Program-made: the position numbers and the translations under genes
Shown: piece after piece, positions 1-64,000 of the stretch
Layout of the letters: each line of letters begins with the position of its first letter
Numbering within the stretch: the stretch's first letter is position 1
Notes under the pieces: generated by a model
Told to the model about the DNA's origin: nothing
Database searches by the model: none
What the model saw: only the letters and a program-made list of their open reading frames with translations
NCBI GenBank assembly: GCA_947598155.1
Contig: CANQFC010000002.1
Location: 1 to 64,000, forward strand
Length of the DNA: 64,000 nt
From: an uncultured Clostridia bacterium
Lineage (GTDB): Bacteria; Bacillota; Clostridia; Oscillospirales; Acutalibacteraceae
Direction of reading: 5' to 3'

Positions 1-6
1 TAATAT

Positions 7-48
7 CCCCCTCTTGATATATATTCTACATCAACAGGGGGCTTTTTT
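7..48 (+). terminator. Intrinsic terminator of a gene left of the window
   Basis: An 11-bp stem with one mismatch (CCCCCTCTTGA against TCAACAGGGGG) is followed directly by C and six T. It would end a plus-strand transcript entering from outside the window. No coding region is visible between it and the PHP gene. Confidence 0.8.
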
Positions 49-100
49 CTATTGTCCATTTTTTACGGACTTGTTCATTTTATCACCGGGGTTTTCGTTT

Positions 101-127
101 TCAATAAGGGGCTTGGCCCCGTCATTG
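101..127. repeat. Dispersed palindromic repeat, copy 1
   Basis: Copy of the AATAAGGGGCTTGCCCCGTCATT family, here with GGCTTGGCCCC, so the core palindrome is GGGGCttgGCCCC. It lies between the incoming terminator and the 3' end of the PHP gene. The rest of positions 49-227 shows no gene or other recognisable signal. Confidence 0.75.
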
Positions 128-227
128 TATTTAACTCTTACAAAATTTGGGTCATTGCGGCTGACGGAATAAACATATATAATGTATATGGCATCTGGTA
201 GCCGCCAAATAAGAATTTGAGCGTAAA

Positions 228-914
228 TTATCTTCTGATTATTTTAGGCGACGTATTTAAAAGCGCGTTGACTAAATCCTTATTGTCTTTGATTTCACGG
301 TCAAATATCAGTCCGCCGCGCGCGGTGTCCTCATGTTTATGGTAATCGGAGCCGCTTGTCTTTAAAAGAGAGTTTTCATCTGCCCAAATATTTGCGATTG
401 TATTGTGAGAATTGTGTCGGGGACAGCCGTTGTAAACCTCAATTCCGTCAAGATATTGCGGTTTTGTGACAGTCATACCCGTTCTGAACGGGTGCGCCTG
501 AAAAATTGCCATTCCGTTTTTATGAACAAGCTCGGAAAACTGCGGAATCCGCATACGGTCAATATCAACATTGCCGTAAAGGAATTTTTCGTTTACGCCG
601 TAAACAAGATAGTCGTTCATATTGGCGTTTTCCGGAAAATAAAACCTTATTTCCATTCCGAGAAAAACTTTGATTTTACCGTTGGCCGCTTTGAGCGCGG
701 CATTGTATCCACGCAGAAAAAAGTCTATTTTTTCTTTCCAAGAAATAGCCTTGCCCTCAAACCTTTCAAACGTGCTCGGGCTTAAATGGTCGGTAATAAC
801 GATTCCGTCATATCCTGCTCTTATATAGTCGTTAATCAAATCTTCGGCTGTTACGCTTGCACAGCGGCTTGTGTTTGAGGTATGTGCGTGCATTTCGCAT
901 ATAAATTTGTTCAT
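228..914 (-). CDS. PHP-domain metal-dependent phosphoesterase
   Basis: A 228-residue protein of the PHP (polymerase and histidinol phosphatase) superfamily. The N-terminal MHAHTSNTS supplies the first His-x-His metal pair. VITDHLSPS gives the Asp-His ligands and the GSDYHKHE motif near residue 190 gives the C-terminal Asp/His ligands. Such proteins hydrolyse small phosphoesters in the cytoplasm; the substrate here cannot be told from sequence. Start: ATG at 914 with an AAGGAAG ribosome site about 9 bases upstream. It is monocistronic and divergent from the Stn operon. Confidence 0.85.
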   Translation of the reverse strand: MNKFICEMHAHTSNTSRCASVTAEDLINDYIRAGYDGIVITDHLSPSTFERFEGKAISWKEKIDFFLRGYNAALKAANGKIKVFLGMEIRFYFPENANMNDYLVYGVNEKFLYGNVDIDRMRIPQFSELVHKNGMAIFQAHPFRTGMTVTKPQYLDGIEVYNGCPRHNSHNTIANIWADENSLLKTSGSDYHKHEDTARGGLIFDREIKDNKDLVNALLNTSPKIIRR

Positions 915-944
915 AATAAAAAACTTCCTTAATTTTAATAGTTT

Positions 945-973
945 ATTTTAACATAAATATAGTTAAATCTCAA
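945..973 (-). promoter_or_regulatory. Sigma-A promoter of the PHP gene
   Basis: On the minus strand TTGAGA, 17 bases, TAAAAT. It lies about 30 bases upstream of the PHP start codon. Confidence 0.6.
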
Positions 974-991
974 CAGAAATTAGTTTAACTT

Positions 992-1021
992 TTGATTGAA
1001 AAAAGTCGGACTTTGTATTAT
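992..1021 (+). promoter_or_regulatory. Possible promoter of the Stn operon
   Basis: TTGATT, 18 bases, TATTAT. The transcript would begin just ahead of the composite repeat at 1041-1159, placing that repeat in the 5' untranslated region of stnC. Confidence 0.5.
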
Positions 1022-1040
1022 TATATAGTTTAAGCAAGTT

Positions 1041-1159
1041 GACCGCCCGTATGCGGCGGTTCCATTTCGGAATCAGGAAATATTGTCTTTTCTGATTCCT
1101 TTGCGCGGCTGTTGCCGCACATTGCCGCGCCATTCATCGTGGCAAGCTACTTATTGAAT
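1041..1159 (+). repeat. Composite structured repeat, long copy 1
   Basis: Three potential hairpins in series: GGAATCAG with CTGATTCC (1069-1099), GCGGCTGTTGCCGC (1105-1118), then a degenerate copy of the short repeat (GGCAAGC followed by TTATTGAA, up to 1159). The same order recurs at 45661-45766 and, truncated, at 49138-49194. This copy lies in the leader of the stnC-stnB-stnA operon, where it could be a leader structure or only a mobile or selfish repeat. Confidence 0.7.
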
Positions 1160-1176
1160 CTAAACGGAGGGATATT

Positions 1177-1674
1177 ATGAATTTTTATGAAAGTAAGGTC
1201 GATTCCGATTTAACTCTTCTTGAACCTACACTTGAAAAATACGGCGACGCCGCTGAAAATCTTATTTCGGTTTTGCAGTCCGCGCAGGAGATTTACGGTT
1301 ATTTACCGACGGACGTAATTATTCACATTTCACAGCGTATGTGTGTGCCGATAGTAAAAATAATAGGAGTTGCGACATTTTATTCACAGTTCAGATTAAC
1401 GCCGATAGGCAAATATCTCATTATGCTGTGTAAGGGTACTGCCTGCCATGTTAACGGGGCGGACGGCATTTATGAGGCAATAAGCGAGTATCTGAATATA
1501 AAAGACAATGAGACGACGGAAGACGGGCTGTTCACAATTAAATGTGTGGCGTGCCTCGGGTGTTGCAGTCTTTCACCCGTAATGATGGTGAACGACGACA
1601 CATACGGCACACTCACTCCCGAAAAGGCAGTAAATATACTTAAAACTTTGGCAGAAAAGGAGAAAAATCAATGA
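1177..1674 (+). CDS. stnC: NuoE/HydC-like [2Fe-2S] subunit of an electron-bifurcating transhydrogenase (StnC-like)
   Basis: A 165-residue NuoE-family protein with a thioredoxin-like [2Fe-2S] domain. The four expected ligands are C85-x4-C90 and C126-x3-C130; C123 and C129 are additional. It would pass electrons between the FMN subunit next door and the rest of a soluble complex. It begins at ATG 1177 after a good GGAGG site and overlaps the next gene by 4 bases, so the three genes form one operon. NuoE homologues occur in complex I, bifurcating hydrogenases and formate dehydrogenases. The third gene (NfnL-like, no hydrogenase) makes the Sporomusa-type StnABC transhydrogenase the best match. 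The gene name is by context. Confidence 0.85.
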   Translation: MNFYESKVDSDLTLLEPTLEKYGDAAENLISVLQSAQEIYGYLPTDVIIHISQRMCVPIVKIIGVATFYSQFRLTPIGKYLIMLCKGTACHVNGADGIYEAISEYLNIKDNETTEDGLFTIKCVACLGCCSLSPVMMVNDDTYGTLTPEKAVNILKTLAEKEKNQ

Positions 1675-3413
1675 AAATTGCGGTAGGGCAGGGAAGCTGC
1701 GGAATTGCCGCGGGCGCATTGAAAGCTTTTGAGGTTTTAGAGCGAAAACTTAATAAAGATAATGAGCTTACGTTTACCGGGTGCATAGGTATGTGCTACC
1801 TTGAGCCGATAGTTGACGTATATAACGGGAACGAGCTCCACAGATTTGTAAGAGTTACTTCCGAGATAGCCGAAAAAATTGCCAAAGCGGTAAACCGCGG
1901 TGATTTTTCCGACATGGGCGAATATGAAATATCCGATGACGACAAGGCGTTTCTATCTTCCCAGACAAGAATTGCGCTTCGCCATTGCGGCGTAATCAAT
2001 CCTGAAAAAATTGAAGATTACATAGGCGACCGCGGATATGACGCTATAAAAAAGTGCGTTACTGAAATGACTCCCGAGCAGGTCATTGAGGAAATTAAAA
2101 TTTCAGGTCTTGCCGGAAGAGGCGGAGCCGGTTTTCCGACGTGGTTTAAGTGGAACGCCGCGAGAAATTCCGAGGGCAGTGAAAAATATCTTATCTGCAA
2201 CGCAGACGAGGGAGACCCCGGTGCGTTTATGGACAGAGCGGTTATCGAAAGCGACCCTCACACGCTGATAGAGGGTATGCTTATCGGAGCGTATGCTATC
2301 GGCGCCAAGGAAGCTATCGTTTACGTTCGTGCCGAGTATCCGCTTGCGGTAAAACGATTAAAAAAAGCTATTGAGCAGGCAAAAGAGCTTGGGTTTATAG
2401 GCGATAACATTTTCGGCACGGATTTTTCCTGTGATTTTAAAATTAAAGCCGGCGCCGGGGCGTTTGTCTGCGGCGAGGAAACGGCTCTTATTGAGTCCCT
2501 TGAAGGCTCGAGAGGTATGCCGCGTTTAAAACCCCCGTTCCCTGCGCAGTCGGGATTTTTGCGCAAACCGTCAAATATAAATAATGTTGAAACTTTTGCG
2601 AATGTAGCGTGGATAATTCAAAACGGCGGCGAAAAGTTTGCGGAAATGGGCACCGAAACAAGCAAGGGAACAAAGGTTTTTGCCCTTACAGGTAAGATAA
2701 ACAAGGGCGGACTTGTTGAAATTCCCATGGGTAAAACACTCCGCGATGTTATTTTCGGCATAGGCGGCGGAATAAGAGACGGTAAAAAGTTTAAAGCGGT
2801 TCAAATGGGAGGCCCGTCAGGCGGGTGTATTCCGGAAAGTTTGCTTGATACGGTTATTGATTACAAGGCGCTTGCCGCGACAGGCGCAATTATGGGTTCC
2901 GGCGGAATGGTTGTTATGGACGAAAGCACCTGTATGGTCGGTATGGCCAAGTTTTTCCTTGACTTTACCGCAAAGGAATCCTGCGGCAAATGTACTCACT
3001 GCCGAATCGGCACAAAGAGAATGCTTGAAATTCTCACAAGAATAACCGATGGAGAGGGTACGGCAGAGGATTTAACGCTCCTTGAAGAGCTTTGCAATTC
3101 AATTAAAGACGGAGCCTTGTGCGGACTGGGTCAAACTGCGCCGAATCCCGTGCTGACTACTCTTAAATATTTCCGCAATGAATATCTTGAACATATCGAA
3201 AACAAACGTTGCGCGGCGCACGAATGCGTTAAGTTCAGAAAATATAAAATTGATCCCGACGCCTGCCGCGGCTGTACCGCGTGCGCAAGAAAATGTCCTG
3301 CGGGCGCTATTACCGGCGCGCCTAAATCGGTTCACAAAATTGACCCGAATATCTGCGTCGGTTGCGGAAGCTGTTTGTCGGCCTGCCGTTTCGGCGCTGT
3401 GGAGGTGGAATAA
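1671..3413 (+). CDS. stnB: NuoF/HydB-like NADH- and FMN-binding subunit (StnB-like)
   Basis: A 580-residue NuoF-family flavoprotein. Domains in order: a thioredoxin-like N-terminus with C10, C38 and C42; the NADH/FMN domain with GRGGAGFPTWFKW and NADEGDPGAF (about 145-205); a SLBB-like region; the iron-sulfur segment C438-x2-C441-x2-C444 with C484; and a C-terminal two-[4Fe-4S] ferredoxin (DACRGCTACARKCP and NICVGCGSCLSACR). It is expected to oxidise or reduce NAD(H) at FMN and connect to ferredoxin. The N-terminal domain shows three rather than the usual four cysteines of [2Fe-2S] versions. It overlaps stnC by 4 bases and stnA by 1 base. Confidence 0.88.
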   Translation: MKIAVGQGSCGIAAGALKAFEVLERKLNKDNELTFTGCIGMCYLEPIVDVYNGNELHRFVRVTSEIAEKIAKAVNRGDFSDMGEYEISDDDKAFLSSQTRIALRHCGVINPEKIEDYIGDRGYDAIKKCVTEMTPEQVIEEIKISGLAGRGGAGFPTWFKWNAARNSEGSEKYLICNADEGDPGAFMDRAVIESDPHTLIEGMLIGAYAIGAKEAIVYVRAEYPLAVKRLKKAIEQAKELGFIGDNIFGTDFSCDFKIKAGAGAFVCGEETALIESLEGSRGMPRLKPPFPAQSGFLRKPSNINNVETFANVAWIIQNGGEKFAEMGTETSKGTKVFALTGKINKGGLVEIPMGKTLRDVIFGIGGGIRDGKKFKAVQMGGPSGGCIPESLLDTVIDYKALAATGAIMGSGGMVVMDESTCMVGMAKFFLDFTAKESCGKCTHCRIGTKRMLEILTRITDGEGTAEDLTLLEELCNSIKDGALCGLGQTAPNPVLTTLKYFRNEYLEHIENKRCAAHECVKFRKYKIDPDACRGCTACARKCPAGAITGAPKSVHKIDPNICVGCGSCLSACRFGAVEVE

Positions 3414-5629
3414 TGCAGATTAAAATTACTATTGACGGTAAAGATATAATTACCGATTCCGACAAATCTATTCTTGATATTGCTTTGGAAAACGGAATAA
3501 ACATTCCAAATATGTGCTATGACCCCTTGGTTGAGGCATACGGCGGGTGCGGACTTTGCACTGTTGAGGCCGAGGGCGTCCCAAAACTTCTGAGAGCGTG
3601 CTCCGCTAAGCCGTCTGACGGAATGATTATTCATACCGACTCCGAAAGAGTAAAAAAATCACGCAAAACGGCGTTGGAACTTCTTTTGTCCGATCATACG
3701 GGTGATTGCAAAGCGCCTTGCACAAAGGCCTGTCCTGCCGGTACGGACTGTCAGGGTTATGTCGGTTTGATTGCGAACGGCGAGTATGCCGAGGCAGTTA
3801 AGCTAATAAGAGAAAAAGTACCCTTCCCGTCGTCAATAGGCAGAGTTTGCCCTCATCCGTGCGAAAACGCTTGCCGCAGGCAATATGTTGACTCGGCAAT
3901 TTCAATAGCGTTTCTCAAAAGCTTTGTTGCTGATAAATATATAGGCGATTTTTCTCTTTTGCCGGCAAAAGCCGAAAAGAGCGGCAAAAAGGTGGCGGTT
4001 ATCGGCGGAGGTCCGGCAGGTCTTACGGCGTCATATTATCTTTCACTCAAAGGGCATACTGTAACTGTATTTGAGCAGATGCCGCAAATGGGAGGTATGC
4101 TCCGCTACGGAATCCCCGAATACAGACTTCCGAAAGCCGTTCTTGATAAAGAAATTGAATTTATCAGGCGGACGGGTGTTACATATAAAAATAATATAAA
4201 AATCGGTAAAAATATATCCTTTGAAAGCATTAAAAATGATTATGACGCGGTTGTTGTTGCGGCGGGCGCTTGGAAAAGCAGTAAAATGCACGTTAAGGGC
4301 GAAGAATTGAACGGAGTTTACGGCGGGATTGATTTTCTCAGAGAGGTAAACCTCGGCGGTAAACCGAAAATCGGCAAAAACGTCGCTGTCTGCGGAGGCG
4401 GCAACACCGCTATGGACGCCTGCCGAACAGCGGTTCGCCTCGGCGCCGAAAAAGTGTATGTTATTTACAGAAGAACTAAAGACGAAATGCCTGCCGACCC
4501 GAATGAAATTTTGGAATCGGAAGAAGAAGGCGTAATTTATAAATATCTTACAAATCCGATTGAGTTTACTGAGTCGAACGGCTCGGTTTGCGGAGCTGTC
4601 CTGCAAAAAATGAAACTGGGCGAGCCAGATGAAAGCGGCAGACGCCGCCCCGAACCGATAGAAGGCGAAACCGAATATATTTCGCTCGATTCGGTTATTA
4701 TGGCAATAGGTCAGGTTCCCGAGCTTAGCGGATTTGAAATGCTGGAACAGACGAAAAAAGGCACGGTTATCGCTTGCGAAAACGATTTTACAACATCGGA
4801 AGAGGGCGTATTCGCAATAGGCGACGTTTCAAATAAGGGAGCCGACATTGCCATTGCCGCCATAGGCGAGGCAGGCAAAGCCGCCGAAGTTATCGACGCC
4901 TATTTGCGCGGCGTGAAAATTTCATATAAAAAGCCGTTTATTGTTGAGCGCGGAGACAGCGAAATTGATTATTCCGAATTTGTAAAAGCGCCGAGGGCTG
5001 TTATGCCGAAAATTTCTCCGAACGAACGCAAGGTTTCATTTGCCGAGGTAAATAAAGGCTTTTCCGACGAGCAGGCAACAGCGGAGGCCAACCGTTGCTT
5101 AGAGTGCGGATGCCACGATTATTATGAATGCAAGCTCGTAAAGTATGCCGATGAAAACGGAATTTCCGGTAAACGGCTTAGCGGCGAAAAGCATTCGCGC
5201 AACAGTGAAGACAAAACCGAGCTTATCAGCCGCAACGCCGATAAATGCGTTCTTTGCGGACTCTGCGTGCGAATTTGCGATAAGGTTATTGGCAAATCCG
5301 CTGTCGGACTTGTTGACCGTGGATTTAACACGCTGGTTCTGCCGGAATTCGGCAAAAAATTATCCGAAACAAACTGCATTTTTTGCGGAATGTGCGTTGA
5401 CAAATGCCCCACAGGCGCATTGCGTGAAAAGAGCGGCGCGTCCAAAGCGCTGGTCGTTGAGGAAAACAGTAAAATTACAGTCTGCGAGCTTTGCGAAAAG
5501 CGTTGCCCGATAGACGTAAGATATATCGGCAATACCGTTACCCGCATAAAGCCTTACGGTAAAGACACAGTCCTCTGTAAAAAAGGTAAATTTGATTTAC
5601 TTGAGGATAAGTCCATTCTTAAAAAGTAA
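3413..5629 (+). CDS. stnA: NfnL/GltD-like FAD-NADP oxidoreductase with extra iron-sulfur domains (StnA-like)
   Basis: 738 residues from ATG 3413, which overlaps the stnB stop (TAATG) and has a GGAGGTGG site; an upstream in-frame start at 3362 would lie inside stnB. Domains: plant-type [2Fe-2S] (C35, C46, C49, C63); a GltD-type cysteine-rich helical domain; FAD fold (AVIGGGPAGL, about 190); NADP fold (AVCGGGNTAMDA, about 325); a two-[4Fe-4S] ferredoxin (CVLCGLCVRIC and CIFCGMCVDKCP, about 620-690); then a CELCEKRC...LCKKGKF cluster resembling the [4Fe-4S] domain of formate dehydrogenases and NuoG. The family context suggests ferredoxin-dependent NADH:NADP+ transhydrogenation by flavin-based bifurcation. 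No hydrogenase or molybdopterin catalytic domain is present. Confidence 0.85.
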   Translation: MQIKITIDGKDIITDSDKSILDIALENGINIPNMCYDPLVEAYGGCGLCTVEAEGVPKLLRACSAKPSDGMIIHTDSERVKKSRKTALELLLSDHTGDCKAPCTKACPAGTDCQGYVGLIANGEYAEAVKLIREKVPFPSSIGRVCPHPCENACRRQYVDSAISIAFLKSFVADKYIGDFSLLPAKAEKSGKKVAVIGGGPAGLTASYYLSLKGHTVTVFEQMPQMGGMLRYGIPEYRLPKAVLDKEIEFIRRTGVTYKNNIKIGKNISFESIKNDYDAVVVAAGAWKSSKMHVKGEELNGVYGGIDFLREVNLGGKPKIGKNVAVCGGGNTAMDACRTAVRLGAEKVYVIYRRTKDEMPADPNEILESEEEGVIYKYLTNPIEFTESNGSVCGAVLQKMKLGEPDESGRRRPEPIEGETEYISLDSVIMAIGQVPELSGFEMLEQTKKGTVIACENDFTTSEEGVFAIGDVSNKGADIAIAAIGEAGKAAEVIDAYLRGVKISYKKPFIVERGDSEIDYSEFVKAPRAVMPKISPNERKVSFAEVNKGFSDEQATAEANRCLECGCHDYYECKLVKYADENGISGKRLSGEKHSRNSEDKTELISRNADKCVLCGLCVRICDKVIGKSAVGLVDRGFNTLVLPEFGKKLSETNCIFCGMCVDKCPTGALREKSGASKALVVEENSKITVCELCEKRCPIDVRYIGNTVTRIKPYGKDTVLCKKGKFDLLEDKSILKK

Positions 5630-5656
5630 ATATTTTTTTAACAATTTTTGTATTTC

Positions 5657-5685
5657 TTGCGTTAACTGTCATAATATGGTATTAT
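5657..5685 (+). promoter_or_regulatory. Sigma-A promoter of the DUF5685 operon
   Basis: TTGCGT, 17 bases, TATTAT, 34 bases ahead of the TTG start at 5719. It separates this operon from stnA, after which no stem-loop terminator is visible. Confidence 0.55.
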
Positions 5686-5718
5686 TTTATTATGTAAATA
5701 ATTGCGAGGTATCATATT

Positions 5719-6552
5719 TTGTTCGGTTATGTAACTGTTTATAAGCCCGAATTAAAAATTAAGGATTATGACGTTTATAGGGGCGTGTACTGTACTCTTT
5801 GTAAGCAAATGCAAAAGGAATACGGTCTGTTTTCCCGCTTTCTTTTGAGCTATGACGCGGTGTTTTATGTCCTGTACCGAATGGGAACGGTTAACTCTGA
5901 AACAAAAATTTCAAAATCGCATTGCAGTTTTTCTCCTTGTAAAAAGTGCCTTAAAATTGATTCCGATGAAGAAATTTTCAAAAAAGCGGCGGGTATAACC
6001 GTTATTTTGTCATATTTCAAGCTTTGCGACAATATTTCAGACAGCGTATTTTTTAAGCGCGCGCTCTGCAAAGCTATAAAACCTTATTTTAAGCGCATAT
6101 GTCGGAAAGCTCAAAAAAAATATCCCGACATTTTTAATGCTACCGAAAAATATATGTCAAGTCAGTTAGCGGCCGAAAAGAATTTTCTCGGAGTTGACTC
6201 GGCGGCGGACCCCACGGGCAGTGTTCTCGGTTACATTTTTTCAGACGGAGAATTAAATTCTGACAGCTTTAAAATAGGATATTTTTTAGGCAGAACGGTA
6301 TATTTATTAGACGCGTTTGACGATTACGAAAACGATGTAAAATCAAATTTGTTTAATCCGTTCAAAAACACGGATAATATAATTGAAGACGCAAGCTTTG
6401 CGGTCGATCTTTCAATAGGCGAGCTCGCTGAATATATAAAAAAAGTTGAATTTTTCAGATTTAGGGACATAATTTACAACATTGTGTTTGAGGGGCTTGA
6501 TTACAGGCGTAGAAAAATTATTATGGAAAAGAGAGGTGAGAAAGATGAATGA
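5719..6552 (+). CDS. DUF5685 family protein
   Basis: 277 residues. The N-terminus (FGYVTVYKPELKIKDYDVYRGVYCTLCKQM) is the recognisable signature of DUF5685, a family seen mainly in Clostridia and of unknown function; the two cysteines in YCTLCK plus two in SPCKKC could bind metal. The remainder is helix-rich and without a signal peptide. The start is TTG 5719 with a GCGAGGT site about 9 bases upstream. It is the first gene of a tight operon with a J-like protein and a membrane protein, overlapping the next gene by 8 bases. The recurrent pairing suggests a shared but unknown role. Confidence 0.75.
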   Translation: MFGYVTVYKPELKIKDYDVYRGVYCTLCKQMQKEYGLFSRFLLSYDAVFYVLYRMGTVNSETKISKSHCSFSPCKKCLKIDSDEEIFKKAAGITVILSYFKLCDNISDSVFFKRALCKAIKPYFKRICRKAQKKYPDIFNATEKYMSSQLAAEKNFLGVDSAADPTGSVLGYIFSDGELNSDSFKIGYFLGRTVYLLDAFDDYENDVKSNLFNPFKNTDNIIEDASFAVDLSIGELAEYIKKVEFFRFRDIIYNIVFEGLDYRRRKIIMEKRGEKDE

Positions 6553-7162
6553 CGCGTATTCCGTTTTGGGAGTTTTGCCGAGCGATTCCGAAGATGTAAT
6601 CAAAAAGGCGTACAGGGCAAAGGCATATGAAATTGAAAACTCAAATATGACGCCAAGCGAAAAAAAAGAAAAGATGACGGAGATTGACTCTGCGTTCGAC
6701 TATATTTTCAATGAAAAAAGGGGAACCGGCAATTCATCTTCTCAAGGCTCGTCTTATTATTCTGAATATTCATCGCAGTTTCCCGATGTGCGCCGCCAAA
6801 TAGCCGAGGGCAGGTTGGACGACGCTGAAACAATTCTTGACGGAATCCCTAAAAATATGTGTTCCGCCGAGTGGTACTATTTAAAAGGGCTTATTTACCG
6901 AAACAGAGGCTGGCTGAACGAGGCTCATTCATATTTTAATCAGGCGGTTTTTCTTGACCCCGAAAACGCGGAATACAGAGAGGCGTACGATTCACTATCT
7001 AAAAAAGCCAACGGAGGATATAAGCTTGATTATGACGAACATTCGGGGTGCTCAAACTGCGTTGGGTGCACAAGCGGTAATTGCCTTGACGACCTTTGCA
7101 CTCTTTGGTGCTGCGATAACATTTGCGAGTGCTTTGGCGGCGATCTTTGCGGGTGTTGCTGA
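6545..7162 (+). CDS. Degenerate J-domain protein with TPR and a cysteine-rich tail
   Basis: 205 residues from ATG 6545, whose GAGAGGTGAGA ribosome site is well placed; a longer in-frame start at 6482 lies inside the DUF5685 gene. Residues 1-60 look like a J-domain (AYSVLGV, then IKKAYRAKA and a final helix) but the HPD tripeptide needed to stimulate Hsp70 is absent. Residues 90-150 form a TPR-like helical repeat (WYYLKGLIYRNRGWLNEAHSYF). The last 37 residues hold 12 cysteines in C-x2-C, CC and similar spacings, suggesting metal binding or a disulfide-rich tail. Hsp70-cochaperone activity is therefore doubtful. Confidence 0.75.
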   Translation: MNDAYSVLGVLPSDSEDVIKKAYRAKAYEIENSNMTPSEKKEKMTEIDSAFDYIFNEKRGTGNSSSQGSSYYSEYSSQFPDVRRQIAEGRLDDAETILDGIPKNMCSAEWYYLKGLIYRNRGWLNEAHSYFNQAVFLDPENAEYREAYDSLSKKANGGYKLDYDEHSGCSNCVGCTSGNCLDDLCTLWCCDNICECFGGDLCGCC

Positions 7163-7710
7163 TGAATAATAAAATAAAAGAAAAATCGGTTAAATCATCA
7201 TTCGGGGGGATTTCGGCGGCGTTATCGTTAATAATTATGGCGGTTTTCGGAATATTTCCTTCAATGACCTATGCCGCGCCCGTTATCTGCGGAATTTTTA
7301 TAGCCGTTGCAGTAATCGAGTTTAACTCCAAATTTGCGTTTGCATTGTATTTGGCCGTGTCGGTTTTATCTTTAGCAATCGTTCCTAACAAAGAGTCCGC
7401 CGTGTTTTACGCGCTGTTTTTCGGAATATACCCGATTTTAAAGGGATTTATCGAGAGAAAAACGAGAGGCGCGTTTTCTTGGGTTATAAAATATATAATT
7501 TTCAATATAGCAATAGTTGCCGCCTATTTAATTTGCTCAAAGCTTTTAAATATCCCATATGACGAGATAGGCGCGTTCGGTAAATTCACGTTATTGTTTC
7601 TATGGGGCTCGGGCAACGCGGCGTTTTTGTTTTATGACATAGCGTTTACCCGAATCGTTACGCTTTATATATATAAATGGCAAAAATATATTAAAAGGCT
7701 GTTGAAATAA
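7162..7710 (+). CDS. Small integral membrane protein, function unknown
   Basis: 182 residues with about five or six hydrophobic segments and a basic C-terminus (KWQKYIKRLLK). The start ATG 7162 overlaps the stop of the J-like gene by one base (TGATG), indicating translational coupling; the upstream in-frame start at 7123 would overlap that gene's Cys-rich tail. Its size and helix layout recall substrate-binding subunits of ECF transporters, but I see no diagnostic motif, so this is only a possibility. Confidence 0.6.
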   Translation: MNNKIKEKSVKSSFGGISAALSLIIMAVFGIFPSMTYAAPVICGIFIAVAVIEFNSKFAFALYLAVSVLSLAIVPNKESAVFYALFFGIYPILKGFIERKTRGAFSWVIKYIIFNIAIVAAYLICSKLLNIPYDEIGAFGKFTLLFLWGSGNAAFLFYDIAFTRIVTLYIYKWQKYIKRLLK

Positions 7711-8526
7711 ATGAATATGACCGATGGCAACAAAACAAACGCTGAAAATGAAATATATGTTGAGGGCAATGTTATAGCTCTTACTGATTCCAATGTTAAA
7801 GACAAGCCTTCAAACAAATCCTCAAATAAACCCGGTAATGTTCACGCAGGTCACAGGCAAAGGCTGAGAAAGCGCTTTGTTGAAAACGGACTGGACTCTT
7901 TTGAGGACCATAACGCTTTGGAACTTTTCCTTTTTTATGCTATACCGAACCGCGACGTCAACGGTTTAGCGCATACGCTTATCAATGAGTTTGGGTCGCT
8001 GTCTGCGGTTTTTGACGCGCGCTATGAGGATTTGTGTAAGGTCAAGGGAATTTCAGAGTATTCCGCCGCTCTCATTAAGCTTATGCCGGCAATGGCAAGG
8101 CGGTATGAGCAGAATAAAACGTCGGCTGACGATGTTATATACGATTCGCCTGAGAAAATCGCGGAATATATGTCCGGCGTCTATTTCGGCGTCAACCGTG
8201 AAGAGCTGTATATTATCTGTCTTGACAGCGCCTGCCGTCTGTTAAAATGTATAAAGATAGGTACAGGCGAGATTGACAAGGTTTCCGTAAGCTATCGTAA
8301 TATCGCGGAGCAGGTTTTCAGCACTAACGCGGCAAACGTTATTGTAGTACATAACCACGTTTCGGGAATTGTTGCGCCGTCATCGCAGGATATTATTTTC
8401 ACCTCAAACCTTGTTTCCGCTATGAAAGGCGTAGGAATAAGAATAAGCGACCACATAATAATAGGCAGCGGCAAGGATTATTTTTCAATGCGTCAAAGCA
8501 GTAAATGGGGAAATATTTTTAAATAA
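7711..8526 (+). CDS. radC: RadC-family JAB1/MPN domain protein
   Basis: 271 residues. After a polar, low-complexity N-terminal 45 residues comes a helix-hairpin-helix-like region (LCKVKGISEYSAALIKL), then the JAB/MPN metalloprotease fold. The metal site is HNHVSG with SSQD 9 residues on; the usual HNHPSG has Pro replaced by Val. RadC proteins are widely labelled DNA-repair proteins, but the biochemical role is uncertain. ATG 7711 directly abuts the preceding stop. Confidence 0.88.
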   Translation: MNMTDGNKTNAENEIYVEGNVIALTDSNVKDKPSNKSSNKPGNVHAGHRQRLRKRFVENGLDSFEDHNALELFLFYAIPNRDVNGLAHTLINEFGSLSAVFDARYEDLCKVKGISEYSAALIKLMPAMARRYEQNKTSADDVIYDSPEKIAEYMSGVYFGVNREELYIICLDSACRLLKCIKIGTGEIDKVSVSYRNIAEQVFSTNAANVIVVHNHVSGIVAPSSQDIIFTSNLVSAMKGVGIRISDHIIIGSGKDYFSMRQSSKWGNIFK

Positions 8527-8540
8527 AGATTCACTTGCAC

Positions 8541-8569
8541 TTGACAATGATAATATTTTTTCATATAAT
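8541..8569 (+). promoter_or_regulatory. Strong sigma-A promoter of tRNA-Leu
   Basis: TTGACA, 17 bases, TATAAT: both hexamers match consensus, as expected for a stable RNA gene. The predicted start is about 10 bases before the mature tRNA. Confidence 0.85.
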
Positions 8570-8586
8570 ATTTTAGTCACATAAAT

Positions 8587-8673
8587 GCCGGTGTGATGGA
8601 ATTGGCAGACGTAGTGGACTCAAAATCCACCGCTGGCGACAGCGTACCGGTTCGAGTCCGGTCACCGGCACCA
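8587..8673 (+). tRNA. tRNA-Leu (anticodon CAA)
   Basis: A complete type II tRNA: acceptor stem GCCGGTG/CACCGGC, a long variable arm (CGCTGGCGACAGCG), anticodon loop CTCAAAA giving CAA (reads UUG), T-loop TTCGAGT, and an encoded CCA end. Confidence 0.97.
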
Positions 8674-8706
8674 AAATGGGCACATTTTTAAGTGCCCATT
8701 TATTTT
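8674..8706 (+). terminator. Terminator of tRNA-Leu
   Basis: AAATGGGCAC and GTGCCCATTT form a 10-bp perfect stem followed by a T-rich run immediately after the tRNA. Confidence 0.85.
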
Positions 8707-8749
8707 ATTTAAACTTACGTCTATATTTAAAAAGAGGGGAAGGGTCATT

Positions 8750-10195
8750 ATGAAAAAAATTAAACCGTTGCTTGCAGCTTTTGGAGCGGTAAGCGCAGGA
8801 GCGCTTTATTCAAATGTTTTGAAAAACAGCGCAAAAAGACCTAAGCTTTCAGAAAGTAAAAGCTATTTTACCGATGAAGAAATAAACGAATACGCCCTGC
8901 GACTTCAAAAAATGATTCAGTGCAAGACCGTTTCGGTTGAAGGCAGTTTTGACGATACCGAATTTAAAAAACTGAGAGATACGGTTTCAGAGCTGTTCCC
9001 TGAATTTTCCGCAAAAAGCGAAAAGCTTATTTTCGGCGATGACTGCTGGATTTATAAAATTGCGGGAGCTGACTCTTCTCATAATATTATGCTGATGTCG
9101 CACCACGATGTCGTTCCTGCCGACGGTGAATGGGAACACGAGCCGTTTTCGGGCGAAATAGCTGACGGCAAAATATGGGGACGAGGGACAGTAGATACAA
9201 AAACGCCTCTTTTTGCGGAGCTTTCGGCTGTTGAAGAGCTTTTAAAGGAAGGGTTTGAATTTCCCTGCAATGTTTATCTCGGTTCATCGCATAACGAGGA
9301 GCTCGGCGGTGACGGAATACCGAAAGCAAACGAGTATTTTAAAGAAAACGGAATTAATTTTGACGTTATTCTCGATGAAGGCGGCGCTATAATCGAGCCG
9401 CCGCTCGGGGGAATGAAATGCGAAAAATGCGCGATGATAGCCGTTCACGAAAAGGGCAGATATTATTTCAACTGCACGGCAAAAGCGGGCAACGCGCACG
9501 CAAGCCTTACAAGCGCCGCAAATCTTAATGTAGTTGAGCGAATGACGGCCTTTATAAACGAAACAACTAAAGGCAACATTTTTATAAGAGAAATAAATCC
9601 TCAAATTGAGGCGATGTTTGAGCATCTTGCCCCGTACAGCTCAATGCCGATGAATTTGCTTTTTTCAAATCTTTGGCTGTTCAGACCTATACTCAAAAAG
9701 GTTATGCCCAAAATCAACGCGCAGGCCGGCGGACTTATAGGCACTACCTGCTCGTTCGGTAAAATTGAGGGCGACACCTCCAAAAAAATCTGCACTGCAA
9801 GGGCGTTTTTAAGGCCTGTTAACAGCGCCGATTTTAAAAAGGATATTGAAAGCTTTAAAAAGGCTGCGGAAAAATATGACATTGAGTTAGAGCTTGACAA
9901 AGAGAGCGAATATCACGAGCCTGCTGATATGAGCAAGCCGCAGTTTGAATATTTGAAAAAGTGCGTATCAGAAATTTTCCCGCAGTATCCCGTAACGCCG
10001 TTTATTCTTCCGGCCGGTACGGACGCGAGAACGCTGACCGATGTTTGCGAGTGCGTGCTTAGGTTTGCGCCTATCAGACTTTCTAAACAACAGCTCGATT
10101 CCGTCCATTCGGAAAATGAGAACATTGACCTTGACGCCGTTGCGGACTGCGTTAAATTTTACAAACATTTTTTAACAAACTATCGGTGCAATTAA
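8750..10195 (+). CDS. M20 family metallopeptidase/deacylase
   Basis: 481 residues. A short hydrophobic N-terminus (MKKIKPLLAAFGAVSAGALY) may anchor it. The M20 dizinc site is visible: MSHHDVVPADG (His and catalytic Asp), GRGTVDTK (bridging Asp), SHNEELGG (general base Glu and Glu ligand), ILDEGGA and a late GTDART. It resembles long PM20D1-like members acting on N-acyl amino acids or peptides, cutting or condensing amide bonds. Start ATG 8750 follows GAGGGGAAGG. It stands alone between two terminators. Confidence 0.85.
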   Translation: MKKIKPLLAAFGAVSAGALYSNVLKNSAKRPKLSESKSYFTDEEINEYALRLQKMIQCKTVSVEGSFDDTEFKKLRDTVSELFPEFSAKSEKLIFGDDCWIYKIAGADSSHNIMLMSHHDVVPADGEWEHEPFSGEIADGKIWGRGTVDTKTPLFAELSAVEELLKEGFEFPCNVYLGSSHNEELGGDGIPKANEYFKENGINFDVILDEGGAIIEPPLGGMKCEKCAMIAVHEKGRYYFNCTAKAGNAHASLTSAANLNVVERMTAFINETTKGNIFIREINPQIEAMFEHLAPYSSMPMNLLFSNLWLFRPILKKVMPKINAQAGGLIGTTCSFGKIEGDTSKKICTARAFLRPVNSADFKKDIESFKKAAEKYDIELELDKESEYHEPADMSKPQFEYLKKCVSEIFPQYPVTPFILPAGTDARTLTDVCECVLRFAPIRLSKQQLDSVHSENENIDLDAVADCVKFYKHFLTNYRCN

Positions 10196-10294
10196 AATAC
10201 TGCGGACGCGTCTGCTTTAAATCGGAATTTTAGAGCTCGTCTTAATTTTTTCCGCGGTTCGCGTTAATAAACCAAAAACAGATTTTACAAGCTG

Positions 10295-10323
10295 AAAGGA
10301 CTGCAAACCGCAGTCCTTTTTTT
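10295..10323 (+). terminator. Terminator of the M20 peptidase gene
   Basis: GGACTGC/GCAGTCC 7-bp stem with a 5-base loop followed by seven T. In the 433-base gap to 10628, this, a promoter at 10419 and a repeat at 10530 are the signals I can recognise. Confidence 0.9.
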
Positions 10324-10418
10324 GTGTTCTGCAATTTGTTCTGTAATTTATGTATGTAATCAATTTTTCTTATTTTCTTGCATTTTTGCACGTCTTTTCT
10401 GCGTTTCTGCAATTCGTA

Positions 10419-10447
10419 TTGACTTTATATACAATTTATGATATAAG
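10419..10447 (+). promoter_or_regulatory. Promoter of the small membrane protein gene
   Basis: TTGACT, 17 bases, TATAAG, about 180 bases upstream of the start codon. The long untranslated leader contains a copy of the dispersed repeat and small A/T-rich hairpins. Confidence 0.6.
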
Positions 10448-10529
10448 GGCATTGAAAGTAAAAAAATTTTATACTTTTAAATACAATGATTTATTTTCGG
10501 TTTTTCCTTAATTACGGAAATTTTGCTTT

Positions 10530-10557
10530 TCAATAAGGGGCTTGCCCCGTTATTATA
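10530..10557. repeat. Dispersed palindromic repeat, copy 2
   Basis: TCAATAAGGGGCTTGCCCCG followed by TTATTATA: the closest copy to the family consensus. It lies in the leader of the membrane protein gene at 10629. Confidence 0.85.
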
Positions 10558-10628
10558 GGGAGGTGAATAAATATTTTTGTACGCATTTAAAAAATTGTGG
10601 GTAGGTTAATGTGAATAAGGAGGTTAAT

Positions 10629-11108
10629 ATGAATCAAAAATCACTTAAATTTAACGCATACGTTCAGGCATTGGCATTTTTATTGAGCGGCGGACTTATT
10701 ATTGTGCTTTCATTTTTTAATACATTTGAACGTTTGAATGACGCAATAAAGATAAGTCAGGATTCCGAATATGAATATTTAAGGCATTTTACATCGGGGT
10801 GGTACAGCGATGAAGGTACGGCGTTGTGGTATTTTATCGCTTTTGGAATAGTGCTTGCGATTTCGGTAATAACGGCTTTGTTTTATAGTAAAGTCTATTC
10901 AAAACCGACATTCCGTCTTTTAAGCTGTGCCTTTATTCCCCTTGGTATTGCGGATTTTTCGTATTTAATAATAGGCGCTTTAAATTACAGGTTTTCGGCA
11001 AATATTGACGCGCTGTTATCGGTAATTTTCTTTTTGGTAGGTTTTGTGTATTTTATTATTACGCTTGCTTTACTTATAAAAGATATATACAAATTAAGAA
11101 AAGATTAA
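10629..11108 (+). CDS. Four-helix membrane protein, function unknown
   Basis: 159 residues with four predicted membrane segments (roughly residues 12-32, 65-85, 95-120 and 128-150) and a basic end (KDIYKLRKD). An in-frame GTG lies at 10611, but AAGGAGG at 10617-10623 is spaced for ATG 10629, which I choose. I recognise no family. Confidence 0.6.
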   Translation: MNQKSLKFNAYVQALAFLLSGGLIIVLSFFNTFERLNDAIKISQDSEYEYLRHFTSGWYSDEGTALWYFIAFGIVLAISVITALFYSKVYSKPTFRLLSCAFIPLGIADFSYLIIGALNYRFSANIDALLSVIFFLVGFVYFIITLALLIKDIYKLRKD

Positions 11109-11124
11109 ATAATTTCAGTTTAGC

Positions 11125-11152
11125 AGGGTATGCCGGGTTCGGTATGCCCTGT
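11125..11152 (+). terminator. Stem-loop after the membrane protein gene
   Basis: CAGGGTATGCCG pairs with CGGTATGCCCTG (12 bp, two G-U pairs, 4-base loop). The T-run after it is poor, so it may be a weak terminator or an mRNA-end stabiliser. Confidence 0.5.
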
Positions 11153-11209
11153 AAAATTTGATTGCAAAAACCGAACTTGTTTGCCGATGCTTTTTGCCCG
11201 TAGCTTTTC

Positions 11210-11237
11210 CATTAACGGGGGCAGTCCCCTTATCGAA
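11210..11237. repeat. Dispersed palindromic repeat, copy 3 (degenerate, inverted)
   Basis: ATTAACGGGGGCAGTCCCCTTATCGAA, a diverged copy in the opposite orientation, ahead of the M28 peptidase promoter. Confidence 0.55.
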
Positions 11238-11251
11238 ATTTTTAAAATGTA

Positions 11252-11280
11252 TTGCGCTTTTATAAAATAAGTGGTAAAAT
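11252..11280 (+). promoter_or_regulatory. Promoter of the M28 peptidase gene
   Basis: TTGCGC, 17 bases, TAAAAT, with the ribosome site GAGGAGG 15-21 bases downstream. Confidence 0.55.
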
Positions 11281-11308
11281 TATCATATATTTATGAGGAG
11301 GTTATGTT

Positions 11309-12565
11309 ATGGATTTATCAAAAATTATCAGCAAAAAAGATGAAGCCGCCCGTTATATGATTGATGAAATCACTCATATTTGCAAGGATTTTGAAAAGAG
11401 AGACCCCGGCTCAAAAGGCGAGCTTCAGGCGTGCGAGTATATGGCTGAAGTGCTGAAAAAAGACTGCGGGTGCGATTATGCGGAAATTGAATCGTTTAAG
11501 GAAAATCCCGGCTCTTTCTTCGGTTGGATTTATTTTACCATAAGCTTTGTTTTGGCCGCAATAGCTTTGTATTTCGTTGCTCCCGTTGTCTCGGCGGTGC
11601 TTATCGTATTGGGCCTTGCGATAGTTTTTATTCAGTTTGGGCTCTATAAAAAGCTTGTTGACAGATTTTTCCCCGAAAAAACAGGCCATAATGTTACGGC
11701 AATCAAAAAGCCTAAGGGCGAGGTTAAAAGGCGCATAATGTTCAACGGACACCCCGACGCCTGCTGGGAATGGCCCGTAAACTATGCTCTGGGCGGCGTC
11801 GGCTTTGAAGGGCACGCGGTAATCTGCGGAATAGGCGCTGTTTATTATCTTGTCCTCTCAATCATCGCCTGTGTAAATAACAGGGCGGTAGGTCTGTTTT
11901 CTGCAAACGGCTCTTTCTCCGAATGGGATTTAACGTCAAAATTGGCCATATGCGGCTTTGTCTTTATTCCGTTTTTGGTTGGCCTCTATTTTATGTGGAA
12001 CAAGCACAGAATAGTTGACGGCGCAAACGACAACCTTTCGGGCTGTTATATGGGTATCGCTATTCTCAAAGCCTTAAAGGACGAGGGAATAGAGCTTGAA
12101 AATACCGAATTGGGCGTAATTCTCACAGGCTCCGAGGAGGCAGGTCTCAGAGGTTCAATGGCCTGGTGCGAGGCGCATAAGGACGATTTTAACGATGTTC
12201 CGACATTTATCATTTCCTATGATACAATTCACGACCCCAAATATCTTATGACAAATTACCGCGACCTTAACGGTACGGTAAAGGTTGATAAAGATGTTTC
12301 CGACCTCTATATGGAGGCGGCAAAGGCGGTTAATGTACCCTGCAAAAAGGGCTGGGTTCCACCCCTGGGCGGCGCGACGGATTCTGCGGCCTTTGCAAAA
12401 GCCGGTTTCCGCGCAACGGGTATAACGGGACTTAACCATAAGCTTGAAAACTATTATCATACAAGAAGAGATACATACGACAATATGAACGCCGAGGGGC
12501 TTGCCAACTGCTTTGCGGCATCCGTTAAGGCTCTTGAAATGTTTGATAACGGCGCGAAACAATAA
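11309..12565 (+). CDS. M28 family membrane-associated metallopeptidase
   Basis: 418 residues. The dizinc aminopeptidase motifs are visible: NGHPDACWEW (a variant of the first His-x-Asp), VDGANDNLSGC (bridging Asp), TGSEEAGLRG (Glu pair), SYDTIHD and a C-terminal YYHTRRDTYDN His. Two blocks of hydrophobic segments (residues about 70-112 and 165-230) interrupt the fold, so the enzyme is probably embedded in or lies on the membrane. It is likely an aminopeptidase; the substrate is unknown. ATG 11309 follows GAGGAGG. Confidence 0.82.
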   Translation: MDLSKIISKKDEAARYMIDEITHICKDFEKRDPGSKGELQACEYMAEVLKKDCGCDYAEIESFKENPGSFFGWIYFTISFVLAAIALYFVAPVVSAVLIVLGLAIVFIQFGLYKKLVDRFFPEKTGHNVTAIKKPKGEVKRRIMFNGHPDACWEWPVNYALGGVGFEGHAVICGIGAVYYLVLSIIACVNNRAVGLFSANGSFSEWDLTSKLAICGFVFIPFLVGLYFMWNKHRIVDGANDNLSGCYMGIAILKALKDEGIELENTELGVILTGSEEAGLRGSMAWCEAHKDDFNDVPTFIISYDTIHDPKYLMTNYRDLNGTVKVDKDVSDLYMEAAKAVNVPCKKGWVPPLGGATDSAAFAKAGFRATGITGLNHKLENYYHTRRDTYDNMNAEGLANCFAASVKALEMFDNGAKQ

Positions 12566-12585
12566 AATTTAAAATAAAAAATTTG

Positions 12586-12629
12586 CTCCCTTGTTAGTAT
12601 TCTTGCCAAAAAAACAAGGGAGTTTTTTT
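12586..12629 (+). terminator. Terminator of the M28 peptidase gene
   Basis: CTCCCTTGTT pairs with AACAAGGGAG (10 bp), followed by seven T. Confidence 0.88.
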
Positions 12630-12638
12630 ATTTTTTTG

Positions 12639-12667
12639 TTGAAAAATATGTTATATAATGTTATAAT
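12639..12667 (+). promoter_or_regulatory. Promoter of the GPH symporter gene
   Basis: TTGAAA, 17 bases, TATAAT, about 30 bases before the start codon. Confidence 0.75.
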
Positions 12668-12696
12668 ACATTTATATTTATGAAAGGAGAGATAAA

Positions 12697-14259
12697 ATGA
12701 GTAAAAATAATAACTCAGTTCCTTCAAATGCAATTAAGCACAACACGTATTCCGGTAAGGAATTAACGGGCTATTTAATTGGACTTGCGGGGCAAAATAT
12801 TATTTACAACATCATTTCCGGCGGGTTGCAGTACTACTGGCAGTCAATTATTTTCCTGCCGGCGATGGCAATTTCCATCATTTTCTTTATAGCTCGTGTT
12901 TGGGACGCGGTCAACGACCCGATGATGGGTTCAATCGTTGACCACACAAGAACAAAATGGGGTAAATGCAAGCCTTACCTTATGTTTGTTCCTGTTCCTA
13001 TCGGTATTATAACCATTTTGACTTTCTGCAACGGTACATATACCGACTATTCCTCAACCGGAATGCATGTTTTAATTATTTTATGGGCGGCAATTTCCTA
13101 TATCCTTTGGGGTATGGCTTACACTGTCGGCGATATTCCGCTTTGGGGCGTTACGTCTCTTATGACCGATGACGAAAAAGACAGAGCAAAGGCACTTTCA
13201 CTTGCGAGAATAGTTGCGAATGTCGGCGCAATAGGTATGCTCATTACTTTTGCCGGTAAATCGTTTTCTCAAACGTTCCAAGAGAAAAACGGTCTTGACG
13301 TTTTGCACGCCGACAAATTGTCTTATATCATAGTTGCGGTTGCGCTTACTGTTTTCGCGACAATTCTTTTCCAATTCTCAGGTCTTTCGGTAAAAGAGAG
13401 AGTTCAGCAGTCCGAAAAGAAATACACCATGAAAGAAAACTTCAAAATTATGTTTTCTAACGACCCGTTCAGAAGACTTCTCATTTCAGGTGTATTAAGA
13501 AGTCCGATTCAGCTTTTGTCCATAGTCGGCTTAACTCTTGTTATGTATTATTTCTTTGACAACAACCTTGCAAATATGGTTGTCGACGGAAAGCTCCAAA
13601 TCGTTAAGATTATTCAGCTTTTAGTTATGGCGCTCGGCCTTTTGGGCGGTATGATTATCGGTACTGCCGTTACTCCAAAGCTTGTCGGCAAATTCGGTAA
13701 AAAACAGCTTTACAATTTTTACTCAATAGCGGGCGCTGTGCCGTATTGCTTAATATTTGCCGTTTATAAGCTTGCTGACGGCAACCTTATGAAGAATATG
13801 TTCTACGTTCTTCTTATGGCTGTTATGATGTTTGCTTCGTCCTGGGCAATGGGCTCAATCAACATTCTTCAGTCGATTATGATTGCCGACTGCGTTGACT
13901 ATGAGGAGCATAAGAACGGCGTCCGTACAGACGGCGTATTCTTCTCAGGCCAGTCGTTTATAACAAAGCTTTCAATGGGTGTTTCATCGCTTATTTCAGG
14001 CTTTGTTTACAGCGCGGTTCATTACACCGACAAGTATATTGAAACGCTTAATACCGAGCTTGCCGAAGGCAAATATCATTTCTTCGAGGCAAACGACGGA
14101 AAATATGCAATGGCTATGTTCCTTCTTATTTCGATTCCGCCGGCAATCGGTATGTTGCTTTCCGCTATTCCGACTATTAAATATCCTCTTACGGACCAAG
14201 AGCATACAAGAATCCTCAATGAACTTATTGAGAAACGTGCTTCAAAGCCGGAAGATTGA
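12697..14259 (+). CDS. GPH-family (MelB-like) sugar:cation symporter
   Basis: 520 residues, about 12 membrane helices. RVWDAVNDPMMGSIVDHTRTKWGKCKPYL near residue 70 contains the D-x3-D cation-site helix and the loop 2-3 motif of the glycoside-pentoside-hexuronide:cation symporters. The loop EHKNGVRTDGVFFS (about 405) is the second family hallmark. It probably imports a glycoside or oligosaccharide with Na+ or H+. It is monocistronic with its own promoter and terminator, and no glycosidase is adjacent. Start ATG 12697 follows AAAGGAGAG. Confidence 0.88.
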   Translation: MSKNNNSVPSNAIKHNTYSGKELTGYLIGLAGQNIIYNIISGGLQYYWQSIIFLPAMAISIIFFIARVWDAVNDPMMGSIVDHTRTKWGKCKPYLMFVPVPIGIITILTFCNGTYTDYSSTGMHVLIILWAAISYILWGMAYTVGDIPLWGVTSLMTDDEKDRAKALSLARIVANVGAIGMLITFAGKSFSQTFQEKNGLDVLHADKLSYIIVAVALTVFATILFQFSGLSVKERVQQSEKKYTMKENFKIMFSNDPFRRLLISGVLRSPIQLLSIVGLTLVMYYFFDNNLANMVVDGKLQIVKIIQLLVMALGLLGGMIIGTAVTPKLVGKFGKKQLYNFYSIAGAVPYCLIFAVYKLADGNLMKNMFYVLLMAVMMFASSWAMGSINILQSIMIADCVDYEEHKNGVRTDGVFFSGQSFITKLSMGVSSLISGFVYSAVHYTDKYIETLNTELAEGKYHFFEANDGKYAMAMFLLISIPPAIGMLLSAIPTIKYPLTDQEHTRILNELIEKRASKPED

Positions 14260-14283
14260 TTTAATATCAGAACATAATAAAGG

Positions 14284-14313
14284 GAGCTTACTCTAAATGA
14301 GTAAGCTCTTTTT
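14284..14313 (+). terminator. Terminator of the symporter gene
   Basis: GAGCTTACTC/GAGTAAGCTC, a perfect 10-bp stem with a 5-base loop, followed by five T. Confidence 0.92.
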
Positions 14314-14324
14314 ATTGCAAAAAT

Positions 14325-14354
14325 CATTCAATAAGGTTTGCCCCTTATTCAATG
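14325..14354. repeat. Dispersed palindromic repeat, copy 4
   Basis: CATTCAATAAGGTTTGCCCCTTATTCAATG, with extended outer symmetry (CATTCAATAAGG against CCTTATTCAATG allowing two mismatches). It sits 12 bases after the symporter terminator and before the convergent decarboxylase operon end. Confidence 0.75.
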
Positions 14355-14374
14355 CCTTTAAGCGGTATTAAATT

Positions 14375-15571
14375 TTAACCGAGCCTTGAAAGCAGGAAAC
14401 CTGCCGCAACAGCCGAGCCGATAACCCCCGCAACATTCGGACCCATAGCGTGCATAAGCAAGAAGTTTGAGGAATTGTATTTTCTTCCTTCAACCTGAGA
14501 AACACGGGCGGCCATCGGAACTGCCGAAACGCCTGCCGAGCCGATAAGGGGATTGATTTTGCCCTTAGTGACAACGTACATAATCTTTGCGAAAAGCACG
14601 CCGCCTGCGGTTGAAAACATAAAAGCTATAAGACCGATTAGAATTACAAGGAAAGTTTTAATGTCAAGGAACGTCTTTCCTTCTGCGGTAGCGCCGACAG
14701 TCACGCCGAGCATAATTGTAACTATGTTGCAAAGCGCGTTTTGAGCCGTGTCCGAAAGTCTGTCTGTTACACCCGATTCCTTAAAAAGGTTGCCAAGCAT
14801 AAGCATACCGATAAGCGGAGCGGTTGACGGAATAATCAGAACGCATATAACGGTAACAACTATTGGGAAAATAATTTTTTCCGCTTTGCTGACGGTTCTT
14901 AATTGTTCCATTTTTACCTTACGCTCTTTTTCTGTCGTAAGAAGTTTCATTATAGGCGGCTGAATAAGCGGAATCAACGCCATATACGAATACGCCGCAA
15001 CGGCGATGGGGCCTAAAAGGTGAGGGGCGAGCTTGCCGGTAAGGTAAATAGCTGTGGGACCGTCCGCGCCGCCGATAATAGCGATTGAGGCGGCTTCCAA
15101 AAGAGAAAATCCTTCATATCCCGGAATAAGATTCGTCGCGCAGGCAATTATAAAAGCGACATAAATACCGAGCTGAGCCGCGGCGCCCAAAAGAAGGCTT
15201 GACGGGTTTGCAAGAAGCGGTCCGAAATCCGTCATCGCGCCAACGCCTAAAAAGATTAAGCAGGGGAATATACTTGATTTAACACCGCAGTAAATTAGCC
15301 TCAGTACGCCCGAATCATACCAGTGTGCCGAGGCGTCGAGGACTTCGCCGCCGGGTGTGGCAATAGCGAGAGGGTCATACATAATTTCGGGATAAATGTT
15401 TACAAGTAGCATTCCGAATGCTATGGGCAAAAGGAGCAAAGGCTCATATTTTTTAACTATTGCAAGGTAAAGCAAAGCAAATGAAATCAAAATCATAGCC
15501 CAGTTTTGCCAAGCAAGATGCGCAAAGCCCGATTCGCGGAAAAGGCTTACAAGAGCGTCAATAATCTGCAT
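14375..15571 (-). CDS. oadB: Na+-translocating decarboxylase beta subunit
   Basis: 398 residues, about 9-11 membrane helices. The family signature GGADGPTAIY near residue 170 and the GSAGVSAVPMAARV segment near residue 345 identify the OadB/GcdB/MmdB family, which couples decarboxylation of carboxybiotin to export of Na+. Last gene of a four-gene minus-strand operon (carboxyltransferase, small membrane subunit, biotin carrier, beta). Start ATG 15571 follows AAGGGGGAAC. Confidence 0.92.
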   Translation of the reverse strand: MQIIDALVSLFRESGFAHLAWQNWAMILISFALLYLAIVKKYEPLLLLPIAFGMLLVNIYPEIMYDPLAIATPGGEVLDASAHWYDSGVLRLIYCGVKSSIFPCLIFLGVGAMTDFGPLLANPSSLLLGAAAQLGIYVAFIIACATNLIPGYEGFSLLEAASIAIIGGADGPTAIYLTGKLAPHLLGPIAVAAYSYMALIPLIQPPIMKLLTTEKERKVKMEQLRTVSKAEKIIFPIVVTVICVLIIPSTAPLIGMLMLGNLFKESGVTDRLSDTAQNALCNIVTIMLGVTVGATAEGKTFLDIKTFLVILIGLIAFMFSTAGGVLFAKIMYVVTKGKINPLIGSAGVSAVPMAARVSQVEGRKYNSSNFLLMHAMGPNVAGVIGSAVAAGFLLSRLG

Positions 15572-15583
15572 ATCTGTTCCCCC

Positions 15584-15979
15584 TTAACCTATTAAGGCGA
15601 GAACAGCGTCCGTGTCAACTGTCTGACCCTGCGCGGCAACTATCTGGGAAACCGTACCCGAAATCGGCGCCACAATTTCATTTTCCATTTTCATAGCCTC
15701 AAGAATAAAGAGGACGTCGCCTTCTTTTACATTTTGTCCTTGAGAGGCGTTTACTTTAAGTATTGTGCCCGGCATAGGCGATTTAACTGGCGTGCCGTTG
15801 CCCGTAATAACTTGCGCAGGCGGCGCTGACGGTACGGGAGCCGGTGCCGATACGGGAGCCGCAGCAGATGCAGGCGCCGGCGCCACGGCCGCGTCTGAGA
15901 CATTTGTGACAATAGCCTCTTTAGTTTCGGTAACATCTACCTCATAGTTCTTACCGTTTAAGGTAACGATATATTTCAT
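15584..15979 (-). CDS. Biotin carrier subunit of the decarboxylase
   Basis: 131 residues. Residues 1-30 form a small beta domain, 31-57 are an Ala/Pro linker, and 60-131 are a biotinyl domain with EAMKMEN; K97 is the expected biotinylated lysine. It would shuttle the carboxyl group from the transferase to the beta subunit. It is a free-standing protein here, whereas in Klebsiella OadA the domain is fused to the alpha subunit. Start ATG 15979 after AGGGGGAT. Confidence 0.92.
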
Positions 15980-15991
15980 TTTTTATCCCCC

Positions 15992-16375
15992 TTATTCTTC
16001 AATCAGCTTAATTGAGTTAAATTGCAATCTGTTAAGCGGAATACCGCTTTCGTTTGAAACGATTGCCATAATAATTGCGGCGGTTTTTTCGTCCGTTTTG
16101 TAAAGGTCAAGCGAACCTGCGGACAGCGTTTCGGGAAGCGGTTTTTCTGCTTTTTCCGTCTTTATCTCTTTTTGAATCGGATTTAAAGTTACAGTTTCGG
16201 CCGTTTTAGCGGATTTTTTCCGAGCAAAGCCTTCGGCCGTGCGTATTGCCTTTGAAAGTATAACGACTATTACCGCAAGCAACGCCAAAATAATCATAAC
16301 TATGATTATTCCCGTAACCGAAATACTGAGCGCCTCGCTTATAGAAACCGATTGTTTTAACAGCGTGTTAGCCAT
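15992..16375 (-). CDS. oadG: OadG-family small membrane subunit of the decarboxylase
   Basis: 127 residues from ATG 16375, chosen over ATG 16381 because GAGAGG is then spaced 7 bases away. One N-terminal membrane helix (about residues 18-42), a charged stretch with Lys and Ala, and a C-terminal soluble part. It matches the gamma/delta subunits that hold the soluble transferase to the membrane pump. Its place between alpha and the biotin carrier supports this. Confidence 0.8.
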   Translation of the reverse strand: MANTLLKQSVSISEALSISVTGIIIVMIILALLAVIVVILSKAIRTAEGFARKKSAKTAETVTLNPIQKEIKTEKAEKPLPETLSAGSLDLYKTDEKTAAIIMAIVSNESGIPLNRLQFNSIKLIEE

Positions 16376-16386
16376 ATTCATACCTC

Positions 16387-17769
16387 TCAGTCAATTCTCT
16401 TGATTGAATATTTAACCGTATTCTTTGATTTTTCTTCGCGTTTGTCAAAAAAGCTTTCCGCCTGTTGCGGAAACGCGATATACGAAAGCACGTCTTCATC
16501 GGATTTAGCCTTGTCTCCGATTTCGGCCTTGCCTTTTTCAAATCCGGGTTCAAGTGTGTCGGCAAATCGGCAGGTTATGGGTGAACTGTCGCCTAAAACT
16601 TTCTTTTTAAGCTCCTCGTTGATTTCACCGGGAGCTTTGCCGTATTCACCCTTGATGTAAGCTTTAATCTCTTTTGAAATATTCTTATATCTCTCACCCA
16701 CAAGCACGTTTGTAACCGCTTGGTTGCCTACCATTTGGCTTAACGGAGTAACAAGGGGAGGGTACCCCATATCCTCACGCACCCTCGGAATTTCAATAAG
16801 CGCCTCTTCCATTTTGTCAAGAGCGTGCATATCCTCAAGGTTTGCCATCATATTTGAAAGCATACCGCCCGGAACCTTGTATGTTAAAGCGTCGGTGTCC
16901 GTAACGAGCGCTTTCGGCTTTAACAGACCCGATGAAAGGTATGAGTCGCGAAGCGGTTTAAAATGGTCGTTTACAGCTTTTAATACTGTTCTGTCAAGCC
17001 CTGTATCATAGCCAAGACCCGTAAGAGCGTCGTGGAGCGTTTCGGTAGCAGGCTGTGACGTACCTCCGGAGAAACAGGAGGTTGCGGTGTCAATAATGTC
17101 GCACCCGGCCTCAACCGCTTTAAGGATAGTCATATATGCCATTCCGGTTGTGCAGTGCGTGTGAAGAATAACAGGCATATCGGGCAAAGCGTCTTTAATT
17201 GCGCCGACAAGGTCTTTGGCCTCAACCGGTGTCATAACGCCCGCCATATCCTTAATACATATCGTTGTACAGCCCATTTCTTTCATTTCTCTTACAATCT
17301 CAACGTACTTTTCCAACGTGTGAACGGGACTTGTCGTATATGATATTGCGCCGGAGGCGACCGCGCCATTCTTTATTGTTTCTTCAACAGCAACTTTAAT
17401 ATTTCTTGTATCGTTGAGAGCGTCGAATATTCTGATAACGTCAATGCCGTTTTTAACGCTGTTTTTGACAAACATTCTTACAACGTCGTCAGGGTAATGC
17501 TTGTATCCGAGAAGATTTTGACCTCTGAGTAGCATCTGAAGACGTGTATCGGGGCATTTTTCTTTGATTTTTCTGAGCCTTTCCCACGGGTCTTCGTCAA
17601 GATAACGCAGGCAGGAGTCAAAGGTCGCGCCTCCCCAACACTCAATGGAATAGTACCCGGCCTTGTTGAGCGTTTCAAGAACCGGCTCAAAGTCCTTAAA
17701 CGGCATTCTTGTCGCCATAAGAGATTGGTTAGCGTCTCTCAATACCGTTTCGGTAAACTGAACTTTCAT
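16387..17769 (-). CDS. oadA: Biotin-dependent carboxyltransferase, decarboxylase alpha subunit
   Basis: 460 residues: HMGL-like TIM barrel with the metal and substrate residues in TVLRDANQS (Asp12), the MLLRGQN loop, CIKDMAG (catalytic Lys region) and LHTHCTTGM (His-x-His metal pair), then the conserved carboxylase C-terminal domain ending near residue 440 without a biotinyl domain. It transfers CO2 from an oxo-acid (most likely oxaloacetate) to biotin. The same fold serves pyruvate carboxylase 5S subunits, so the substrate is inferred from the pump genes beside it. Start ATG 17769 after ACGGAGGTT. Confidence 0.9.
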   Translation of the reverse strand: MKVQFTETVLRDANQSLMATRMPFKDFEPVLETLNKAGYYSIECWGGATFDSCLRYLDEDPWERLRKIKEKCPDTRLQMLLRGQNLLGYKHYPDDVVRMFVKNSVKNGIDVIRIFDALNDTRNIKVAVEETIKNGAVASGAISYTTSPVHTLEKYVEIVREMKEMGCTTICIKDMAGVMTPVEAKDLVGAIKDALPDMPVILHTHCTTGMAYMTILKAVEAGCDIIDTATSCFSGGTSQPATETLHDALTGLGYDTGLDRTVLKAVNDHFKPLRDSYLSSGLLKPKALVTDTDALTYKVPGGMLSNMMANLEDMHALDKMEEALIEIPRVREDMGYPPLVTPLSQMVGNQAVTNVLVGERYKNISKEIKAYIKGEYGKAPGEINEELKKKVLGDSSPITCRFADTLEPGFEKGKAEIGDKAKSDEDVLSYIAFPQQAESFFDKREEKSKNTVKYSIKRID

Positions 17770-17840
17770 ATATTAACCTCCGTTAAAAATATCATCTGCT
17801 AAAATAAATCCAAATTTCGCCATTTTAAAATTATGAGATG

Positions 17841-17869
17841 ATTTTATCACTTATTCGATTTTTTTTCAA
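17841..17869 (-). promoter_or_regulatory. Promoter of the decarboxylase operon
   Basis: On the minus strand TTGAAA, 17 bases, TAAAAT, leaving a leader of about 65 bases before oadA. Confidence 0.65.
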
Positions 17870-17897
17870 GCGGATTTACAAACATAATTGTTTTTCG

Positions 17898-18272
17898 TTA
17901 TTTTTTATCAGATTTTTTCTTTTTGCCGGAAAAAAATGTTAAAATTCCCGTAATTATCAAAAAAACTGCAAAAGCGTAAGACAAATATTCCGTTTTCAGG
18001 GATTTAAGCAAAAATCCGGCAAAAAGAGCGCCTATACAGCCGCCTAAAATTACGGGGTATATTTCTTTGTATTTTATCTGTTTTTTTACGGTGTAAATAA
18101 CGGTGGATATAACCGCGCACGGAACAAAAAACGCGAGGTTTATTCCCTGGGATTTTACCTGCGGCAAATTCTCAAATATTACAAGATATATTATAAGTAT
18201 TCCTCCGCCGCCAAATCCCATTGAGCCGACAAGCCCCGCAAGGAACGAGGCGATAGCTTTTATTATACTCAT
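17898..18272 (-). CDS. TSUP (TauE/SafE) permease, half-size subunit B
   Basis: 124 residues with four hydrophobic segments and the GSMGFGGGGIL motif of one repeat of the TSUP sulfite/sulfonate exporter family. A normal TSUP protein has two such repeats in one chain of about 250 residues; here each is a separate gene. ATGA overlap with the upstream half gives 4-base coupling. It probably forms a heterodimer with that half. The substrate is unknown. Confidence 0.8.
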   Translation of the reverse strand: MSIIKAIASFLAGLVGSMGFGGGGILIIYLVIFENLPQVKSQGINLAFFVPCAVISTVIYTVKKQIKYKEIYPVILGGCIGALFAGFLLKSLKTEYLSYAFAVFLIITGILTFFSGKKKKSDKK

Positions 18273-18619
18273 TTTGTAATCATCCTAACGCCTGCCCAAA
18301 TCATAAATACCGCAAAAGCTGATTTGAGAAATTTATTTGAAGTTTTTTTAATTACGAACGTGCCGAGTATTGCCCCCGGAAGGCCGAAAAGAATATATGA
18401 GTAAGTTTCCCGCAAGTTGACATTTCCGTTTAAAAGATATATAATTAAGCTAATTACAGTTATCGGCAAAATTGTTGCAACTGCGTTGATTTGCGAGCTT
18501 TTTTGGTCAAATCCGCATTTTTTGTAGAGCGGCACGGTAAGCATACCGCCCCCTGCGCCGAGAGTAACGTTTACAATGCCTATTGCAATTCCGGCAAAAA
18601 ACTTTTTTAAATTATTCAT
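18269..18619 (-). CDS. TSUP (TauE/SafE) permease, half-size subunit A
   Basis: 116 residues from ATG 18619; an in-frame upstream start at 18694 would run through the divergent gene's ribosome site and adds residues unlike the family. Four hydrophobic segments; the GIVNVTLGAGGGMLTVPLY motif near the start is the TSUP repeat signature. It pairs with the gene at 17898. Its start lies 31 bases from the divergent gene at 18651. Confidence 0.8.
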   Translation of the reverse strand: MNNLKKFFAGIAIGIVNVTLGAGGGMLTVPLYKKCGFDQKSSQINAVATILPITVISLIIYLLNGNVNLRETYSYILFGLPGAILGTFVIKKTSNKFLKSAFAVFMIWAGVRMITK

Positions 18620-18650
18620 TAGTACTTTCAACTGCCTTCGGAGGTTTAAT

Positions 18651-19328
18651 ATGGGTAAAAAATATAAATTCCGCAGTGGTTTAAATAAATACATCTTTAT
18701 TGCCCTTGCGTTTTACCACGCGGCAATCATAGTTCCTTTCTTTATAAATAATTACCTTTGGAAAGACGTTATAACGTGGTATGCTTATACGCTTTTGGCA
18801 ATAGATGCTTTAATTCTTTTACCGCTTATATTTAATACATATTATTCCCTTGAAGACACATATTTATTTGTTTTTCAATGGCCCTTTACAAGACTTAAAA
18901 TTTATTACAACGATATTTTTATTATTGACAGCGATCTTCCGAGCGACGCCTCAAAAAAGCAAAAGAAAAAATACGGCTTTACCAATAAGGAACTCGTTAT
19001 AGGATTTTATGCCGAGGTGGCGGACCGCAAGGAAAAAAAGATTAAAAAAGTAAAAAAATATATAGCTATTACGCCTAAAGAGTACGACGCGTTTATGATA
19101 AGAATCGGCGGCAAATTCACAAGCGCCAAAAAAGTGGCCTCAAAGCTTGAAGAAACCTTGAAAATCAACGAGGAAGAACATAAAAAGAAAAAAGCGTCGG
19201 TTGCACTTGAAAGGCGCAAAAAATCAGAAGAAAATAAACCCGTCGACGTTGTGATAGAGCCTAAAAAGAAGACCGATTTAAACTCTGATTTCTATAATAC
19301 CGAGAATTCCGAAAAAGCAGACGAATAA
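18651..19328 (+). CDS. Membrane protein with PH-like domain and charged tail
   Basis: 225 residues from ATG 18651 (GGAGGTTTAAT upstream); the longer in-frame start at 18576 overlaps the divergent TSUP gene. Two membrane helices (about 13-33 and 43-63), then a beta-rich stretch (YYSLEDTYLFVFQWPFTRLKI) typical of bacterial PH-like domains attached to membrane hairpins, then a Lys/Glu-rich, probably helical tail (150-225). Function unknown. Confidence 0.6.
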   Translation: MGKKYKFRSGLNKYIFIALAFYHAAIIVPFFINNYLWKDVITWYAYTLLAIDALILLPLIFNTYYSLEDTYLFVFQWPFTRLKIYYNDIFIIDSDLPSDASKKQKKKYGFTNKELVIGFYAEVADRKEKKIKKVKKYIAITPKEYDAFMIRIGGKFTSAKKVASKLEETLKINEEEHKKKKASVALERRKKSEENKPVDVVIEPKKKTDLNSDFYNTENSEKADE

Positions 19329-19330
19329 AA

Positions 19331-19363
19331 ACAAGCCGATACATTGAGTATCGGCTTGTTTTC
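19331..19363. terminator. Terminator (bidirectional in form)
   Basis: ACAAGCCGATAC and GTATCGGCTTGT form a perfect 12-bp stem with a 5-base loop and T-tract on the plus strand; the A-rich left flank (AATAAAAAC) gives T's in the other direction. It is followed at once by repeat copy 5. Confidence 0.92.
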
Positions 19364-19387
19364 AATAAGGGCTTGCACCGTCATTAT
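19362..19387. repeat. Dispersed palindromic repeat, copy 5
   Basis: TCAATAAGGGCTTGCACCGT followed by CATTAT. It starts within the T-tract of the preceding terminator. Confidence 0.75.
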
Positions 19388-19402
19388 GGTATTATACGGA
19401 AT

Positions 19403-19672
19403 TTAATGCGCCAAGAATAAAACATTTATAAAAAGCATCATAATAACTCCTGTTATCCCAAACAGCGAGAAAAAGCCCAAAGACCAAAAATTGAGCGGTA
19501 TTCTGACGTCTATTACAGTACCTATGAGGTTTACGGCTAAAAGCGCGCAAATTCCCTGAACGGCTGTCAAAAATGTTCCTATAAGAAATTTTTTGTTTTT
19601 AAAAAGCAGAACCGACTGTGCAACAAACAAAATACCGAAAAGCAATAATAAAACTAATTTTCCGGAATTCAA
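19403..19672 (-). CDS. bofA: BofA-family membrane protein (pro-sigma-K processing inhibitor-like)
   Basis: 89 residues, three hydrophobic segments. The C-terminal half (VNLIGTVIDVRIPLNFWSL then LFGITGVIMMLF) matches the BofA pattern of N-x-x-G, P-x-N and G-x-x-G in the last two helices. In Bacillus BofA restrains the SpoIVFB protease in the mother cell during sporulation. The start is TTG 19672 with AAGGAG 7 bases upstream. Assignment to the family is good; the role in this organism is inferred. Confidence 0.7.
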   Translation of the reverse strand: MNSGKLVLLLLFGILFVAQSVLLFKNKKFLIGTFLTAVQGICALLAVNLIGTVIDVRIPLNFWSLGFFSLFGITGVIMMLFINVLFLAH

Positions 19673-19761
19673 GCTATCACTCCTTGTCTTTTTTTATATA
19701 TTTATTAAAGCGCGGGGTAAAATATACTGCCGAAGTTAAATAAAAATTCATTTATATTCTA

Positions 19762-19790
19762 TTGACCGCGGAATAAAAAACAAGTATAAT
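19762..19790 (+). promoter_or_regulatory. Promoter of the gene at 19819
   Basis: TTGACC, 17 bases, TATAAT, 28 bases before the start codon. Confidence 0.75.
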
Positions 19791-19818
19791 AATTAAAAAT
19801 GGATTTAACGGTGAGAAT

Positions 19819-20490
19819 ATGCAGAAGATTGTTGATACGAATATTATTGATATAATTGCATTTTCCAATGGTATAATATATACAAAAAAAAGTGAAACAC
19901 AGAGCGGCGCGGTTAGGGTTAAATTTTACGGATATGACATAAAAAGGATGCAGAAAACGCCTGTTACAAAAAGCGTTTATCTTCTTAACAAATACGGCGC
20001 GGAGTACAAAAAAATTGCGGAGCAGTTAGGCGATTATGTCTCCTGCGACGCCGATATTTCTGAGTCAAAGCAGATTATAGTTGTTTACCCGAGCGGCGAG
20101 GCGGGCATTTTTTCACAGGACGGAAATATGCTTTGGTCAAGCGATTTGCGTTACCACGAAAGTGAAATTGCCGGCGTAGTCTGCGACGGGCGTTATATTT
20201 GGAGCGTTGTCCCCGAGCAAAACTGCGTTGTAAACTATTCGCTTTCGCATAAAAAATTCAGTATGCGGATAGGCTCTCTTATGTCGGATTCATTTCAAAA
20301 GCCCGTTTCGCTTTCAAAATACAACGACGAGCTTTATGTTTGCAATGAAAAATCTCAAAAAGTGAGGGTAATAAATCTAAAGGATTACTCAGTCAAAGAT
20401 TTCCGCATTTTTGATGAGCCGGTATATAAGTATCTGCGTTCCTGCGGCAGAGAAATAGTTTGGCTGGAATCAGGCATATATATTTTGTAA
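19819..20490 (+). CDS. Beta-propeller-like protein, function unknown
   Basis: 223 residues with no signal peptide or membrane helix. Repeated beta-strand blocks with a hydrophobic-Ser-Asp pattern (for instance GIFSQDGNMLWSSD, then GRYIWSVVPEQNCVVNYS, then NDELYVCNEKSQKVRVIN) suggest a WD/PQQ-like propeller of three to five blades. I recognise no family. ATG 19819 has only a weak GTGAG site. The DUF1292 gene begins 27 bases downstream and may be cotranscribed. Confidence 0.55.
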   Translation: MQKIVDTNIIDIIAFSNGIIYTKKSETQSGAVRVKFYGYDIKRMQKTPVTKSVYLLNKYGAEYKKIAEQLGDYVSCDADISESKQIIVVYPSGEAGIFSQDGNMLWSSDLRYHESEIAGVVCDGRYIWSVVPEQNCVVNYSLSHKKFSMRIGSLMSDSFQKPVSLSKYNDELYVCNEKSQKVRVINLKDYSVKDFRIFDEPVYKYLRSCGREIVWLESGIYIL

Positions 20491-20516
20491 TAATATCGTT
20501 TTTTAGGAGAATAATT

Positions 20517-20828
20517 ATGAATGAAGAATACAACCCTGATTTGGTAACCGTTACCGATGACGACGGTAACGAACACGTTTTTGAAGAGCTTGACAGAATT
20601 GAAACCGACGCCGCGCGCTATGTAGCGCTTTTACCGTATTTTGAAAATCCCGAAGAAATGCTTGAGGACGACGGCGAGGTAATAGTTCTTAAAGTTATTG
20701 AGGAGGACGGCGAAACTTATCTTGTTCAGATTGACGATGAAGGCGAATATGAAGAGATAAGCGCAATTTTTGAAGAACGACTTGAATCGCTTTGGGAAGA
20801 AGACGCAGAAGACGGTCTTTTTAATTAA
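20517..20828 (+). CDS. DUF1292 family acidic protein
   Basis: 103 residues, very acidic. VTDDDGNEHVFEELDRIE, YVALLPYF and EDGETYLVQIDDEGEYEEI are the characteristic DUF1292 (YrzB-like) blocks found across Firmicutes; function unknown. The start ATG 20517 follows TTTAGGAGAATAATT; an in-frame start at 20460 overlaps the upstream gene. The 6S RNA begins 10 bases after its stop. Confidence 0.85.
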   Translation: MNEEYNPDLVTVTDDDGNEHVFEELDRIETDAARYVALLPYFENPEEMLEDDGEVIVLKVIEEDGETYLVQIDDEGEYEEISAIFEERLESLWEEDAEDGLFN

Positions 20829-20838
20829 GCGATGTTTT

Positions 20839-21024
20839 AACCCTGCGGAGCACGATAACTACGGTAAATATTAACCCAACAAACTTTTCAAGGGAGTCAG
20901 GACTCCGTTGCCGGGGAGCAGACCTCCCGCGGTTACGCGGACGAAGGGAGCACGTAGGCCTCGGGATGACACCCACCTGCTTACACGCAGGTTATTATTA
21001 ACCGTTCCCGACTTCGCGGGGGTT
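20839..21024 (+). ncRNA. ssrS: 6S RNA
   Basis: About 186 nt. The ends pair as a 12-bp closing stem: AACCCTGCGGAG with CTTCGCGGGGGTT (one bulged G). An inner helix pairs ACGGTAAATA with TATTAACCGT (one mismatch). GGATGACACCCACCTGC is strikingly like the 3' side of the E. coli 6S central bubble (GACGACACATTCACCTTG), and here as there it continues into a small hairpin (ACCTGC/GCAGGT, 20981-20996). 6S RNA binds sigma-70/A RNA polymerase by mimicking an open promoter. It starts 10 bases after the DUF1292 stop; I see no consensus promoter of its own, so it may be processed from the longer transcript. Confidence 0.8.
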
Positions 21025-21052
21025 TTAATAAGCGCTTGCCCCGTTAATGACG
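21025..21052. repeat. Dispersed palindromic repeat, copy 6
   Basis: TTAATAAGCGCTTGCCCCGT followed by TAATGACG, abutting the 3' end of 6S RNA. Confidence 0.75.
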
Positions 21053-21112
21053 CATCAAGGTTCGGCAACAGCCGATTAGGGGAATATGTTAAACTTAATT
21101 TAAAGAGTAAAA

Positions 21113-21145
21113 ACAAGGCCATTTATAAAATGAGCCTTATTTTTT
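21113..21145 (+). terminator. Terminator downstream of 6S RNA
   Basis: AAGGCCATTT pairs with AAATGAGCCTT (one bulge), followed by a T-run (TTATTTTTTT). Between copy 6 of the repeat and this stem, 21053-21112 holds no gene I can see. Confidence 0.7.
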
Positions 21146-21210
21146 TGATTTCCTGCTGAAATAACCGAATTATTTTAATGTACGGCTGAATTATGAACAA
21201 AAAAGCTGTC

Positions 21211-21247
21211 AACACTCCTCTTGTATTTACAGAAAAGGAGTGTTTTT
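21211..21247 (+). promoter_or_regulatory. Hairpin sequestering the spoIIR ribosome-binding site
   Basis: AACACTCCT (21211-21219) is perfectly complementary to AGGAGTGTT (21236-21244), which includes the Shine-Dalgarno AGGAG of spoIIR, with a 16-base loop. Five T (21243-21247) follow up to the ATG at 21248, so the same structure could act as a terminator or as a translational lock. Confidence 0.6.
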
Positions 21248-21886
21248 ATGAAAAATAAGGACAATAAACAAAACATAAAAAAAAGAATATTTAAAATCGA
21301 GGCATCTGTTTTGGCGGCTCTGCTTATTGCTTTCGCGCTGAACATTTCAAGCTTTTCAGCGGAATGCAGAAATATCCGCGCAAAAATGCTTCGTATGCAC
21401 GTTATTGCAAATTCCGACTCATCAGATGACCAGGCGCTGAAACTAAAGGTGCGTGACGCCGTCCTCGCCGAGGGAAAGGATATTTTTGACGGCTCTGTTA
21501 CGGCAGACCAAGCAATGGCGAAAATACTCCCCGAAACCGAGCGCCTGCGGCAAGCGGCTCTTGCCGTTATTGAAAAAGAGGGGCGCGATTATGACGTCAA
21601 AATAACGGTCGGCAACGAATTTTTCGCCACAAGGACGTATGATGATTGCGTAACTCTTCCCGCGGGGTATTACACTGCTGTTAAGGTGATAATAGGCGAG
21701 GGCAAGGGCCGCAACTGGTGGTGTGTGATGTTTCCGCCGATGTGCCTGCCCGCCGCAGTAAAAGAATGCGAGGTTTCAGATGTGCTCAATGAAAACGAAA
21801 CCGAAATTGTAGAGGGCGGAGAGAAGTACCGCTTTAAATTCAAAATAGTGGAAATATTTGAAAAATTTTCAGAAAAATTCAAATAA
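21248..21886 (+). CDS. spoIIR: Stage II sporulation protein R
   Basis: 212 residues from ATG 21248 (AAAAGGAG 8 bases upstream). One N-terminal membrane/signal segment (about 12-32), then the family hallmark RMHVIANSDSSDDQALKLKVRDAVL and a C-terminal NWWCVMFPPMCLP block. SpoIIR is secreted from the forespore and activates the SpoIIGA protease, which matures sigma-E. The gene indicates a spore-forming lineage. Family identity is clear; whether this organism sporulates is not shown. Confidence 0.92.
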   Translation: MKNKDNKQNIKKRIFKIEASVLAALLIAFALNISSFSAECRNIRAKMLRMHVIANSDSSDDQALKLKVRDAVLAEGKDIFDGSVTADQAMAKILPETERLRQAALAVIEKEGRDYDVKITVGNEFFATRTYDDCVTLPAGYYTAVKVIIGEGKGRNWWCVMFPPMCLPAAVKECEVSDVLNENETEIVEGGEKYRFKFKIVEIFEKFSEKFK

Positions 21887-21985
21887 CTATTTACAACTTG
21901 TAAAAAATTTAATAGAATAATATTCGGTGTTGTTTGCCTTACGGCAAAAAGTCTTTAATCAAACTTATATGAAAGGTTGTTTGTT

Positions 21986-22729
21986 ATGCCGCTTATTATT
22001 TCTCACAGAGGAGCTAATAAATATGCTCCGCAAAATACGCTTCCGGCGTTTTCAAAGGCGGTTGAGCTTTTGTCCGACGGCATTGAAACCGATGTTCATC
22101 TTTCAAAAGACGGCGAAATAGTTATCTGCCACAATTATACGGTAGACGCAACCTCAAACGGAGAGGGCTCTATTGACAATATGACCTTTTCGGAGCTCCG
22201 CAAATTGGATTTCGGCTCATATTTCAGCTCGGATTTTAAAGGAACTTTAATTCCGACTCTTTCCGAGCTTCTTGAAATAGTAAAAGATATGACGCTTGTT
22301 AATATTGAAATTAAACCTCCTAAAAAACCAAACGACCTTGTCAAGCGCACTCTTGACGAGGTACATAAATTCGGAATAGAAAAAAATGTGATAATTTCCT
22401 GTTTTGACCCTGAATGTATCCGGCTTTCAAAAGAACTTGACCCTCAAATTAAAACGGGATTTCTCTATGAAACCGGCGATTTAGCCGACGAGGTCAGAAA
22501 ATACGGCATAGCAAAATACTGCCGTGAGCTAAACGCCGACGCCGCGCATCCTGAAAAGATTTTGATTACCGAAGAAGAGGTGTCATCACTTCATAATGCG
22601 GGAATGGCGGTAAATCCCTGGACGGTCAACGAATATGACGAGATAGTCAGTCTTACAAGAATGGGATGCGACGCTTTAATTACAAATGTGCCTGATTTTT
22701 GCAGAAATGTTTTGGAGGGGATAAAATGA
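21986..22729 (+). CDS. Glycerophosphodiester phosphodiesterase
   Basis: 247 residues, cytoplasmic. HRGANKYAPQNTLPAF gives the catalytic His/Arg and Glu region, IETDVHLSKDGEIVICHN gives the metal-binding Glu/Asp and second catalytic His (HN replaces the common HD), and NIEIKPP carries another Glu ligand. It hydrolyses glycerophosphodiesters to glycerol-3-phosphate and an alcohol. ATG 21986 follows GAAAGG; an in-frame TTG at 21977 is less likely. A 4-base ATGA overlap couples it to the GH20 gene. Confidence 0.9.
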   Translation: MPLIISHRGANKYAPQNTLPAFSKAVELLSDGIETDVHLSKDGEIVICHNYTVDATSNGEGSIDNMTFSELRKLDFGSYFSSDFKGTLIPTLSELLEIVKDMTLVNIEIKPPKKPNDLVKRTLDEVHKFGIEKNVIISCFDPECIRLSKELDPQIKTGFLYETGDLADEVRKYGIAKYCRELNADAAHPEKILITEEEVSSLHNAGMAVNPWTVNEYDEIVSLTRMGCDALITNVPDFCRNVLEGIK

Positions 22730-24306
22730 ACACGCCGAAATACAGCATTATTCCAAAGCCGCAGCGCTATGATTCGGTAGACGCAAGCTTTACCGTTACA
22801 AGTGAAACACGGGTTCTATGTGTTCCCGAATTTGTCGGCGCAGGAAAATATTTGACGGATTATTTAAAAACAAAGCCAAACGCCTCAAAAGACTCTATCA
22901 AGTTTAATAAAGACAGCTCGGTAGTTAAAGAGGGCTACACTCTTAAAATTGATGACAGAGGCGTTGTAATTACGGCGTCCGACAGCGCGGGCGCGTTTTA
23001 CGGGGCTGTTACGCTTAAAATTATGCTTATGCAAAGCAAAAAGGATAACGGAGTCGCAACGCTCCTCGGCGCGGATATTTACGATTATCCGAGGTTTTCG
23101 CACCGCGGCGGAATGATAGACGATTGCCGCCATTTTTTCGGTACTGAAATAATTAAACAGACGCTTGACAATATGGCTCTGTTAAAGCTAAATAAGTTTC
23201 ACTGGCATTTGAGCGATGACCAGGGGTACAGAATTGAAAGCGAGGTATATCCGCTTTTAAATTCAATAGGCAGTAAGAGAAAGTTTAAACATTTGCAGGG
23301 AAAAGATTTGCCTCTTTCAAAAATTTGCAGGCACGAAAGCGAAGAGAGCGGCTATTGCCATTACTATACCAAGGACGAGATAAGGGATATAGTTGCGTAT
23401 GCCGAAAAACTGCATATTGACGTTATCCCCGAAATTGAACTTCCGGGTCACACGTCTTCCCTGATAGCGTCATATCCCGAGCTTGTTTGCGGCGGCAAAG
23501 GGTGCGAGGTTGAAACTAAAAACGGTATTTTCAAAAATGTTCTTTGCCCGGGTAAAGAAAGTACATACACGTTTGTCGAAAATCTTCTTTCGGAGGTTGT
23601 CGAGCTTTTCCCCTATGAGTATTTTCATATAGGCGGCGACGAGGCACAGCTCGGACATAAGGTTTGGGCGAATGATTGCCCCGACTGCAAAAAAGCTATT
23701 GAAGAGAACGGCGTTAAAACACCTGCCGAATTGCAGTCTGTGTTTATGAACAGAATAAGCGATTTCCTTAAATCCAAGGGAAAAACCTGTATTTGTTGGA
23801 ACGACGGTTTAACCGATTTGGCAGATGAAAGTCTAATTTGCCATTATTGGATTTTGAGAAACCCGCTTTGGGTTAAAAAAGAGTCTAAAAAAAGAAAATT
23901 CATTCTTTCACCGTCAACATACTTTTATTTTGATATGTCCTATTCATATATGCCTCTTAAAAAGACGTATAATTTTAACGAGGCAAAGTTCGGAATTACC
24001 GACGACAGCAAAGTTTTAGGGCTTGAATTTGAAACGTGGAGCGAATGGATTACCGACAAGTCTACGCTTGAATTTTCAATTTACCCAAGAATTTTTGCTT
24101 TTGCCGAGGTGGCGTGGACTAAGGAAAAATACAAAAATTACAAGGATTTTTACAAGCGGCTGGAGTTTTTTAAGCTGTATATGAAATCCAAACGCATTAA
24201 CTACTCGCGCCTTGAAAAAAAGAAATTCGGCGTAAAAAATGTTACCTGCTACCATTTGGGTATTAACGGCAACGAATACAAATACAATGAAAATCTTAAA
24301 AATTAA
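22726..24306 (+). CDS. GH20 beta-N-acetylhexosaminidase
   Basis: 526 residues from ATG 22726 (GGAGGGGATAAA upstream). N-terminal GH20b-like alpha/beta domain (about 1-125), then a catalytic barrel with HWHLSDDQGYRIE, PEIELPGHTSS and the catalytic Asp-Glu pair in HIGGDEAQLG, then Trp-rich active-site strands (WSEWITD). It removes terminal GlcNAc or GalNAc from glycans or peptidoglycan fragments. No signal peptide, so it acts in the cytoplasm on imported sugars. It is cotranscribed with the diesterase upstream and probably the Na/Pi symporter downstream (21-base gap). Confidence 0.9.
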   Translation: MNTPKYSIIPKPQRYDSVDASFTVTSETRVLCVPEFVGAGKYLTDYLKTKPNASKDSIKFNKDSSVVKEGYTLKIDDRGVVITASDSAGAFYGAVTLKIMLMQSKKDNGVATLLGADIYDYPRFSHRGGMIDDCRHFFGTEIIKQTLDNMALLKLNKFHWHLSDDQGYRIESEVYPLLNSIGSKRKFKHLQGKDLPLSKICRHESEESGYCHYYTKDEIRDIVAYAEKLHIDVIPEIELPGHTSSLIASYPELVCGGKGCEVETKNGIFKNVLCPGKESTYTFVENLLSEVVELFPYEYFHIGGDEAQLGHKVWANDCPDCKKAIEENGVKTPAELQSVFMNRISDFLKSKGKTCICWNDGLTDLADESLICHYWILRNPLWVKKESKKRKFILSPSTYFYFDMSYSYMPLKKTYNFNEAKFGITDDSKVLGLEFETWSEWITDKSTLEFSIYPRIFAFAEVAWTKEKYKNYKDFYKRLEFFKLYMKSKRINYSRLEKKKFGVKNVTCYHLGINGNEYKYNENLKN

Positions 24307-24327
24307 GATTTGTATTTGAGGTGAAAT

Positions 24328-25956
24328 ATGGGATTTGAAAATATTGCCATGCTTTTGAGCGGTATGGGGCTTTTGCTTTACGGCATTAAAATTTTGGGCG
24401 AAGGCTTAGAGCTTGCGGCCGGCGCAAAACTCAAAACTCTTCTTGAGAGAATGACGAAAAACAGATTTTTCGCGGTACTCGTAGGGTTTATAATAACAAC
24501 GCTTATTCAAAGCTCGACCGCGACGACGCTTATGGTCGTCGGTTTTGTCAACACCGGCATAATGAATTTGACCCAGGCGATCGGCGTCATAATGGGAGCC
24601 AATATCGGCACAACTACAACGAGCGTCCTTGTTTCTCTTGATATTGGAAAATATGCGCCGATAGCAATAGGAATAGGCGTGTTTTGGTCGATGCTCGCGA
24701 AGAAAAATCTGCATAAGCATTTAGGCCTTGCGTTAACGGGCTTTGGTATGCTTTTCCTCGGAATGACCTTAATGAAAACGTCGATGAGTCCGCTGGGCGA
24801 GTCCGAATTGTTTAAGAATTGGATTTTAAGCGCCGAGAACAATTACCCTCTTGCCATAGTTATAGGCGCTGTGACCGCCGCTCTGCTCCACAGCTCCGCG
24901 GCAAGTATCGGTATTTTGCAGGCTTTGGCATCAAAGGGGCTGATTCCTTTAAACTTTGCCGTATTTGTCATTTACGGTCAAAATATAGGAACCTGCATTA
25001 CGGCTCTTATTTCCGCTATCGGCACAAAGAAGAACTCAAAGCGTACAGCGGTTATGCACATCCTATTTAATGTGTTCGGCACAATATTCTTTATCGCCGT
25101 TTCGCGGTTCGTGCCATATACAAATTTGATTGAAAAGATTTTTGCCGACAATACGATGATGCAGCTTTCAATGGTTCATATTATATTCAACGTTGTGTCA
25201 ACAATAGTTATGTTCCCGTTTGCCAATCTGCTTGTCAAGCTTTCCTGCTTGATTATTCCCGACAAAAACGAGGAGGGCGAAAACGATTTCAGAATGCAGT
25301 ATCTTGACTCTCTTATGCTGAAAACGCCTCCGTTTGCCGTAGCTCAGGTGGCGAAAGAGGTTCACCGTATGGCTCTTATTGCCCGTAACAATTTCAGTCT
25401 TGCCGCTCAGGATTTGCTCAACAGCTCAACGGAGCATTTTGACGAAATTCAGCATAATGAAGACGTAATAAACTATCTTAACCACAATATTACGCCTATG
25501 CTCGTTAAAATAAATTCTCTCGATTTATCTTATCACGACGCGAAATATATCGGTAAGGTTTTCCATGTAATAAACGATATTGAGCGGATAGGCGACCATG
25601 CCCAGAACCTCGCCGAGGCGGCTCAGTCAAAGGCTGAGCAGAACATTCAGTTTTCCGCCGAGGGCGTTTCGGAGCTTAAATGTATGTATGAAACAACTCT
25701 TGAGCTTATTGATACCGCTATTGAGTTTTTCACAAATCAGGAGATTACATACGACGGCGCCTCCAAGGTGGATTCGTTGGAGTCTTCCATTGACCGTATG
25801 AAAAGATCTTTTGAGCAGTCGCACATTGACAGGCTTAACAAGCAAGTTTGCGATACAAAATCAGGTATGCTTTTTATAAATACAATTACTGATTTTGAAA
25901 GAGTGGGCGACCACGCGACAAATATTGCGTGGGCGGTTTTCAAAAAGCCAGATTAA
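24328..25956 (+). CDS. Na+/phosphate cotransporter (NptA family) with PhoU-like tail
   Basis: 542 residues. Two inverted membrane repeats, with the substrate-site motifs TLIQSSTATTLMVVGF (about 52-67) and LLHSSAASIGILQALASKG (about 190-208). From about residue 335 on, a cytoplasmic PhoU-like helical domain (DIERIGDHAQNLAEAA; DFERVGDHATNIAW). It imports phosphate with Na+, consistent with the Na+ pump at 14-18 kb. ATG 24328 follows GAGGTGAAAT. Confidence 0.92.
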   Translation: MGFENIAMLLSGMGLLLYGIKILGEGLELAAGAKLKTLLERMTKNRFFAVLVGFIITTLIQSSTATTLMVVGFVNTGIMNLTQAIGVIMGANIGTTTTSVLVSLDIGKYAPIAIGIGVFWSMLAKKNLHKHLGLALTGFGMLFLGMTLMKTSMSPLGESELFKNWILSAENNYPLAIVIGAVTAALLHSSAASIGILQALASKGLIPLNFAVFVIYGQNIGTCITALISAIGTKKNSKRTAVMHILFNVFGTIFFIAVSRFVPYTNLIEKIFADNTMMQLSMVHIIFNVVSTIVMFPFANLLVKLSCLIIPDKNEEGENDFRMQYLDSLMLKTPPFAVAQVAKEVHRMALIARNNFSLAAQDLLNSSTEHFDEIQHNEDVINYLNHNITPMLVKINSLDLSYHDAKYIGKVFHVINDIERIGDHAQNLAEAAQSKAEQNIQFSAEGVSELKCMYETTLELIDTAIEFFTNQEITYDGASKVDSLESSIDRMKRSFEQSHIDRLNKQVCDTKSGMLFINTITDFERVGDHATNIAWAVFKKPD

Positions 25957-25993
25957 AATTTGATTTTATTTTGTTACAGTTAGGGTGAGTATT

Positions 25994-26896
25994 ATGTCAA
26001 AATGGGACAGAGATTATCTTGATTTATGCCGAAAAATTTTATCCGAAGGCACGGAAACCAAAAACCGCACGGGGGTCAATACAATAAAAATCCCGTCGCA
26101 TCATTTTCATTTTGATTTGTCCGAGGAATTTCCCGTTTTAACGACAAAACAGCTTTTTATCCGCCAGGCTGTTCTTGAAATGCTTTGGATTTATCAGGCG
26201 CAGTCAAATGACGTCCGCTGGTTACAAGAGCGCGGCGTTAACATTTGGAACGAATGGGAAATTGATGAGAACGGCGTTTGGAACGCAGTTCAGATGCTTC
26301 CCGATGAAAACGGCAATCTCATAAAAACCGAGGTACATAAAAGCTTCGGCAAAGAGTTTGCGCACACAATAGGAACGGCTTACGGGTATATTGTAAAAAA
26401 ATTTCAAATGACGCAGAACTTGATTGACAAAATTAAAAATCACCCTGAGGACAGGCGTATGATAATGACTCTTTGGCAGAACGATTATCTTGACACGGCC
26501 GTTCTTCCGTCCTGCGTTTGGTCAAGCGAATGGGACGTTACCGACGGAAAACTCAACGCTTGGGTGCATCAGCGCTCCTGCGACGTGCCGTTGGGGCTTC
26601 CTTTTAACGTAACTCAGTACGCAACGCTGATTTGTATGCTCGCGAAAGTTTGCGGATTAAAAGCGGGAACTCTTGACTGGAGCATAAAGGACGCTCATAT
26701 TTATGTAAATCAAATTGAGGGAATAAAGGAGCAAATCAGACGGCAGGATGAAAATGAGGATATTCCCGCGCCAAAGCTCTGGCTTAACCCCGAAATAGAC
26801 GATTTCTTTAAATTTGACAATTCTGCCGAGTGCGCAGATATAAAACTTATTGACTATAAGCATATGGGCAAAATATCTTTCCCCATTGCGCAGTGA
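25994..26896 (+). CDS. thyA: Thymidylate synthase
   Basis: 300 residues from ATG 25994 (AGGGTGAG upstream; a GTG at 25985 is also in frame). Catalytic cysteine lies in LPSCVWSSEWDV, followed by HQRSCDVPLGLPFNVTQYA, the dUMP-binding Arg/Ser/Asn segment, and KDAHIYVNQIEG. It methylates dUMP with methylene-tetrahydrofolate, yielding dihydrofolate. It is longer than the 264-residue E. coli enzyme through small insertions in the region 85-135. The dihydrofolate reductase that recycles its product starts 8 bases after its stop. Confidence 0.93.
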   Translation: MSKWDRDYLDLCRKILSEGTETKNRTGVNTIKIPSHHFHFDLSEEFPVLTTKQLFIRQAVLEMLWIYQAQSNDVRWLQERGVNIWNEWEIDENGVWNAVQMLPDENGNLIKTEVHKSFGKEFAHTIGTAYGYIVKKFQMTQNLIDKIKNHPEDRRMIMTLWQNDYLDTAVLPSCVWSSEWDVTDGKLNAWVHQRSCDVPLGLPFNVTQYATLICMLAKVCGLKAGTLDWSIKDAHIYVNQIEGIKEQIRRQDENEDIPAPKLWLNPEIDDFFKFDNSAECADIKLIDYKHMGKISFPIAQ

Positions 26897-26904
26897 GGCG
26901 TTTT

Positions 26905-27396
26905 ATGGAAATTGCAATTATAGCCGCAGTCGGCAAAAATATGGAGCTTGGCAGAAATAATGACCTGATATGGCATTTTAAGGAGGATATGAAGTTCTTT
27001 CGTGAAACTACAACGGGAAATACCGTTGTTATGGGCAGGAAAACCTTTGAATCGCTTCCGCACGCACTGCCAAATAGGAGAAATATCGTAATTACTTCCA
27101 ATAAAAACTATGCCGCCGAAGGCGCGGAGGTCGTCGGCAGTGTGGAGGAGGCTGTTGCGAAAACCAAAAACGACAATGTGTTTGTTATCGGCGGCGGTAA
27201 GGTTTATGCAGAATTTCTCAGTTGTGCCGATAAGCTTTATTTGACGGAGATAGACGCGGTTTGCGACGGCGCGGATGTGTTTTTTCCAAAATTTGACAAA
27301 TCTCGGTATATCGCCGAAAAGCTGACGGATTTTTTTGCCGACGGGATTCATTTTTCCCACATATTATATACGAAAAAAGCGGTTAAAAACCGTTAA
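26905..27396 (+). CDS. folA: Dihydrofolate reductase
   Basis: 163 residues from ATG 26905 (GTGAGG upstream; the in-frame GTG 26893 overlaps thyA). IIAAVGKNMELGRNNDLIWHFKEDMKFF carries the Met20-type loop and the catalytic acidic residue, VVMGRKTFESL binds NADPH phosphate, and VFVIGGGKVYAEFL is the second cofactor loop. It reduces dihydrofolate made by ThyA. Confidence 0.93.
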   Translation: MEIAIIAAVGKNMELGRNNDLIWHFKEDMKFFRETTTGNTVVMGRKTFESLPHALPNRRNIVITSNKNYAAEGAEVVGSVEEAVAKTKNDNVFVIGGGKVYAEFLSCADKLYLTEIDAVCDGADVFFPKFDKSRYIAEKLTDFFADGIHFSHILYTKKAVKNR

Positions 27397-27493
27397 GTAT
27401 TTCTGTCTGTTCTGTTTGCGCAATTCAGACGCGCGAAAGCTCCGCAGGTTTGTAATCGTTTGACATATTGACCGTAAAATCAGATAATACTTT

Positions 27494-27522
27494 AAGGGCG
27501 GGGAAACCTGCCCTTATTTTTT
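27494..27522 (+). terminator. Terminator of thyA-folA
   Basis: AAGGGC/GCCCTT stem with inner GG-CC pairs and a following ATTTTTT run. Confidence 0.8.
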
Positions 27523-27550
27523 AAAAATTTTATATTTTTTAAATTTTCTA

Positions 27551-27579
27551 TTGACAGAGGAAATTTTTAGTGCTACAAT
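27551..27579 (+). promoter_or_regulatory. Promoter of the sulfur assimilation operon
   Basis: TTGACA, 17 bases, TACAAT, close to consensus. The leader to the first large gene is about 205 bases. Confidence 0.85.
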
Positions 27580-27582
27580 TTA

Positions 27583-27597
27583 ACCAACCTGTTTGGT
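27583..27597. promoter_or_regulatory. Palindromic candidate operator
   Basis: ACCAA-N5-TTGGT, centred about 11 bases after the -10 hexamer, where a bound repressor would block initiation. The Rrf2-family regulator encoded at the end of the operon is the obvious candidate ligand; this is inferred from position. Confidence 0.5.
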
Positions 27598-27675
27598 AGG
27601 TAAAACAAAAAAGGAGAAAGCCGCATTGAAATGGGCTTTATTTTGAGTTTTACTTTTACAGTTTGGAGGCAAGCA

Positions 27676-27732
27676 TTGAAAAAGTTATTTGAAAAGCTTT
27701 TAAGGCAAAATTTCCGTTTCGGACGAATGTGA
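27676..27732 (+). CDS. Possible 18-residue leader peptide
   Basis: TTG 27676 with a perfect GGAGG 6 bases upstream opens an 18-codon frame (MKKLFEKLLRQNFRFGRM) ending at TGA 27732. A small stem GAATGT/ACATTC overlaps its end. It contains no cysteine or methionine run, so classical attenuation is not obvious. It may also be fortuitous. Confidence 0.35.
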   Translation: MKKLFEKLLRQNFRFGRM

Positions 27733-27789
27733 AACATTCATTTCATTTTTTGAACAATTTACATTTATTATCGAAAGGAAATATTGATT

Positions 27790-29073
27790 ATGTCAGAATA
27801 TAAATTTGAAACGGTTCAGCTTCACGCCGGTCAGGAAAATCCGGACCCGGCTACCGACGCAAGGGCAGTACCTATATATGCCACAACTTCTTATGTTTTT
27901 CATAACTGCGAACACGCCGCGGCGCGTTTTTCGCTTGAAGACGCGGGCAATATTTACGGCCGTTTGACAAACTCTACGCAGGAGGTATTGGAAAAGCGCA
28001 TTGCCGCTCTGGAGGGCGGTGTTGCGGCTCTTGCGCTCGCTTCTGGCGCGGCGGCAATAACCTACACTTTGGAGGCTTTAGCTCAAAACGGCGGCCATAT
28101 CGTAGCGCAGAAAACGATTTACGGAGGCAGTTATAACCTTTTGGCGCATACTCTCCCAAATTTCGGCATTACGGCAAGCTTTGTAAATATTCATAACCTT
28201 GCGGAGGTTGAGGACGCAATTAAGCCAAATACAAGGGCGATATACATAGAAACACTCGGCAACCCGAACAGCGACATTCCCGACATTGATAAGCTTGCCG
28301 AGCTTGCCCACAAATACGGCCTGCCTTTAGTTGTAGATAACACCTTTGCTACGCCGTATCTTTTAAGACCCATTGAACACGGCGCAGACATAGTAGTTCA
28401 CTCTGCGACAAAGTTTTTGGGCGGTCACGGCACAACGCTTGGCGGAGTTATAGTGGATTCGGGCAAGTTTGACTGGACTGCGAGCGGCAATTACCCTGCA
28501 ATAGCCGCTCCCAACCCCAGCTACCACGGAGTTTCGTTTGTCGATGCCGCCGGCCCTGCGGCATTTGTAACATATATAAGGGCAATTTTGCTCCGTGATA
28601 CGGGCGCGGCAATTTCTCCGTTCGCGGCGTTTCTGCTTTTACAGGGCATTGAAACCTTATCACTGCGTGTTGAACGGCATGCGGAGAATACTGCCGAGGT
28701 TGTAAAGTATTTAAGCGGCCATCCGTCAGTTGAAAGCGTAAACCACCCCTCTTTGCCGAATCACCCCGACCATGAGCTTTACGAAAAATACTTCCCGCGC
28801 GGCGGCGGTTCGATTTTCACCTTTGAAATTAAGGGCGGCAAGCAGGAGGCTCACAGGTTTATAGACAGCCTTAAAATCTTTTCCTTGCTTGCAAATGTTG
28901 CCGATGTAAAAAGCCTTGTAATTCACCCGGCTACAACAACTCACAGCCAGCTTAGCGCTGAGGAGCTTGCAGACCAGGGAATTAAGCCGAATACGATAAG
29001 GCTTTCTGTCGGCACGGAGCATATAGATGATATAATAGCCGATCTCGAAAAGGGATTTGAGGCTGTTAAATAA
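27790..29073 (+). CDS. O-acetylhomoserine sulfhydrylase (MetY-like, Cys/Met metabolism PLP enzyme)
   Basis: 427 residues from ATG 27790 (an in-frame TTG lies at 27784). PLP enzyme of the Cys/Met metabolism family: FETVQLHAGQ start, YGRLTNSTQ, the phosphate-binding SGAAAITY, the Asp in VVDNTFATPY, the PLP lysine in VHSATKFLGGHGT and C-terminal RLSVGTEH. Length and start fit O-acetylhomoserine/O-acetylserine sulfhydrylases, which add sulfide to make homocysteine or cysteine. It leads the operon with cysK. Confidence 0.9.
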   Translation: MSEYKFETVQLHAGQENPDPATDARAVPIYATTSYVFHNCEHAAARFSLEDAGNIYGRLTNSTQEVLEKRIAALEGGVAALALASGAAAITYTLEALAQNGGHIVAQKTIYGGSYNLLAHTLPNFGITASFVNIHNLAEVEDAIKPNTRAIYIETLGNPNSDIPDIDKLAELAHKYGLPLVVDNTFATPYLLRPIEHGADIVVHSATKFLGGHGTTLGGVIVDSGKFDWTASGNYPAIAAPNPSYHGVSFVDAAGPAAFVTYIRAILLRDTGAAISPFAAFLLLQGIETLSLRVERHAENTAEVVKYLSGHPSVESVNHPSLPNHPDHELYEKYFPRGGGSIFTFEIKGGKQEAHRFIDSLKIFSLLANVADVKSLVIHPATTTHSQLSAEELADQGIKPNTIRLSVGTEHIDDIIADLEKGFEAVK

Positions 29074-29097
29074 ATTTTAGAAAATGAGGTAATTATA

Positions 29098-30027
29098 ATG
29101 GCAATTTACAAAAGTGCGGCGGATATAATAGGAAAAACGCCCCTGCTTGAACTTACTCATATTGAAAAAAAGCTCGGACTTCGGGCAAAGATAATAGCAA
29201 AGCTTGAATATCTTAACCCTGCCGGTTCCGTAAAGGACCGTGTAGCCAAGGCTATGATAGACGACGCGGAAAAAAGGGGAGCGCTAAAGCCCGATTCCGT
29301 TATAATTGAGCCTACAAGCGGAAATACGGGAATAGGGCTTGCCAGTGTGGCCGCCGCAAAGGGCTATCGCATAATTATAGTTATGCCCGAGACTATGTCC
29401 GTTGAGCGCAGACAGCTTATGAAGGCCTTTGGCGCAGAGCTTGTGCTGACCGACGGCAAAAAGGGAATGAGCGGAGCCATTCAAAAGGCAAACGAGCTTG
29501 CGAATGAAATTGAAAACAGCTTTATACCCGGTCAGTTTGTCAACCCGGCAAACCCTGAAATCCACAGGCTTACAACAGGCCCTGAAATTTATGAGGATAC
29601 ACAGGGGAAAGTTGATATTTTCGTAGCCGGCGTAGGCACGGGCGGAACGGTAACGGGCGTAGGCGAGTATTTAAAATCGAAAAATCCCGCCGTTAAAATC
29701 GTAGCCGTAGAGCCGGCGTCCTCTCCCGTGCTTTCAAAGGGAACTTCGGGCGCGCACAAAATACAGGGCATAGGCGCGGGCTTTGTGCCGGAGGTGCTTA
29801 ACACCGAAATTTATGACGAGATTATCGCAGTTGAGGACGGCGACGCATTTAAGACAGGCAAGCTTATAGGCAGAAACGAGGGCGTGCTTGTCGGAATTTC
29901 TTCGGGCGCGGCGGCATATGCGGCTATTGAGCTTGCAAAACGCCCCGAAAACGAGGGCAAAAATATAGTTGTCCTACTTCCCGATACCGGCGACAGGTAT
30001 CTCTCAACGCCTTTGTTTGAGGATTGA
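29098..30027 (+). CDS. cysK: Cysteine synthase A
   Basis: 309 residues. PLP lysine in NPAGSVKDRVAKAM, asparagine loop PTSGNTGIGLA, GTGGTVTGVGEYL phosphate cradle, and GISSGAAAYAA near the end. It makes cysteine from O-acetylserine and sulfide. ATG 29098 is 24 bases after the MetY-like gene, with GAGGTAATTAT upstream. No serine acetyltransferase gene lies in the window. Confidence 0.95.
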   Translation: MAIYKSAADIIGKTPLLELTHIEKKLGLRAKIIAKLEYLNPAGSVKDRVAKAMIDDAEKRGALKPDSVIIEPTSGNTGIGLASVAAAKGYRIIIVMPETMSVERRQLMKAFGAELVLTDGKKGMSGAIQKANELANEIENSFIPGQFVNPANPEIHRLTTGPEIYEDTQGKVDIFVAGVGTGGTVTGVGEYLKSKNPAVKIVAVEPASSPVLSKGTSGAHKIQGIGAGFVPEVLNTEIYDEIIAVEDGDAFKTGKLIGRNEGVLVGISSGAAAYAAIELAKRPENEGKNIVVLLPDTGDRYLSTPLFED

Positions 30028-30064
30028 TAATATTTATCTGATTTTTAGCTTTCGGGAGTAAAAA

Positions 30065-30469
30065 ATGATGATTTCTACAAGGGGGCGCTATGCTCTCAGA
30101 GTTATGCTTGATTTGGCCGAAAACAGTCAAAACGGATATGTACCTATGAAAGAGGTGGCCGAGCGGCAGGAGCTTTCTCTTAAATATATTGAACGCATAA
30201 TGCCCTCCCTTGTTAAAGAGGGCTTGGTAGAGGGCGTTCACGGCAAGGGAGGCGGTTACAGGCTTGTAAAAAGACCTGAGAAATATACCGTAGGCGATAT
30301 TTTGAGAATATCCGAGGGCGACCTCTCCCCCGTAAGCTGTCTTGTAAGCGGCGCACCGCCGTGCGGCCGCGCCGAAAGCTGTAAAACGCTCCCTATGTGG
30401 AAAAAGCTGTACAGTATGGTAAACGGCTTTTTTGACTCAATCACTCTGAAAGATTTGCTTGACGGTTAA
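30065..30469 (+). CDS. Rrf2-family transcriptional regulator (IscR/CymR-like)
   Basis: 134 residues. Winged helix-turn-helix (STRGRYALRVMLDLA, then LSLKYIERIMPSLVKEGLV and GKGGGYRL). A C-x7-C-x5-C group (residues about 98-112: CLVSGAPPC, then ESC) resembles the three cysteines that hold a [2Fe-2S] cluster in IscR, although the spacing differs. As the last gene of the cysteine operon it likely controls that operon in response to cysteine or Fe-S state. Two adjacent ATG codons (30065, 30068) are possible starts. Confidence 0.85.
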   Translation: MMISTRGRYALRVMLDLAENSQNGYVPMKEVAERQELSLKYIERIMPSLVKEGLVEGVHGKGGGYRLVKRPEKYTVGDILRISEGDLSPVSCLVSGAPPCGRAESCKTLPMWKKLYSMVNGFFDSITLKDLLDG

Positions 30470-30490
30470 ACTCTTTTTCCATATACGAAA

Positions 30491-30530
30491 CTCCCGTTTG
30501 AAAAACAAATTCAAACGGGAGCTTTTCTTT
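30491..30530. terminator. Convergent terminator between the sulfur operon and ackA
   Basis: CTCCCGTTTGAA/TTCAAACGGGAG, a perfect 12-bp stem with a 7-base loop; T-rich on the plus strand after it (CTTTTCTTTT). It could also serve ackA, which ends at 30550. Confidence 0.85.
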
Positions 30531-30549
30531 TAATTTTAATTTTAATGCC

Positions 30550-31758
30550 TTATTTGTTAAGCGAATTAACTATCTCAAGCGTGTCCCTGGCAATGACAAG
30601 CTCTTCGTTAGTGGGTATAACATACATCTTGACCTTAGAGCCGGGAACGGAGATTTCAACCTCTTCGCCCCTGATATGGTTTTTCTCTTCGTCAATATCA
30701 GTACCGAGGAATTTGATTTTTTCCGCAACCCTCGTTCTGTACTGCGGATTGTTTTCGCCTATGCCTCCGGTAAATACCACGGCGTCAAGTCCGCCCATTG
30801 CGGCGGCAAAACCGCCGATATATTTTGTAAGCTGATGGCAGAGCATTGACTCTACAAGCTTAGCTCTCTCGTCTCCTTCCTTTGCCCTCTGCTCAATGGT
30901 TCTGTTGTCGCTTGTGCCGGCAATACCGAGCATACCGCTCTTTTTATTCATAAGCGCATCCATTTCGTCGGGAGTTAGGTTATGCGATTTCATAATAACC
31001 GGGATAATAGCAGGGTCGATAGAGCCGCATCGAGTACCCATTATAATGCCCTCAAGCGGAGTTAGACCCATAGTAGTGTCAAAACATTTTCCGTCCTTTA
31101 CCGCCGAAATTGACGAGCCGTTTCCAAGGTGGCAGGTGACTATCTTGGTGCCCTGAGCCTTGCCGCCGAGAAGTTCGATACATCTGCCCGAAACATATCT
31201 GTGCGAGGTTCCGTGGAAACCGTATTTTCTTATGCCGTCCTTTTCGTAAAATTCATACGGCAGGGCGTACATATAGGCGTAGTCGGGCATTGTCTGATGA
31301 AATCCCGTGTCGAAAACGGCAACCTGCGGCACGCTCATAATTTTTTCGCACGCCTCAATACCCTTGAGGTTTGCCGGGTTGTGAAGAGGGCCGAATTTGA
31401 AACATTCTTTAACCGCCTCTTTCATCTCCTCCGTAACAAGAACGGAAGAGGAGAACTTCTCCGCGCCGTGCAGAACCCTGTGGCCTACTGCGCCGATTTC
31501 GTCCATCGACTTAATTACGCCGTGCTCCTCGCTTACCAGCGTGTCAAGAACCAACTGTATAGCCTCGCTGTGGTCCGCCATAAGATGCGGCTGACTCTTT
31601 ATGGTCTTTTCAGGGCTTGAGGGAACCTTATGCGTAAAGGTTGCGTTTTCATCGCCGATTTGTTCGCAAATTCCCTTTGCAAGCAGGTTTTCGTTTTCCA
31701 TATCAATAAGCTGATATTTAAGCGAAGAACTGCCTGCGTTTATTACCAGTATTTTCAT
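30550..31758 (-). CDS. ackA: Acetate kinase
   Basis: 402 residues. VINAGSSSLKYQL N-terminal phosphate loop, AVFDTGFHQTMPDYAYMYALP, YGFHGTSHRYVS, HLGNGSSI and FTGGIGENN are all present and intact. It makes ATP from acetyl phosphate at the end of fermentation. It is monocistronic, with no phosphotransacetylase beside it. Start ATG 31758 after GGAGGTAAAAT. Confidence 0.96.
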   Translation of the reverse strand: MKILVINAGSSSLKYQLIDMENENLLAKGICEQIGDENATFTHKVPSSPEKTIKSQPHLMADHSEAIQLVLDTLVSEEHGVIKSMDEIGAVGHRVLHGAEKFSSSVLVTEEMKEAVKECFKFGPLHNPANLKGIEACEKIMSVPQVAVFDTGFHQTMPDYAYMYALPYEFYEKDGIRKYGFHGTSHRYVSGRCIELLGGKAQGTKIVTCHLGNGSSISAVKDGKCFDTTMGLTPLEGIIMGTRCGSIDPAIIPVIMKSHNLTPDEMDALMNKKSGMLGIAGTSDNRTIEQRAKEGDERAKLVESMLCHQLTKYIGGFAAAMGGLDAVVFTGGIGENNPQYRTRVAEKIKFLGTDIDEEKNHIRGEEVEISVPGSKVKMYVIPTNEELVIARDTLEIVNSLNK

Positions 31759-31801
31759 ATTTTACCTCCGAAACAGTGTGTATTGAAATTTAAACGATAA
31801 T

Positions 31802-31830
31802 ATTATATACTTAATAATAGATTTTTTCAA
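31802..31830 (-). promoter_or_regulatory. Promoter of ackA
   Basis: Minus strand TTGAAA, 17 bases, TATAAT. Confidence 0.75.
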
Positions 31831-31862
31831 GTGCTTAACACATTTCTTTTAGGGGGAGCCAA

Positions 31863-32363
31863 ATGAAACCGAAATTTCAGTCGCACACATTCGCGCCTGT
31901 TTTTGATGCAAATTCCGTAATCTTAATACTCGGCACATTTCCCTCGGTACAATCAAGGGAAAACGGTTTTTACTACGGTCATCCTCAAAACAGATTTTGG
32001 AAAGTTTTAGCCGAAATACTTAAAACGGAACTGCCTGAAACAATAGATGAGAAAAAGCAAATGCTCCTTGCTAACCGTATAGCCGTATGGGATGTGATAA
32101 AATCCTGCGAAATTTTAAATTCCGCCGACAGCTCGATAAAAAATGTCGTGCCGAATGATTTTACTCGCATACTGTCCGACACGCAAATTAAAACTATATA
32201 CGCCAACGGAAAAACCGCCGAAAGGCTTTATAATAAATTTGTTAAGGAAAATACGGGTAGGGAAATTGTCTTTTTGCCGTCCACAAGCCCCGCAAATGCG
32301 TCTTTCGGTATGGAAAGGCTTTTAAAAGAGTGGAGCGTTATCGGAAAGGATTTGAAAAAATGA
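31863..32363 (+). CDS. Uracil/hypoxanthine-DNA glycosylase superfamily protein (Mug/HDG-like)
   Basis: 166 residues. LILGTFPSVQSRENGFYYGHPQNRFWKVL is the active-site strand and loop of the family related to Mug and to family 6 deoxyinosine glycosylases; LPSTSPAN near residue 140 is the DNA-intercalation motif. It excises deaminated bases such as hypoxanthine or uracil. Start ATG 31863 after AGGGGGAG. It is coupled by a 4-base overlap to tmcAL. Confidence 0.82.
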   Translation: MKPKFQSHTFAPVFDANSVILILGTFPSVQSRENGFYYGHPQNRFWKVLAEILKTELPETIDEKKQMLLANRIAVWDVIKSCEILNSADSSIKNVVPNDFTRILSDTQIKTIYANGKTAERLYNKFVKENTGREIVFLPSTSPANASFGMERLLKEWSVIGKDLKK

Positions 32364-33547
32364 GCGTTATCGGAATTATAAGTGAATTTAACCCGTTTCA
32401 CAACGGCCATAAATACCTTATTGACTGCGTAAAAAACGAGGGCGACAGCGTTGTCTGCGTAATGAGCGGAAATTTTGTTCAGCGGGGTGAACCTGCGGTT
32501 GCCGACAAGCGCATAAGGGCAAAAGCGGCTCTTCTCTGCGGCGCGGACTTGATTATAGAACTTCCCGTCGCTTTCTCTGCGGCGGGCGCTCAAACCTTCG
32601 CAAGAGGAGGCGTTAAACTGCTCGACTCGCTCGGTACGGTTGATACAATAGCTTTCGGCAGTGAATGCGGAAAGCTCTCTGATTTGGAAAAAGCCGTAAA
32701 TGCGCTTGAAAATAAGGCTGTTCACAGTAAAATATCAGACCTTATGCAAACAGGAATAACCTTTGCGGCGGCGCGTGAAAAAGCTGTCGAGAAAATATAC
32801 GGCGGTGAAACAGCAAATATTTTAAAAAACCCGAACGATATTCTTGCCGTTGAATATATTTCTGCATTAAAAGTATTAAAGTCTGAAATTAAGCCGCGCG
32901 CTGTCAAGCGGGAGGGAGCGTCACACGACGGTGCTGAATCAGATGGGGCGTTTGCAAGCGCCGCGCTTATCCGCAAAATGATGCAAAACGGTGAAGACGT
33001 CTCAAAATATATGCCGCAAAAAGCGTTTGAGATTTTTCAGGGTGCGGTAAATAACGGTTATTTGCCCGCCGATTATAAAAAACTTGACACAGCCGTACTT
33101 GCTTTTCTTCGTAAGTCCTCTCCCGAGGATTTTAAAGGCATACCCGATGTATCAGAGGGGATAGAAAACAGGATTATAGCCGCGTCGCGCGCCGCCGATA
33201 CACTTTCTGAGGTTTTTGACGGGGCAAAGACCAAGCGGTACACACACGCGCGCATCCGCCGAATAATCCTTTGCGGTTTTTTAGGAATAAAAAATACTTA
33301 CATCGGATGCGGTATGCCTTATATCCGCATTTTGGGCTTTAACGACAGGGGCAGGGCTCTTTTGCATTCCGCCGCCGAAAAATCAACATTGCCCATTGCC
33401 GTCAGAAACAGTGATTTTTCACGTCTCGGCGATATTGCAAATATGAATTTTAAACTTGAATGCACCGCAACGGATATTTTTAATTTGACATTGCCGAAAA
33501 TCAGACCTTGCGGCACCGAAATGACGGACGGCCCCGTAATTCTATAA
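32360..33547 (+). CDS. tmcAL: tRNA(Met) cytidine acetate ligase
   Basis: 395 residues from ATG 32360 (ATGA overlap with the previous stop). GIISEFNPFHNGHKYLI is the nucleotidyltransferase HxGH motif of TmcAL (YlbM); MSGNFVQRGEPAVADK and FGSECG are further family blocks. The enzyme uses ATP and acetate to make N4-acetylcytidine at the wobble base of elongator tRNA-Met. The stop codon lies within repeat copy 7. Confidence 0.92.
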   Translation: MSVIGIISEFNPFHNGHKYLIDCVKNEGDSVVCVMSGNFVQRGEPAVADKRIRAKAALLCGADLIIELPVAFSAAGAQTFARGGVKLLDSLGTVDTIAFGSECGKLSDLEKAVNALENKAVHSKISDLMQTGITFAAAREKAVEKIYGGETANILKNPNDILAVEYISALKVLKSEIKPRAVKREGASHDGAESDGAFASAALIRKMMQNGEDVSKYMPQKAFEIFQGAVNNGYLPADYKKLDTAVLAFLRKSSPEDFKGIPDVSEGIENRIIAASRAADTLSEVFDGAKTKRYTHARIRRIILCGFLGIKNTYIGCGMPYIRILGFNDRGRALLHSAAEKSTLPIAVRNSDFSRLGDIANMNFKLECTATDIFNLTLPKIRPCGTEMTDGPVIL

Positions 33548-33568
33548 GCGGCTTGCCCCTTATTAAAT
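33544..33568. repeat. Dispersed palindromic repeat, copy 7
   Basis: ATAAGCGGCTTGCCCCTTAT followed by TAAAT. It supplies the TAA stop of tmcAL. Confidence 0.75.
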
Positions 33569-33602
33569 AAAATGATTTTTGCAGCTTTTCTTGCAAAATT
33601 GC

Positions 33603-33631
33603 TTGATTTTTTGAGGGAAAAATTATATTAT
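33603..33631 (+). promoter_or_regulatory. Promoter of the RpiR-type regulator gene
   Basis: TTGATT, 17 bases, TATTAT, about 33 bases upstream of the TTG start. Confidence 0.65.
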
Positions 33632-33663
33632 AGTATAAGCATTCAACAAACGGAGATGTTTTT

Positions 33664-34503
33664 TTGAAGGAAATATTTTTTGCGAAGACCGATATTTCAA
33701 AATTAAAAATGTCTAAGGGGCACAAAAAGCTCATTCAGTATATTACGGACAATTATGACAAAGCCGCTTTTATGACCGCCTCAAAGCTCGGCGAAACGGT
33801 GGGAGTAAGCGAGTCAACTGTTGTCAGATTTGCCCATTTAATCGGCTTTAAAGGCTACCCTGAACTTCAAAAAGAGCTTCAGCGAATGGTAAAGTCAAAG
33901 CTTACGTCCGTTCAGCAAATGGAGTCGTCCGACAAAAACGACTTGGTAAAGCTGATGAACGCCGATATAAACCTTATCCGCGATACAGTCGAAAGTGTTT
34001 CGCAGGACGATTTTAACAGCACCGTATTCGCTTTGAATAATGCGAAACGAATTTATATTCTCGGTGCGGGCAGCTCTGCCGTGCTTGCAGGCTTTTTGCA
34101 TTTGTACCTCAACCGTGTATTTGAAAACGTCGTTTTGATTGAAACAACGGGCGAGGGCGAAATGTTTGAGCAGATGTTCAGAATAGGCAAGGACGATGTT
34201 TGCATAGCTTTCAGCTTTCCGAGATATTCCAATCAGACAATCAACGCGCTCCGTTTTGCGGGCGCCAGGGGAGCGAAAACGGCGGCAATAACCGATTCTG
34301 CCGAATCGCCGATAGCTAAGCTGGCTGATATTTTGCTCGTCGCAAAAATCGGCGCTGTGTCTGTTGTCGATTCCCTTGTAGCGCCTTTTAGCCTGATAAA
34401 CGCTTTGGCGTCGGCGGTTAATTTTTCGCGCGCAGACGAGGCGTATAATAATTTTAACGAATTGGAGCGTATTTGGGACGAATATCAGGTATATGATGTT
34501 TAG
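33664..34503 (+). CDS. MurR/RpiR-family transcriptional regulator
   Basis: 279 residues: N-terminal RpiR helix-turn-helix (TASKLGETVGVSESTVVRFAHLIGFKGYPELQKEL, about 38-75) and a C-terminal SIS sugar-phosphate-binding domain (ILGAGSSAVLAGFL; CIAFSFPRYSNQTI). It should sense a phosphosugar. The start is TTG 33664 with CGGAG about 9 bases upstream; ATG 33709 is an alternative. No sugar operon follows it, so its target is not evident. Confidence 0.88.
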   Translation: MKEIFFAKTDISKLKMSKGHKKLIQYITDNYDKAAFMTASKLGETVGVSESTVVRFAHLIGFKGYPELQKELQRMVKSKLTSVQQMESSDKNDLVKLMNADINLIRDTVESVSQDDFNSTVFALNNAKRIYILGAGSSAVLAGFLHLYLNRVFENVVLIETTGEGEMFEQMFRIGKDDVCIAFSFPRYSNQTINALRFAGARGAKTAAITDSAESPIAKLADILLVAKIGAVSVVDSLVAPFSLINALASAVNFSRADEAYNNFNELERIWDEYQVYDV

Positions 34504-34510
34504 TTGAGCT

Positions 34511-35743
34511 ATGAGTAAAAAGGTAATTGTAATAGGCGCCGGCGCGTCGGGTCTTATGTGCGCGGGTACCTGCGCCGAAAGGGGACATACAGTCACACTT
34601 TTTGAGAAGAACGGCAAAGTCGGCAGAAAACTGATGATAACGGGCAAAGGCAGATGCAATGTTACAAATTTTTGCGCAGATAAAGAGGAATTGCTTGAAA
34701 ATATTCCTGTAAACGGAAAATTCCTTTACAGCGCATTCGGAAAAATGCCGCCTTGCGACATTATGGATTTTTTTGAAAATCTGGGAGTGCCTTTAAAAAC
34801 GGAGCGCGGAAACCGCGTTTTCCCAGTAAGCGACAGAGCGGCGGATATTGTTGACGCTCTAAAACGCTATGCCGATAATAACGGAGTAAATATAATAAAT
34901 TTACCTGTAAAAGATATAATAACAGAGAACGGAAAAGCCATCGGCGTCAAAGCGGAAAACGGTACTTCTTTTTACGGCGACGCGGTTGTCGTCGCAACGG
35001 GAGGGCTTTCATATCCGCTTACGGGTTCAACGGGCGACGGCTATAAATTTGCGAAAGAAACGGGCCATACGGTGACGCCTCTGCGCCCGTCGCTTGTGGG
35101 GCTTAAATGTGTTGAGGGCTGGTGCGAGAGGGCCGCGGGTCTTTCGCTTAAAAATGTTGCTCTTGAAATTGAAGATACCGTAAAATCCAAGACAATATAC
35201 AGCGATTTCGGCGAAATGCTGATAACGCACGTTGGAGTTTCGGGCCCTATAATTCTTTCGGGCTCTGCTCATCTGCGAAATATGGCAAGCGGAAGATACA
35301 TTCTGCACATAGATTTAAAGCCTGCGCTTTCGGAAGAAAAGCTTGAAACAAGGCTTATCAGAGAATTGACCGAAAACGGTTCAAAAACAGTAAAATCTGC
35401 GGTTTTAACACTCGTTCCCTCATCGCTTTCGGGGGTAATACTCAAAAAGAGCGGTCTTGCCGGAACAGAAAAATGCGGAAATATTACCAAAGAATCAAGA
35501 AAAAGGCTTTTGACTACTCTCAAGGATTTAACGCTTACAGTAAAGGACTTTTGCCCGATAGACGAGGCTATTGTAACCTCCGGCGGCGTAAGCGTTAAAG
35601 ATATTGACCCGAAAACTATGATGTCTAAAAAAATTCAAAATCTTTATTTTATCGGCGAAGTTATCGACGTTGACGGTTACACAGGCGGATTTAATTTGAC
35701 AATAGCGTTCGCAACAGGCCGCCTTGCGGGCAGCAGTATATAA
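34511..35743 (+). CDS. HI0933/BaiN-family FAD-dependent oxidoreductase
   Basis: 410 residues. VIGAGASGLMCAGTCAERG is the FAD dinucleotide fold, KLMITGKGRCNVTN is diagnostic of the HI0933 family, and YTGGFNLTIAFATGRLAG is the second FAD contact. Members are often labelled BaiN, but substrate reduction is proven for few. It begins 7 bases after the regulator gene. Confidence 0.88.
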   Translation: MSKKVIVIGAGASGLMCAGTCAERGHTVTLFEKNGKVGRKLMITGKGRCNVTNFCADKEELLENIPVNGKFLYSAFGKMPPCDIMDFFENLGVPLKTERGNRVFPVSDRAADIVDALKRYADNNGVNIINLPVKDIITENGKAIGVKAENGTSFYGDAVVVATGGLSYPLTGSTGDGYKFAKETGHTVTPLRPSLVGLKCVEGWCERAAGLSLKNVALEIEDTVKSKTIYSDFGEMLITHVGVSGPIILSGSAHLRNMASGRYILHIDLKPALSEEKLETRLIRELTENGSKTVKSAVLTLVPSSLSGVILKKSGLAGTEKCGNITKESRKRLLTTLKDLTLTVKDFCPIDEAIVTSGGVSVKDIDPKTMMSKKIQNLYFIGEVIDVDGYTGGFNLTIAFATGRLAGSSI

Positions 35744-35769
35744 TGACGGGGCAAGCCCCTTATTGAATA
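35741..35769. repeat. Dispersed palindromic repeat, copy 8 (inverted)
   Basis: TAATGACGGGGCAAGCCCCT followed by TATTGAATA: a near-perfect copy whose first three bases are the stop codon of the flavoprotein gene. Confidence 0.85.
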
Positions 35770-35806
35770 TCCGATATTTTTTTAAAACAGAAAGGGAAGA
35801 AAATTT

Positions 35807-36475
35807 ATGATTAACGTTGCGATAGACGGCCCTGCGGGCGCGGGCAAAAGCACAGTAGCGAAAGGTGCGGCAGCAAAGCTCGGTTTTATTTATGTCGATA
35901 CGGGCGCTCTTTACAGAGCGGTCGGCGTTTACGCGCTTAGAAAGGGAGTCGACACAAAAGACGCCGCCGGCGTTTCCGCAGTATTGCCCGAAATTTCGGT
36001 TGAATTAAAATTTATTGACGGAGTTCAGCACGTTTTTCTCAACGGCGAAGACGTATCCGAGGAAATAAGAACGCCCGACGCGTCTATGGCTGCATCAAAC
36101 GTTTCCGCGATTCCGTCGGTGCGCTCGTTCCTTTTTGATTTACAGAGGGATATTGCGAGCAAAAACAACTGTATTATGGACGGCAGGGATATTGGCACCG
36201 TGGTGCTGCCGGACGCTCAGGTTAAAATTTTTCTTACGGCGGACCCCGAAGAACGAGCTATGAGAAGATATAAGGAGTTAATTGTAAAAGACTCAAATGT
36301 AAAATATGATGATGTTTTGGCTGATTTAAAGGCGAGGGATTATCAGGATTCGCACCGTGAAATCGCTCCGTTAAAACCGGCGGACGATTCCGTCGTTTAC
36401 AATACTACGGGTCATACTTTGGAACGCTCTGTCGATGAAGTTGTTGATATTATAAAGGAGAAAACCAATGGCTAA
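35807..36475 (+). CDS. cmk: Cytidylate kinase
   Basis: 222 residues. IDGPAGAGKSTVAKG P-loop, YVDTGALYRAVG CMP-binding segment, MDGRDIGTVVLPDA and the RRYKEL/ RDYQDSHREIAPL lid. It phosphorylates CMP and dCMP. It is the first gene of the conserved cmk-plsC-ispH-rpsA block of Clostridia. Confidence 0.96.
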   Translation: MINVAIDGPAGAGKSTVAKGAAAKLGFIYVDTGALYRAVGVYALRKGVDTKDAAGVSAVLPEISVELKFIDGVQHVFLNGEDVSEEIRTPDASMAASNVSAIPSVRSFLFDLQRDIASKNNCIMDGRDIGTVVLPDAQVKIFLTADPEERAMRRYKELIVKDSNVKYDDVLADLKARDYQDSHREIAPLKPADDSVVYNTTGHTLERSVDEVVDIIKEKTNG

Positions 36476-37109
36476 AGAAGTTGAATTTGATTATTCAAGC
36501 TTTAAAAATTATAAAGCTATGAATGTAATTCGCCCAATCGGAAATCTGATTTGCAAAACAAAATATAAGGTTGAATTTATAGGAAAAGAAAATTTAGAGC
36601 GCGCCGGGGGATTTATTATCGCATCAAATCACATTTCCGCGCTTGACCCGTTTTTTATCGGAATGGCGACAAAAAGACTGTTGCATTATATTGCCAAAAA
36701 AGAACTTTTTGAAAATCCCGTTGCGGCAAAAGCGATAATTCATCTTAACGCTTTTCCGGTTAGAAGGGGCATAGGCGATTTAAAAGCAGTAAATTACGGC
36801 ATAGAGCTTGTACGCAGGGGTGAGGCCCTCTGCATTTTCCCTGAAGGCACCCGTTCGCCCGACGGCACGCCTAAAGACGCTAAATCGGGCGTTGGTTACA
36901 TAGCAAGGGCGACCAAAGCAGACGTTGTCCCCGTGGCGATTTACAAAGAAAAGATAAATAAATTTTCCGAAAAGGTAACGGTTAACATTGGCGAGGCGAT
37001 TCCGAACGCCTCTCTCGGATTTACCGAGAACGGTAAGTCTAAAGAGAATAAGGCGGCGGCAAAAATGATAATGGACAGAATTACCTCTCTTTGGGAGGAT
37101 TGCAGGTGA
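36468..37109 (+). CDS. plsC: 1-acyl-sn-glycerol-3-phosphate acyltransferase
   Basis: 213 residues. Acyltransferase motif I is SNHISALDPF (H-x4-D), motif III is FPEGTRSPDG; VVPVAIY is motif IV. It adds the second fatty acid in phosphatidic acid synthesis at the membrane. It overlaps cmk by 8 bases and the next gene by 4. Confidence 0.92.
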   Translation: MAKEVEFDYSSFKNYKAMNVIRPIGNLICKTKYKVEFIGKENLERAGGFIIASNHISALDPFFIGMATKRLLHYIAKKELFENPVAAKAIIHLNAFPVRRGIGDLKAVNYGIELVRRGEALCIFPEGTRSPDGTPKDAKSGVGYIARATKADVVPVAIYKEKINKFSEKVTVNIGEAIPNASLGFTENGKSKENKAAAKMIMDRITSLWEDCR

Positions 37110-39244
37110 AAATCACTTTAGCAAAGACCGCCGGTTTCTGCTTTGGCGTTGACCGAGCGGTAAAAACGCTTGAAAGGCTCTCTGAAAGCGGCGAAAAGGT
37201 TTGCACCTTGGGGCCTATTATACATAATCCACAGGTCGTTGAGCATTTTAAGGATAAAGGTGTAAATATTATTGACAGTATAAGCGATTGCGAGGAAGGC
37301 GCAACGGTAGTTCTGCGCACACACGGCGTTGAGGCGGAAATTTCCGATTATTGTGAAAAAAACGGAATAAAGTATATTGACGCCGTCTGCCCGTTCGTTA
37401 AAAAGATACATAAAATTGTTCTTGATAACACTGATGAAAATACACGTCTTCTTATAGCGGGTGATAAAAATCACCCCGAAGTAATCGGAATAAGAAGTAG
37501 GGCAAAAGGCGGTTATTTTACTTTTAATTCGGCAGAAGAACTTAAAAATTTGCTTGAAAAAGTCCCCGAGCTTAAAAATGAAAGCGTAATTTTTGTCGCT
37601 CAAACAACTTTTAGCATAAAAGAGTGGAAAAAATGTGTAGAAATTGCAAATTTACTCTGTACAAACGCTTTGATTTTTGATACAATATGTAATGCGACCG
37701 AAGAAAGGCAGACAGAGGCGCTTGTTTTGTCAAAGAAAAACGACGCAATGATAATTATCGGCGGCAGGACAAGCTCCAATACGGCAAAGCTTAAATCCGT
37801 GTGCGAACCGAACTGTCCTACTTATTTGATTGAAACTGCTGACGAGCTTTTGGACATAGACTTCAGCGGAATCAACTCAATAGGCGTGACTGCCGGCGCT
37901 TCAACACCCGACAGTACAATTAAGGAGGTAATAAACACTATGTCCGAATTTAATCAAAAAGGTAATCCGATGAACAACGAGTTTCAGCAGATGCTCGATG
38001 AATCGTTTGATAAAATGAGCACAGGCAAATATGTTGCCGGTACAGTTGTAGGATTCACTAACACAGAAATCCAGGTTGAAATTCCCGGAAAAAAGCAGGC
38101 GGGTTTCGTTCCGTTTGAAGAGTACAGCGATGATCCTACGGCAAATCCGAAAAACGACCTAAAAATCGGCGATGAAATTAAGCTTATTATTATGTCTACA
38201 AATGACGCCGAGGGCACAATGAAGCTTTCAAAGCGTCTTGCCGACAGAAATGCTGTTTGGGAAGAGCTTGAGGCTGACGACACAATCCGCGAAGGTAAGG
38301 TTACAGGCATTGTCGGCGAGAATAAAGGTCTTTTCGTTCAGTGCGGCGCTATAAGAGTATTTGTGCCTGCTTCGCTGGCAAAGATACATAAGAATGACAA
38401 TCTTGAAGAGCTTGTCGGCAAAACCGTTGAGTTTAAAATTATTGAGGTTGAAAAGAACAGAAGAAGAGTTGTAGGCTCAATCCGTGAAGTTGCTAACGCC
38501 AAACGGCGTGAACTGGAAGACGCTTTTTGGGCAAACGCGGCAGAGGGCAATACATATATCGGAACGGTTAGAAGTCTTACGTCTTATGGCGCGTTTGTAG
38601 ACCTTGGCGGCGTTGACGGTATGATTCATATTTCAGAGCTTTCATGGACAAGAATCAAGCATCCGTCAGAAGTTGTCAAGGTAGGCGACACAGTTGAGGT
38701 TTATATTAAAGCTCTTGACGCTGAAAACAAAAAGATTTCTCTCGGTTATAAAAAGATTGAGGATAATCCGTGGGAAATTTTAAAACGCGACTACCCCGTA
38801 GGCTCAGAAATTGAATGTAAGATAGTAAGCCTTACGTCGTTCGGCGCGTTCGCGCAGATAATTCCGGGCGTTGACGGTCTTATTCACATTTCACAAATAG
38901 CGTATAAGCATATCGGTTCTCCTGCTGAGGTACTCAAGGTCGGCGAAACAGTAAAAGCGAAGATTATGGACATTGACTTTGATAAAAAGCGTGTAAGTCT
39001 TTCTGTAAAGGCTCTCCTTCCGCCGCCTGAGATTGAAGAGATTGCGGAGGCCGCTCCTGCCGAGGAAACTGCTCCCGCCGAGGAAATTGCTCCCGCTGAA
39101 GAGGCCGCTCCTGCCGAAGAGGCCGCTCCTGCTGAAGAAACAGCTCCTGCCGAGGAAACTGCTCCCGCTGAGGAAACTGCTCCTGCCGAGGAAACTGCTC
39201 CTGCCGAGGAAACTGCCCCCACCGAGGAAAACTCAGCAGAATAA
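37106..39244 (+). CDS. ispH-rpsA: IspH-ribosomal protein S1 fusion
   Basis: 712 residues from GTG 37106 (GGGAGG 6 bases upstream, GTGA overlap with plsC). Residues 1-278 are IspH (HMBPP reductase, last step of the MEP isoprenoid pathway) with Fe-S cysteines C12, C95 and C195 and the HN, THG and NHPEV motifs. Residues about 300-635 are four S1 RNA-binding domains, and 645-712 is an Ala-Pro-Glu-Glu repeat tail. Such fusions are known in Clostridia. An AAGGAGGT at 37922-37929 precedes an in-frame ATG at 37940 (Met279), exactly at the domain border, so free S1 could also be made. Confidence 0.93.
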   Translation: MKITLAKTAGFCFGVDRAVKTLERLSESGEKVCTLGPIIHNPQVVEHFKDKGVNIIDSISDCEEGATVVLRTHGVEAEISDYCEKNGIKYIDAVCPFVKKIHKIVLDNTDENTRLLIAGDKNHPEVIGIRSRAKGGYFTFNSAEELKNLLEKVPELKNESVIFVAQTTFSIKEWKKCVEIANLLCTNALIFDTICNATEERQTEALVLSKKNDAMIIIGGRTSSNTAKLKSVCEPNCPTYLIETADELLDIDFSGINSIGVTAGASTPDSTIKEVINTMSEFNQKGNPMNNEFQQMLDESFDKMSTGKYVAGTVVGFTNTEIQVEIPGKKQAGFVPFEEYSDDPTANPKNDLKIGDEIKLIIMSTNDAEGTMKLSKRLADRNAVWEELEADDTIREGKVTGIVGENKGLFVQCGAIRVFVPASLAKIHKNDNLEELVGKTVEFKIIEVEKNRRRVVGSIREVANAKRRELEDAFWANAAEGNTYIGTVRSLTSYGAFVDLGGVDGMIHISELSWTRIKHPSEVVKVGDTVEVYIKALDAENKKISLGYKKIEDNPWEILKRDYPVGSEIECKIVSLTSFGAFAQIIPGVDGLIHISQIAYKHIGSPAEVLKVGETVKAKIMDIDFDKKRVSLSVKALLPPPEIEEIAEAAPAEETAPAEEIAPAEEAAPAEEAAPAEETAPAEETAPAEETAPAEETAPAEETAPTEENSAE
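37922..37942 (+). promoter_or_regulatory. Internal ribosome-binding site and start at the IspH/S1 border
   Basis: Consensus AAGGAGGT followed, after 10 bases, by ATG 37940 in the frame of the fusion. Initiation here would give a 434-residue S1-only protein. Confidence 0.55.
39046..39235 (+). repeat. Tandem repeat coding the S1 tail
   Basis: About ten or eleven 18-base units coding Ala-Pro-Ala-Glu-Glu-(Thr/Ala/Ile). Codons vary between GCTCCTGCC and GCTCCCGCT, so the array is old enough to have drifted or is under amino-acid selection. Confidence 0.85.
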
Positions 39245-39263
39245 TATTACTTTAGAAAAAGAA

Positions 39264-39302
39264 GGGTCAGATTATGTTGCGCACATTCTGACCCGATTTT
39301 TT
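39264..39302 (+). terminator. Terminator of the cmk-plsC-ispH/rpsA operon
   Basis: GGGTCAGA/TCTGACCC stem with a 15-base loop and a following GATTTTTT. Confidence 0.8.
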
Positions 39303-39347
39303 AATAGCATATAATAGCATATTATTAAAAATGGAGAGGAACTATTT

Positions 39348-41081
39348 ATGAAAAAGGGATTATTGATTTTCGGCAGTATTACCGCTGGCGTTGGAACCGC
39401 AGCGGCAGGAAGTATGGCTTATTTTAAGAAAAAAGGTATTTGCCCTCGGTGTGAGGCTAAAAAGGCAATTTCAAAAATTAAACAAAATTACGTAAACGAC
39501 TTCCCGTATGATAACGGAACATGCTTAACTCCGCCTATGGGATGGTCAAGCTGGAACTGTTTCAGAAATAAAATCAACGAAAATATAATTCTTGATATTG
39601 CTAAGGCGATTAAAGCCTCCGGCCTTGCCGAAGCGGGTTATGTTTATGTCAATTTGGACGATTGCTGGCAGTCGTCTATGAGAGATGAGAACGGCCGTCT
39701 TCAAGGCGACCTCGGAACATTTCCGCACGGCATAAAACATCTTGCAGAAAAAATAAATTCCCTTGGACTCAAACTCGGCATCTATTCCTCAAACGGCACG
39801 CTTACCTGTGAGGATTTGCCGGCCTCGCTTAATCATGAGAAAATCGACGCGGATACGTTTGCAGAATGGGGAATAGAATATTTTAAATACGATTTTTGCC
39901 ATAATGTGCCTCTTCCGACCGCCGCGCCGTATATTGACAGCATTGCGATAAGCGGCAACGGTATTGAAGACGAGCTGGTATATAAGGCCGCGGACGCCGC
40001 CCTTTCGGGCGAGGCCAAGGCAGTGTATGAAGACAACGGAAATTCCTATGTAAAGGGGCTTTGCAGCGGTATCGGTACGGTTACTTTCAATGATGTTGAA
40101 GTACCGAAAGCCGGTAACTATGTGTTCACACTCGTTATGAAAAAATATGACAGTGACGCAAAGTACTGCGTTGCAACCGTTAACGGCGCAGATAAATATG
40201 AAATTCTTATACCGGAATGTAAGGCTTATTCCCGTGACGGCAGGCATCAGATTAAAATTGACCTTAAAAAAGGGAAAAATGTTATTTCCATTACAAATCC
40301 CGTAGGTTCCCCGCAGGACAGCGCCGCTCTCCTCTATGAAAGAATGGGCAGGGAGCTTAAGCGCGCAACAAAAGAATATGCGGAAAAGAATAATTGCGAT
40401 GAAAAGAAAATTTTATTTTCAATTTGCGAATGGGGCAAAAATCACCCGTGGAAATGGGGCGGAAGCGCAGGCAATATTTGGCGTACAACTCCCGATATTT
40501 TTGCAAATTGGATGTCTGTCGTAGGCATTTATGAGACTAATGTAAAGCTCGGAAAGTATGCTCGCCCAGGCGCTTTTAACGACCCCGATATGCTTGAGGT
40601 AGGCAATGGAAATTTAACCTTTGAAGAGAATAAATCGCACTTCACTCTTTGGGCAATGATGGCCTCTCCGCTTATTTTAGGCAATGATATTCGCACTTTT
40701 ATTAAACCTGACGGCACAGTGGATAAAGACAGCCGAGTACTTCAAATTCTCACGAATAAAGATATTATCGGCATTGACCAAGATGTTTTGGGCATTCAGT
40801 GTAAAAGGGTAAAAACCAATGTAATTACCGATATTCTCGTAAAACCGCTCGCGTCAAATGAGGTTGCGCTCTGCTTTTTCAACAAAGGGCTCGGAAAAGC
40901 AAAAATGTCTTATACTGTTGATGAAATTCGCAATATTGTAGACGTAACTCTTCCGAAATCCTCAAAATACGCGTGTAAAGAGCTTTGGAGCGGCGAAATA
41001 ACAGAAACGGAAAATGTTATTTCTGCGGAAGTGCCGAGCCACGGCGTTGCTGTATGGAAAATTTCAGCTCTGACAGAATAA
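39348..41081 (+). CDS. GH27 alpha-galactosidase-like enzyme with an internal beta-sandwich insert
   Basis: 577 residues. A hydrophobic N-terminus (about 3-25) may be a signal or anchor. The GH27 barrel starts at TPPMGWSSWNCF; YVNLDDCWQ, the nucleophile D182 in FKYDFCHN, SICEWG and NDPDMLEVGNG (acid/base region, about 411-420) are intact. Residues about 190-320, between the nucleophile and the next barrel strand, form a beta-rich insert (VYKAADAALSG, then NYVFTLVM, then HQIKIDLKKGKNVI) resembling a galactose-binding-like carbohydrate module. It likely cleaves alpha-galactosides or related sugars. ATG 39348 after GGAGAGGAAC. Its 3' end overlaps the convergent gene by 65 bases. Confidence 0.87.
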   Translation: MKKGLLIFGSITAGVGTAAAGSMAYFKKKGICPRCEAKKAISKIKQNYVNDFPYDNGTCLTPPMGWSSWNCFRNKINENIILDIAKAIKASGLAEAGYVYVNLDDCWQSSMRDENGRLQGDLGTFPHGIKHLAEKINSLGLKLGIYSSNGTLTCEDLPASLNHEKIDADTFAEWGIEYFKYDFCHNVPLPTAAPYIDSIAISGNGIEDELVYKAADAALSGEAKAVYEDNGNSYVKGLCSGIGTVTFNDVEVPKAGNYVFTLVMKKYDSDAKYCVATVNGADKYEILIPECKAYSRDGRHQIKIDLKKGKNVISITNPVGSPQDSAALLYERMGRELKRATKEYAEKNNCDEKKILFSICEWGKNHPWKWGGSAGNIWRTTPDIFANWMSVVGIYETNVKLGKYARPGAFNDPDMLEVGNGNLTFEENKSHFTLWAMMASPLILGNDIRTFIKPDGTVDKDSRVLQILTNKDIIGIDQDVLGIQCKRVKTNVITDILVKPLASNEVALCFFNKGLGKAKMSYTVDEIRNIVDVTLPKSSKYACKELWSGEITETENVISAEVPSHGVAVWKISALTE

Positions 41082-41451
41082 AATCCGCTATATCAAACAG
41101 GCAGAACGACATAAACGACGCCGCGTACCAACAGGCGGAAAATATCGGTGCAATCTGACCTAAAAGGTTAAATTTCATTCCGCTGTAATCCCATACGTTC
41201 ATATTAAAACAGCGGTTTACAATTAGCCCGACAGTAAACTCTAAAGAGGTAACGGCGAACATTCCGTAAAATGCTTTTATTAAATTTGACTTGTTTTCAA
41301 GATACTTGTTAATAATAAAAAAGGATAAGAAAGCCGCGCCGCCTGTCAGCATCATTGACCAATGCGTGTAACCCCGCGTAGCTACCTCAATATTTGGGTA
41401 CACTGCCGCGCCGAAAAGGAATACCAAAAAATAAACTCCCGTATTTTTCAT
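41017..41451 (-). CDS. CmpB-family putative membrane protein
   Basis: 144 residues from ATG 41451 (CGGTGAT upstream); an in-frame TTG at 41487 lacks a ribosome site. Four hydrophobic segments; RGYTHWSMMLTGGAAF and NVWDYSGMKFNLLGQIAP match the family annotated as putative ABC-transporter permease CmpB, for which a transport role is not established. The last 22 codons run antiparallel to the end of the GH27 gene. Confidence 0.72.
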   Translation of the reverse strand: MKNTGVYFLVFLFGAAVYPNIEVATRGYTHWSMMLTGGAAFLSFFIINKYLENKSNLIKAFYGMFAVTSLEFTVGLIVNRCFNMNVWDYSGMKFNLLGQIAPIFSACWYAASFMSFCLFDIADFILSELKFSIQQRRGSALPQK

Positions 41452-41509
41452 TTTTATCACCGAGTTTATTTTATCCGCTTTTTTCAATTAAATTACTTAA
41501 TAGGAGTGA

Positions 41510-43501
<1,992 letters not shown>

Positions 43502-43506
43502 AAAGA

Positions 43507-43538
43507 GTGACTTTCATTTTTTGAAAGTCACCTTTTTT
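43507..43538. terminator. Convergent terminator between ligA and the pseudouridine synthase gene
   Basis: GTGACTTTCA/TGAAAGTCAC, a perfect 10-bp stem with a T loop and CTTTTTT after it; A-rich on the left, so it can work in both directions. Confidence 0.9.
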
Positions 43539-43543
43539 ATAAC

Positions 43544-44509
43544 TTAATTGAGTTCGTTATTGTAAAATGCGTCTTTAAACCAAACGTCGTTCACCTCAAA
43601 CTCTTTGCCGTTCAGATATTCCAAAATGCCTGCGCCGCTTAAAAAGTCAAATTTTAGCTTATATGAGTAAAGACATTGCTTTTTATATCCGTATTTTTTG
43701 TTTTGCGCATTTGTACCGTATTTTCCGTCGTCTAAAAGCGGATGGCCTATGGAGGCGAAATGGGCGCGGATTTGATGTGTGCGGCCTGTTAAAAGCTCAA
43801 CTTCAATAAGGCTAAGTCCGTTTTTGCTGTCAAGAACTCTGTATTTAGTCCGTATTTCCTTTGAATCCGCAAGCCTGTTTTTTGAAATTTTTACGATGTT
43901 TTTGTCCTCATTTTTCAGAAGATAACCTTCAAGCAGGCCGGATTTTGATTTTGGAGTCCCGTGTACAATGCAAAGGTAGAATTTGTGAAGCTCTCTGTCC
44001 TTCATCTTCTGATTTAAAATTCTGAGCGACTCGGCGTTTTTTGCCGCTATAACTATTCCGCCGGTATTTCTGTCAATTCTGTTTACAAGCGACGGTACGA
44101 ATGAATTTTCCGCATCGGGATTGAATTCGCCTTTTTCATAAAGGCGGCGTTTAATTCTGTTTATGAGCGTGTCAACGTACTCTTTGCCGTCGGGGTGGCA
44201 GAGAAGACCTGCCTTTTTATCGCAAAGAATTATGTTTTTGTCCTCATACACTACATTGAGATTTGAGGACGCTTTAAGAAAATCGTATTTTTGCTCTTTT
44301 GATTCAAAAAACTCATCGTTTATATACATTTCAACGGTATCGCCCTCTTGAAGACGCGTTGAAATTTCAGCGCGTTTTCCGTTAACCTTGACGCGCTTGA
44401 TTCTGATGTATTTGTAAAGCAGAGGCTGCGGAAGCAGAGGAACGGATTTCGTTATGAACTTGTCAAGGCGCTGGCCGCTGTCGTTTTTATTAACAGTAAA
44501 GCTTTTCAT
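43544..44509 (-). CDS. RluA-family pseudouridine synthase
   Basis: 321 residues: an S4 RNA-binding domain (residues about 12-75, LDKFITKSVPLL then VKVNGKRAEISTRLQEGD) and the RluA catalytic domain with the active-site Asp in NRIDRNTGGIV and GRTHQIRAHFASIGHPLLDD. It converts uridine to pseudouridine in rRNA or tRNA; the exact site cannot be read. It is divergent from the ABC transporter operon with a shared control region. Start ATG 44509 after AAGGAGC. Confidence 0.92.
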   Translation of the reverse strand: MKSFTVNKNDSGQRLDKFITKSVPLLPQPLLYKYIRIKRVKVNGKRAEISTRLQEGDTVEMYINDEFFESKEQKYDFLKASSNLNVVYEDKNIILCDKKAGLLCHPDGKEYVDTLINRIKRRLYEKGEFNPDAENSFVPSLVNRIDRNTGGIVIAAKNAESLRILNQKMKDRELHKFYLCIVHGTPKSKSGLLEGYLLKNEDKNIVKISKNRLADSKEIRTKYRVLDSKNGLSLIEVELLTGRTHQIRAHFASIGHPLLDDGKYGTNAQNKKYGYKKQCLYSYKLKFDFLSGAGILEYLNGKEFEVNDVWFKDAFYNNELN

Positions 44510-44535
44510 TATTGCTCCTTACCTATGTAAACGTT

Positions 44536-44566
44536 TTGAATAAGGGTTTGACCTGTCATTCAATAG
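44536..44566. repeat. Dispersed palindromic repeat, copy 9 (degenerate)
   Basis: TTGAATAAGGGTTTGACCTG followed by TCATTCAATAG. The outer arms (TTGAAT / ATTCAA) are symmetric; the core is diverged. Confidence 0.6.
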
Positions 44567-44590
44567 TGGCGGAGGACATCGTGCTAAGTT

Positions 44591-44619
44591 ATAATATCAT
44601 ATTTTAAATTTAATTTCAA
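44591..44619 (-). promoter_or_regulatory. Promoter of the pseudouridine synthase gene
   Basis: Minus strand TTGAAA, 17 bases, TATTAT. Confidence 0.65.
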
Positions 44620-44647
44620 TTTTTAATGATATAATATTTAAAATCGC

Positions 44648-44676
44648 TTGACAAAACTTTTTTGTTGTGATATTAT
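44648..44676 (+). promoter_or_regulatory. Promoter of the amino-acid ABC operon
   Basis: TTGACA, 17 bases, TATTAT, followed by a leader of about 55 bases containing the operator-like boxes. Confidence 0.8.
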
Positions 44677-44736
44677 ATTATCACCTTAGCACTTTAGCAA
44701 GTTAAAGTGTATTGAATTTTTAGGAGATGTTACATA

Positions 44737-45558
44737 ATGAAAATGAAAAAAATTCTCGCGGTGACGCTTGCTTTGCTTATGCTCGTTACCTGTTTTGCCG
44801 CCTGCGGTAAAAAGACGCAGGACAGTACGACAGCGCCGAAAAATGAAGAAACAAAAAGAAAATTCATAATGGGCGTTGACCCGGAGTATCCTCCGTTCAG
44901 CAATTTGGGCGATGACGGCGAATACACAGGCTTTGACATTGAGGTTTGCAAAGCTGTTTGCGATTACCTCGGCTGGGATTTTGAGGTCTTTGCGGTTAAC
45001 TGGGATAACAAGCTTGTTCAGTTAGACGCCAAAGAGTGCGACTGCATATGGTCGGGTCTGACAATCCTTGACAGTATGAAAGAGCAGGGTTACGTTATTT
45101 CTAAGCCGTATTTTGACAACAGACAGGTTCTTCTTGTAAAAAATGACAGCGGATTTAACACATCAAAAGACCTTTCAGGCAAATATGTCGCCGTTCAGCT
45201 CGGCACGTCCGGTGAAAAGCTTTTAAACAATGATTTGAAAGATCTTGCCGCTACGTTTAAAGAAGTTGTTACCTGCGACAGTTTCCTGAAATGCTTTACG
45301 GAGCTTGAGGGCAACGCAGTTGACGCGGTATTTGTTGACCAGCCTGTTGCGGACGAATATATCGCAAATCATAACGGCTACAAAGTAATAGATGAGAATT
45401 TCGGCGTAGAGCAGTACGGCATTGTATTCCGTTCAACCGACCAGGAGCTTTGCCAAGAGGTTGAAAAAGCCGTTGCCGCCTTGGTAGAAAACGGAACTTA
45501 CGCAAAGATTGCTGAAAAATACCCTGACATTAAGGATAATCTCATTTTCCTTAAATAA
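44737..45558 (+). CDS. Polar amino-acid ABC transporter, substrate-binding lipoprotein
   Basis: 273 residues. Signal peptide with lipobox ending at C23 (TCFAAC), then a family 3 solute-binding protein: GVDPEYPPFSNLGDDGEYTGFDIEV binds the amino-acid headgroup and DAVFVDQPVADEY the hinge. It is tethered to the outer membrane face and captures a polar amino acid such as glutamine, cystine or histidine; the exact ligand is not predictable. First gene of the four-gene transporter/epimerase cluster. Confidence 0.92.
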   Translation: MKMKKILAVTLALLMLVTCFAACGKKTQDSTTAPKNEETKRKFIMGVDPEYPPFSNLGDDGEYTGFDIEVCKAVCDYLGWDFEVFAVNWDNKLVQLDAKECDCIWSGLTILDSMKEQGYVISKPYFDNRQVLLVKNDSGFNTSKDLSGKYVAVQLGTSGEKLLNNDLKDLAATFKEVVTCDSFLKCFTELEGNAVDAVFVDQPVADEYIANHNGYKVIDENFGVEQYGIVFRSTDQELCQEVEKAVAALVENGTYAKIAEKYPDIKDNLIFLK

Positions 45559-45591
45559 CCGAATCAATTAAATATCGTAATTATTTGCGAT

Positions 45592-45626
45592 TTCCCGAAA
45601 ACTCGGAATTGTGTTTTCGGGAATTT
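45592..45626 (+). terminator. Stem-loop between binding-protein and permease genes
   Basis: TTCCCGAAAAC/GTTTTCGGGAA, a perfect 11-bp stem with a 10-base loop. The following TTTCGCTG is a weak T-run, so it probably stabilises the first cistron or terminates partially, allowing more binding protein than permease. Confidence 0.65.
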
Positions 45627-45660
45627 CGCTGTTTAACTTAGGCAAGAGATGTTCCCGCAT

Positions 45661-45766
45661 CTAAAGGCGGCGGGTTACATTTTCGGAATCAGGAGGGGTT
45701 TCTGATTTCTCCGTGCGGCTGTTGCCGCGCCTTGCCGCGTTTAATGACAGGGCAAGCCCTATTGAA
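45661..45766 (+). repeat. Composite structured repeat, long copy 2 (includes short repeat copy 10)
   Basis: Same order as at 1041: GGAATCAG/CTGATTTC hairpin (45685-45709), GCGGCTGTTGCCGC hairpin (about 45715-45728), a second TGCCGCG, then the short repeat TTAATGACAGGGCAAGCCCT (45741-45760) with ATTGAA. It lies inside the ABC operon, just before the permease. Confidence 0.75.
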
Positions 45767-45782
45767 ACACAGGAGTATCCTT

Positions 45783-46433
45783 ATGACTTTATGGACTATG
45801 ATAATTAAAATGAGCGAGGGTTTTGAAAAAACGTGCGCAATATTTTTTCTGACCCTTTTGTTTTCACTTCCCTTGGGGATGATAGTAACACTGCTCTCAA
45901 AAAGTAAAATAAAAGCTGTTTCGGGCATTACCCGTTTTGTAATATCCGTACTTAGAGGAACGCCTTTAATGCTTCAGCTTATTGCGGTTACATACGGCCC
46001 GTATTATCTGTTTCACTTAAACGTATCAAGAGAAAAGCTTATCCCCGTAGTAATTGCTTTTTCAATTAACTATGCCGCGTATTTTGCCGAGATATATAGG
46101 AGCGGTATTGAGTCAATGCCTGTCGGTCAGTATGAGGCGGCGGCAGTTTTAGGGTATTCAAAACCGCAGACCTTTATGAAAATAATTCTGCCTCAGGTAA
46201 TCCGCAGAATTTTGCCGAGCGTTACGAATGAGATAGTGACGCTTGTTAAGGATACGTCACTGGCCTTTACCGTTTCATATCAGGAGATGTTCACAATAGG
46301 AAAGCAAATTGCAAACTCTCAGACAAGCTTTATTCCTTTTGTAGTCGCGGGCGTTTTTTACTATGTATTTAACGCGCTTGTCAGCTTCATTATGCGCAAG
46401 GTTGAAAAATCTATGAACTATTATAAAATGTGA
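45783..46433 (+). CDS. Polar amino-acid ABC transporter permease
   Basis: 216 residues from ATG 45783 (CAGGAGTATCCTT upstream); the in-frame start at 45732 lies within the repeat. About five membrane helices, with the His/Glu/Gln/Arg-opine family signature RGTPLMLQL near residue 60 and the EAA-type loop YEAAAVLGYSKPQTFMKIILPQ that docks to the ATPase. Confidence 0.92.
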   Translation: MTLWTMIIKMSEGFEKTCAIFFLTLLFSLPLGMIVTLLSKSKIKAVSGITRFVISVLRGTPLMLQLIAVTYGPYYLFHLNVSREKLIPVVIAFSINYAAYFAEIYRSGIESMPVGQYEAAAVLGYSKPQTFMKIILPQVIRRILPSVTNEIVTLVKDTSLAFTVSYQEMFTIGKQIANSQTSFIPFVVAGVFYYVFNALVSFIMRKVEKSMNYYKM

Positions 46434-46445
46434 GGAGGCAGAGGT

Positions 46446-47207
46446 ATGAATATTTTAAATATGTCAAATATTCAAAAAAGCTTTGGCGGAAATCATGTTT
46501 TAAAAGATATTTCCATCAAGGTTGACAAAGGCGAAGTCGTATCGGTTATCGGCCCCTCAGGTTCGGGTAAATCAACGCTTTTGCGCTGTGCAACATTATT
46601 GGAAACGATTGACGGCGGCAAATTTTCATATATGGGCGAGGACGTTTGTTTTACTAAAAACGGTAAAATTGTTTACGATAAAAATTTGAATAAATTTCGC
46701 CATTATTTCGGACTGGTATTTCAGAATTTTAATCTGTTTCCGCATTGGTCAGTCCTTAAAAACATTACCGACGCGCCTGTTTCCGTTCAAGGACGAAATA
46801 AGCAGGAGGTAAAGCGGGAGGCGATGTCTTTGCTTGCAAAAATGGGGTTAGAGGATAAGGCAAACGCATACCCCGGAGAGCTTTCGGGCGGTCAACAGCA
46901 AAGGCTTTCAATAGTACGCGCTCTTGCGATGAAACCTGAAATCCTTTTCTTTGACGAGCCGACCTCCGCCCTTGACCCGGAACTGACAGGCGAGGTTTTA
47001 AAGGTTATAAAACAGCTTGCGGAAGAAAAAATGACCATGGTAATTGTTACTCACGAAATGGAGTTTGCCCGCGCCGTTTCAGACCGCGTAATTTTTATGG
47101 ACGGCGGCGTAATTGTAGAAGAGGGCACTCCCGAAGAGGTATTTTCCAACACTAAAATCGAACGTACAAAACAATTTCTTCAAAATTATAACAAGAATGA
47201 ATATTGA
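46446..47207 (+). CDS. Polar amino-acid ABC transporter ATPase (GlnQ-like)
   Basis: 253 residues. Walker [13 protein letters not shown]-loop [15 protein letters not shown], signature LSGGQQQR, Walker [14 protein letters not shown] and switch His in [10 protein letters not shown] are intact. A segment of about 15 residues ([17 protein letters not shown]) enlarges the Walker A-Q loop region. 12 bases after the permease; its last 11 bases overlap the next gene. Confidence 0.94.
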
Positions 47208-47976
47208 TTATTATTTGATAAATCCTACCGAAAATATCACTTTATTGGTTGAAACTCCTGTTACGCGGGAGCTTCAGCCTTTTGTCGCTTCTGAGCTTCT
47301 GCGCAAAGAAAAGCGCGGCGAGCAGGTGGGATTTATTGAAAACAGCGGCGAATACGACATTTCCGTCAGAATGGCCGGAGGGGAGTTTTGCGGAAACGCG
47401 GCTCTTTCTGCGGCGGCGCTCTGGTTAAAAGAAAACCCTAATAAAAATGAAATAAATGTTTGCCTATCGGGAATATCTTTATCTGTAAAGGTTTTGCAGA
47501 ACAGCGAAAGCAAATTCAAATTCAGCGCGTATCTAAAAAATGAGGCCGTTATTGATAAAATATCATTTGAGTATGGGAATAAATCTTTTTGCCTTCCGCT
47601 CGTTACATTGAGTGGAATTTCGCATATCATCGCGGAAAAATCCCGTATTGATTTTGAGCCCGAAAAAGTTATAAAGGAGCTTTGCAAAAAGATAAATTCA
47701 AGCGCCCTCGGTATAATGATATTCGACAGCAGTTTGAATACGCTTACTCCGCTTGTTTTCGTCGCCGAAGGCGATACTCTTTACTGGGAAAAATCCTGCG
47801 CAAGCGGTACGGCGGCTTTGGGAGCGTATCTCTTTCAAAAAACGGATAAAAAGGTGTCGCTGGATATAATTGAACCGGGCGGAATACTTAACATTACGGC
47901 AGGAAAAGACTGTCTTGTCCTTTCCGGAAATGCCGTTGTCGAGTACAAACGCAATACAGATATTTTAGTTTCTTGA
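47197..47976 (+). CDS. Diaminopimelate-epimerase-fold protein, likely an amino-acid racemase/epimerase
   Basis: 259 residues. Two symmetric domains, each with a catalytic Cys motif: [15 protein letters not shown] (about residues 66-80) and [14 protein letters not shown] (about 200-213), the pair used by cofactor-independent DapF-type epimerases. The rest differs strongly from housekeeping DapF, as in CntK-type histidine racemases. The 11-base overlap with the ATPase gene ties it to amino-acid import, so it may act on the imported amino acid. Specificity is not readable. Confidence 0.75.
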
Positions 47977-48003
47977 TTCAGTAATGGGCTTGTTCCGTAA
48001 CAG
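47977..48003. repeat. Dispersed palindromic repeat, copy 11 (degenerate)
   Basis: TTCAGTAATGGGCTTGTTCC followed by GTAACAG, directly after the epimerase-like gene. Confidence 0.45.
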
Positions 48004-48043
48004 CTGATTGTGGGAGGCAGGGGACATTTTGCCTAAGTTGTAC

Positions 48044-48072
48044 TTGTAAAGATTATTATTTTGTGTTAATAT
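48044..48072 (+). promoter_or_regulatory. Promoter of the cohesin gene
   Basis: TTGTAA, 17 bases, TAATAT, 40 bases upstream of the GTG start. Confidence 0.6.
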
Positions 48073-48097
48073 AAGACGGGACAAGACCTTTATTTAA
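48071..48097. repeat. Dispersed palindromic repeat, copy 12 (degenerate, inverted)
   Basis: ATAAGACGGGACAAGACCTT followed by TATTTAA, overlapping the -10 end of the cohesin promoter. Confidence 0.5.
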
Positions 48098-48111
48098 AGA
48101 CGGTGATTTAT

Positions 48112-48894
48112 GTGAAAAAGACAGTTTCGGTTTTACTTGCTGTATTCTTATTCGCTTTTTGCGCAATGCCGATTTTTGCGGCGAAAAGCGTAGAGTTTTC
48201 GGCCTCCGACAGCGAAGTCTTCGCGGGCGACGAATTTACGGTTGACATATTTATAAGCGATTATTCTCTCTTGAAGTCCGCGTCGCTTTTAGTTGAATAC
48301 GACAAAAATTCAATGGAGTTTCTTGATTTGAACGTCGGCGCGATTGTCACAGCCGGCAGTAAAGCCGTTTCGTATAAAGACGTCAAAGATTCCGGTAAAT
48401 CTTATGTTCAAATTGACTATAACGACTCGTCCGCGTCTTTGTCATCGGCAGGTAGATTTCTCTCTTTGACATTTGTCGCAAGCGATACGGCCTTCGGTGA
48501 AACGGACGTTAAGATAACCGCTGTCGGGAATAAAATTACTCTTGAGTCGGGTTCGGTCACTCCGAATTTTAAAAACGGTAAAATCAACATCATAAACAAC
48601 GACCCCAACGCAACTTTAAATTCATCTAAACCGCAGGACGAAACATCTTCTTCCGCCGCGCCGGATTCCGAAACGTCCTCTGAAACAAAAAGCTCATCTC
48701 AAAACGTTTCTGAAACTTCGTCTGAAAATTCAAACGCCGGTTCCGATAAAAATGAGGAAAACCGCAAAACTCATTTTGCGGTTGTTGCCGTCGCGGTTAC
48801 TGTTATTGTCATTTGCGCAGTACTCTTCGGCTCAATCGGAAACGGCGGCGGAAAAAAGCGGAAAAAGAAGAGAAAGAAAAGAAAATCTAAATAA
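48112..48894 (+). CDS. Membrane-anchored single-cohesin surface protein
   Basis: 260 residues from GTG 48112 (ACGGTGA upstream; GTG 48103 is less well placed). A signal peptide ends near AIFAA; then a cohesin-like beta-sandwich (about 25-165) with VFAGDEFTVDIFIS, SASLLVEYDKNSMEFL, GRFLSLTFVASDTAFGETDV; a Ser/Thr/Glu-rich linker (170-220); a C-terminal membrane helix (about 222-243) and a Lys/Arg stop-transfer tail. The cohesin would face outward and bind a dockerin. A dockerin protein lies 1.8 kb downstream. The cohesin assignment rests on pattern, not search. Confidence 0.72.
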   Translation: MKKTVSVLLAVFLFAFCAMPIFAAKSVEFSASDSEVFAGDEFTVDIFISDYSLLKSASLLVEYDKNSMEFLDLNVGAIVTAGSKAVSYKDVKDSGKSYVQIDYNDSSASLSSAGRFLSLTFVASDTAFGETDVKITAVGNKITLESGSVTPNFKNGKINIINNDPNATLNSSKPQDETSSSAAPDSETSSETKSSSQNVSETSSENSNAGSDKNEENRKTHFAVVAVAVTVIVICAVLFGSIGNGGGKKRKKKRKKRKSK

Positions 48895-48903
48895 GGTGAT
48901 TTT

Positions 48904-49095
48904 ATGAAAAATATTATTATAAAAGAATGTCCGTATTGCGGTTCAACAGACCTTACAAAGGGTTACCAAATGGGCGACGGTATAGTTTACAGGGATAAAG
49001 CCGCGGCTTTTGGCACGGTCGTTGAGCACACAATATGCAAAGATTGCTCAAGTATTGTTTACAGCAAGGTTGAAAAGCCCGAAATTTTAAAATAA
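48904..49095 (+). CDS. Small zinc-ribbon-like protein
   Basis: 63 residues with ECPYCGSTD and ICKDCSS, a C-x2-C pair at each end, as in zinc ribbons. It begins 9 bases after the cohesin gene with AAGGTGATTTT upstream. No function is known to me; the middle segment (YQMGDGIVYRDKAAAFG) has no recognisable motif. Confidence 0.7.
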   Translation: MKNIIIKECPYCGSTDLTKGYQMGDGIVYRDKAAAFGTVVEHTICKDCSSIVYSKVEKPEILK

Positions 49096-49121
49096 ATTTA
49101 ATATTTAATATTTAATATTTA
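49096..49121 (+). repeat. Seven-base tandem repeat
   Basis: About 3.7 copies of TTTAATA immediately after the zinc-ribbon gene. Confidence 0.8.
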
Positions 49122-49205
49122 AGCTCTCCTTATTCTACCGCGCGGCTGTTGCCGCGCCCTGCCGCGTTTAATGACGGGGCAAGGCCTTGATAGGAGAGCT
49201 TTTTG
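49122..49205 (+). terminator. Terminator whose loop holds a composite repeat
   Basis: AGCTCTCCT (49122-49130) pairs perfectly with AGGAGAGCT (49192-49200), followed by TTTTG. The 61-base loop is almost entirely the composite repeat (long copy 3). Confidence 0.75.
49138..49194 (+). repeat. Composite repeat, truncated copy 3 (includes short repeat copy 13)
   Basis: GCGCGGCTGTTGCCGCGCCC, TGCCGCG, then TTTAATGACGGGGCAAGGCC and TTGATAGG. It lacks the GGAATCAG hairpin of copies 1 and 2. Confidence 0.75.
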
Positions 49206-49266
49206 TTTTAAATTTTTTGGTTATATTTTCCTTTTCCGTCTCATATATCTTTTAGCGGTGATGATT

Positions 49267-49383
49267 ATGGAAAAGAAAAAAGAATTAACGGAAGAACAAA
49301 TCAAAATTATTAAACGACTTATTGAAAAGCAGATTTTGACGGAAAATCAGATAAAACGTCTTAAAAAGCAGGGAGTAATTTGA
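49267..49383 (+). CDS. 38-residue SHOCT-like miniprotein
   Basis: ATG 49267 (GGTG 8 bases upstream; ATG 49261 also in frame). The whole product is two short helices separated by a turn (ELTEEQIKIIKRLIEKQILTENQI), resembling the SHOCT C-terminal oligomerisation module but free-standing. It ends immediately before the TTG of the next gene, suggesting coupling. Function unknown. Confidence 0.5.
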   Translation: MEKKKELTEEQIKIIKRLIEKQILTENQIKRLKKQGVI

Positions 49384-50613
49384 TTGAAAAAAATAATATC
49401 GCTTTGCCTTGCGTTAGTACTGCTTTTTTCGTCCTGCGCTGATTCCTCCGAGGTCAATGACAAGACAACCCTGCCGGAGCATACGCCAAACAGTAAAACC
49501 GACAGCAAAAAAATTGTTGCGGCTTGGCTTTATTACAATGAGATTGAGGATTTGGTAAAAAAATCAAACTCAGAAAGCGAATTTATCGCAAATATAGAAA
49601 ATGCGGTTGATAAGCTGACTGATTTTTCCGTAAATACGCTGATTTTGCACATAAGAGCATTTGACGACGCGTTTTATGAATCAAAAATTTTCCCTGTAAG
49701 CAAATACTGCGCCGACAGTGACGGCGCTCTTAAATTTGACGTGCTGAAATGCTTTATCGGCGTTTGCCGAAAAAAGGGAGTAAAAATATGGGGTTGGATA
49801 AATCCTTACAGAATAAATAAAGAGGACGATGTTTCTGTAATAAAAAAGGGATTTTTTCAATATAAAGCTTTGTCGTCGGATAATAAGGAAATGCTTATCC
49901 GTTCGCCGAACGGAGTGTATTTTAACCCCGCCGACGAACAGGTAAAAAGGCATATTATAGAAGGAATACGCGAAGTTCTTGAAAATTATGACATCGACGG
50001 AATACATTTTGACGACTATTTTTATCCAGGAACGGACAGCGGAATTGACAGAGATTACTATGAAAAATATAAATCCGAAGGAGGCAGTTTGCCGCTTGCG
50101 GATTTTCGCCGTGAAAACGTTAATTCGCTGATTTTTTCCGTCTGTACGCTCGTAAGGAATTACGGTAAGGTGTTTTCAATAAGCCCCATAAGCAATATTG
50201 AGCAAAACGTTAACAGCTATTATGCGGACGTTAAACTCTGGGCAAAGTCCGATTCTTATGTTGACTACATAATTCCGCAAATTTATTTCGGACTGGAAAA
50301 TGCCGTTCAGCCGTTCGCCCAAACTCTGAAAAAATGGGTCGATTTAACGGGGGACAGCGAAAAATTGCTCATAGGTCTTGCGGTATATAAATCGGGTACT
50401 GCCGACACTTACGCAAAAGAAGGCAAAAACGAGTGGAAAAACCGCGATGTGATTTCAAAGGAAATTGATTTGATTTGCGAAAATTATAAAAACGTCGGTT
50501 TTGTTTTCTATTCGGCGTCGTTTCTCTATAATGACGGTGATGAAGGCCTGAAACTTGAAAAAAGCAATATATTAAACGCTCTTGAACGTCGTTTACCAGT
50601 ATCTGTAACTTGA
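49384..50613 (+). CDS. GHL10-family glycoside hydrolase-like lipoprotein
   Basis: 409 residues from TTG 49384. Lipobox LFSSC with lipidated C18. Residues 40-380 match the glycosyl-hydrolase-like 10 (YngK-type, DUF187) barrel: LILHIRAFDDAFYESKIFPVS, IWGWINPYR, GVYFNPADEQVKRHI, DGIHFDDYFYPG and DYIIPQIYFG. Members are outer-surface proteins presumed to act on cell-wall or complex glycans; no activity is firmly known for most. It lies between the cohesin and dockerin genes. Confidence 0.85.
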   Translation: MKKIISLCLALVLLFSSCADSSEVNDKTTLPEHTPNSKTDSKKIVAAWLYYNEIEDLVKKSNSESEFIANIENAVDKLTDFSVNTLILHIRAFDDAFYESKIFPVSKYCADSDGALKFDVLKCFIGVCRKKGVKIWGWINPYRINKEDDVSVIKKGFFQYKALSSDNKEMLIRSPNGVYFNPADEQVKRHIIEGIREVLENYDIDGIHFDDYFYPGTDSGIDRDYYEKYKSEGGSLPLADFRRENVNSLIFSVCTLVRNYGKVFSISPISNIEQNVNSYYADVKLWAKSDSYVDYIIPQIYFGLENAVQPFAQTLKKWVDLTGDSEKLLIGLAVYKSGTADTYAKEGKNEWKNRDVISKEIDLICENYKNVGFVFYSASFLYNDGDEGLKLEKSNILNALERRLPVSVT

Positions 50614-50638
50614 CAAAACAGCTCTTTTTTGATAATAT
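50610..50638 (+). promoter_or_regulatory. Promoter of the dockerin glucosaminidase gene, with palindrome
   Basis: TTGACA, 17 bases, TAATAT; the -35 overlaps the stop codon of the preceding gene. GATAATAT (50631-50638) and ATATTATC (50647-50654) make a perfect 8-bp inverted repeat covering the -10 and start region, a candidate operator. Confidence 0.75.
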
Positions 50639-50673
50639 AAAATCGCATATTATCGAAAAAAGGGAGCTATACA

Positions 50674-52542
50674 ATGACTCGGAATTTTTGCCGCAAGCTT
50701 ATATCCATTGTGTTGTGCGTTTCGTTCATTATAGGTATATTTTGCCTTTTTTCGGCGTCAGCCGCAGAATCATCAGGAACAATCAACAGCGATAAAGTAA
50801 ATATTCGCACCGGTGCCGGGACTGATTTCTCCGTTTTAAAAGACAGCGGAGGAAATAATATTCAGCTCTCGACAGGGCATAACGTTACGGTTCTTCAGAC
50901 TGTTAAAGCAGAAAATGACAAAACGTATGTTTCTTGGTATAAAATTAAATTTACATATAACAAAGCGGAGTACACAGGATACGCTTATTCGCAGTATGTA
51001 ACGATTACACCCGACGAGCATGATTACACAATGCCGGACGGCGTTCCCGAAGAGTACAAGCCATACATTGAAAACATCTTAAAATACTATCCTAAATGGA
51101 AATTCGTTTTTTATGATACGGGGCTCGAATGGTCCTCTCTTTTCGGCTCAAATCAGCAAGGGTACCCCGGCAGAAGCCTTATTCCCGAAAGCAGTCCTAT
51201 TTCATACCGTTCAACGGAGTCCGGCTGTTATGATTGGCGAAAAGATTCTTGGGTTATGCAGGACGCAGGCGGTTGGTATCAGGCAAACACTCAGACTATC
51301 GCTTACTATATGGACCCGAGAAATTTTCTAAATATAAACGATGTGTTTATGTTTGAAAGCCTTTCTTACGACAAGACTACTCAAACGCTTGACGGCGTTG
51401 AAAAAATTCTTGAAGGCTCGTTTATGGACGGCGTTAAGATAAAAAATACCGACAATAAATCCATAACGTATGCGCAGGCGTATATTGAAGCCGCAGAAAA
51501 AACAAAGGTTAGCCCTTATCACCTTGCCTCCCGTACTATTCAGGAGGTCAGTAAAGGCGGCAGTGATTCCGTAAAAGGGCAGGGCGCAGTTGTCGACGAT
51601 AAAGGTACCATAAAGTATAAAGGGTATTATAACTTCTATAATATCGGTGCAAGTCAAGGTGACCACCCGATTGCGAACGGCCTTAAATACGCGTCCGGCG
51701 AAACGTCTTCGGCCGCAAATAAAGAGAAATATATGTTGCCGTGGGATTCGCAGTATAAGGCCATTGTAGGCGGAGCAATTTGGATAGGCAACGGCTACAT
51801 AAACAGCATATACAAACAGAACACTATGTATTTTCAGAAATTTAATACGTCGGGCGGAAATGCCTCTCATCAATATATGGGTAATATTTTAGCGCCGTAT
51901 TATGAGGCAAAGACAATAAGAAATCTTTACAATGAACTCGGTATCCTGAACAAAAGCTTTACTTTTATCATACCTTACTACAAAAATATGCCCAAGACCG
52001 CCTGCAAGCTTCCCTCAAGCAGTAACGCCAATCCCAATAACTGGTTAAAAGCGCTGTATTTTATAGACAATTCCACAGACAAGGATTACATTTCCGGCTT
52101 TGACGGGGCAACATTGAACTGGGATGTTGGCACGCTTAAATCAAATAGCTTTACGGTTAAGGCAACTCCCGTAAACTCTCACGCCAAAGTGAGCGGCGTT
52201 GGTAAAATAACGCTGAAAGAGGGCAAAAATACGGTAAAAGTAGTTGTTACTGCCGAAAACGGCGATAAGCGAACTTATTCAATTACCGTCAATGTTACCG
52301 AATCCCCGCCCGTTACTGAGCCGCCTACGCCAACATCGCCGGATATTGTCATCGGTGACGTTGATATGAACGGCAAAATAGAAATAGCCGACGCGCTTTA
52401 TATCTTTAAGCATAAATCCGGTGAAAAAACTCTTTCTGCCAATGCGCAAAAGGCGGCTGACACAAACAAAAACGGGAATGTCGATATAGGCGACGCATTA
52501 TTTATTTTCAAATATAAAAGCGGGGAAATTAGCAAATTTTAG
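50674..52542 (+). CDS. Secreted SH3-glucosaminidase-dockerin cell-wall hydrolase
   Basis: 622 residues. Signal peptide (1-31); bacterial SH3 (about 35-112, VNIRTGAGTDFSVL); a GH73-like N-acetylglucosaminidase domain (about 205-410) with candidate catalytic E291 in HLASRTIQEVS and the YYNFYNIGAS motif; a cadherin-like beta-sandwich (about 455-542); a Pro/Thr linker; and a type I dockerin (560-622) with two calcium loops, DVDMNGKIEIAD and DTNKNGNVDIGD. It should cut peptidoglycan and dock onto a cohesin, plausibly the one at 48112. ATG 50674 after AGGGAGC. Confidence 0.87.
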   Translation: MTRNFCRKLISIVLCVSFIIGIFCLFSASAAESSGTINSDKVNIRTGAGTDFSVLKDSGGNNIQLSTGHNVTVLQTVKAENDKTYVSWYKIKFTYNKAEYTGYAYSQYVTITPDEHDYTMPDGVPEEYKPYIENILKYYPKWKFVFYDTGLEWSSLFGSNQQGYPGRSLIPESSPISYRSTESGCYDWRKDSWVMQDAGGWYQANTQTIAYYMDPRNFLNINDVFMFESLSYDKTTQTLDGVEKILEGSFMDGVKIKNTDNKSITYAQAYIEAAEKTKVSPYHLASRTIQEVSKGGSDSVKGQGAVVDDKGTIKYKGYYNFYNIGASQGDHPIANGLKYASGETSSAANKEKYMLPWDSQYKAIVGGAIWIGNGYINSIYKQNTMYFQKFNTSGGNASHQYMGNILAPYYEAKTIRNLYNELGILNKSFTFIIPYYKNMPKTACKLPSSSNANPNNWLKALYFIDNSTDKDYISGFDGATLNWDVGTLKSNSFTVKATPVNSHAKVSGVGKITLKEGKNTVKVVVTAENGDKRTYSITVNVTESPPVTEPPTPTSPDIVIGDVDMNGKIEIADALYIFKHKSGEKTLSANAQKAADTNKNGNVDIGDALFIFKYKSGEISKF

Positions 52543-52570
52543 GCTACCGCGGATAAACTTAGATAAAAAA

Positions 52571-52608
52571 AGAAAAGCGCGAAAGGCTTATTGCCTCTCG
52601 CGCTTTTT
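52571..52608. terminator. Convergent terminator
   Basis: AAAAGCGCGA/TCGCGCTTTTT with inner GGC/GCC pairs; T-runs on both strands. It serves the dockerin gene (plus) and the anti-sigma gene (minus). Confidence 0.88.
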
Positions 52609-52616
52609 ATGGATAA

Positions 52617-54440
52617 TCAGTCGATTATTTCTTTTTCGTGGGATATTATATTGCCGGAAACAGCGTTAATTTCATAGCTGTATTCATAACCCGCGCAGTC
52701 AAATTCAATTTCATAAACTTGTATGCCGTCGTCACGCTCAAGCTCGCAGGTAAGCCTTTTTGCGTCAGCTGCGGAGACGCCCGCGTGCTTAAAGGCTGCG
52801 GCCTTTGCGGCGTCAGCGCTTATAAGCTTTGAACTGCCCGTATTTCCCGTATTGCCTGTACCTGCGGAGGAAGATTTATAATCGTCGTCCACTTCTTTTT
52901 CGTGGGATAATACTTTGCCTGAAACGGCGTCAATTTCATAGCTGTATTCATAACCTGCGCAGTCAAATTCAACGTCATAAACCTGCTTACCGTTCTCCCA
53001 TTCGAGCTTGCAGGTTATTCTTTTTGCGTTGGCCGCGGAGACGCCCGCGTGTCTGAAAGCCGCTGATTTTGCGGCGTCGGCGCCTATAAGATTTGAACTG
53101 CCCGTATTGCCTGTGCCGCCTGCGCTTGCAGAGGGAAATGTATAATCATCGTCTATTTCTCTATCGTGGGATATTATTTTGCCGGAAGTAGCGTCAATTT
53201 CATAGCTGTATTCATAACCCGTGCAGTCAAATTCAACGTCATAAACCTGCCTGCCGTTCTCCCATTCGAGCTTGCAGGTAACTTTTTTTGCGTTGGCCGC
53301 GGAGACGCCCGCGTGTTTGAAGGCCGCTGATTTTGCGGCGTCGGCGCCTATCAGCTTAGAACTGCCTGTATTGCCTGTATTGCCAGTGTTACCTGTGTTA
53401 CCTGTGTTACCTGTATTGCCTGTGTTACCCGCGTTTCCGGAGGAAGGTTTAACATCATCGTCTTTTTCCTTTTCACCGGATATTATCTTGCCGGATACCG
53501 CGTCAATGTCGTAACTGTATTCAAAACCGTTGCATTTAAATTCTATCTCATATACCATTATGCCCGATTCAAAATCTATTTCACAGCTGTAAGCGTAAAT
53601 GTCGGATTCTGCCGCGCCCACGTGGTTTAGGGCAATTTCTTTGGCCTTTGATTCACCGATGTATCCTTTGTCGCTTGCGGTACCGACAGATTCAACGCTG
53701 CCTATGTCTTCCGTACCGTGATTGGCGATGAGATTTAACTCGTTGATGGATAGAGCAACAAGGTCTTCAAATTTATAGCGGCTGTCATTGCTTACTATCT
53801 GCTGAATAAGCTGAGCCTTACCTGCGGAGATGCCGTATTTATCGGCAAGACTTTGTGTATCGTCGTTATGCTGTATGGTTTGGCTGAGAACTGCGCCGCT
53901 GAAAGAATCTGTTTGCAGCAACGAAGCTATCTTATCTGAGAGGCGCTTTTGCATTTCGGCGCTTCTCTCAGAGTTTTTGCCGTCTACGCTGACAAGAATT
54001 GAATTTGAAATGTCGTTAAGGTATCCGTTGCGAAGCATTGAACCTATAAGAGCGTTTACGGAGACGTCAAGCTTACTGCCTTTTAAGTTCATATCGCCCA
54101 GTACGGTTTTCCCGTCTTCATTAAGAGGTATAACTTCAAGTACGCTCTCATTGCGGTTTACCTTGATTTCAATGCTCGGATTTACGTCAAGTGAAACAGT
54201 GGAATCAACGGCGTAATTAGAAGAATAGTAGTTAAATCCGAATACGCCGAGGACTAAAATTACACAAGCCGCGGCTATACCTGCAACATACTTGTAGATA
54301 ACGTTTTTCTTTTTGTTTTCTTTCATAAAAATCACCTCTCCATTTTGTTCAACACAATCTGCTATAACGGAATCAAAAGAGTCCGGCGCGGCATTGTCAA
54401 ATGCCTGCTTGATTTTTGCTTCAATTTGCTTATTGGTCAT
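52617..54440 (-). CDS. RsgI-like transmembrane anti-sigma factor with four PepSY repeats
   Basis: 607 residues from ATG 54440. Cytoplasmic residues 1-48 (a putative sigma-binding segment unlike the usual RsgI N-domain), membrane helix about 50-70, then an RsgI-type ectodomain (75-180) with VSLDVNPSIEI; N87-P88 corresponds to the Asn-Pro bond cleaved autoproteolytically in Clostridium thermocellum RsgI. Four PepSY-like units follow (about 260-324, 363-427, 451-515, 538-603), the last three nearly identical, separated by Gly-Asn-Thr linkers. It overlaps the sigma gene by 11 bases and likely holds it inactive until an outside signal. Confidence 0.82.
   Translation of the reverse strand: MTNKQIEAKIKQAFDNAAPDSFDSVIADCVEQNGEVIFMKENKKKNVIYKYVAGIAAACVILVLGVFGFNYYSSNYAVDSTVSLDVNPSIEIKVNRNESVLEVIPLNEDGKTVLGDMNLKGSKLDVSVNALIGSMLRNGYLNDISNSILVSVDGKNSERSAEMQKRLSDKIASLLQTDSFSGAVLSQTIQHNDDTQSLADKYGISAGKAQLIQQIVSNDSRYKFEDLVALSINELNLIANHGTEDIGSVESVGTASDKGYIGESKAKEIALNHVGAAESDIYAYSCEIDFESGIMVYEIEFKCNGFEYSYDIDAVSGKIISGEKEKDDDVKPSSGNAGNTGNTGNTGNTGNTGNTGNTGSSKLIGADAAKSAAFKHAGVSAANAKKVTCKLEWENGRQVYDVEFDCTGYEYSYEIDATSGKIISHDREIDDDYTFPSASAGGTGNTGSSNLIGADAAKSAAFRHAGVSAANAKRITCKLEWENGKQVYDVEFDCAGYEYSYEIDAVSGKVLSHEKEVDDDYKSSSAGTGNTGNTGSSKLISADAAKAAAFKHAGVSAADAKRLTCELERDDGIQVYEIEFDCAGYEYSYEINAVSGNIISHEKEIID
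52632..53354 (-). repeat. Three near-identical PepSY-coding repeats
   Basis: Units at about 53160-53354, 52896-53096 and 52632-52835 share long identical DNA stretches, pointing to recent tandem duplication or ongoing homogenisation. Confidence 0.85.
53367..53432 (-). repeat. Nine-base minisatellite coding (Gly-Asn-Thr)n
   Basis: About seven copies of a 9-base unit (plus-strand sense TGTTACCTG / TATTGCCTG) coding the linker before the second PepSY unit. Copy number could vary by slippage without breaking the frame. Confidence 0.85.
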
Positions 54441-55011
54441 CACTTTCCCCTCCGTTATATAATTCTCTTAGCTTTTTGATTGACCTGTTGTATTTTGAAA
54501 GAACAGTCGGCAGTGGAATGCCCAAAATTGAAGCGATTTCACGGTGCTTAAACCCTGTCACAGCATGGAGTACTATGATTTGCCGCTCTTCGTCGGAAAG
54601 CGCTTTCATACATTTTTCAAGTACGATTTTGTCATCTGCGGACGCTTGCGGCGGAAGCTCTAAATACAGCTCTCTCTCATCTTGCGGAAAATCGGAAGTT
54701 TTATTTCTTTCTCTCAGCTTTTGTATGCACAAATTATGAGCGATTGTCATTATCCAGGATTTTCCTTTTCCGTTTCCTCGGTAGGAGGGCGCCGCCTTGT
54801 AAATATTTACAAAGCAATCGTGAAGAACGTCCTCAGCGTCATACGTATTTTTGAGAATTGAGAGCGCATAACCGTAAACAGAACTTTTCATAGTTTTGTA
54901 AAGAGTTTCAAAAGCGTCGGTATTTCCTTGGGAAATACTGTAAATCAACTCATCGGGGACATCTGACTGCGTTTCAAGTCCGTTTTTGATAATTGACGTC
55001 AAAATTATCAT
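54430..55011 (-). CDS. ECF-type RNA polymerase sigma factor
   Basis: 193 residues. Region 2 (AFETLYKTMKSSVYGYALSILKNTYDAEDVLHDCFVNIYK) binds the -10 and core enzyme; region 4 (LSDEERQIIVLHAVTGFKHREIASILGIPLPTVLSKYNRSIKKL) binds the -35. It is paired with the overlapping RsgI-like anti-sigma. RsgI proteins normally partner SigI, so an ECF partner is a variation. Probable targets are surface glycan genes nearby, by analogy. ATG 55011 has an AAAGGA site about 11 bases upstream. Confidence 0.9.
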   Translation of the reverse strand: MIILTSIIKNGLETQSDVPDELIYSISQGNTDAFETLYKTMKSSVYGYALSILKNTYDAEDVLHDCFVNIYKAAPSYRGNGKGKSWIMTIAHNLCIQKLRERNKTSDFPQDERELYLELPPQASADDKIVLEKCMKALSDEERQIIVLHAVTGFKHREIASILGIPLPTVLSKYNRSIKKLRELYNGGESDDQ

Positions 55012-55158
55012 AATCGTTTTGTCCTTTCATATAGTTAACGCGGAAATAATGGATTTTATTGCATAAAAAATAAAATTTTTTAAAATTTTTTATCGTAACA
55101 TAAAAATAAACACCAACTCTAATACCATTGTATCAAAATCGGTGTTCAGTTTTTAAAG

Positions 55159-55178
55159 AAACTGTAAGGATACAGTTT
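55159..55178. promoter_or_regulatory. Palindrome upstream of the sigma gene
   Basis: AAACTGTA-AGGA-TACAGTTT, a perfect 8-bp inverted repeat. A second, wider inverted repeat AACACC...GGTGTT spans about 55110-55147. One or both may be control elements of the sigma operon; I find no convincing promoter in 55012-55197. Confidence 0.4.
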
Positions 55179-55197
55179 TAGCTTACGGCGCAATTTT

Positions 55198-55236
55198 AAA
55201 AAAGCTGAGTCCTATGCAAGTTGCTCCGGACTCAGC
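55198..55236 (-). terminator. Terminator of tRNA-Pro
   Basis: Minus strand GCTGAGTCC/GGACTCAGC stem with a 15-base loop, followed by a run of T. Confidence 0.88.
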
Positions 55237-55237
55237 T

Positions 55238-55313
55238 TGGTCCGAGTGGCGAGACTTGAACTCACGGCCTCTTGACCCCCAGTCAAGCGCGCTACCAGCT
55301 GCGCCACACCCGG
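55238..55313 (-). tRNA. tRNA-Pro (anticodon GGG)
   Basis: Acceptor CCGGGTG/CACTCGG, D-arm GGCGCAGCTGGTAGCGC, anticodon stem CTTGA/TCAAG with loop CTGGGGG (GGG), T-loop TTCAAGT and encoded CCA. Confidence 0.96.
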
Positions 55314-55329
55314 ATAACCAACGGCTAAT

Positions 55330-55358
55330 ATATTACCATATAATTTTTATTTTTGCAA
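55330..55358 (-). promoter_or_regulatory. Promoter of tRNA-Pro
   Basis: Minus strand TTGCAA, 17 bases, TAATAT, 17 bases before the mature tRNA. Confidence 0.7.
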
Positions 55359-55398
55359 GCCCTTTTTAAAATTTTATTGCGCCTTTTGATATTTTACT

Positions 55399-55427
55399 TT
55401 GAGTTTTACGGCGCTCTGTGATATAAT
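55399..55427 (+). promoter_or_regulatory. Promoter of the EEP-family gene
   Basis: TTGAGT, 17 bases, TATAAT, followed at 55434 by AAAGGAGGT. Confidence 0.75.
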
Positions 55428-55449
55428 TACAAAAGGAGGTGTTTTATTT

Positions 55450-56364
55450 ATGAAAAAAACGGTTATAAAGGTAATTATTTCGGTTTTGGCTTTGATTATT
55501 GCGGTAATAATCGTTTGGGGAGGGATTATGTTCGCGCCGTATTCTCACTATAAAAAAGCGAAAGAAACGCGCTATATTGATTATGCAGATGAAGATTTAT
55601 CAAATATACGTGTAATGAGCTGTAATCTTCGCTGTATAACTCCTTCGGACTTAGGTAAAAAGAGTTGGTTTTACCGCGCAAACCTTATATTAGACGGAAT
55701 TGTTAACGAAAAACCCGGTATTATCGGATTTCAGGAGGCGACAAAGTGGCAATACTCTTATCTTTGCGACACTTTGCCTGAATACGATTCGGTAATTACA
55801 TATCGCGACAACGCCTTTAATTCCGAGGGCTGTCCGGTATTTTACCGAAAGGATATTTACAATCTCAAGGACAAAGGCTCTTTTTGGCTTTCCGAAACTC
55901 CCGATAAAATGAGCAAGGATTGGGGCGCGGCGTGTTACAGAATATGCACTTATGTAATTTTAGAGGATATTAAGAGCGAAAAACAGTTTGTAATATTCAA
56001 TACTCATCTTGACCACATCAGCGATAAGGCAAGGATAAACGGCATCGCGGTTGTGCTTGATAAAATTGAGAAATTCGGTTCGCTCCCGTCGCTTATTATG
56101 GGTGATTTTAACTGTGAAGAAAATTCCGAAACATACAGAGCAGTTACAGAGAATTTTCTTGACGCGAAATATCAGACAGAAAATACTATGACAAGCTGTA
56201 CTTACCAAAATTTCGGAAAAGCTCTTGACAGAAATTGTATTGACTATTTTATGATTTCTAAAGAGGGCTTTAAGGTAAATTCTTATAAGGTTTCGACCAA
56301 CACTTATGACGGCGTTTATGCCAGCGACCATTTCCCGATTGTAACGAGCTTAACGCTTACTTAA
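55450..56364 (+). CDS. Endonuclease/exonuclease/phosphatase-family protein, membrane-anchored
   Basis: 304 residues from ATG 55450 (AAAGGAGGTGTTTTATTT upstream). One N-terminal membrane helix (about 6-28), then an EEP fold: VMSCNLRC (Asn), GFQEATKWQ (metal Glu), FNTHLDH (His), IMGDFNCEENS (Asp/Asn) and ASDHFPIV (final Asp-His pair) are all intact. EEP members hydrolyse phosphodiesters or sphingolipid and inositol phosphates; outside-facing topology is likely. Substrate unknown. Confidence 0.88.
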   Translation: MKKTVIKVIISVLALIIAVIIVWGGIMFAPYSHYKKAKETRYIDYADEDLSNIRVMSCNLRCITPSDLGKKSWFYRANLILDGIVNEKPGIIGFQEATKWQYSYLCDTLPEYDSVITYRDNAFNSEGCPVFYRKDIYNLKDKGSFWLSETPDKMSKDWGAACYRICTYVILEDIKSEKQFVIFNTHLDHISDKARINGIAVVLDKIEKFGSLPSLIMGDFNCEENSETYRAVTENFLDAKYQTENTMTSCTYQNFGKALDRNCIDYFMISKEGFKVNSYKVSTNTYDGVYASDHFPIVTSLTLT

Positions 56365-56409
56365 TTAAAATAAACAGAGCCGGATTCGTTTCGGCTCTTA
56401 TTTTTTTAC

Positions 56410-56438
56410 TTGACAGGCGAACATTTGTTCTGTATAAT
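56410..56438 (+). promoter_or_regulatory. SOS promoter of dinB with LexA box
   Basis: TTGACA, 17 bases, TATAAT; inside the spacer lies CGAACATTTGTTCT (56418-56431), a GAAC-N4-GTTC palindrome matching the Gram-positive LexA box. LexA bound there would block polymerase. Confidence 0.88.
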
Positions 56439-56461
56439 ATACTCATAGAAGAGGTGGATTT

Positions 56462-57697
56462 ATGGAACGTATAATACTTCACTGTGATTTGAACAATTTT
56501 TATGCGTCTGCCGAGTGCGTAAGAAATCCCGCACTTAAAGGAAAACCGTTAGCGGTTGGCGGCAATGAGAAAGACCGCCACGGAATTGTTTTGGCAAAAT
56601 CAAACGAAGCAAAGAAATTCGGCGTAAAAACAGGCGATAAGCTTTCAGAGGCATACGAAAAATGTAAGGAGTTAATAATATTAAACCCCGATTTTGACCT
56701 GTATTTATCATTTTCAAAGCAGGTAAGAAACATATATGCCCAATATACGGATATGATAGAACCGTTTGGGATTGACGAGGCTTGGCTGGACGTTACTGGC
56801 AGCGTTCGCATTTTCGGGAGCGGAGAGCAAATTGCGAATGAGATAAGAGAACGTGTAAAAAGGGAAATCGGGCTTACAATTTCAGTGGGAGTGTCATTCT
56901 GTAAACCGTTTGCCAAGCTCGGAAGCGATATGAAAAAGCCCGACGCCGTTACCGTAATTTCAAAAGAAAATTTTAGGGAAAAGATTTGGAATTTGCCGAT
57001 AGATTGTCTGCTCTTTGCGGGGAGAAGTACCGTAAAAACGCTGAATAAATACGGAATATACACAATAGGCGAATTTGCGGGTGTTTCACCTGAATTTGCA
57101 AAAAAAATTCTCGGCAAAAACGGGTACAGTCTGTGGACTTCGGCAAACGGAACGGACTCGTCTCCAGTGGCGTTTTACGGCGAAAAACCGCCTATAAAAA
57201 GCGTAGGCAGGGGAATTACCTGTATTGACGACCTGAAAGACAATGAAGAAGTTTTAAGGGTAATCAAGGAGTTGTCGTTTATCGTTTCCGAAAACCTTAT
57301 TTCCGAGAGCTTAGAGGCAAATTCTTTAAATTTGACCGTTAAGACAGACGATCTTGAAATAACATCGTATTCCGCAAATTTTATTTTTCCGACAGATAAT
57401 GAAACGGAAATATGCGAAAATGCCTTTGAGCTTTTTAAAAAGAATTTCAAATGGAAAAAGAATATACGCTCCGTAACAGTTCGAGCATTCAACCTTACGG
57501 GTTATAAAATTCCGCGTCAGATGAGACTTTCATATAATGCGGAACGCCGTGAAAAGCTGAATTTTGAAGAAAAAGCATATATCGGTATAAAGGAAAAATA
57601 CGGCAAAAACGCGGTGTTTTCGGCGGAAAGGCTTAAAGGCACAAAAATGCCGTCAAGTAAACCCGAATATTCGGTTCTGCCGACGGCCTTTAACTGA
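56462..57697 (+). CDS. dinB: Y-family DNA polymerase (DinB/Pol IV-like)
   Basis: 411 residues. Catalytic residues in HCDLNNFYASAECV (Asp and Tyr steric region) and GIDEAWLDVTGS (Asp-Glu), then helix-hairpin-helix (LNKYGIYTIGEFA) and little-finger domain (about 235-360). The C-terminus lacks an obvious beta-clamp QxxLF motif at its very end. It copies damaged DNA; the LexA box makes it damage-inducible. Start ATG 56462 after AGAGGTGGATTT. It ends 5 bases from the convergent ABC-F gene. Confidence 0.93.
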   Translation: MERIILHCDLNNFYASAECVRNPALKGKPLAVGGNEKDRHGIVLAKSNEAKKFGVKTGDKLSEAYEKCKELIILNPDFDLYLSFSKQVRNIYAQYTDMIEPFGIDEAWLDVTGSVRIFGSGEQIANEIRERVKREIGLTISVGVSFCKPFAKLGSDMKKPDAVTVISKENFREKIWNLPIDCLLFAGRSTVKTLNKYGIYTIGEFAGVSPEFAKKILGKNGYSLWTSANGTDSSPVAFYGEKPPIKSVGRGITCIDDLKDNEEVLRVIKELSFIVSENLISESLEANSLNLTVKTDDLEITSYSANFIFPTDNETEICENAFELFKKNFKWKKNIRSVTVRAFNLTGYKIPRQMRLSYNAERREKLNFEEKAYIGIKEKYGKNAVFSAERLKGTKMPSSKPEYSVLPTAFN

Positions 57698-57702
57698 ATG
57701 TT

Positions 57703-59592
57703 CTATGACAGCTCAAGCCATTGCGTTTCAAGTGCGTCAAGCCGCGACTGCTTATCGGAAATTTCACTGAGTATCTCCGAAAGGCGAATATAATCGCTGA
57801 CATATTCATCTGAAACGGACAAAGACTTCAACCCGTCAATCTCAACTTGCAAAGCATTCATCTCTTTTTCAATATTCATAAGCTTTGCCCTGCGTTTTCT
57901 GTCCTCCGCCTTATTTTTACGGTTTAACTCATATTCCTTGGCATTGTCGCTTTTTTGCTTTATTTTGGCGCATTGCTCCCTCTGACAGTCCTTATTCTCC
58001 TTGTAATAATCATAATTTCCGTTGTAAACTACTACGCCGTTATCTGTCATTTCAATGATTTTAGTCGGCACACGGTTAAGAAGATACCTGTCGTGCGAAA
58101 CCGCTATAATCGTACCCTCATAGCTATTTAAAGCGCGCTCTAATGCCTCTTTGGCCTTGTAATCAAGGTGGTTTGTCGGCTCGTCAAGAACAAGGACGTT
58201 GGAACGCTCAAAAGCAATAATGCAAAAGACGATTTTTGCCCTGTTCGCGCCGGACATCTCCTTTACACGCTTAAATACGTCGTTGCCCTCAATAAGAAAG
58301 CGCGCAAGCATACTGCGGATTTCGTATTCGGTTTTTGAGGGGAATTTTCTGTGAACAGAATCTATTACGGAAACGTTTAAATCAAGCGATGAAAGCTCTT
58401 GGTCGAAATATGAAATTTTTACATTTCCGCCCCATTTAACCGCTCCGCCGTAGGGAATTTTTTTCAGAATAGCTTTGAGAAAAGACGATTTTCCGACTCC
58501 GTTTCTGCCTACAATGGCGACCTTTTCACCCTTTAAAATTTCTATATTCAGATTTTGAAACAGTTTTTTCGCGCTTTCACCCTTGCCCACGGTGAGCGAC
58601 ATATCTCTGCATTCGAGAACGGTTTTGTGCGGTTCAACATCAAATTGAAATGAAAACACAAGTTCCTTAGGCTTAGGGTTTGGTTTAGCGAGGAGCTCCG
58701 CCTTTTCAAGCGCTTTTACACGTGAACCTACGCTGTTTATACTGCTTGATTTCGCGATATTCCTGCGAACATAATCACGAAGTTCGGAAAGCTCGCGCTG
58801 TTGCTTTTCGTATTCTCTTGAAAGAACCTTTACACGCTCTTCTTTTTGCTTTAAAAATGCCGAATATCCGCCCTTATAACGGACTAAACCGCCGTTTTCA
58901 AGCTCGCATATGTCAGACGAAACAGCGTCAAGAAAATATCGGTCGTGTGAAACGGCGATAACTGCGCCTTTATAAGAGGAGAGGTACTGCTCAAGCCAGC
59001 CGAGCATTTCAAAATCAAGATGGTTTGTGGGTTCGTCAAGAATCAAAAGCTCGGGATTCTGTACAAGAATTTTGCACATAGCAAATCTCATTTTTTCCCC
59101 GCCAGATAAAACGGATATTTTTCCGTTCATATCAAACGAGCCGAATCCCATTCCGTTAAGGACAGAGTTAATTCTGACTTCGGCATTGTGGCCGTCGCAG
59201 GCGTTGTAAATATTTGTAAGGCGGTCGTATTCCTTTGAAAGATTTTCATATTCGCCTTTTGAGGCGTCGGATATTTTCAAAGTAATCTCTTCGATTTTTC
59301 TTCTTGTTTCAAAAACTTCCTTTAATGCGTCCTCAATCTCTTCTTTCAGTGTATTTGAAGAGTTTAACGCCTCATTTTGTTTAAGATAGCCTATTTTAAG
59401 GCTCGGTTTTGAGGAAATCGTGCCTTCGTCAAAGCTGAGTCTGCCCGCAATAATATTTAAAAGTGTGGATTTTCCTATTCCGTTGACTCCGAGCAAGCCT
59501 ATTCTGTCATGTTCATTGACAGTCAGAGAGATGTTCTTCAGTACCGGTTTGTCAAGAAAAGTCTTTGAAATTGAATCTAAAGTAACTAACAT
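57703..59592 (-). CDS. ABC-F family ATPase with degenerate second signature
   Basis: 629 residues. Two ATPase domains on one soluble chain. First: GVNGIGKSTLLNI, LSGGEKMRFA, LLILDEPTNHLDF. Second: GRNGVGKSSFLKA, MSGANRAKI in place of LSGG-type signature, VLVLDEPTNHLDY. A charged linker (about 235-300) and a C-terminal coiled coil (about 540-629). ABC-F proteins act on ribosomes in translation or antibiotic protection rather than transport. The weak second signature suggests unequal sites. ATG 59592. Confidence 0.9.
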   Translation of the reverse strand: MLVTLDSISKTFLDKPVLKNISLTVNEHDRIGLLGVNGIGKSTLLNIIAGRLSFDEGTISSKPSLKIGYLKQNEALNSSNTLKEEIEDALKEVFETRRKIEEITLKISDASKGEYENLSKEYDRLTNIYNACDGHNAEVRINSVLNGMGFGSFDMNGKISVLSGGEKMRFAMCKILVQNPELLILDEPTNHLDFEMLGWLEQYLSSYKGAVIAVSHDRYFLDAVSSDICELENGGLVRYKGGYSAFLKQKEERVKVLSREYEKQQRELSELRDYVRRNIAKSSSINSVGSRVKALEKAELLAKPNPKPKELVFSFQFDVEPHKTVLECRDMSLTVGKGESAKKLFQNLNIEILKGEKVAIVGRNGVGKSSFLKAILKKIPYGGAVKWGGNVKISYFDQELSSLDLNVSVIDSVHRKFPSKTEYEIRSMLARFLIEGNDVFKRVKEMSGANRAKIVFCIIAFERSNVLVLDEPTNHLDYKAKEALERALNSYEGTIIAVSHDRYLLNRVPTKIIEMTDNGVVVYNGNYDYYKENKDCQREQCAKIKQKSDNAKEYELNRKNKAEDRKRRAKLMNIEKEMNALQVEIDGLKSLSVSDEYVSDYIRLSEILSEISDKQSRLDALETQWLELS

Positions 59593-59602
59593 AGTTTTAT
59601 AC

Positions 59603-59632
59603 CTTAAAAAACGGGACTGTTAAGCCCCGTTT
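59603..59632 (-). terminator. Terminator of the COG2509-like flavoprotein gene
   Basis: Minus strand AAACGGG/CCCGTTT stem with a loop of about 10 bases and trailing T's, just after the stop at 59639. Confidence 0.75.
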
Positions 59633-59638
59633 AATTTT

Positions 59639-61033
59639 TTAAAGAGTTTCGGCAATACTTCGCGCAACGCTGATGCCGTTTGAGGACGCCTGCATAAGAC
59701 CCCTTGTAACAGAGGCTCCGTCGCCTACCGCGTAAAGCCCGTTAACGCTCGTCTCAAAATCATTGTTTACAACTACTTTGTTTGAATAGAATTTAACCTC
59801 AACGCCGTAAAGTAGAGTTTCATCGCTCGCAATGCCGGGAGTTACTTTGTCAAGCGCCTCAAGCATTTCTTGAATATCGACCATTATTCTGTGCGGGAAT
59901 ACAAGCGATAAATCCCCGGGAACGGCGTCTTTAAGCGTAGGAATAATGTTATTTCTGCAAAGGCGCTCGGGCGTTGTTCTTCTTCCTCTCTTAAAGTCGC
60001 CGTAAGTCTGCACTAAAATTTTGCCGTCGCAAAGCATATTGCTGAGCTGTGCTATGTGCTTGCCGTATTCAATAGGCGATTTGAAAGGCTTTGTAAAATT
60101 CTTTGACACAAGAAGGGCAAAATTCGTGTTTTCGGTTTTGTATTCGGCAGATTTGTAAGCGTGGCCGTTTACAACCGCAAGCCCGTTATCATAATATTCC
60201 GTGGCTACCTCGCCTGAGGGGTTCGTACAGAATGTACGGACTTTATCGTCAAAGGTGGGGGAGTAGTAGACAAGTTTAGCCTCATAGAGATTTTCATTCA
60301 AAAATTTCATTACTTCATCTCTGACCTCAACCCTTACGCCTACGTCAACCGTGCCGACTTGAGTTTCAATTCCGTGGTCGCGGCAAATATGACTCAGCCA
60401 TTCGGCGCCTTCTCTGCCGACAGCGGCAACTATTCTTTCCGAATAATATGTTTCGCCGCCCGCTCTTACGCCTTTAACACGATTGCCCTCAATAATAATA
60501 TCTTCCACCATTGTGTCAAAGATAATATTACAGCCGTTTTCTTCAAGATAGCGCTGGAGCCTCGCGTAAATTTTATAGCCCTCCTCGGTTCCTAAATGCC
60601 GAATAGGACATTCAATAAGCTTTAAGTTTGCGTTAATGGCTTTCCGCCTTATTTCCTCAATTTCTTTTTGCTTACCGACGCCGTAAACGTTATTATCCGC
60701 CCCAAACTCAAGGTAAACGCTGTCAGCCTCTTTTAAAAGCTCCATTGTTGTTTCATATCCGAGAATTTCGGGCAGATTACCGCCTACATCGGGAGACAGA
60801 GAAAGCTTTCCGTCGGAAAAAGCGCCCGCTCCCGCAAATCCGGTTGTTATTGAGCAGGGGTTACAGCCCATACATTTTTTTGTTTTTCTCTTAGGGCAGG
60901 TTCTGCGTTCAATAGACCTGCCTTTTTCTATCATAAGAATTTTAGTATCGGGCTTTTTGTTTAATAGCTCATATGCGCAGAAAATACCCGACGGACCGGC
61001 GCCTATGATAATTACATCAAAATTGTTCATCAT
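59639..61033 (-). CDS. COG2509-type FAD-dependent dehydrogenase
   Basis: 464 residues if begun at ATG 61033 (ATG 61030 and GTG 61042 also possible; no clear ribosome site). IIGAGPSGIFCAYELL is the FAD fold; CPKRKTKKCMGCNPCSITTGFAGAGAFSDGKL carries four cysteines and the family-specific GAGAFSDGKL; LYAVGDGASVTRGLMQASSNG closes the FAD site. The family is widespread in anaerobes, with no established substrate. The cysteines could bind Fe-S or zinc. Confidence 0.85.
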   Translation of the reverse strand: MMNNFDVIIIGAGPSGIFCAYELLNKKPDTKILMIEKGRSIERRTCPKRKTKKCMGCNPCSITTGFAGAGAFSDGKLSLSPDVGGNLPEILGYETTMELLKEADSVYLEFGADNNVYGVGKQKEIEEIRRKAINANLKLIECPIRHLGTEEGYKIYARLQRYLEENGCNIIFDTMVEDIIIEGNRVKGVRAGGETYYSERIVAAVGREGAEWLSHICRDHGIETQVGTVDVGVRVEVRDEVMKFLNENLYEAKLVYYSPTFDDKVRTFCTNPSGEVATEYYDNGLAVVNGHAYKSAEYKTENTNFALLVSKNFTKPFKSPIEYGKHIAQLSNMLCDGKILVQTYGDFKRGRRTTPERLCRNNIIPTLKDAVPGDLSLVFPHRIMVDIQEMLEALDKVTPGIASDETLLYGVEVKFYSNKVVVNNDFETSVNGLYAVGDGASVTRGLMQASSNGISVARSIAETL

Positions 61034-61126
61034 AATAATCACACACGGTACAAAACCGATTGAAATAAACTTTACTTCGCAATATACCGCCCTTTGTTTT
61101 TGATTCCGAATAAGAATCGGTTGAAT

Positions 61127-62110
61127 TTATCTTTCTTCACGGAAATATGTAACGCCCAGTGCGTGCGGGGGCTGATTTTCACGCTTTTTACGGACGCTTG
61201 TAGCGATAAGAACAATAATTGTTACCGCGTACGGGAGCATCTGAATAAGCGGAATATAAGTCATCGGTACATTTATATAGTTGAAAAGGATGTATAATGC
61301 ACCGAAAAGATAAGAGCTTAAAATTGACATACTCGGTTTCCAAATTGAGAAAATAACAATAGCGATTGCAAGCCATCCTCTGTCGCCGAAACCGTTGTTT
61401 GACCAAATGCCGTTGCTGTAATCCATAATGTAGAAAAGGCCGCCGAGCCCTGCAATCATACCGCCTATTGACGTCGCAAGGTATTTGTAAAGAGTGACGT
61501 TAATGCCGGCGGCGTCGGCAGTTGCGGGATTTTCGCCGACGGAGCGCAGGTGAAGACCCGGTCTTGTTCTTTTAAGGAAAATCCCTGCAACAACGGCGAT
61601 AATAATTGCCAAATAGACCATAAATCCGTGTGAAAAAATCATCTTTCCAAAGCTACCCATATCGTCTGAAAACGGAAAAACCGTCGTCTTATAAGCTTTA
61701 GCTATTTTGACCAGAGAAAGGTAGGGTACATCGCTTTTTAAAATTTTGATAAGCGAACCGCCGAAGAAATTGCCGAATCCGACGCCGAATGTTGTGATTG
61801 CGAGACCTGTAACATTCTGATTTGCTTTAAGAGTAACAGTTAAAAAGCAGTAGAGAAGCGACGTGAGAAGCGAGCCGAACAGACAGCATAAAAGCGGAAT
61901 GATGACGGCTAACAGCGGACTTACAGACTGTGACTCGTTTTGATAGAAAAATCCGCCTATAACGCCTGAGATTGCCCCTATATACATAATACCCGGAATA
62001 CCGAGGTTTAAGTTGCCCGATTTTTCTGTAATAATTTCGCCTGTCGCGCCGTAAAGAAGGGGAGTTCCCTGCAAAATCGCACGGGATATAAATTGAGCTA
62101 ATGCGTCCAT
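61127..62110 (-). CDS. Nucleoside ABC transporter permease 2 (NupQ/YufQ-like)
   Basis: 327 residues, 8-10 membrane helices. GEIITEKSGNLNLGIPGIMYIGA is the family's conserved N-terminal block and GENPATADAAGINVTLYKY the ATPase-docking loop of the BPD_transp_2 family. With the next two genes it forms a BmpA-type nucleoside importer of inner-membrane components; the binding lipoprotein gene would lie beyond the window. It begins 2 bases after the stop of the partner permease. Confidence 0.9.
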   Translation of the reverse strand: MDALAQFISRAILQGTPLLYGATGEIITEKSGNLNLGIPGIMYIGAISGVIGGFFYQNESQSVSPLLAVIIPLLCCLFGSLLTSLLYCFLTVTLKANQNVTGLAITTFGVGFGNFFGGSLIKILKSDVPYLSLVKIAKAYKTTVFPFSDDMGSFGKMIFSHGFMVYLAIIIAVVAGIFLKRTRPGLHLRSVGENPATADAAGINVTLYKYLATSIGGMIAGLGGLFYIMDYSNGIWSNNGFGDRGWLAIAIVIFSIWKPSMSILSSYLFGALYILFNYINVPMTYIPLIQMLPYAVTIIVLIATSVRKKRENQPPHALGVTYFREER

Positions 62111-62111
62111 A

Positions 62112-63218
62112 TTATTTCTCCTCCTTTATATTTGTTTTTCTGTGGTTAATGTTGATTTTGTAGTTAATAAAGAATTCGCACCCTATAATGAAGAAAAGTA
62201 TAATGCCTGTAAGAATATCGGCAAAGTCCGCGTTCAGACCGAATTTTGATGAAACCTCGTCGGCTCCTCGCTCAAGAAAAACGATAAGCAGAGATGTTAA
62301 AATCATAGTTGAAGGGTTAAATTTTGCAAGCCACGAGACCATAATTGCCGTAAATCCTCTGCCGTCCGCAAGGTTTGAGTCGATAGAGTGCGACGCGCCG
62401 CCGACGAGCAAAAGCCCTGCAACGCCGCAAATCGCGCCCGAAAGCGCCATTGTGCGTATAATTACTTTTTTTACGTTAATTCCGATATATTTTGCGGTAT
62501 TTTCACTTTCTCCTACAACTGAAATTTCATATCCGTGCTTGCTGTAATTCAGATATATGTAGAGAAGAACTGTAATAACGGCGACAATAAATATATTAAG
62601 CAAATAATTTGTGCCGAACAGCTTTGGGAACCAGCCGTGCGTTAAAAGGTCGGGACCTACAACATTTGAACCGCTCTTGTCGGCGATTTTCAGGAAAAAT
62701 TCAATTAGCTGAATCGCAACATAGTTCATCATAAGCGTGAACAGAGTTTCGTTTGTTCCCCAATGCGCTTTGAAAAAAGCGGGAATAACTGCCCAGATAA
62801 TGCCCGCAGCAATCGCGAAAACCGCCATCAGCAGTATAAGAACGCCGTCTGAAACTTTTCCGCCAAGGTAAAACATACACATAGCCGTTGAAAGACAGCT
62901 TATAAGAACCTGACCCTCGGCGCCTGTGTTCCAAAATCGCATTTTAAAGGCCGGAGTAACCGCAAGTGATACGCAGAGAAGAATTGCTATTTCGTGAATA
63001 GTTACAAGCGTTCTTCCCGTACCGAACGCGCCGAGATAAATCGTTTTGAAAATTGAAATCGGGTCGTCGCCTGTAAAAATTTTGGTAACGATTCCGCAGA
63101 CAACAAGCGCCGCCAAAAGGGAGATAACTCTTATAATAATCGCCTTTGAACGTGAAATATCGGTCCGCTTTGAAATATGGAAAAGAGGTTCGTGAGTTTT
63201 GATTTTTTTATTCTTCAT
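62112..63218 (-). CDS. Nucleoside ABC transporter permease 1 (NupP/YufP-like)
   Basis: 368 residues, basic cytoplasmic N-terminus then 8-10 helices. MRFWNTGAEGQVLISCLSTAM and VVGESENTAKYIGINVKKVII are the paired conserved blocks of this permease type. Overlaps the ATPase gene by 11 bases, typical of a tightly coupled operon. Confidence 0.9.
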   Translation of the reverse strand: MKNKKIKTHEPLFHISKRTDISRSKAIIIRVISLLAALVVCGIVTKIFTGDDPISIFKTIYLGAFGTGRTLVTIHEIAILLCVSLAVTPAFKMRFWNTGAEGQVLISCLSTAMCMFYLGGKVSDGVLILLMAVFAIAAGIIWAVIPAFFKAHWGTNETLFTLMMNYVAIQLIEFFLKIADKSGSNVVGPDLLTHGWFPKLFGTNYLLNIFIVAVITVLLYIYLNYSKHGYEISVVGESENTAKYIGINVKKVIIRTMALSGAICGVAGLLLVGGASHSIDSNLADGRGFTAIMVSWLAKFNPSTMILTSLLIVFLERGADEVSSKFGLNADFADILTGIILFFIIGCEFFINYKININHRKTNIKEEK

Positions 63219-64000
63219 TCTCTTTAGCTCCTTTCGCTTTCGTCATTAAAAGGCCGATTTCTTCTTTTTTTGCGGTCCGGCCGTCAACTATGCCTGAAAC
63301 GGCGCCTGAACTGATAACAAGAATTCTGTCGCAAAGCTCAAGCAAAACGTCTAAATCTTCACCGACAAAAATAATCGCAACGCCGTTTTCTTTTTGCTTA
63401 TTCAGCAAATTATAAATTGTGTATGACGAGTTAATATCAAGTCCCCGAACAGGATACGCCGCCATTAAAACAGTGGGCGCGGAAGAAATCTCTCTGCCGA
63501 CAAGCACCTTTTGAACGTTTCCGCCCGAAAGCCGCCTTACAGGCGTTGTCGCGCTCGGAGTTACAACCTCAAGCTCTTTAATTATTTTATCGGCGAGCTT
63601 TTTAGGAGGCTTTTTGTCAAGAAACAGCGAATGCCCGTTTTTGTAGCTTCTGAGCATCATATTATCAATAATATCCATATTGCCGACAAGCCCCATTCCA
63701 AGCCTGTCCTCAGGAACAAACGAAAGCCGAACGCCGAGCTCGCGGATTTGCATAGGGGTTTTCTTGCGCAAGTCTATTTTGCTGTTGTTTGACGGGTCAA
63801 TATATGTAACCTCGCCTTTTGAAGAGTTTATAAGCCCCGCAATGGATTCAAGAAGTTCTTTTTGACCGCTTCCGGCAATACCGGCAACACCCAAAATCTC
63901 TCCGCTTTTTGCGGTAAATGAAATGTTGTCAAGTACTTTAACACCGTCCGCGTTAGTTAAATTCAAGTTTTTCACTATTAGTCTGTCAACCGAATTTTTC
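63208..64000 (-). CDS. Nucleoside ABC transporter ATPase (NupO/YufO-like), 5' part outside the window
   Basis: Partial: the frame stays open to base 64000, so only the second of the two ATPase domains expected for this family is present. It shows the degenerate GVAGIAGSGQKEL Walker A, FVPEDRLGMGLVG, RLSGGNVQKVLVGRE signature and VLMAAYPVRGLDINS, where the usual Walker B Glu position differs, as is common for domain 2 in this family. An apparent internal GTG at 63975 is not the true start, because coding similarity continues upstream (VDRLIVKNL). Confidence 0.88.
   Translation of the reverse strand, partial: KNSVDRLIVKNLNLTNADGVKVLDNISFTAKSGEILGVAGIAGSGQKELLESIAGLINSSKGEVTYIDPSNNSKIDLRKKTPMQIRELGVRLSFVPEDRLGMGLVGNMDIIDNMMLRSYKNGHSLFLDKKPPKKLADKIIKELEVVTPSATTPVRRLSGGNVQKVLVGREISSAPTVLMAAYPVRGLDINSSYTIYNLLNKQKENGVAIIFVGEDLDVLLELCDRILVISSGAVSGIVDGRTAKKEEIGLLMTKAKGAKENEE

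Follow-up and report, generated by a model that had tools for sequence, protein, structure and literature searches.

Cohesins, which adopt a jelly-roll fold, and their dockerin partners are usually described as components of a nutritional machine. The pair analyzed here, encoded in a 64,000-nucleotide stretch of DNA from a gut bacterium (the whole of which is called the window), belongs to the same families as the cellulosomal type I pairs of C. thermocellum and R. flavefaciens based on Pfam and PDB sequence matches, and its dockerin likewise has two similar repeats. Unlike the cellulosome, it has one cohesin per anchor, a predicted transmembrane anchor and a wall hydrolase in place of plant-polysaccharide enzymes, and no multi-cohesin protein was seen.

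Single-cohesin anchors have precedents. In R. flavefaciens, according to the passage concerned, the single cohesin of ScaE fixes a dockerin-bearing protein to the cell (PMC2930009), but ScaE is attached by sortase, and what it carries is the scaffoldin ScaB rather than an enzyme. Lachnoclostridium sp. MSJ-17 has single-cohesin proteins with a C-terminal transmembrane helix, although the passage describing them names no specific wall-hydrolase partner (PMC11557425). The survey described there sampled genomes that encode both a multi-cohesin protein and a dockerin-bearing glycoside hydrolase (at least one of each); surveys that demand a multi-cohesin protein would overlook a single-cohesin anchor for a wall enzyme. 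Dockerin-bearing wall hydrolases are also on record, namely a lysozyme of R. champanellensis, for which the term "lyticome" was used (PMC6403190), and a GH73 protein of R. albus (PMC4081043). The relevant passage of the former ties such enzymes to the scaffoldin or cellulosome, the table of the latter merely lists them, and a dedicated membrane cohesin appears in neither of these parts.

Other systems share single features with this locus. In S. aureus, SagB, a relative of the glucosaminidase described below (profile match 6u0o), works with the membrane partner SpdC according to the relevant part of PMC12272431. SpdC, however, is not a cohesin but a CAAX-protease-family integral membrane protein, whereas we propose a single-pass cohesin protein as partner. 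The R. bromii amylosome (PMC5814915) and the Limousia mucinolysome (PMC12997984) are, as presented in the passages concerned, non-cellulose cohesin-dockerin systems of gut Clostridia with cell-surface cohesins, but both are nutritional multi-enzyme complexes. An earlier note on this DNA had suggested a one-to-one surface anchor for a lytic enzyme, a use of the pair not known to it from earlier descriptions. The idea of such an anchor is borne out in part, and the pairing recurs as neighbouring genes in many genomes. Dockerin-bearing wall hydrolases and membrane-anchored single cohesins have each been reported separately in the passages cited above (PMC6403190, PMC11557425).

The cohesin and glucosaminidase genes

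The features of the locus are as follows.

47197..47976, + strand: conserved neighbour with a weak DAP_epimerase match below the cut-off (context only)
48103..48894, + strand: predicted membrane-anchored single-cohesin protein ("C2-type"), 263 aa, with orthologues in three genus relatives
48202..48591, + strand: cohesin domain (PF00963), residues 34-163 of the 48103-48894 product
48772..48840, + strand: predicted C-terminal transmembrane helix (hydropathy by eye), followed by a Lys/Arg-rich tail
49384..50613, + strand: putative GHL10 (PF02638) lipoprotein (E-value: 1.8e-37; lipobox-like signal by eye)
50674..52542, + strand: dockerin-bearing glucosaminidase, Atl/SagB-like, predicted to be secreted, 622 aa
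51544..51546, + strand: codon of Glu291, aligned with the Glu of ALLETG in the S. aureus Atl glucosaminidase (6fxo)
52351..52539, + strand: type I dockerin (PF00404; residues 561-614) with two similar Ca-loop repeats

The earlier note had started the cohesin gene at 48112. An in-frame start is present at this position, but the open reading frame begins three codons earlier, at 48103. Its product appears to carry a hydrophobic signal at the N terminus, then the cohesin and a Ser/Thr-rich linker, and at the C terminus a single hydrophobic helix with a Lys/Arg tail behind it; the signal peptide and helix were read by eye from hydropathy. This agrees with the membrane-anchored single cohesin that had been proposed: PF00963 passes its curated cut-off on the protein (E-value: 6.5e-8, 33.3 bits, cut-off 24.1) and scores 35.6 bits in a whole-genome search and 36.0 bits on the domain alone, while the family profile A5 matches PDB cohesins by sequence. 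No Cadherin-like domain was matched in this protein in a Pfam scan, and it aligns over its full length with three orthologues of similar size. The cohesin gene is separated from an amino-acid ABC transporter by the 47197-47976 gene, homologues of which follow the same transporter gene in two other loci (L076 and L228).

The 50674-52542 product is composed of a signal, an SH3-like domain, an LYZ2/GH73-type catalytic domain, a Cadherin-like domain and the C-terminal dockerin. As PF01832 had no match at E ≤ 1 in this protein or in the whole genome, identification as a glucosaminidase is based instead on homology to PDB entries 6fxo (Atl; E-value: 3e-13) and 6u0o, which we take to be SagB (E-value: 6.6e-36 with a profile). 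In A2 as in A3, Glu291 does not vary. The dockerin passes the curated PF00404 cut-off (E-value: 1.2e-7, 32.2 bits, cut-off 22.9) and keeps the D-x-D/N-x-N...D pattern in both Ca loops, so that the reading of this protein as a peptidoglycan glucosaminidase with a dockerin holds. Its recognition residues, repeat by repeat, are I-A/F-K and I-G/F-K; this IA/IG, FK-like class was found in four glucosaminidase orthologues and in none of the seven other dockerins of this genome. The spacing is also as first described, with 1.8 kb between the cohesin and glucosaminidase genes, taken up by a 489-bp gap and the GHL10 lipoprotein gene. A further 60 bp separate the latter gene from that of the glucosaminidase, and a GHL10 homologue is close to the glucosaminidase in several relatives.

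We favour, with moderate confidence, the interpretation that the products of these two genes form a tether, monovalent and dependent on calcium, for one of the peptidoglycan glucosaminidases of the cell itself. The enzyme would be secreted, and its C-terminal dockerin would bind the single cohesin of the membrane-anchored 48103 product in a calcium-dependent manner. Binding would keep the enzyme at the membrane-wall interface, where otherwise it would diffuse off or rely on wall binding alone, and the tethered enzyme may cut nascent or septal glycan strands in a way comparable to S. aureus SagB with its membrane partner SpdC. Computation shows the domain identities and the catalytic Glu, the adjacency kept across many genomes, and a dockerin that diverges in step with the cohesin next to it. 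Binding of this dockerin to the 48103 cohesin, its dependence on calcium, and the location and physiological role of the enzyme are inferred, as are the signals and the helix.

Dockerins and cohesins of the genome and its close relatives

The earlier note had described a minimal, one-to-one system devoted to the cell wall. The genome as a whole does not bear this out: eight dockerins (PF00404) and two cohesins (PF00963) score over the cut-off, and the system is therefore not minimal and does not serve only the wall. The remaining seven dockerins are carried by a subtilase, a transglutaminase-like protein, an LRR protein, an alpha/beta hydrolase, an Rv2525c-like glycosidase that also has peptidoglycan-binding domains, and two further proteins. 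In whole-genome searches, PF00963 matched four places on four different contigs and profile A4 five places, no two of them within one protein, and Pfam scans of the eight dockerin proteins matched no plant-polysaccharide glycoside hydrolase family. Neither a scaffoldin with at least two cohesins nor plant-polysaccharide enzymes with dockerins, the two marks of a cellulosome, were found.

The second cohesin, on contig C9, is in a protein with two Big_2 domains and a C-terminal hydrophobic helix, and is likewise predicted to be membrane-anchored. It might be this cohesin that tethers the glucosaminidase, with the 48103 cohesin serving another client or none, an explanation that we regard as rather unlikely. 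C9 is the stronger PF00963 match (42.2 versus 35.6 bits in the genome search; 42.7 versus 36.0 bits on the domains alone), and its type occurs in all five genomes in which the window dockerin class was seen (this genome, G250, G504, G559 and G621), while the window type occurs in four. These four include the three genus relatives, which are 98-99% complete; in G250, which may be incomplete, the dockerin class is present and no window-type cohesin was found. With the window cohesin protein as query, the three relatives scored 72-92 bits and the rest at most 21 bits (profile search, 30 loci kept). Against C9 as the partner, a second dockerin class (e.g., AF/DL and IF/DC with TT/RN and IN/KN) present in this genome and in G250 needs a cohesin too. 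Furthermore, it is the 48103 gene that is linked in the window, and linkage of glucosaminidase-dockerin and cohesin genes is common elsewhere. Three close relatives carry both the cohesin and glucosaminidase genes but have them unlinked, which makes adjacency in the window less telling than it looks.

Whole-protein Pfam scans missed the cohesin in the C9 protein, in its G250 orthologue and in R. bicirculans, whereas genome searches matched it. As scans of the domains alone gave passing scores (42.7, 44.3 and 51.2 bits, respectively), these misses are probably an effect of the HMMER filters.

Gene pairing and correlated divergence across genomes

Following removal of near-copies at 95% identity, 128 of 137 loci were retained, of which seven with an off-contig neighbour were set aside; L086 and L114 were left out of the counts as the HMM used here found no enzyme in them. 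Among non-redundant dockerin-bearing glucosaminidases with readable neighbourhoods, 68/86 have an adjoining cohesin gene (60 downstream on the same strand and 8 divergent), as detected with HMMs seeded in part on the very loci counted. As background, of the 1075 further ORFs (≥ 150 aa) that these neighbourhoods contain, three carry a cohesin. The window itself would not count as adjacent under this rule, as its cohesin gene is on the same strand but two genes upstream. In 7 of 12 paired genomes, two of which are R. bicirculans 80/3 and Pseudoflavonifractor sp. An44, there is exactly one PF00404 match (E ≤ 0.001), placed inside the glucosaminidase by coordinate arithmetic, and in five of these seven the adjacent gene has a PF00963 match (E ≤ 0.01). 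The retention of side-by-side genes in many related bacteria suggests that the type of coupling known from plant-fibre degradation also holds the cell's own wall enzyme at its surface.

A cohesin-like neighbour is also found beside 23/35 dockerin-less glucosaminidases (Fisher p = 0.16 between classes). This full non-redundant set rules out adjacency confined to dockerin-bearing enzymes; in a smaller family sample, the neighbour was readable for seven dockerin-less enzymes and was in no case a cohesin gene.

The divergence of dockerin and adjacent cohesin was compared using Mantel tests on 58 deduplicated pairs of the downstream arrangement. Dockerin distances correlate with those of the cohesin at r = 0.42 and with those of the enzyme's own catalytic domain at r = 0.28, with the control correlations significant as well (all p ≤ 0.001). 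With the catalytic domain partialled out, the dockerin-cohesin correlation is 0.36 (permutation p = 0.0005). Column covariation did not set the cohesin apart from the catalytic domain, to which recognition positions couple no less than to the cohesin, and constant columns gave NaN group means.

These data bear on another explanation, in which the membrane protein partners the glucosaminidase by non-dockerin contacts (e.g., through Cadherin-like and following domains), as SpdC does SagB, and the cohesin-like domain is secondary with the dockerin a lineage add-on. Given the 23 dockerin-less loci that keep the gene pair, and the lack of a PF00404 match (E ≤ 0.001) in 8 of the 14 searched genomes with such a pair, the partner gene does not depend on the presence of a dockerin. 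On the enzyme tree, the dockerin was gained or lost at least 6 to 10 times, and in G200 the position of the window cohesin is held by a protein with a Cadherin-like domain and a transmembrane segment and no cohesin match. We nevertheless hold this explanation to be improbable for two reasons. First, the window protein lacks the Cadherin-like match and its full-length alignment is with orthologues of its own size. Second, the partial correlation of dockerin distance is higher with the cohesin (0.36) than with the rest of the partner (0.24; bootstrap support 0.955).

Implications of the proposed tether and the remaining explanations

If the tether is real, cohesin-dockerin pairing would have a part in maintaining the cell envelope of many gut Clostridia, the cultured R. 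bicirculans and Pseudoflavonifractor among them, and would provide Clostridia with a modular counterpart of SagB-SpdC. It would also bear on the origin of the cellulosome. A broader proposal, which we put forward as speculation and think doubtful, is that membrane tethering of the cell's own glucosaminidase is a widespread and ancient housekeeping use of cohesin-dockerin pairs in Clostridia, one-to-one where no other dockerin was detected, and that nutritional cellulosomes are later multivalent elaborations.

The dockerin could alternatively mount the enzyme in a lyticome, to attack other bacteria or to release nutrients from foreign walls. This concept and dockerin-bearing wall hydrolases are published (in the passage concerned of PMC6403190), and the other dockerin proteins here include the Rv2525c-like glycosidase with peptidoglycan-binding domains and the subtilase. 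A membrane-anchored monovalent cohesin, however, would retain the enzyme on its producer, and the closest PDB matches, Atl and 6u0o, act on their own wall, which makes this use very unlikely. That two unrelated surface genes lie close together by chance, an idea suited by the unlinked genes of the three close relatives and by the intervening gap and GHL10 gene, deserves the least credence of all, as pairing in general greatly exceeds the background and the ABC transporter-GHL10-glucosaminidase linkage is also found in G200 and G510 and partly in G608.

Cohesins and dockerins of the window and its genome

The window carries three genes on the + strand, in the order cohesin, GHL10, dockerin ORF, with gaps of 489 bp and then 60 bp:

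48103-48894, +, cohesin ORF, predicted to be membrane-anchored (Pfam Cohesin 33.3 bits, cut-off 24.1)
49384-50613, +, GHL10 ORF (Pfam GHL10 129.6 bits)
50674-52542, +, dockerin ORF, the glucosaminidase (Pfam Dockerin_1 32.2 bits, cut-off 22.9)

These scores and the enzyme's PDB homology bear out two claims of the earlier note, that the product it started at 48112 is a cohesin and that a peptidoglycan glucosaminidase carries the dockerin. The enzyme core gave no PF01832 match in a protein scan or genome search; in a PDB sequence search it is homologous to solved chains of Atl, AtlE and N-acetylglucosaminidase. The best PDB match of the enzyme family profile is 6u0o (E-value: 6.6e-36), which we take to be SagB. 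Glu291 does not vary in either of two enzyme alignments, and the Glu of Atl ALLETG falls in its column. On the - strand, at 52617-55011, two genes run towards the glucosaminidase gene: one for a sigma factor of the ECF type (Sigma70_r2, r4), the other for an RsgI_M anti-sigma-like protein containing four PepSY repeats; RsgI-type factors control cellulosome genes in other systems.

The genome (2.14 Mb, 99.7% complete) was searched with PF00963, which matched four places, two of them above cut-off: one on another contig, C9 (42.2 bits), and the window cohesin (35.6 bits). The C9 protein also contains two copies of Big_2 and, by eye, a hydrophobic helix at its C terminus. A whole-protein Pfam scan missed its cohesin, which scored 42.7 bits when the domain was scanned alone. 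All eight places matched by PF00404 were above cut-off.

Dockerin proteins of the window's genome
1. Window glucosaminidase
2. Rv2525c-like glycosidase with PG_binding_1
3. BspA-type LRR protein
4. Transglutaminase-like protein
5. Subtilase
6. Alpha/beta hydrolase
7. Large protein with a weak FIVAR match
8. Protein with a weak N-terminal cohesin-like match

Genome searches with PF00963 and the cohesin profile turned up no protein that holds two cohesins. Because there are eight dockerins, two above-cut-off cohesins and no such protein, this is a small non-cellulosomal cohesin-dockerin system with several clients. The minimal one-to-one system proposed earlier thus stands in that no multi-cohesin protein was seen and falls as to a single pair.

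Recurrence of the enzyme-cohesin gene pair

The enzyme was matched (E ≤ 1e-10) in 55 of 250 family genomes, in 5 of them through the C-terminal 120 residues only, and PF00963 (E ≤ 0.001) in 166. Forty neighbourhoods were fetched out of the 63 matches listed, and 23 downstream cohesin-type genes were identified by eye. In G098, a genome of the same genus, the order is GHL10, dockerin-bearing enzyme, 14 bp, cohesin-TM gene. When these 23 genes and the window were run against Pfam (E ≤ 0.01), 13 of the 24 matched Cohesin and 22 Cadherin-like. A named-genome scan added 79 loci, taken from the best 80 of at least 558 relatives ranked by likeness to a dockerin-bearing query and so biased towards dockerins; an order-wide search (47/395 genomes matched) added 20. 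HMMs built here found the enzyme in 137 of 139 loci, and 128 were left once near-copies were removed.

Cohesin or cohesin-like gene beside 128 non-redundant enzymes
Dockerin-bearing: downstream 60, divergent 8, none 18, off contig 2
Dockerin-less: downstream 23, none 12, off contig 5

With the same HMMs, 3 of 1075 other ORFs of at least 150 aa in these neighbourhoods carry a cohesin match. The window is absent from this count and would score "none" under its adjacency rule. Of the 24 seed proteins of the downstream-cohesin HMM, 23 are also in the count; among 60 testable dockerin-bearing enzymes at non-seed loci (L115 onward), the gene is downstream in 37, divergent in 8 and neither in 15, the divergent-cohesin HMM being seeded on 7 of the 8 divergent loci. 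Pfam Cohesin matched 1/7 divergent partners in whole-protein scans and 2/3 further ones tried by domain alone; that of R. bicirculans scored 51.2 bits by domain alone. A profile of divergent partners matches PDB cohesins (E-value: 3.4e-5).

Twelve genomes with a dockerin enzyme and adjoining cohesin (G251, G268-G278) were searched whole. PF00404 (E ≤ 0.001) matched exactly once in seven, not at all in one and 2 to 8 times in four; by coordinate arithmetic, the single match in the seven lies inside the enzyme. PF00963 (E ≤ 0.01) matched the adjoining gene in five of the seven (G251, R. bicirculans 80/3; G268; G271; G274; G276, Pseudoflavonifractor sp. An44), with an additional, weaker match elsewhere in G251 and G274; it matched away from the adjoining gene in G270 and nowhere in G278. 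In R. bicirculans 80/3 (L119:3982-7740), the cohesin membrane gene is divergent from the dockerin glucosaminidase, which holds the genome's sole PF00404 match (E ≤ 0.001).

Other arrangements were also observed. At L076:4653-8186 (+), two Amidase_3 genes separate GHL10 from the glucosaminidase; one of the products carries a dockerin at its N terminus and is hence a second dockerin-bearing wall hydrolase. At L183:7964-9436 (+), the partner encoded 3' of a glucosaminidase with a dockerin matches Cadherin-like and has a C-terminal hydrophobic helix; its N-terminal domain gave no cohesin match. At L241:3502-4932 (+), one gene immediately 5' of a dockerin-bearing glucosaminidase encodes cohesin-like and dockerin domains, as at L133, probably on the same contig.

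Co-divergence and choice of partner

Distances were compared by rank correlation across 58 downstream pairs (2000 permutations). Dockerin-cohesin distances gave r 0.42, dockerin versus its own protein's catalytic domain 0.28, and dockerin versus rest of the partner protein 0.32; after partialling out the catalytic domain, the first and last were 0.36 and 0.24. All nine correlations, controls included, had p ≤ 0.001, and weight is therefore placed on differences between correlations. In bootstrap resampling, cohesin came out ahead of the catalytic domain with support 0.94 and ahead of the rest of the partner with 0.955. The permutation leaves some phylogeny in. Column-level mutual information did not discriminate.

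Dockerin repeat positions 10/11 and 17/18 are named as recognition residues in a passage of PMC4081043. In the window dockerin these are I-A/F-K in one repeat and I-G/F-K in the other, a pattern present in none of the genome's seven other dockerins. The window dockerin shares 56-67% identity with those of four glucosaminidase orthologues (G250, G504, G559, G621), versus 22-32% with the seven others of its genome.

We consider the window cohesin the probable partner of the enzyme here, favoured over the C9 cohesin. The genomes G504, G559 and G621 each have an orthologue of it (29-31% identity over the protein); with the window protein as sole query, these scored 72-92 bits and the next best 20.9 (30 loci kept). 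In G504 and G621 the orthologue lies behind ABC transporter genes, matching the window save for ORF 47197. The G559 copy stands in the region that the others share, marked by genes we take to be ligA and a pseudouridine synthase gene, but without the ABC transporter genes. That the C9-type cohesin takes the enzyme instead is rather unlikely, although this type occurs in G504, G559, G621 and G250, genome searches did not find the window type in G250, and the window-type gene is unlinked to the enzyme in G504, G559 and G621, where the fetched neighbourhoods had no cohesin adjoining the GHL10-enzyme pair.

In G200, of the same genus, a 205-aa single-cohesin TM protein (L195:2376-2993, -) is the one PF00963 match (E ≤ 0.01), and PF00404 has 31 (E ≤ 0.001). 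A DA(K/R) recognition-helix motif is common to 13 G200 dockerins inspected, among them the ones on the glucosaminidase and on an Amidase_3.

Proposed tether and pairs without a dockerin

Most likely, a monovalent, calcium-dependent tether would hold at the membrane a glucosaminidase that acts on the producer's own wall. SagB works together with SpdC, a membrane protein, to give glycan products of the right length (PMC12272431); by analogy, the cohesin anchor, the membrane partner proposed here in place of SpdC, may be a modular plug serving the same end. Earlier reports cover wall hydrolases that bear dockerins, along with the term "lyticome" (PMC6403190), a GH73 with dockerin in R. albus (a table in PMC4081043), TM single cohesins (PMC11557425) and the single-cohesin cell anchor ScaE (PMC2930009). 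Among the matches listed from open-licence PMC literature on dockerin-borne wall hydrolases and non-cellulosomal cohesins, no paper, in the parts retrieved, describes a dedicated glucosaminidase-cohesin pair.

The partner gene has some role that does not require the dockerin, because it persists beside dockerin-less enzymes, including in genomes without a PF00404 match. Among Lachnospiraceae, enzymes are often dockerin-less and the cohesin-like gene still lies downstream; 8 of 14 genomes with such a pair had no PF00404 match (E ≤ 0.001). A profile of these partners matches cohesins of the PDB across roughly its first 55 positions (best E-value: 4.3e-6). A quick tree of 127 enzymes requires 10 changes in dockerin presence, gains or losses, at least 6 of them forced by supported branches. 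Lachnospiraceae loci where a cohesin-like TM gene lies downstream of a dockerin-less glucosaminidase include L158, L128, L152 and others, several in genomes without a PF00404 match.
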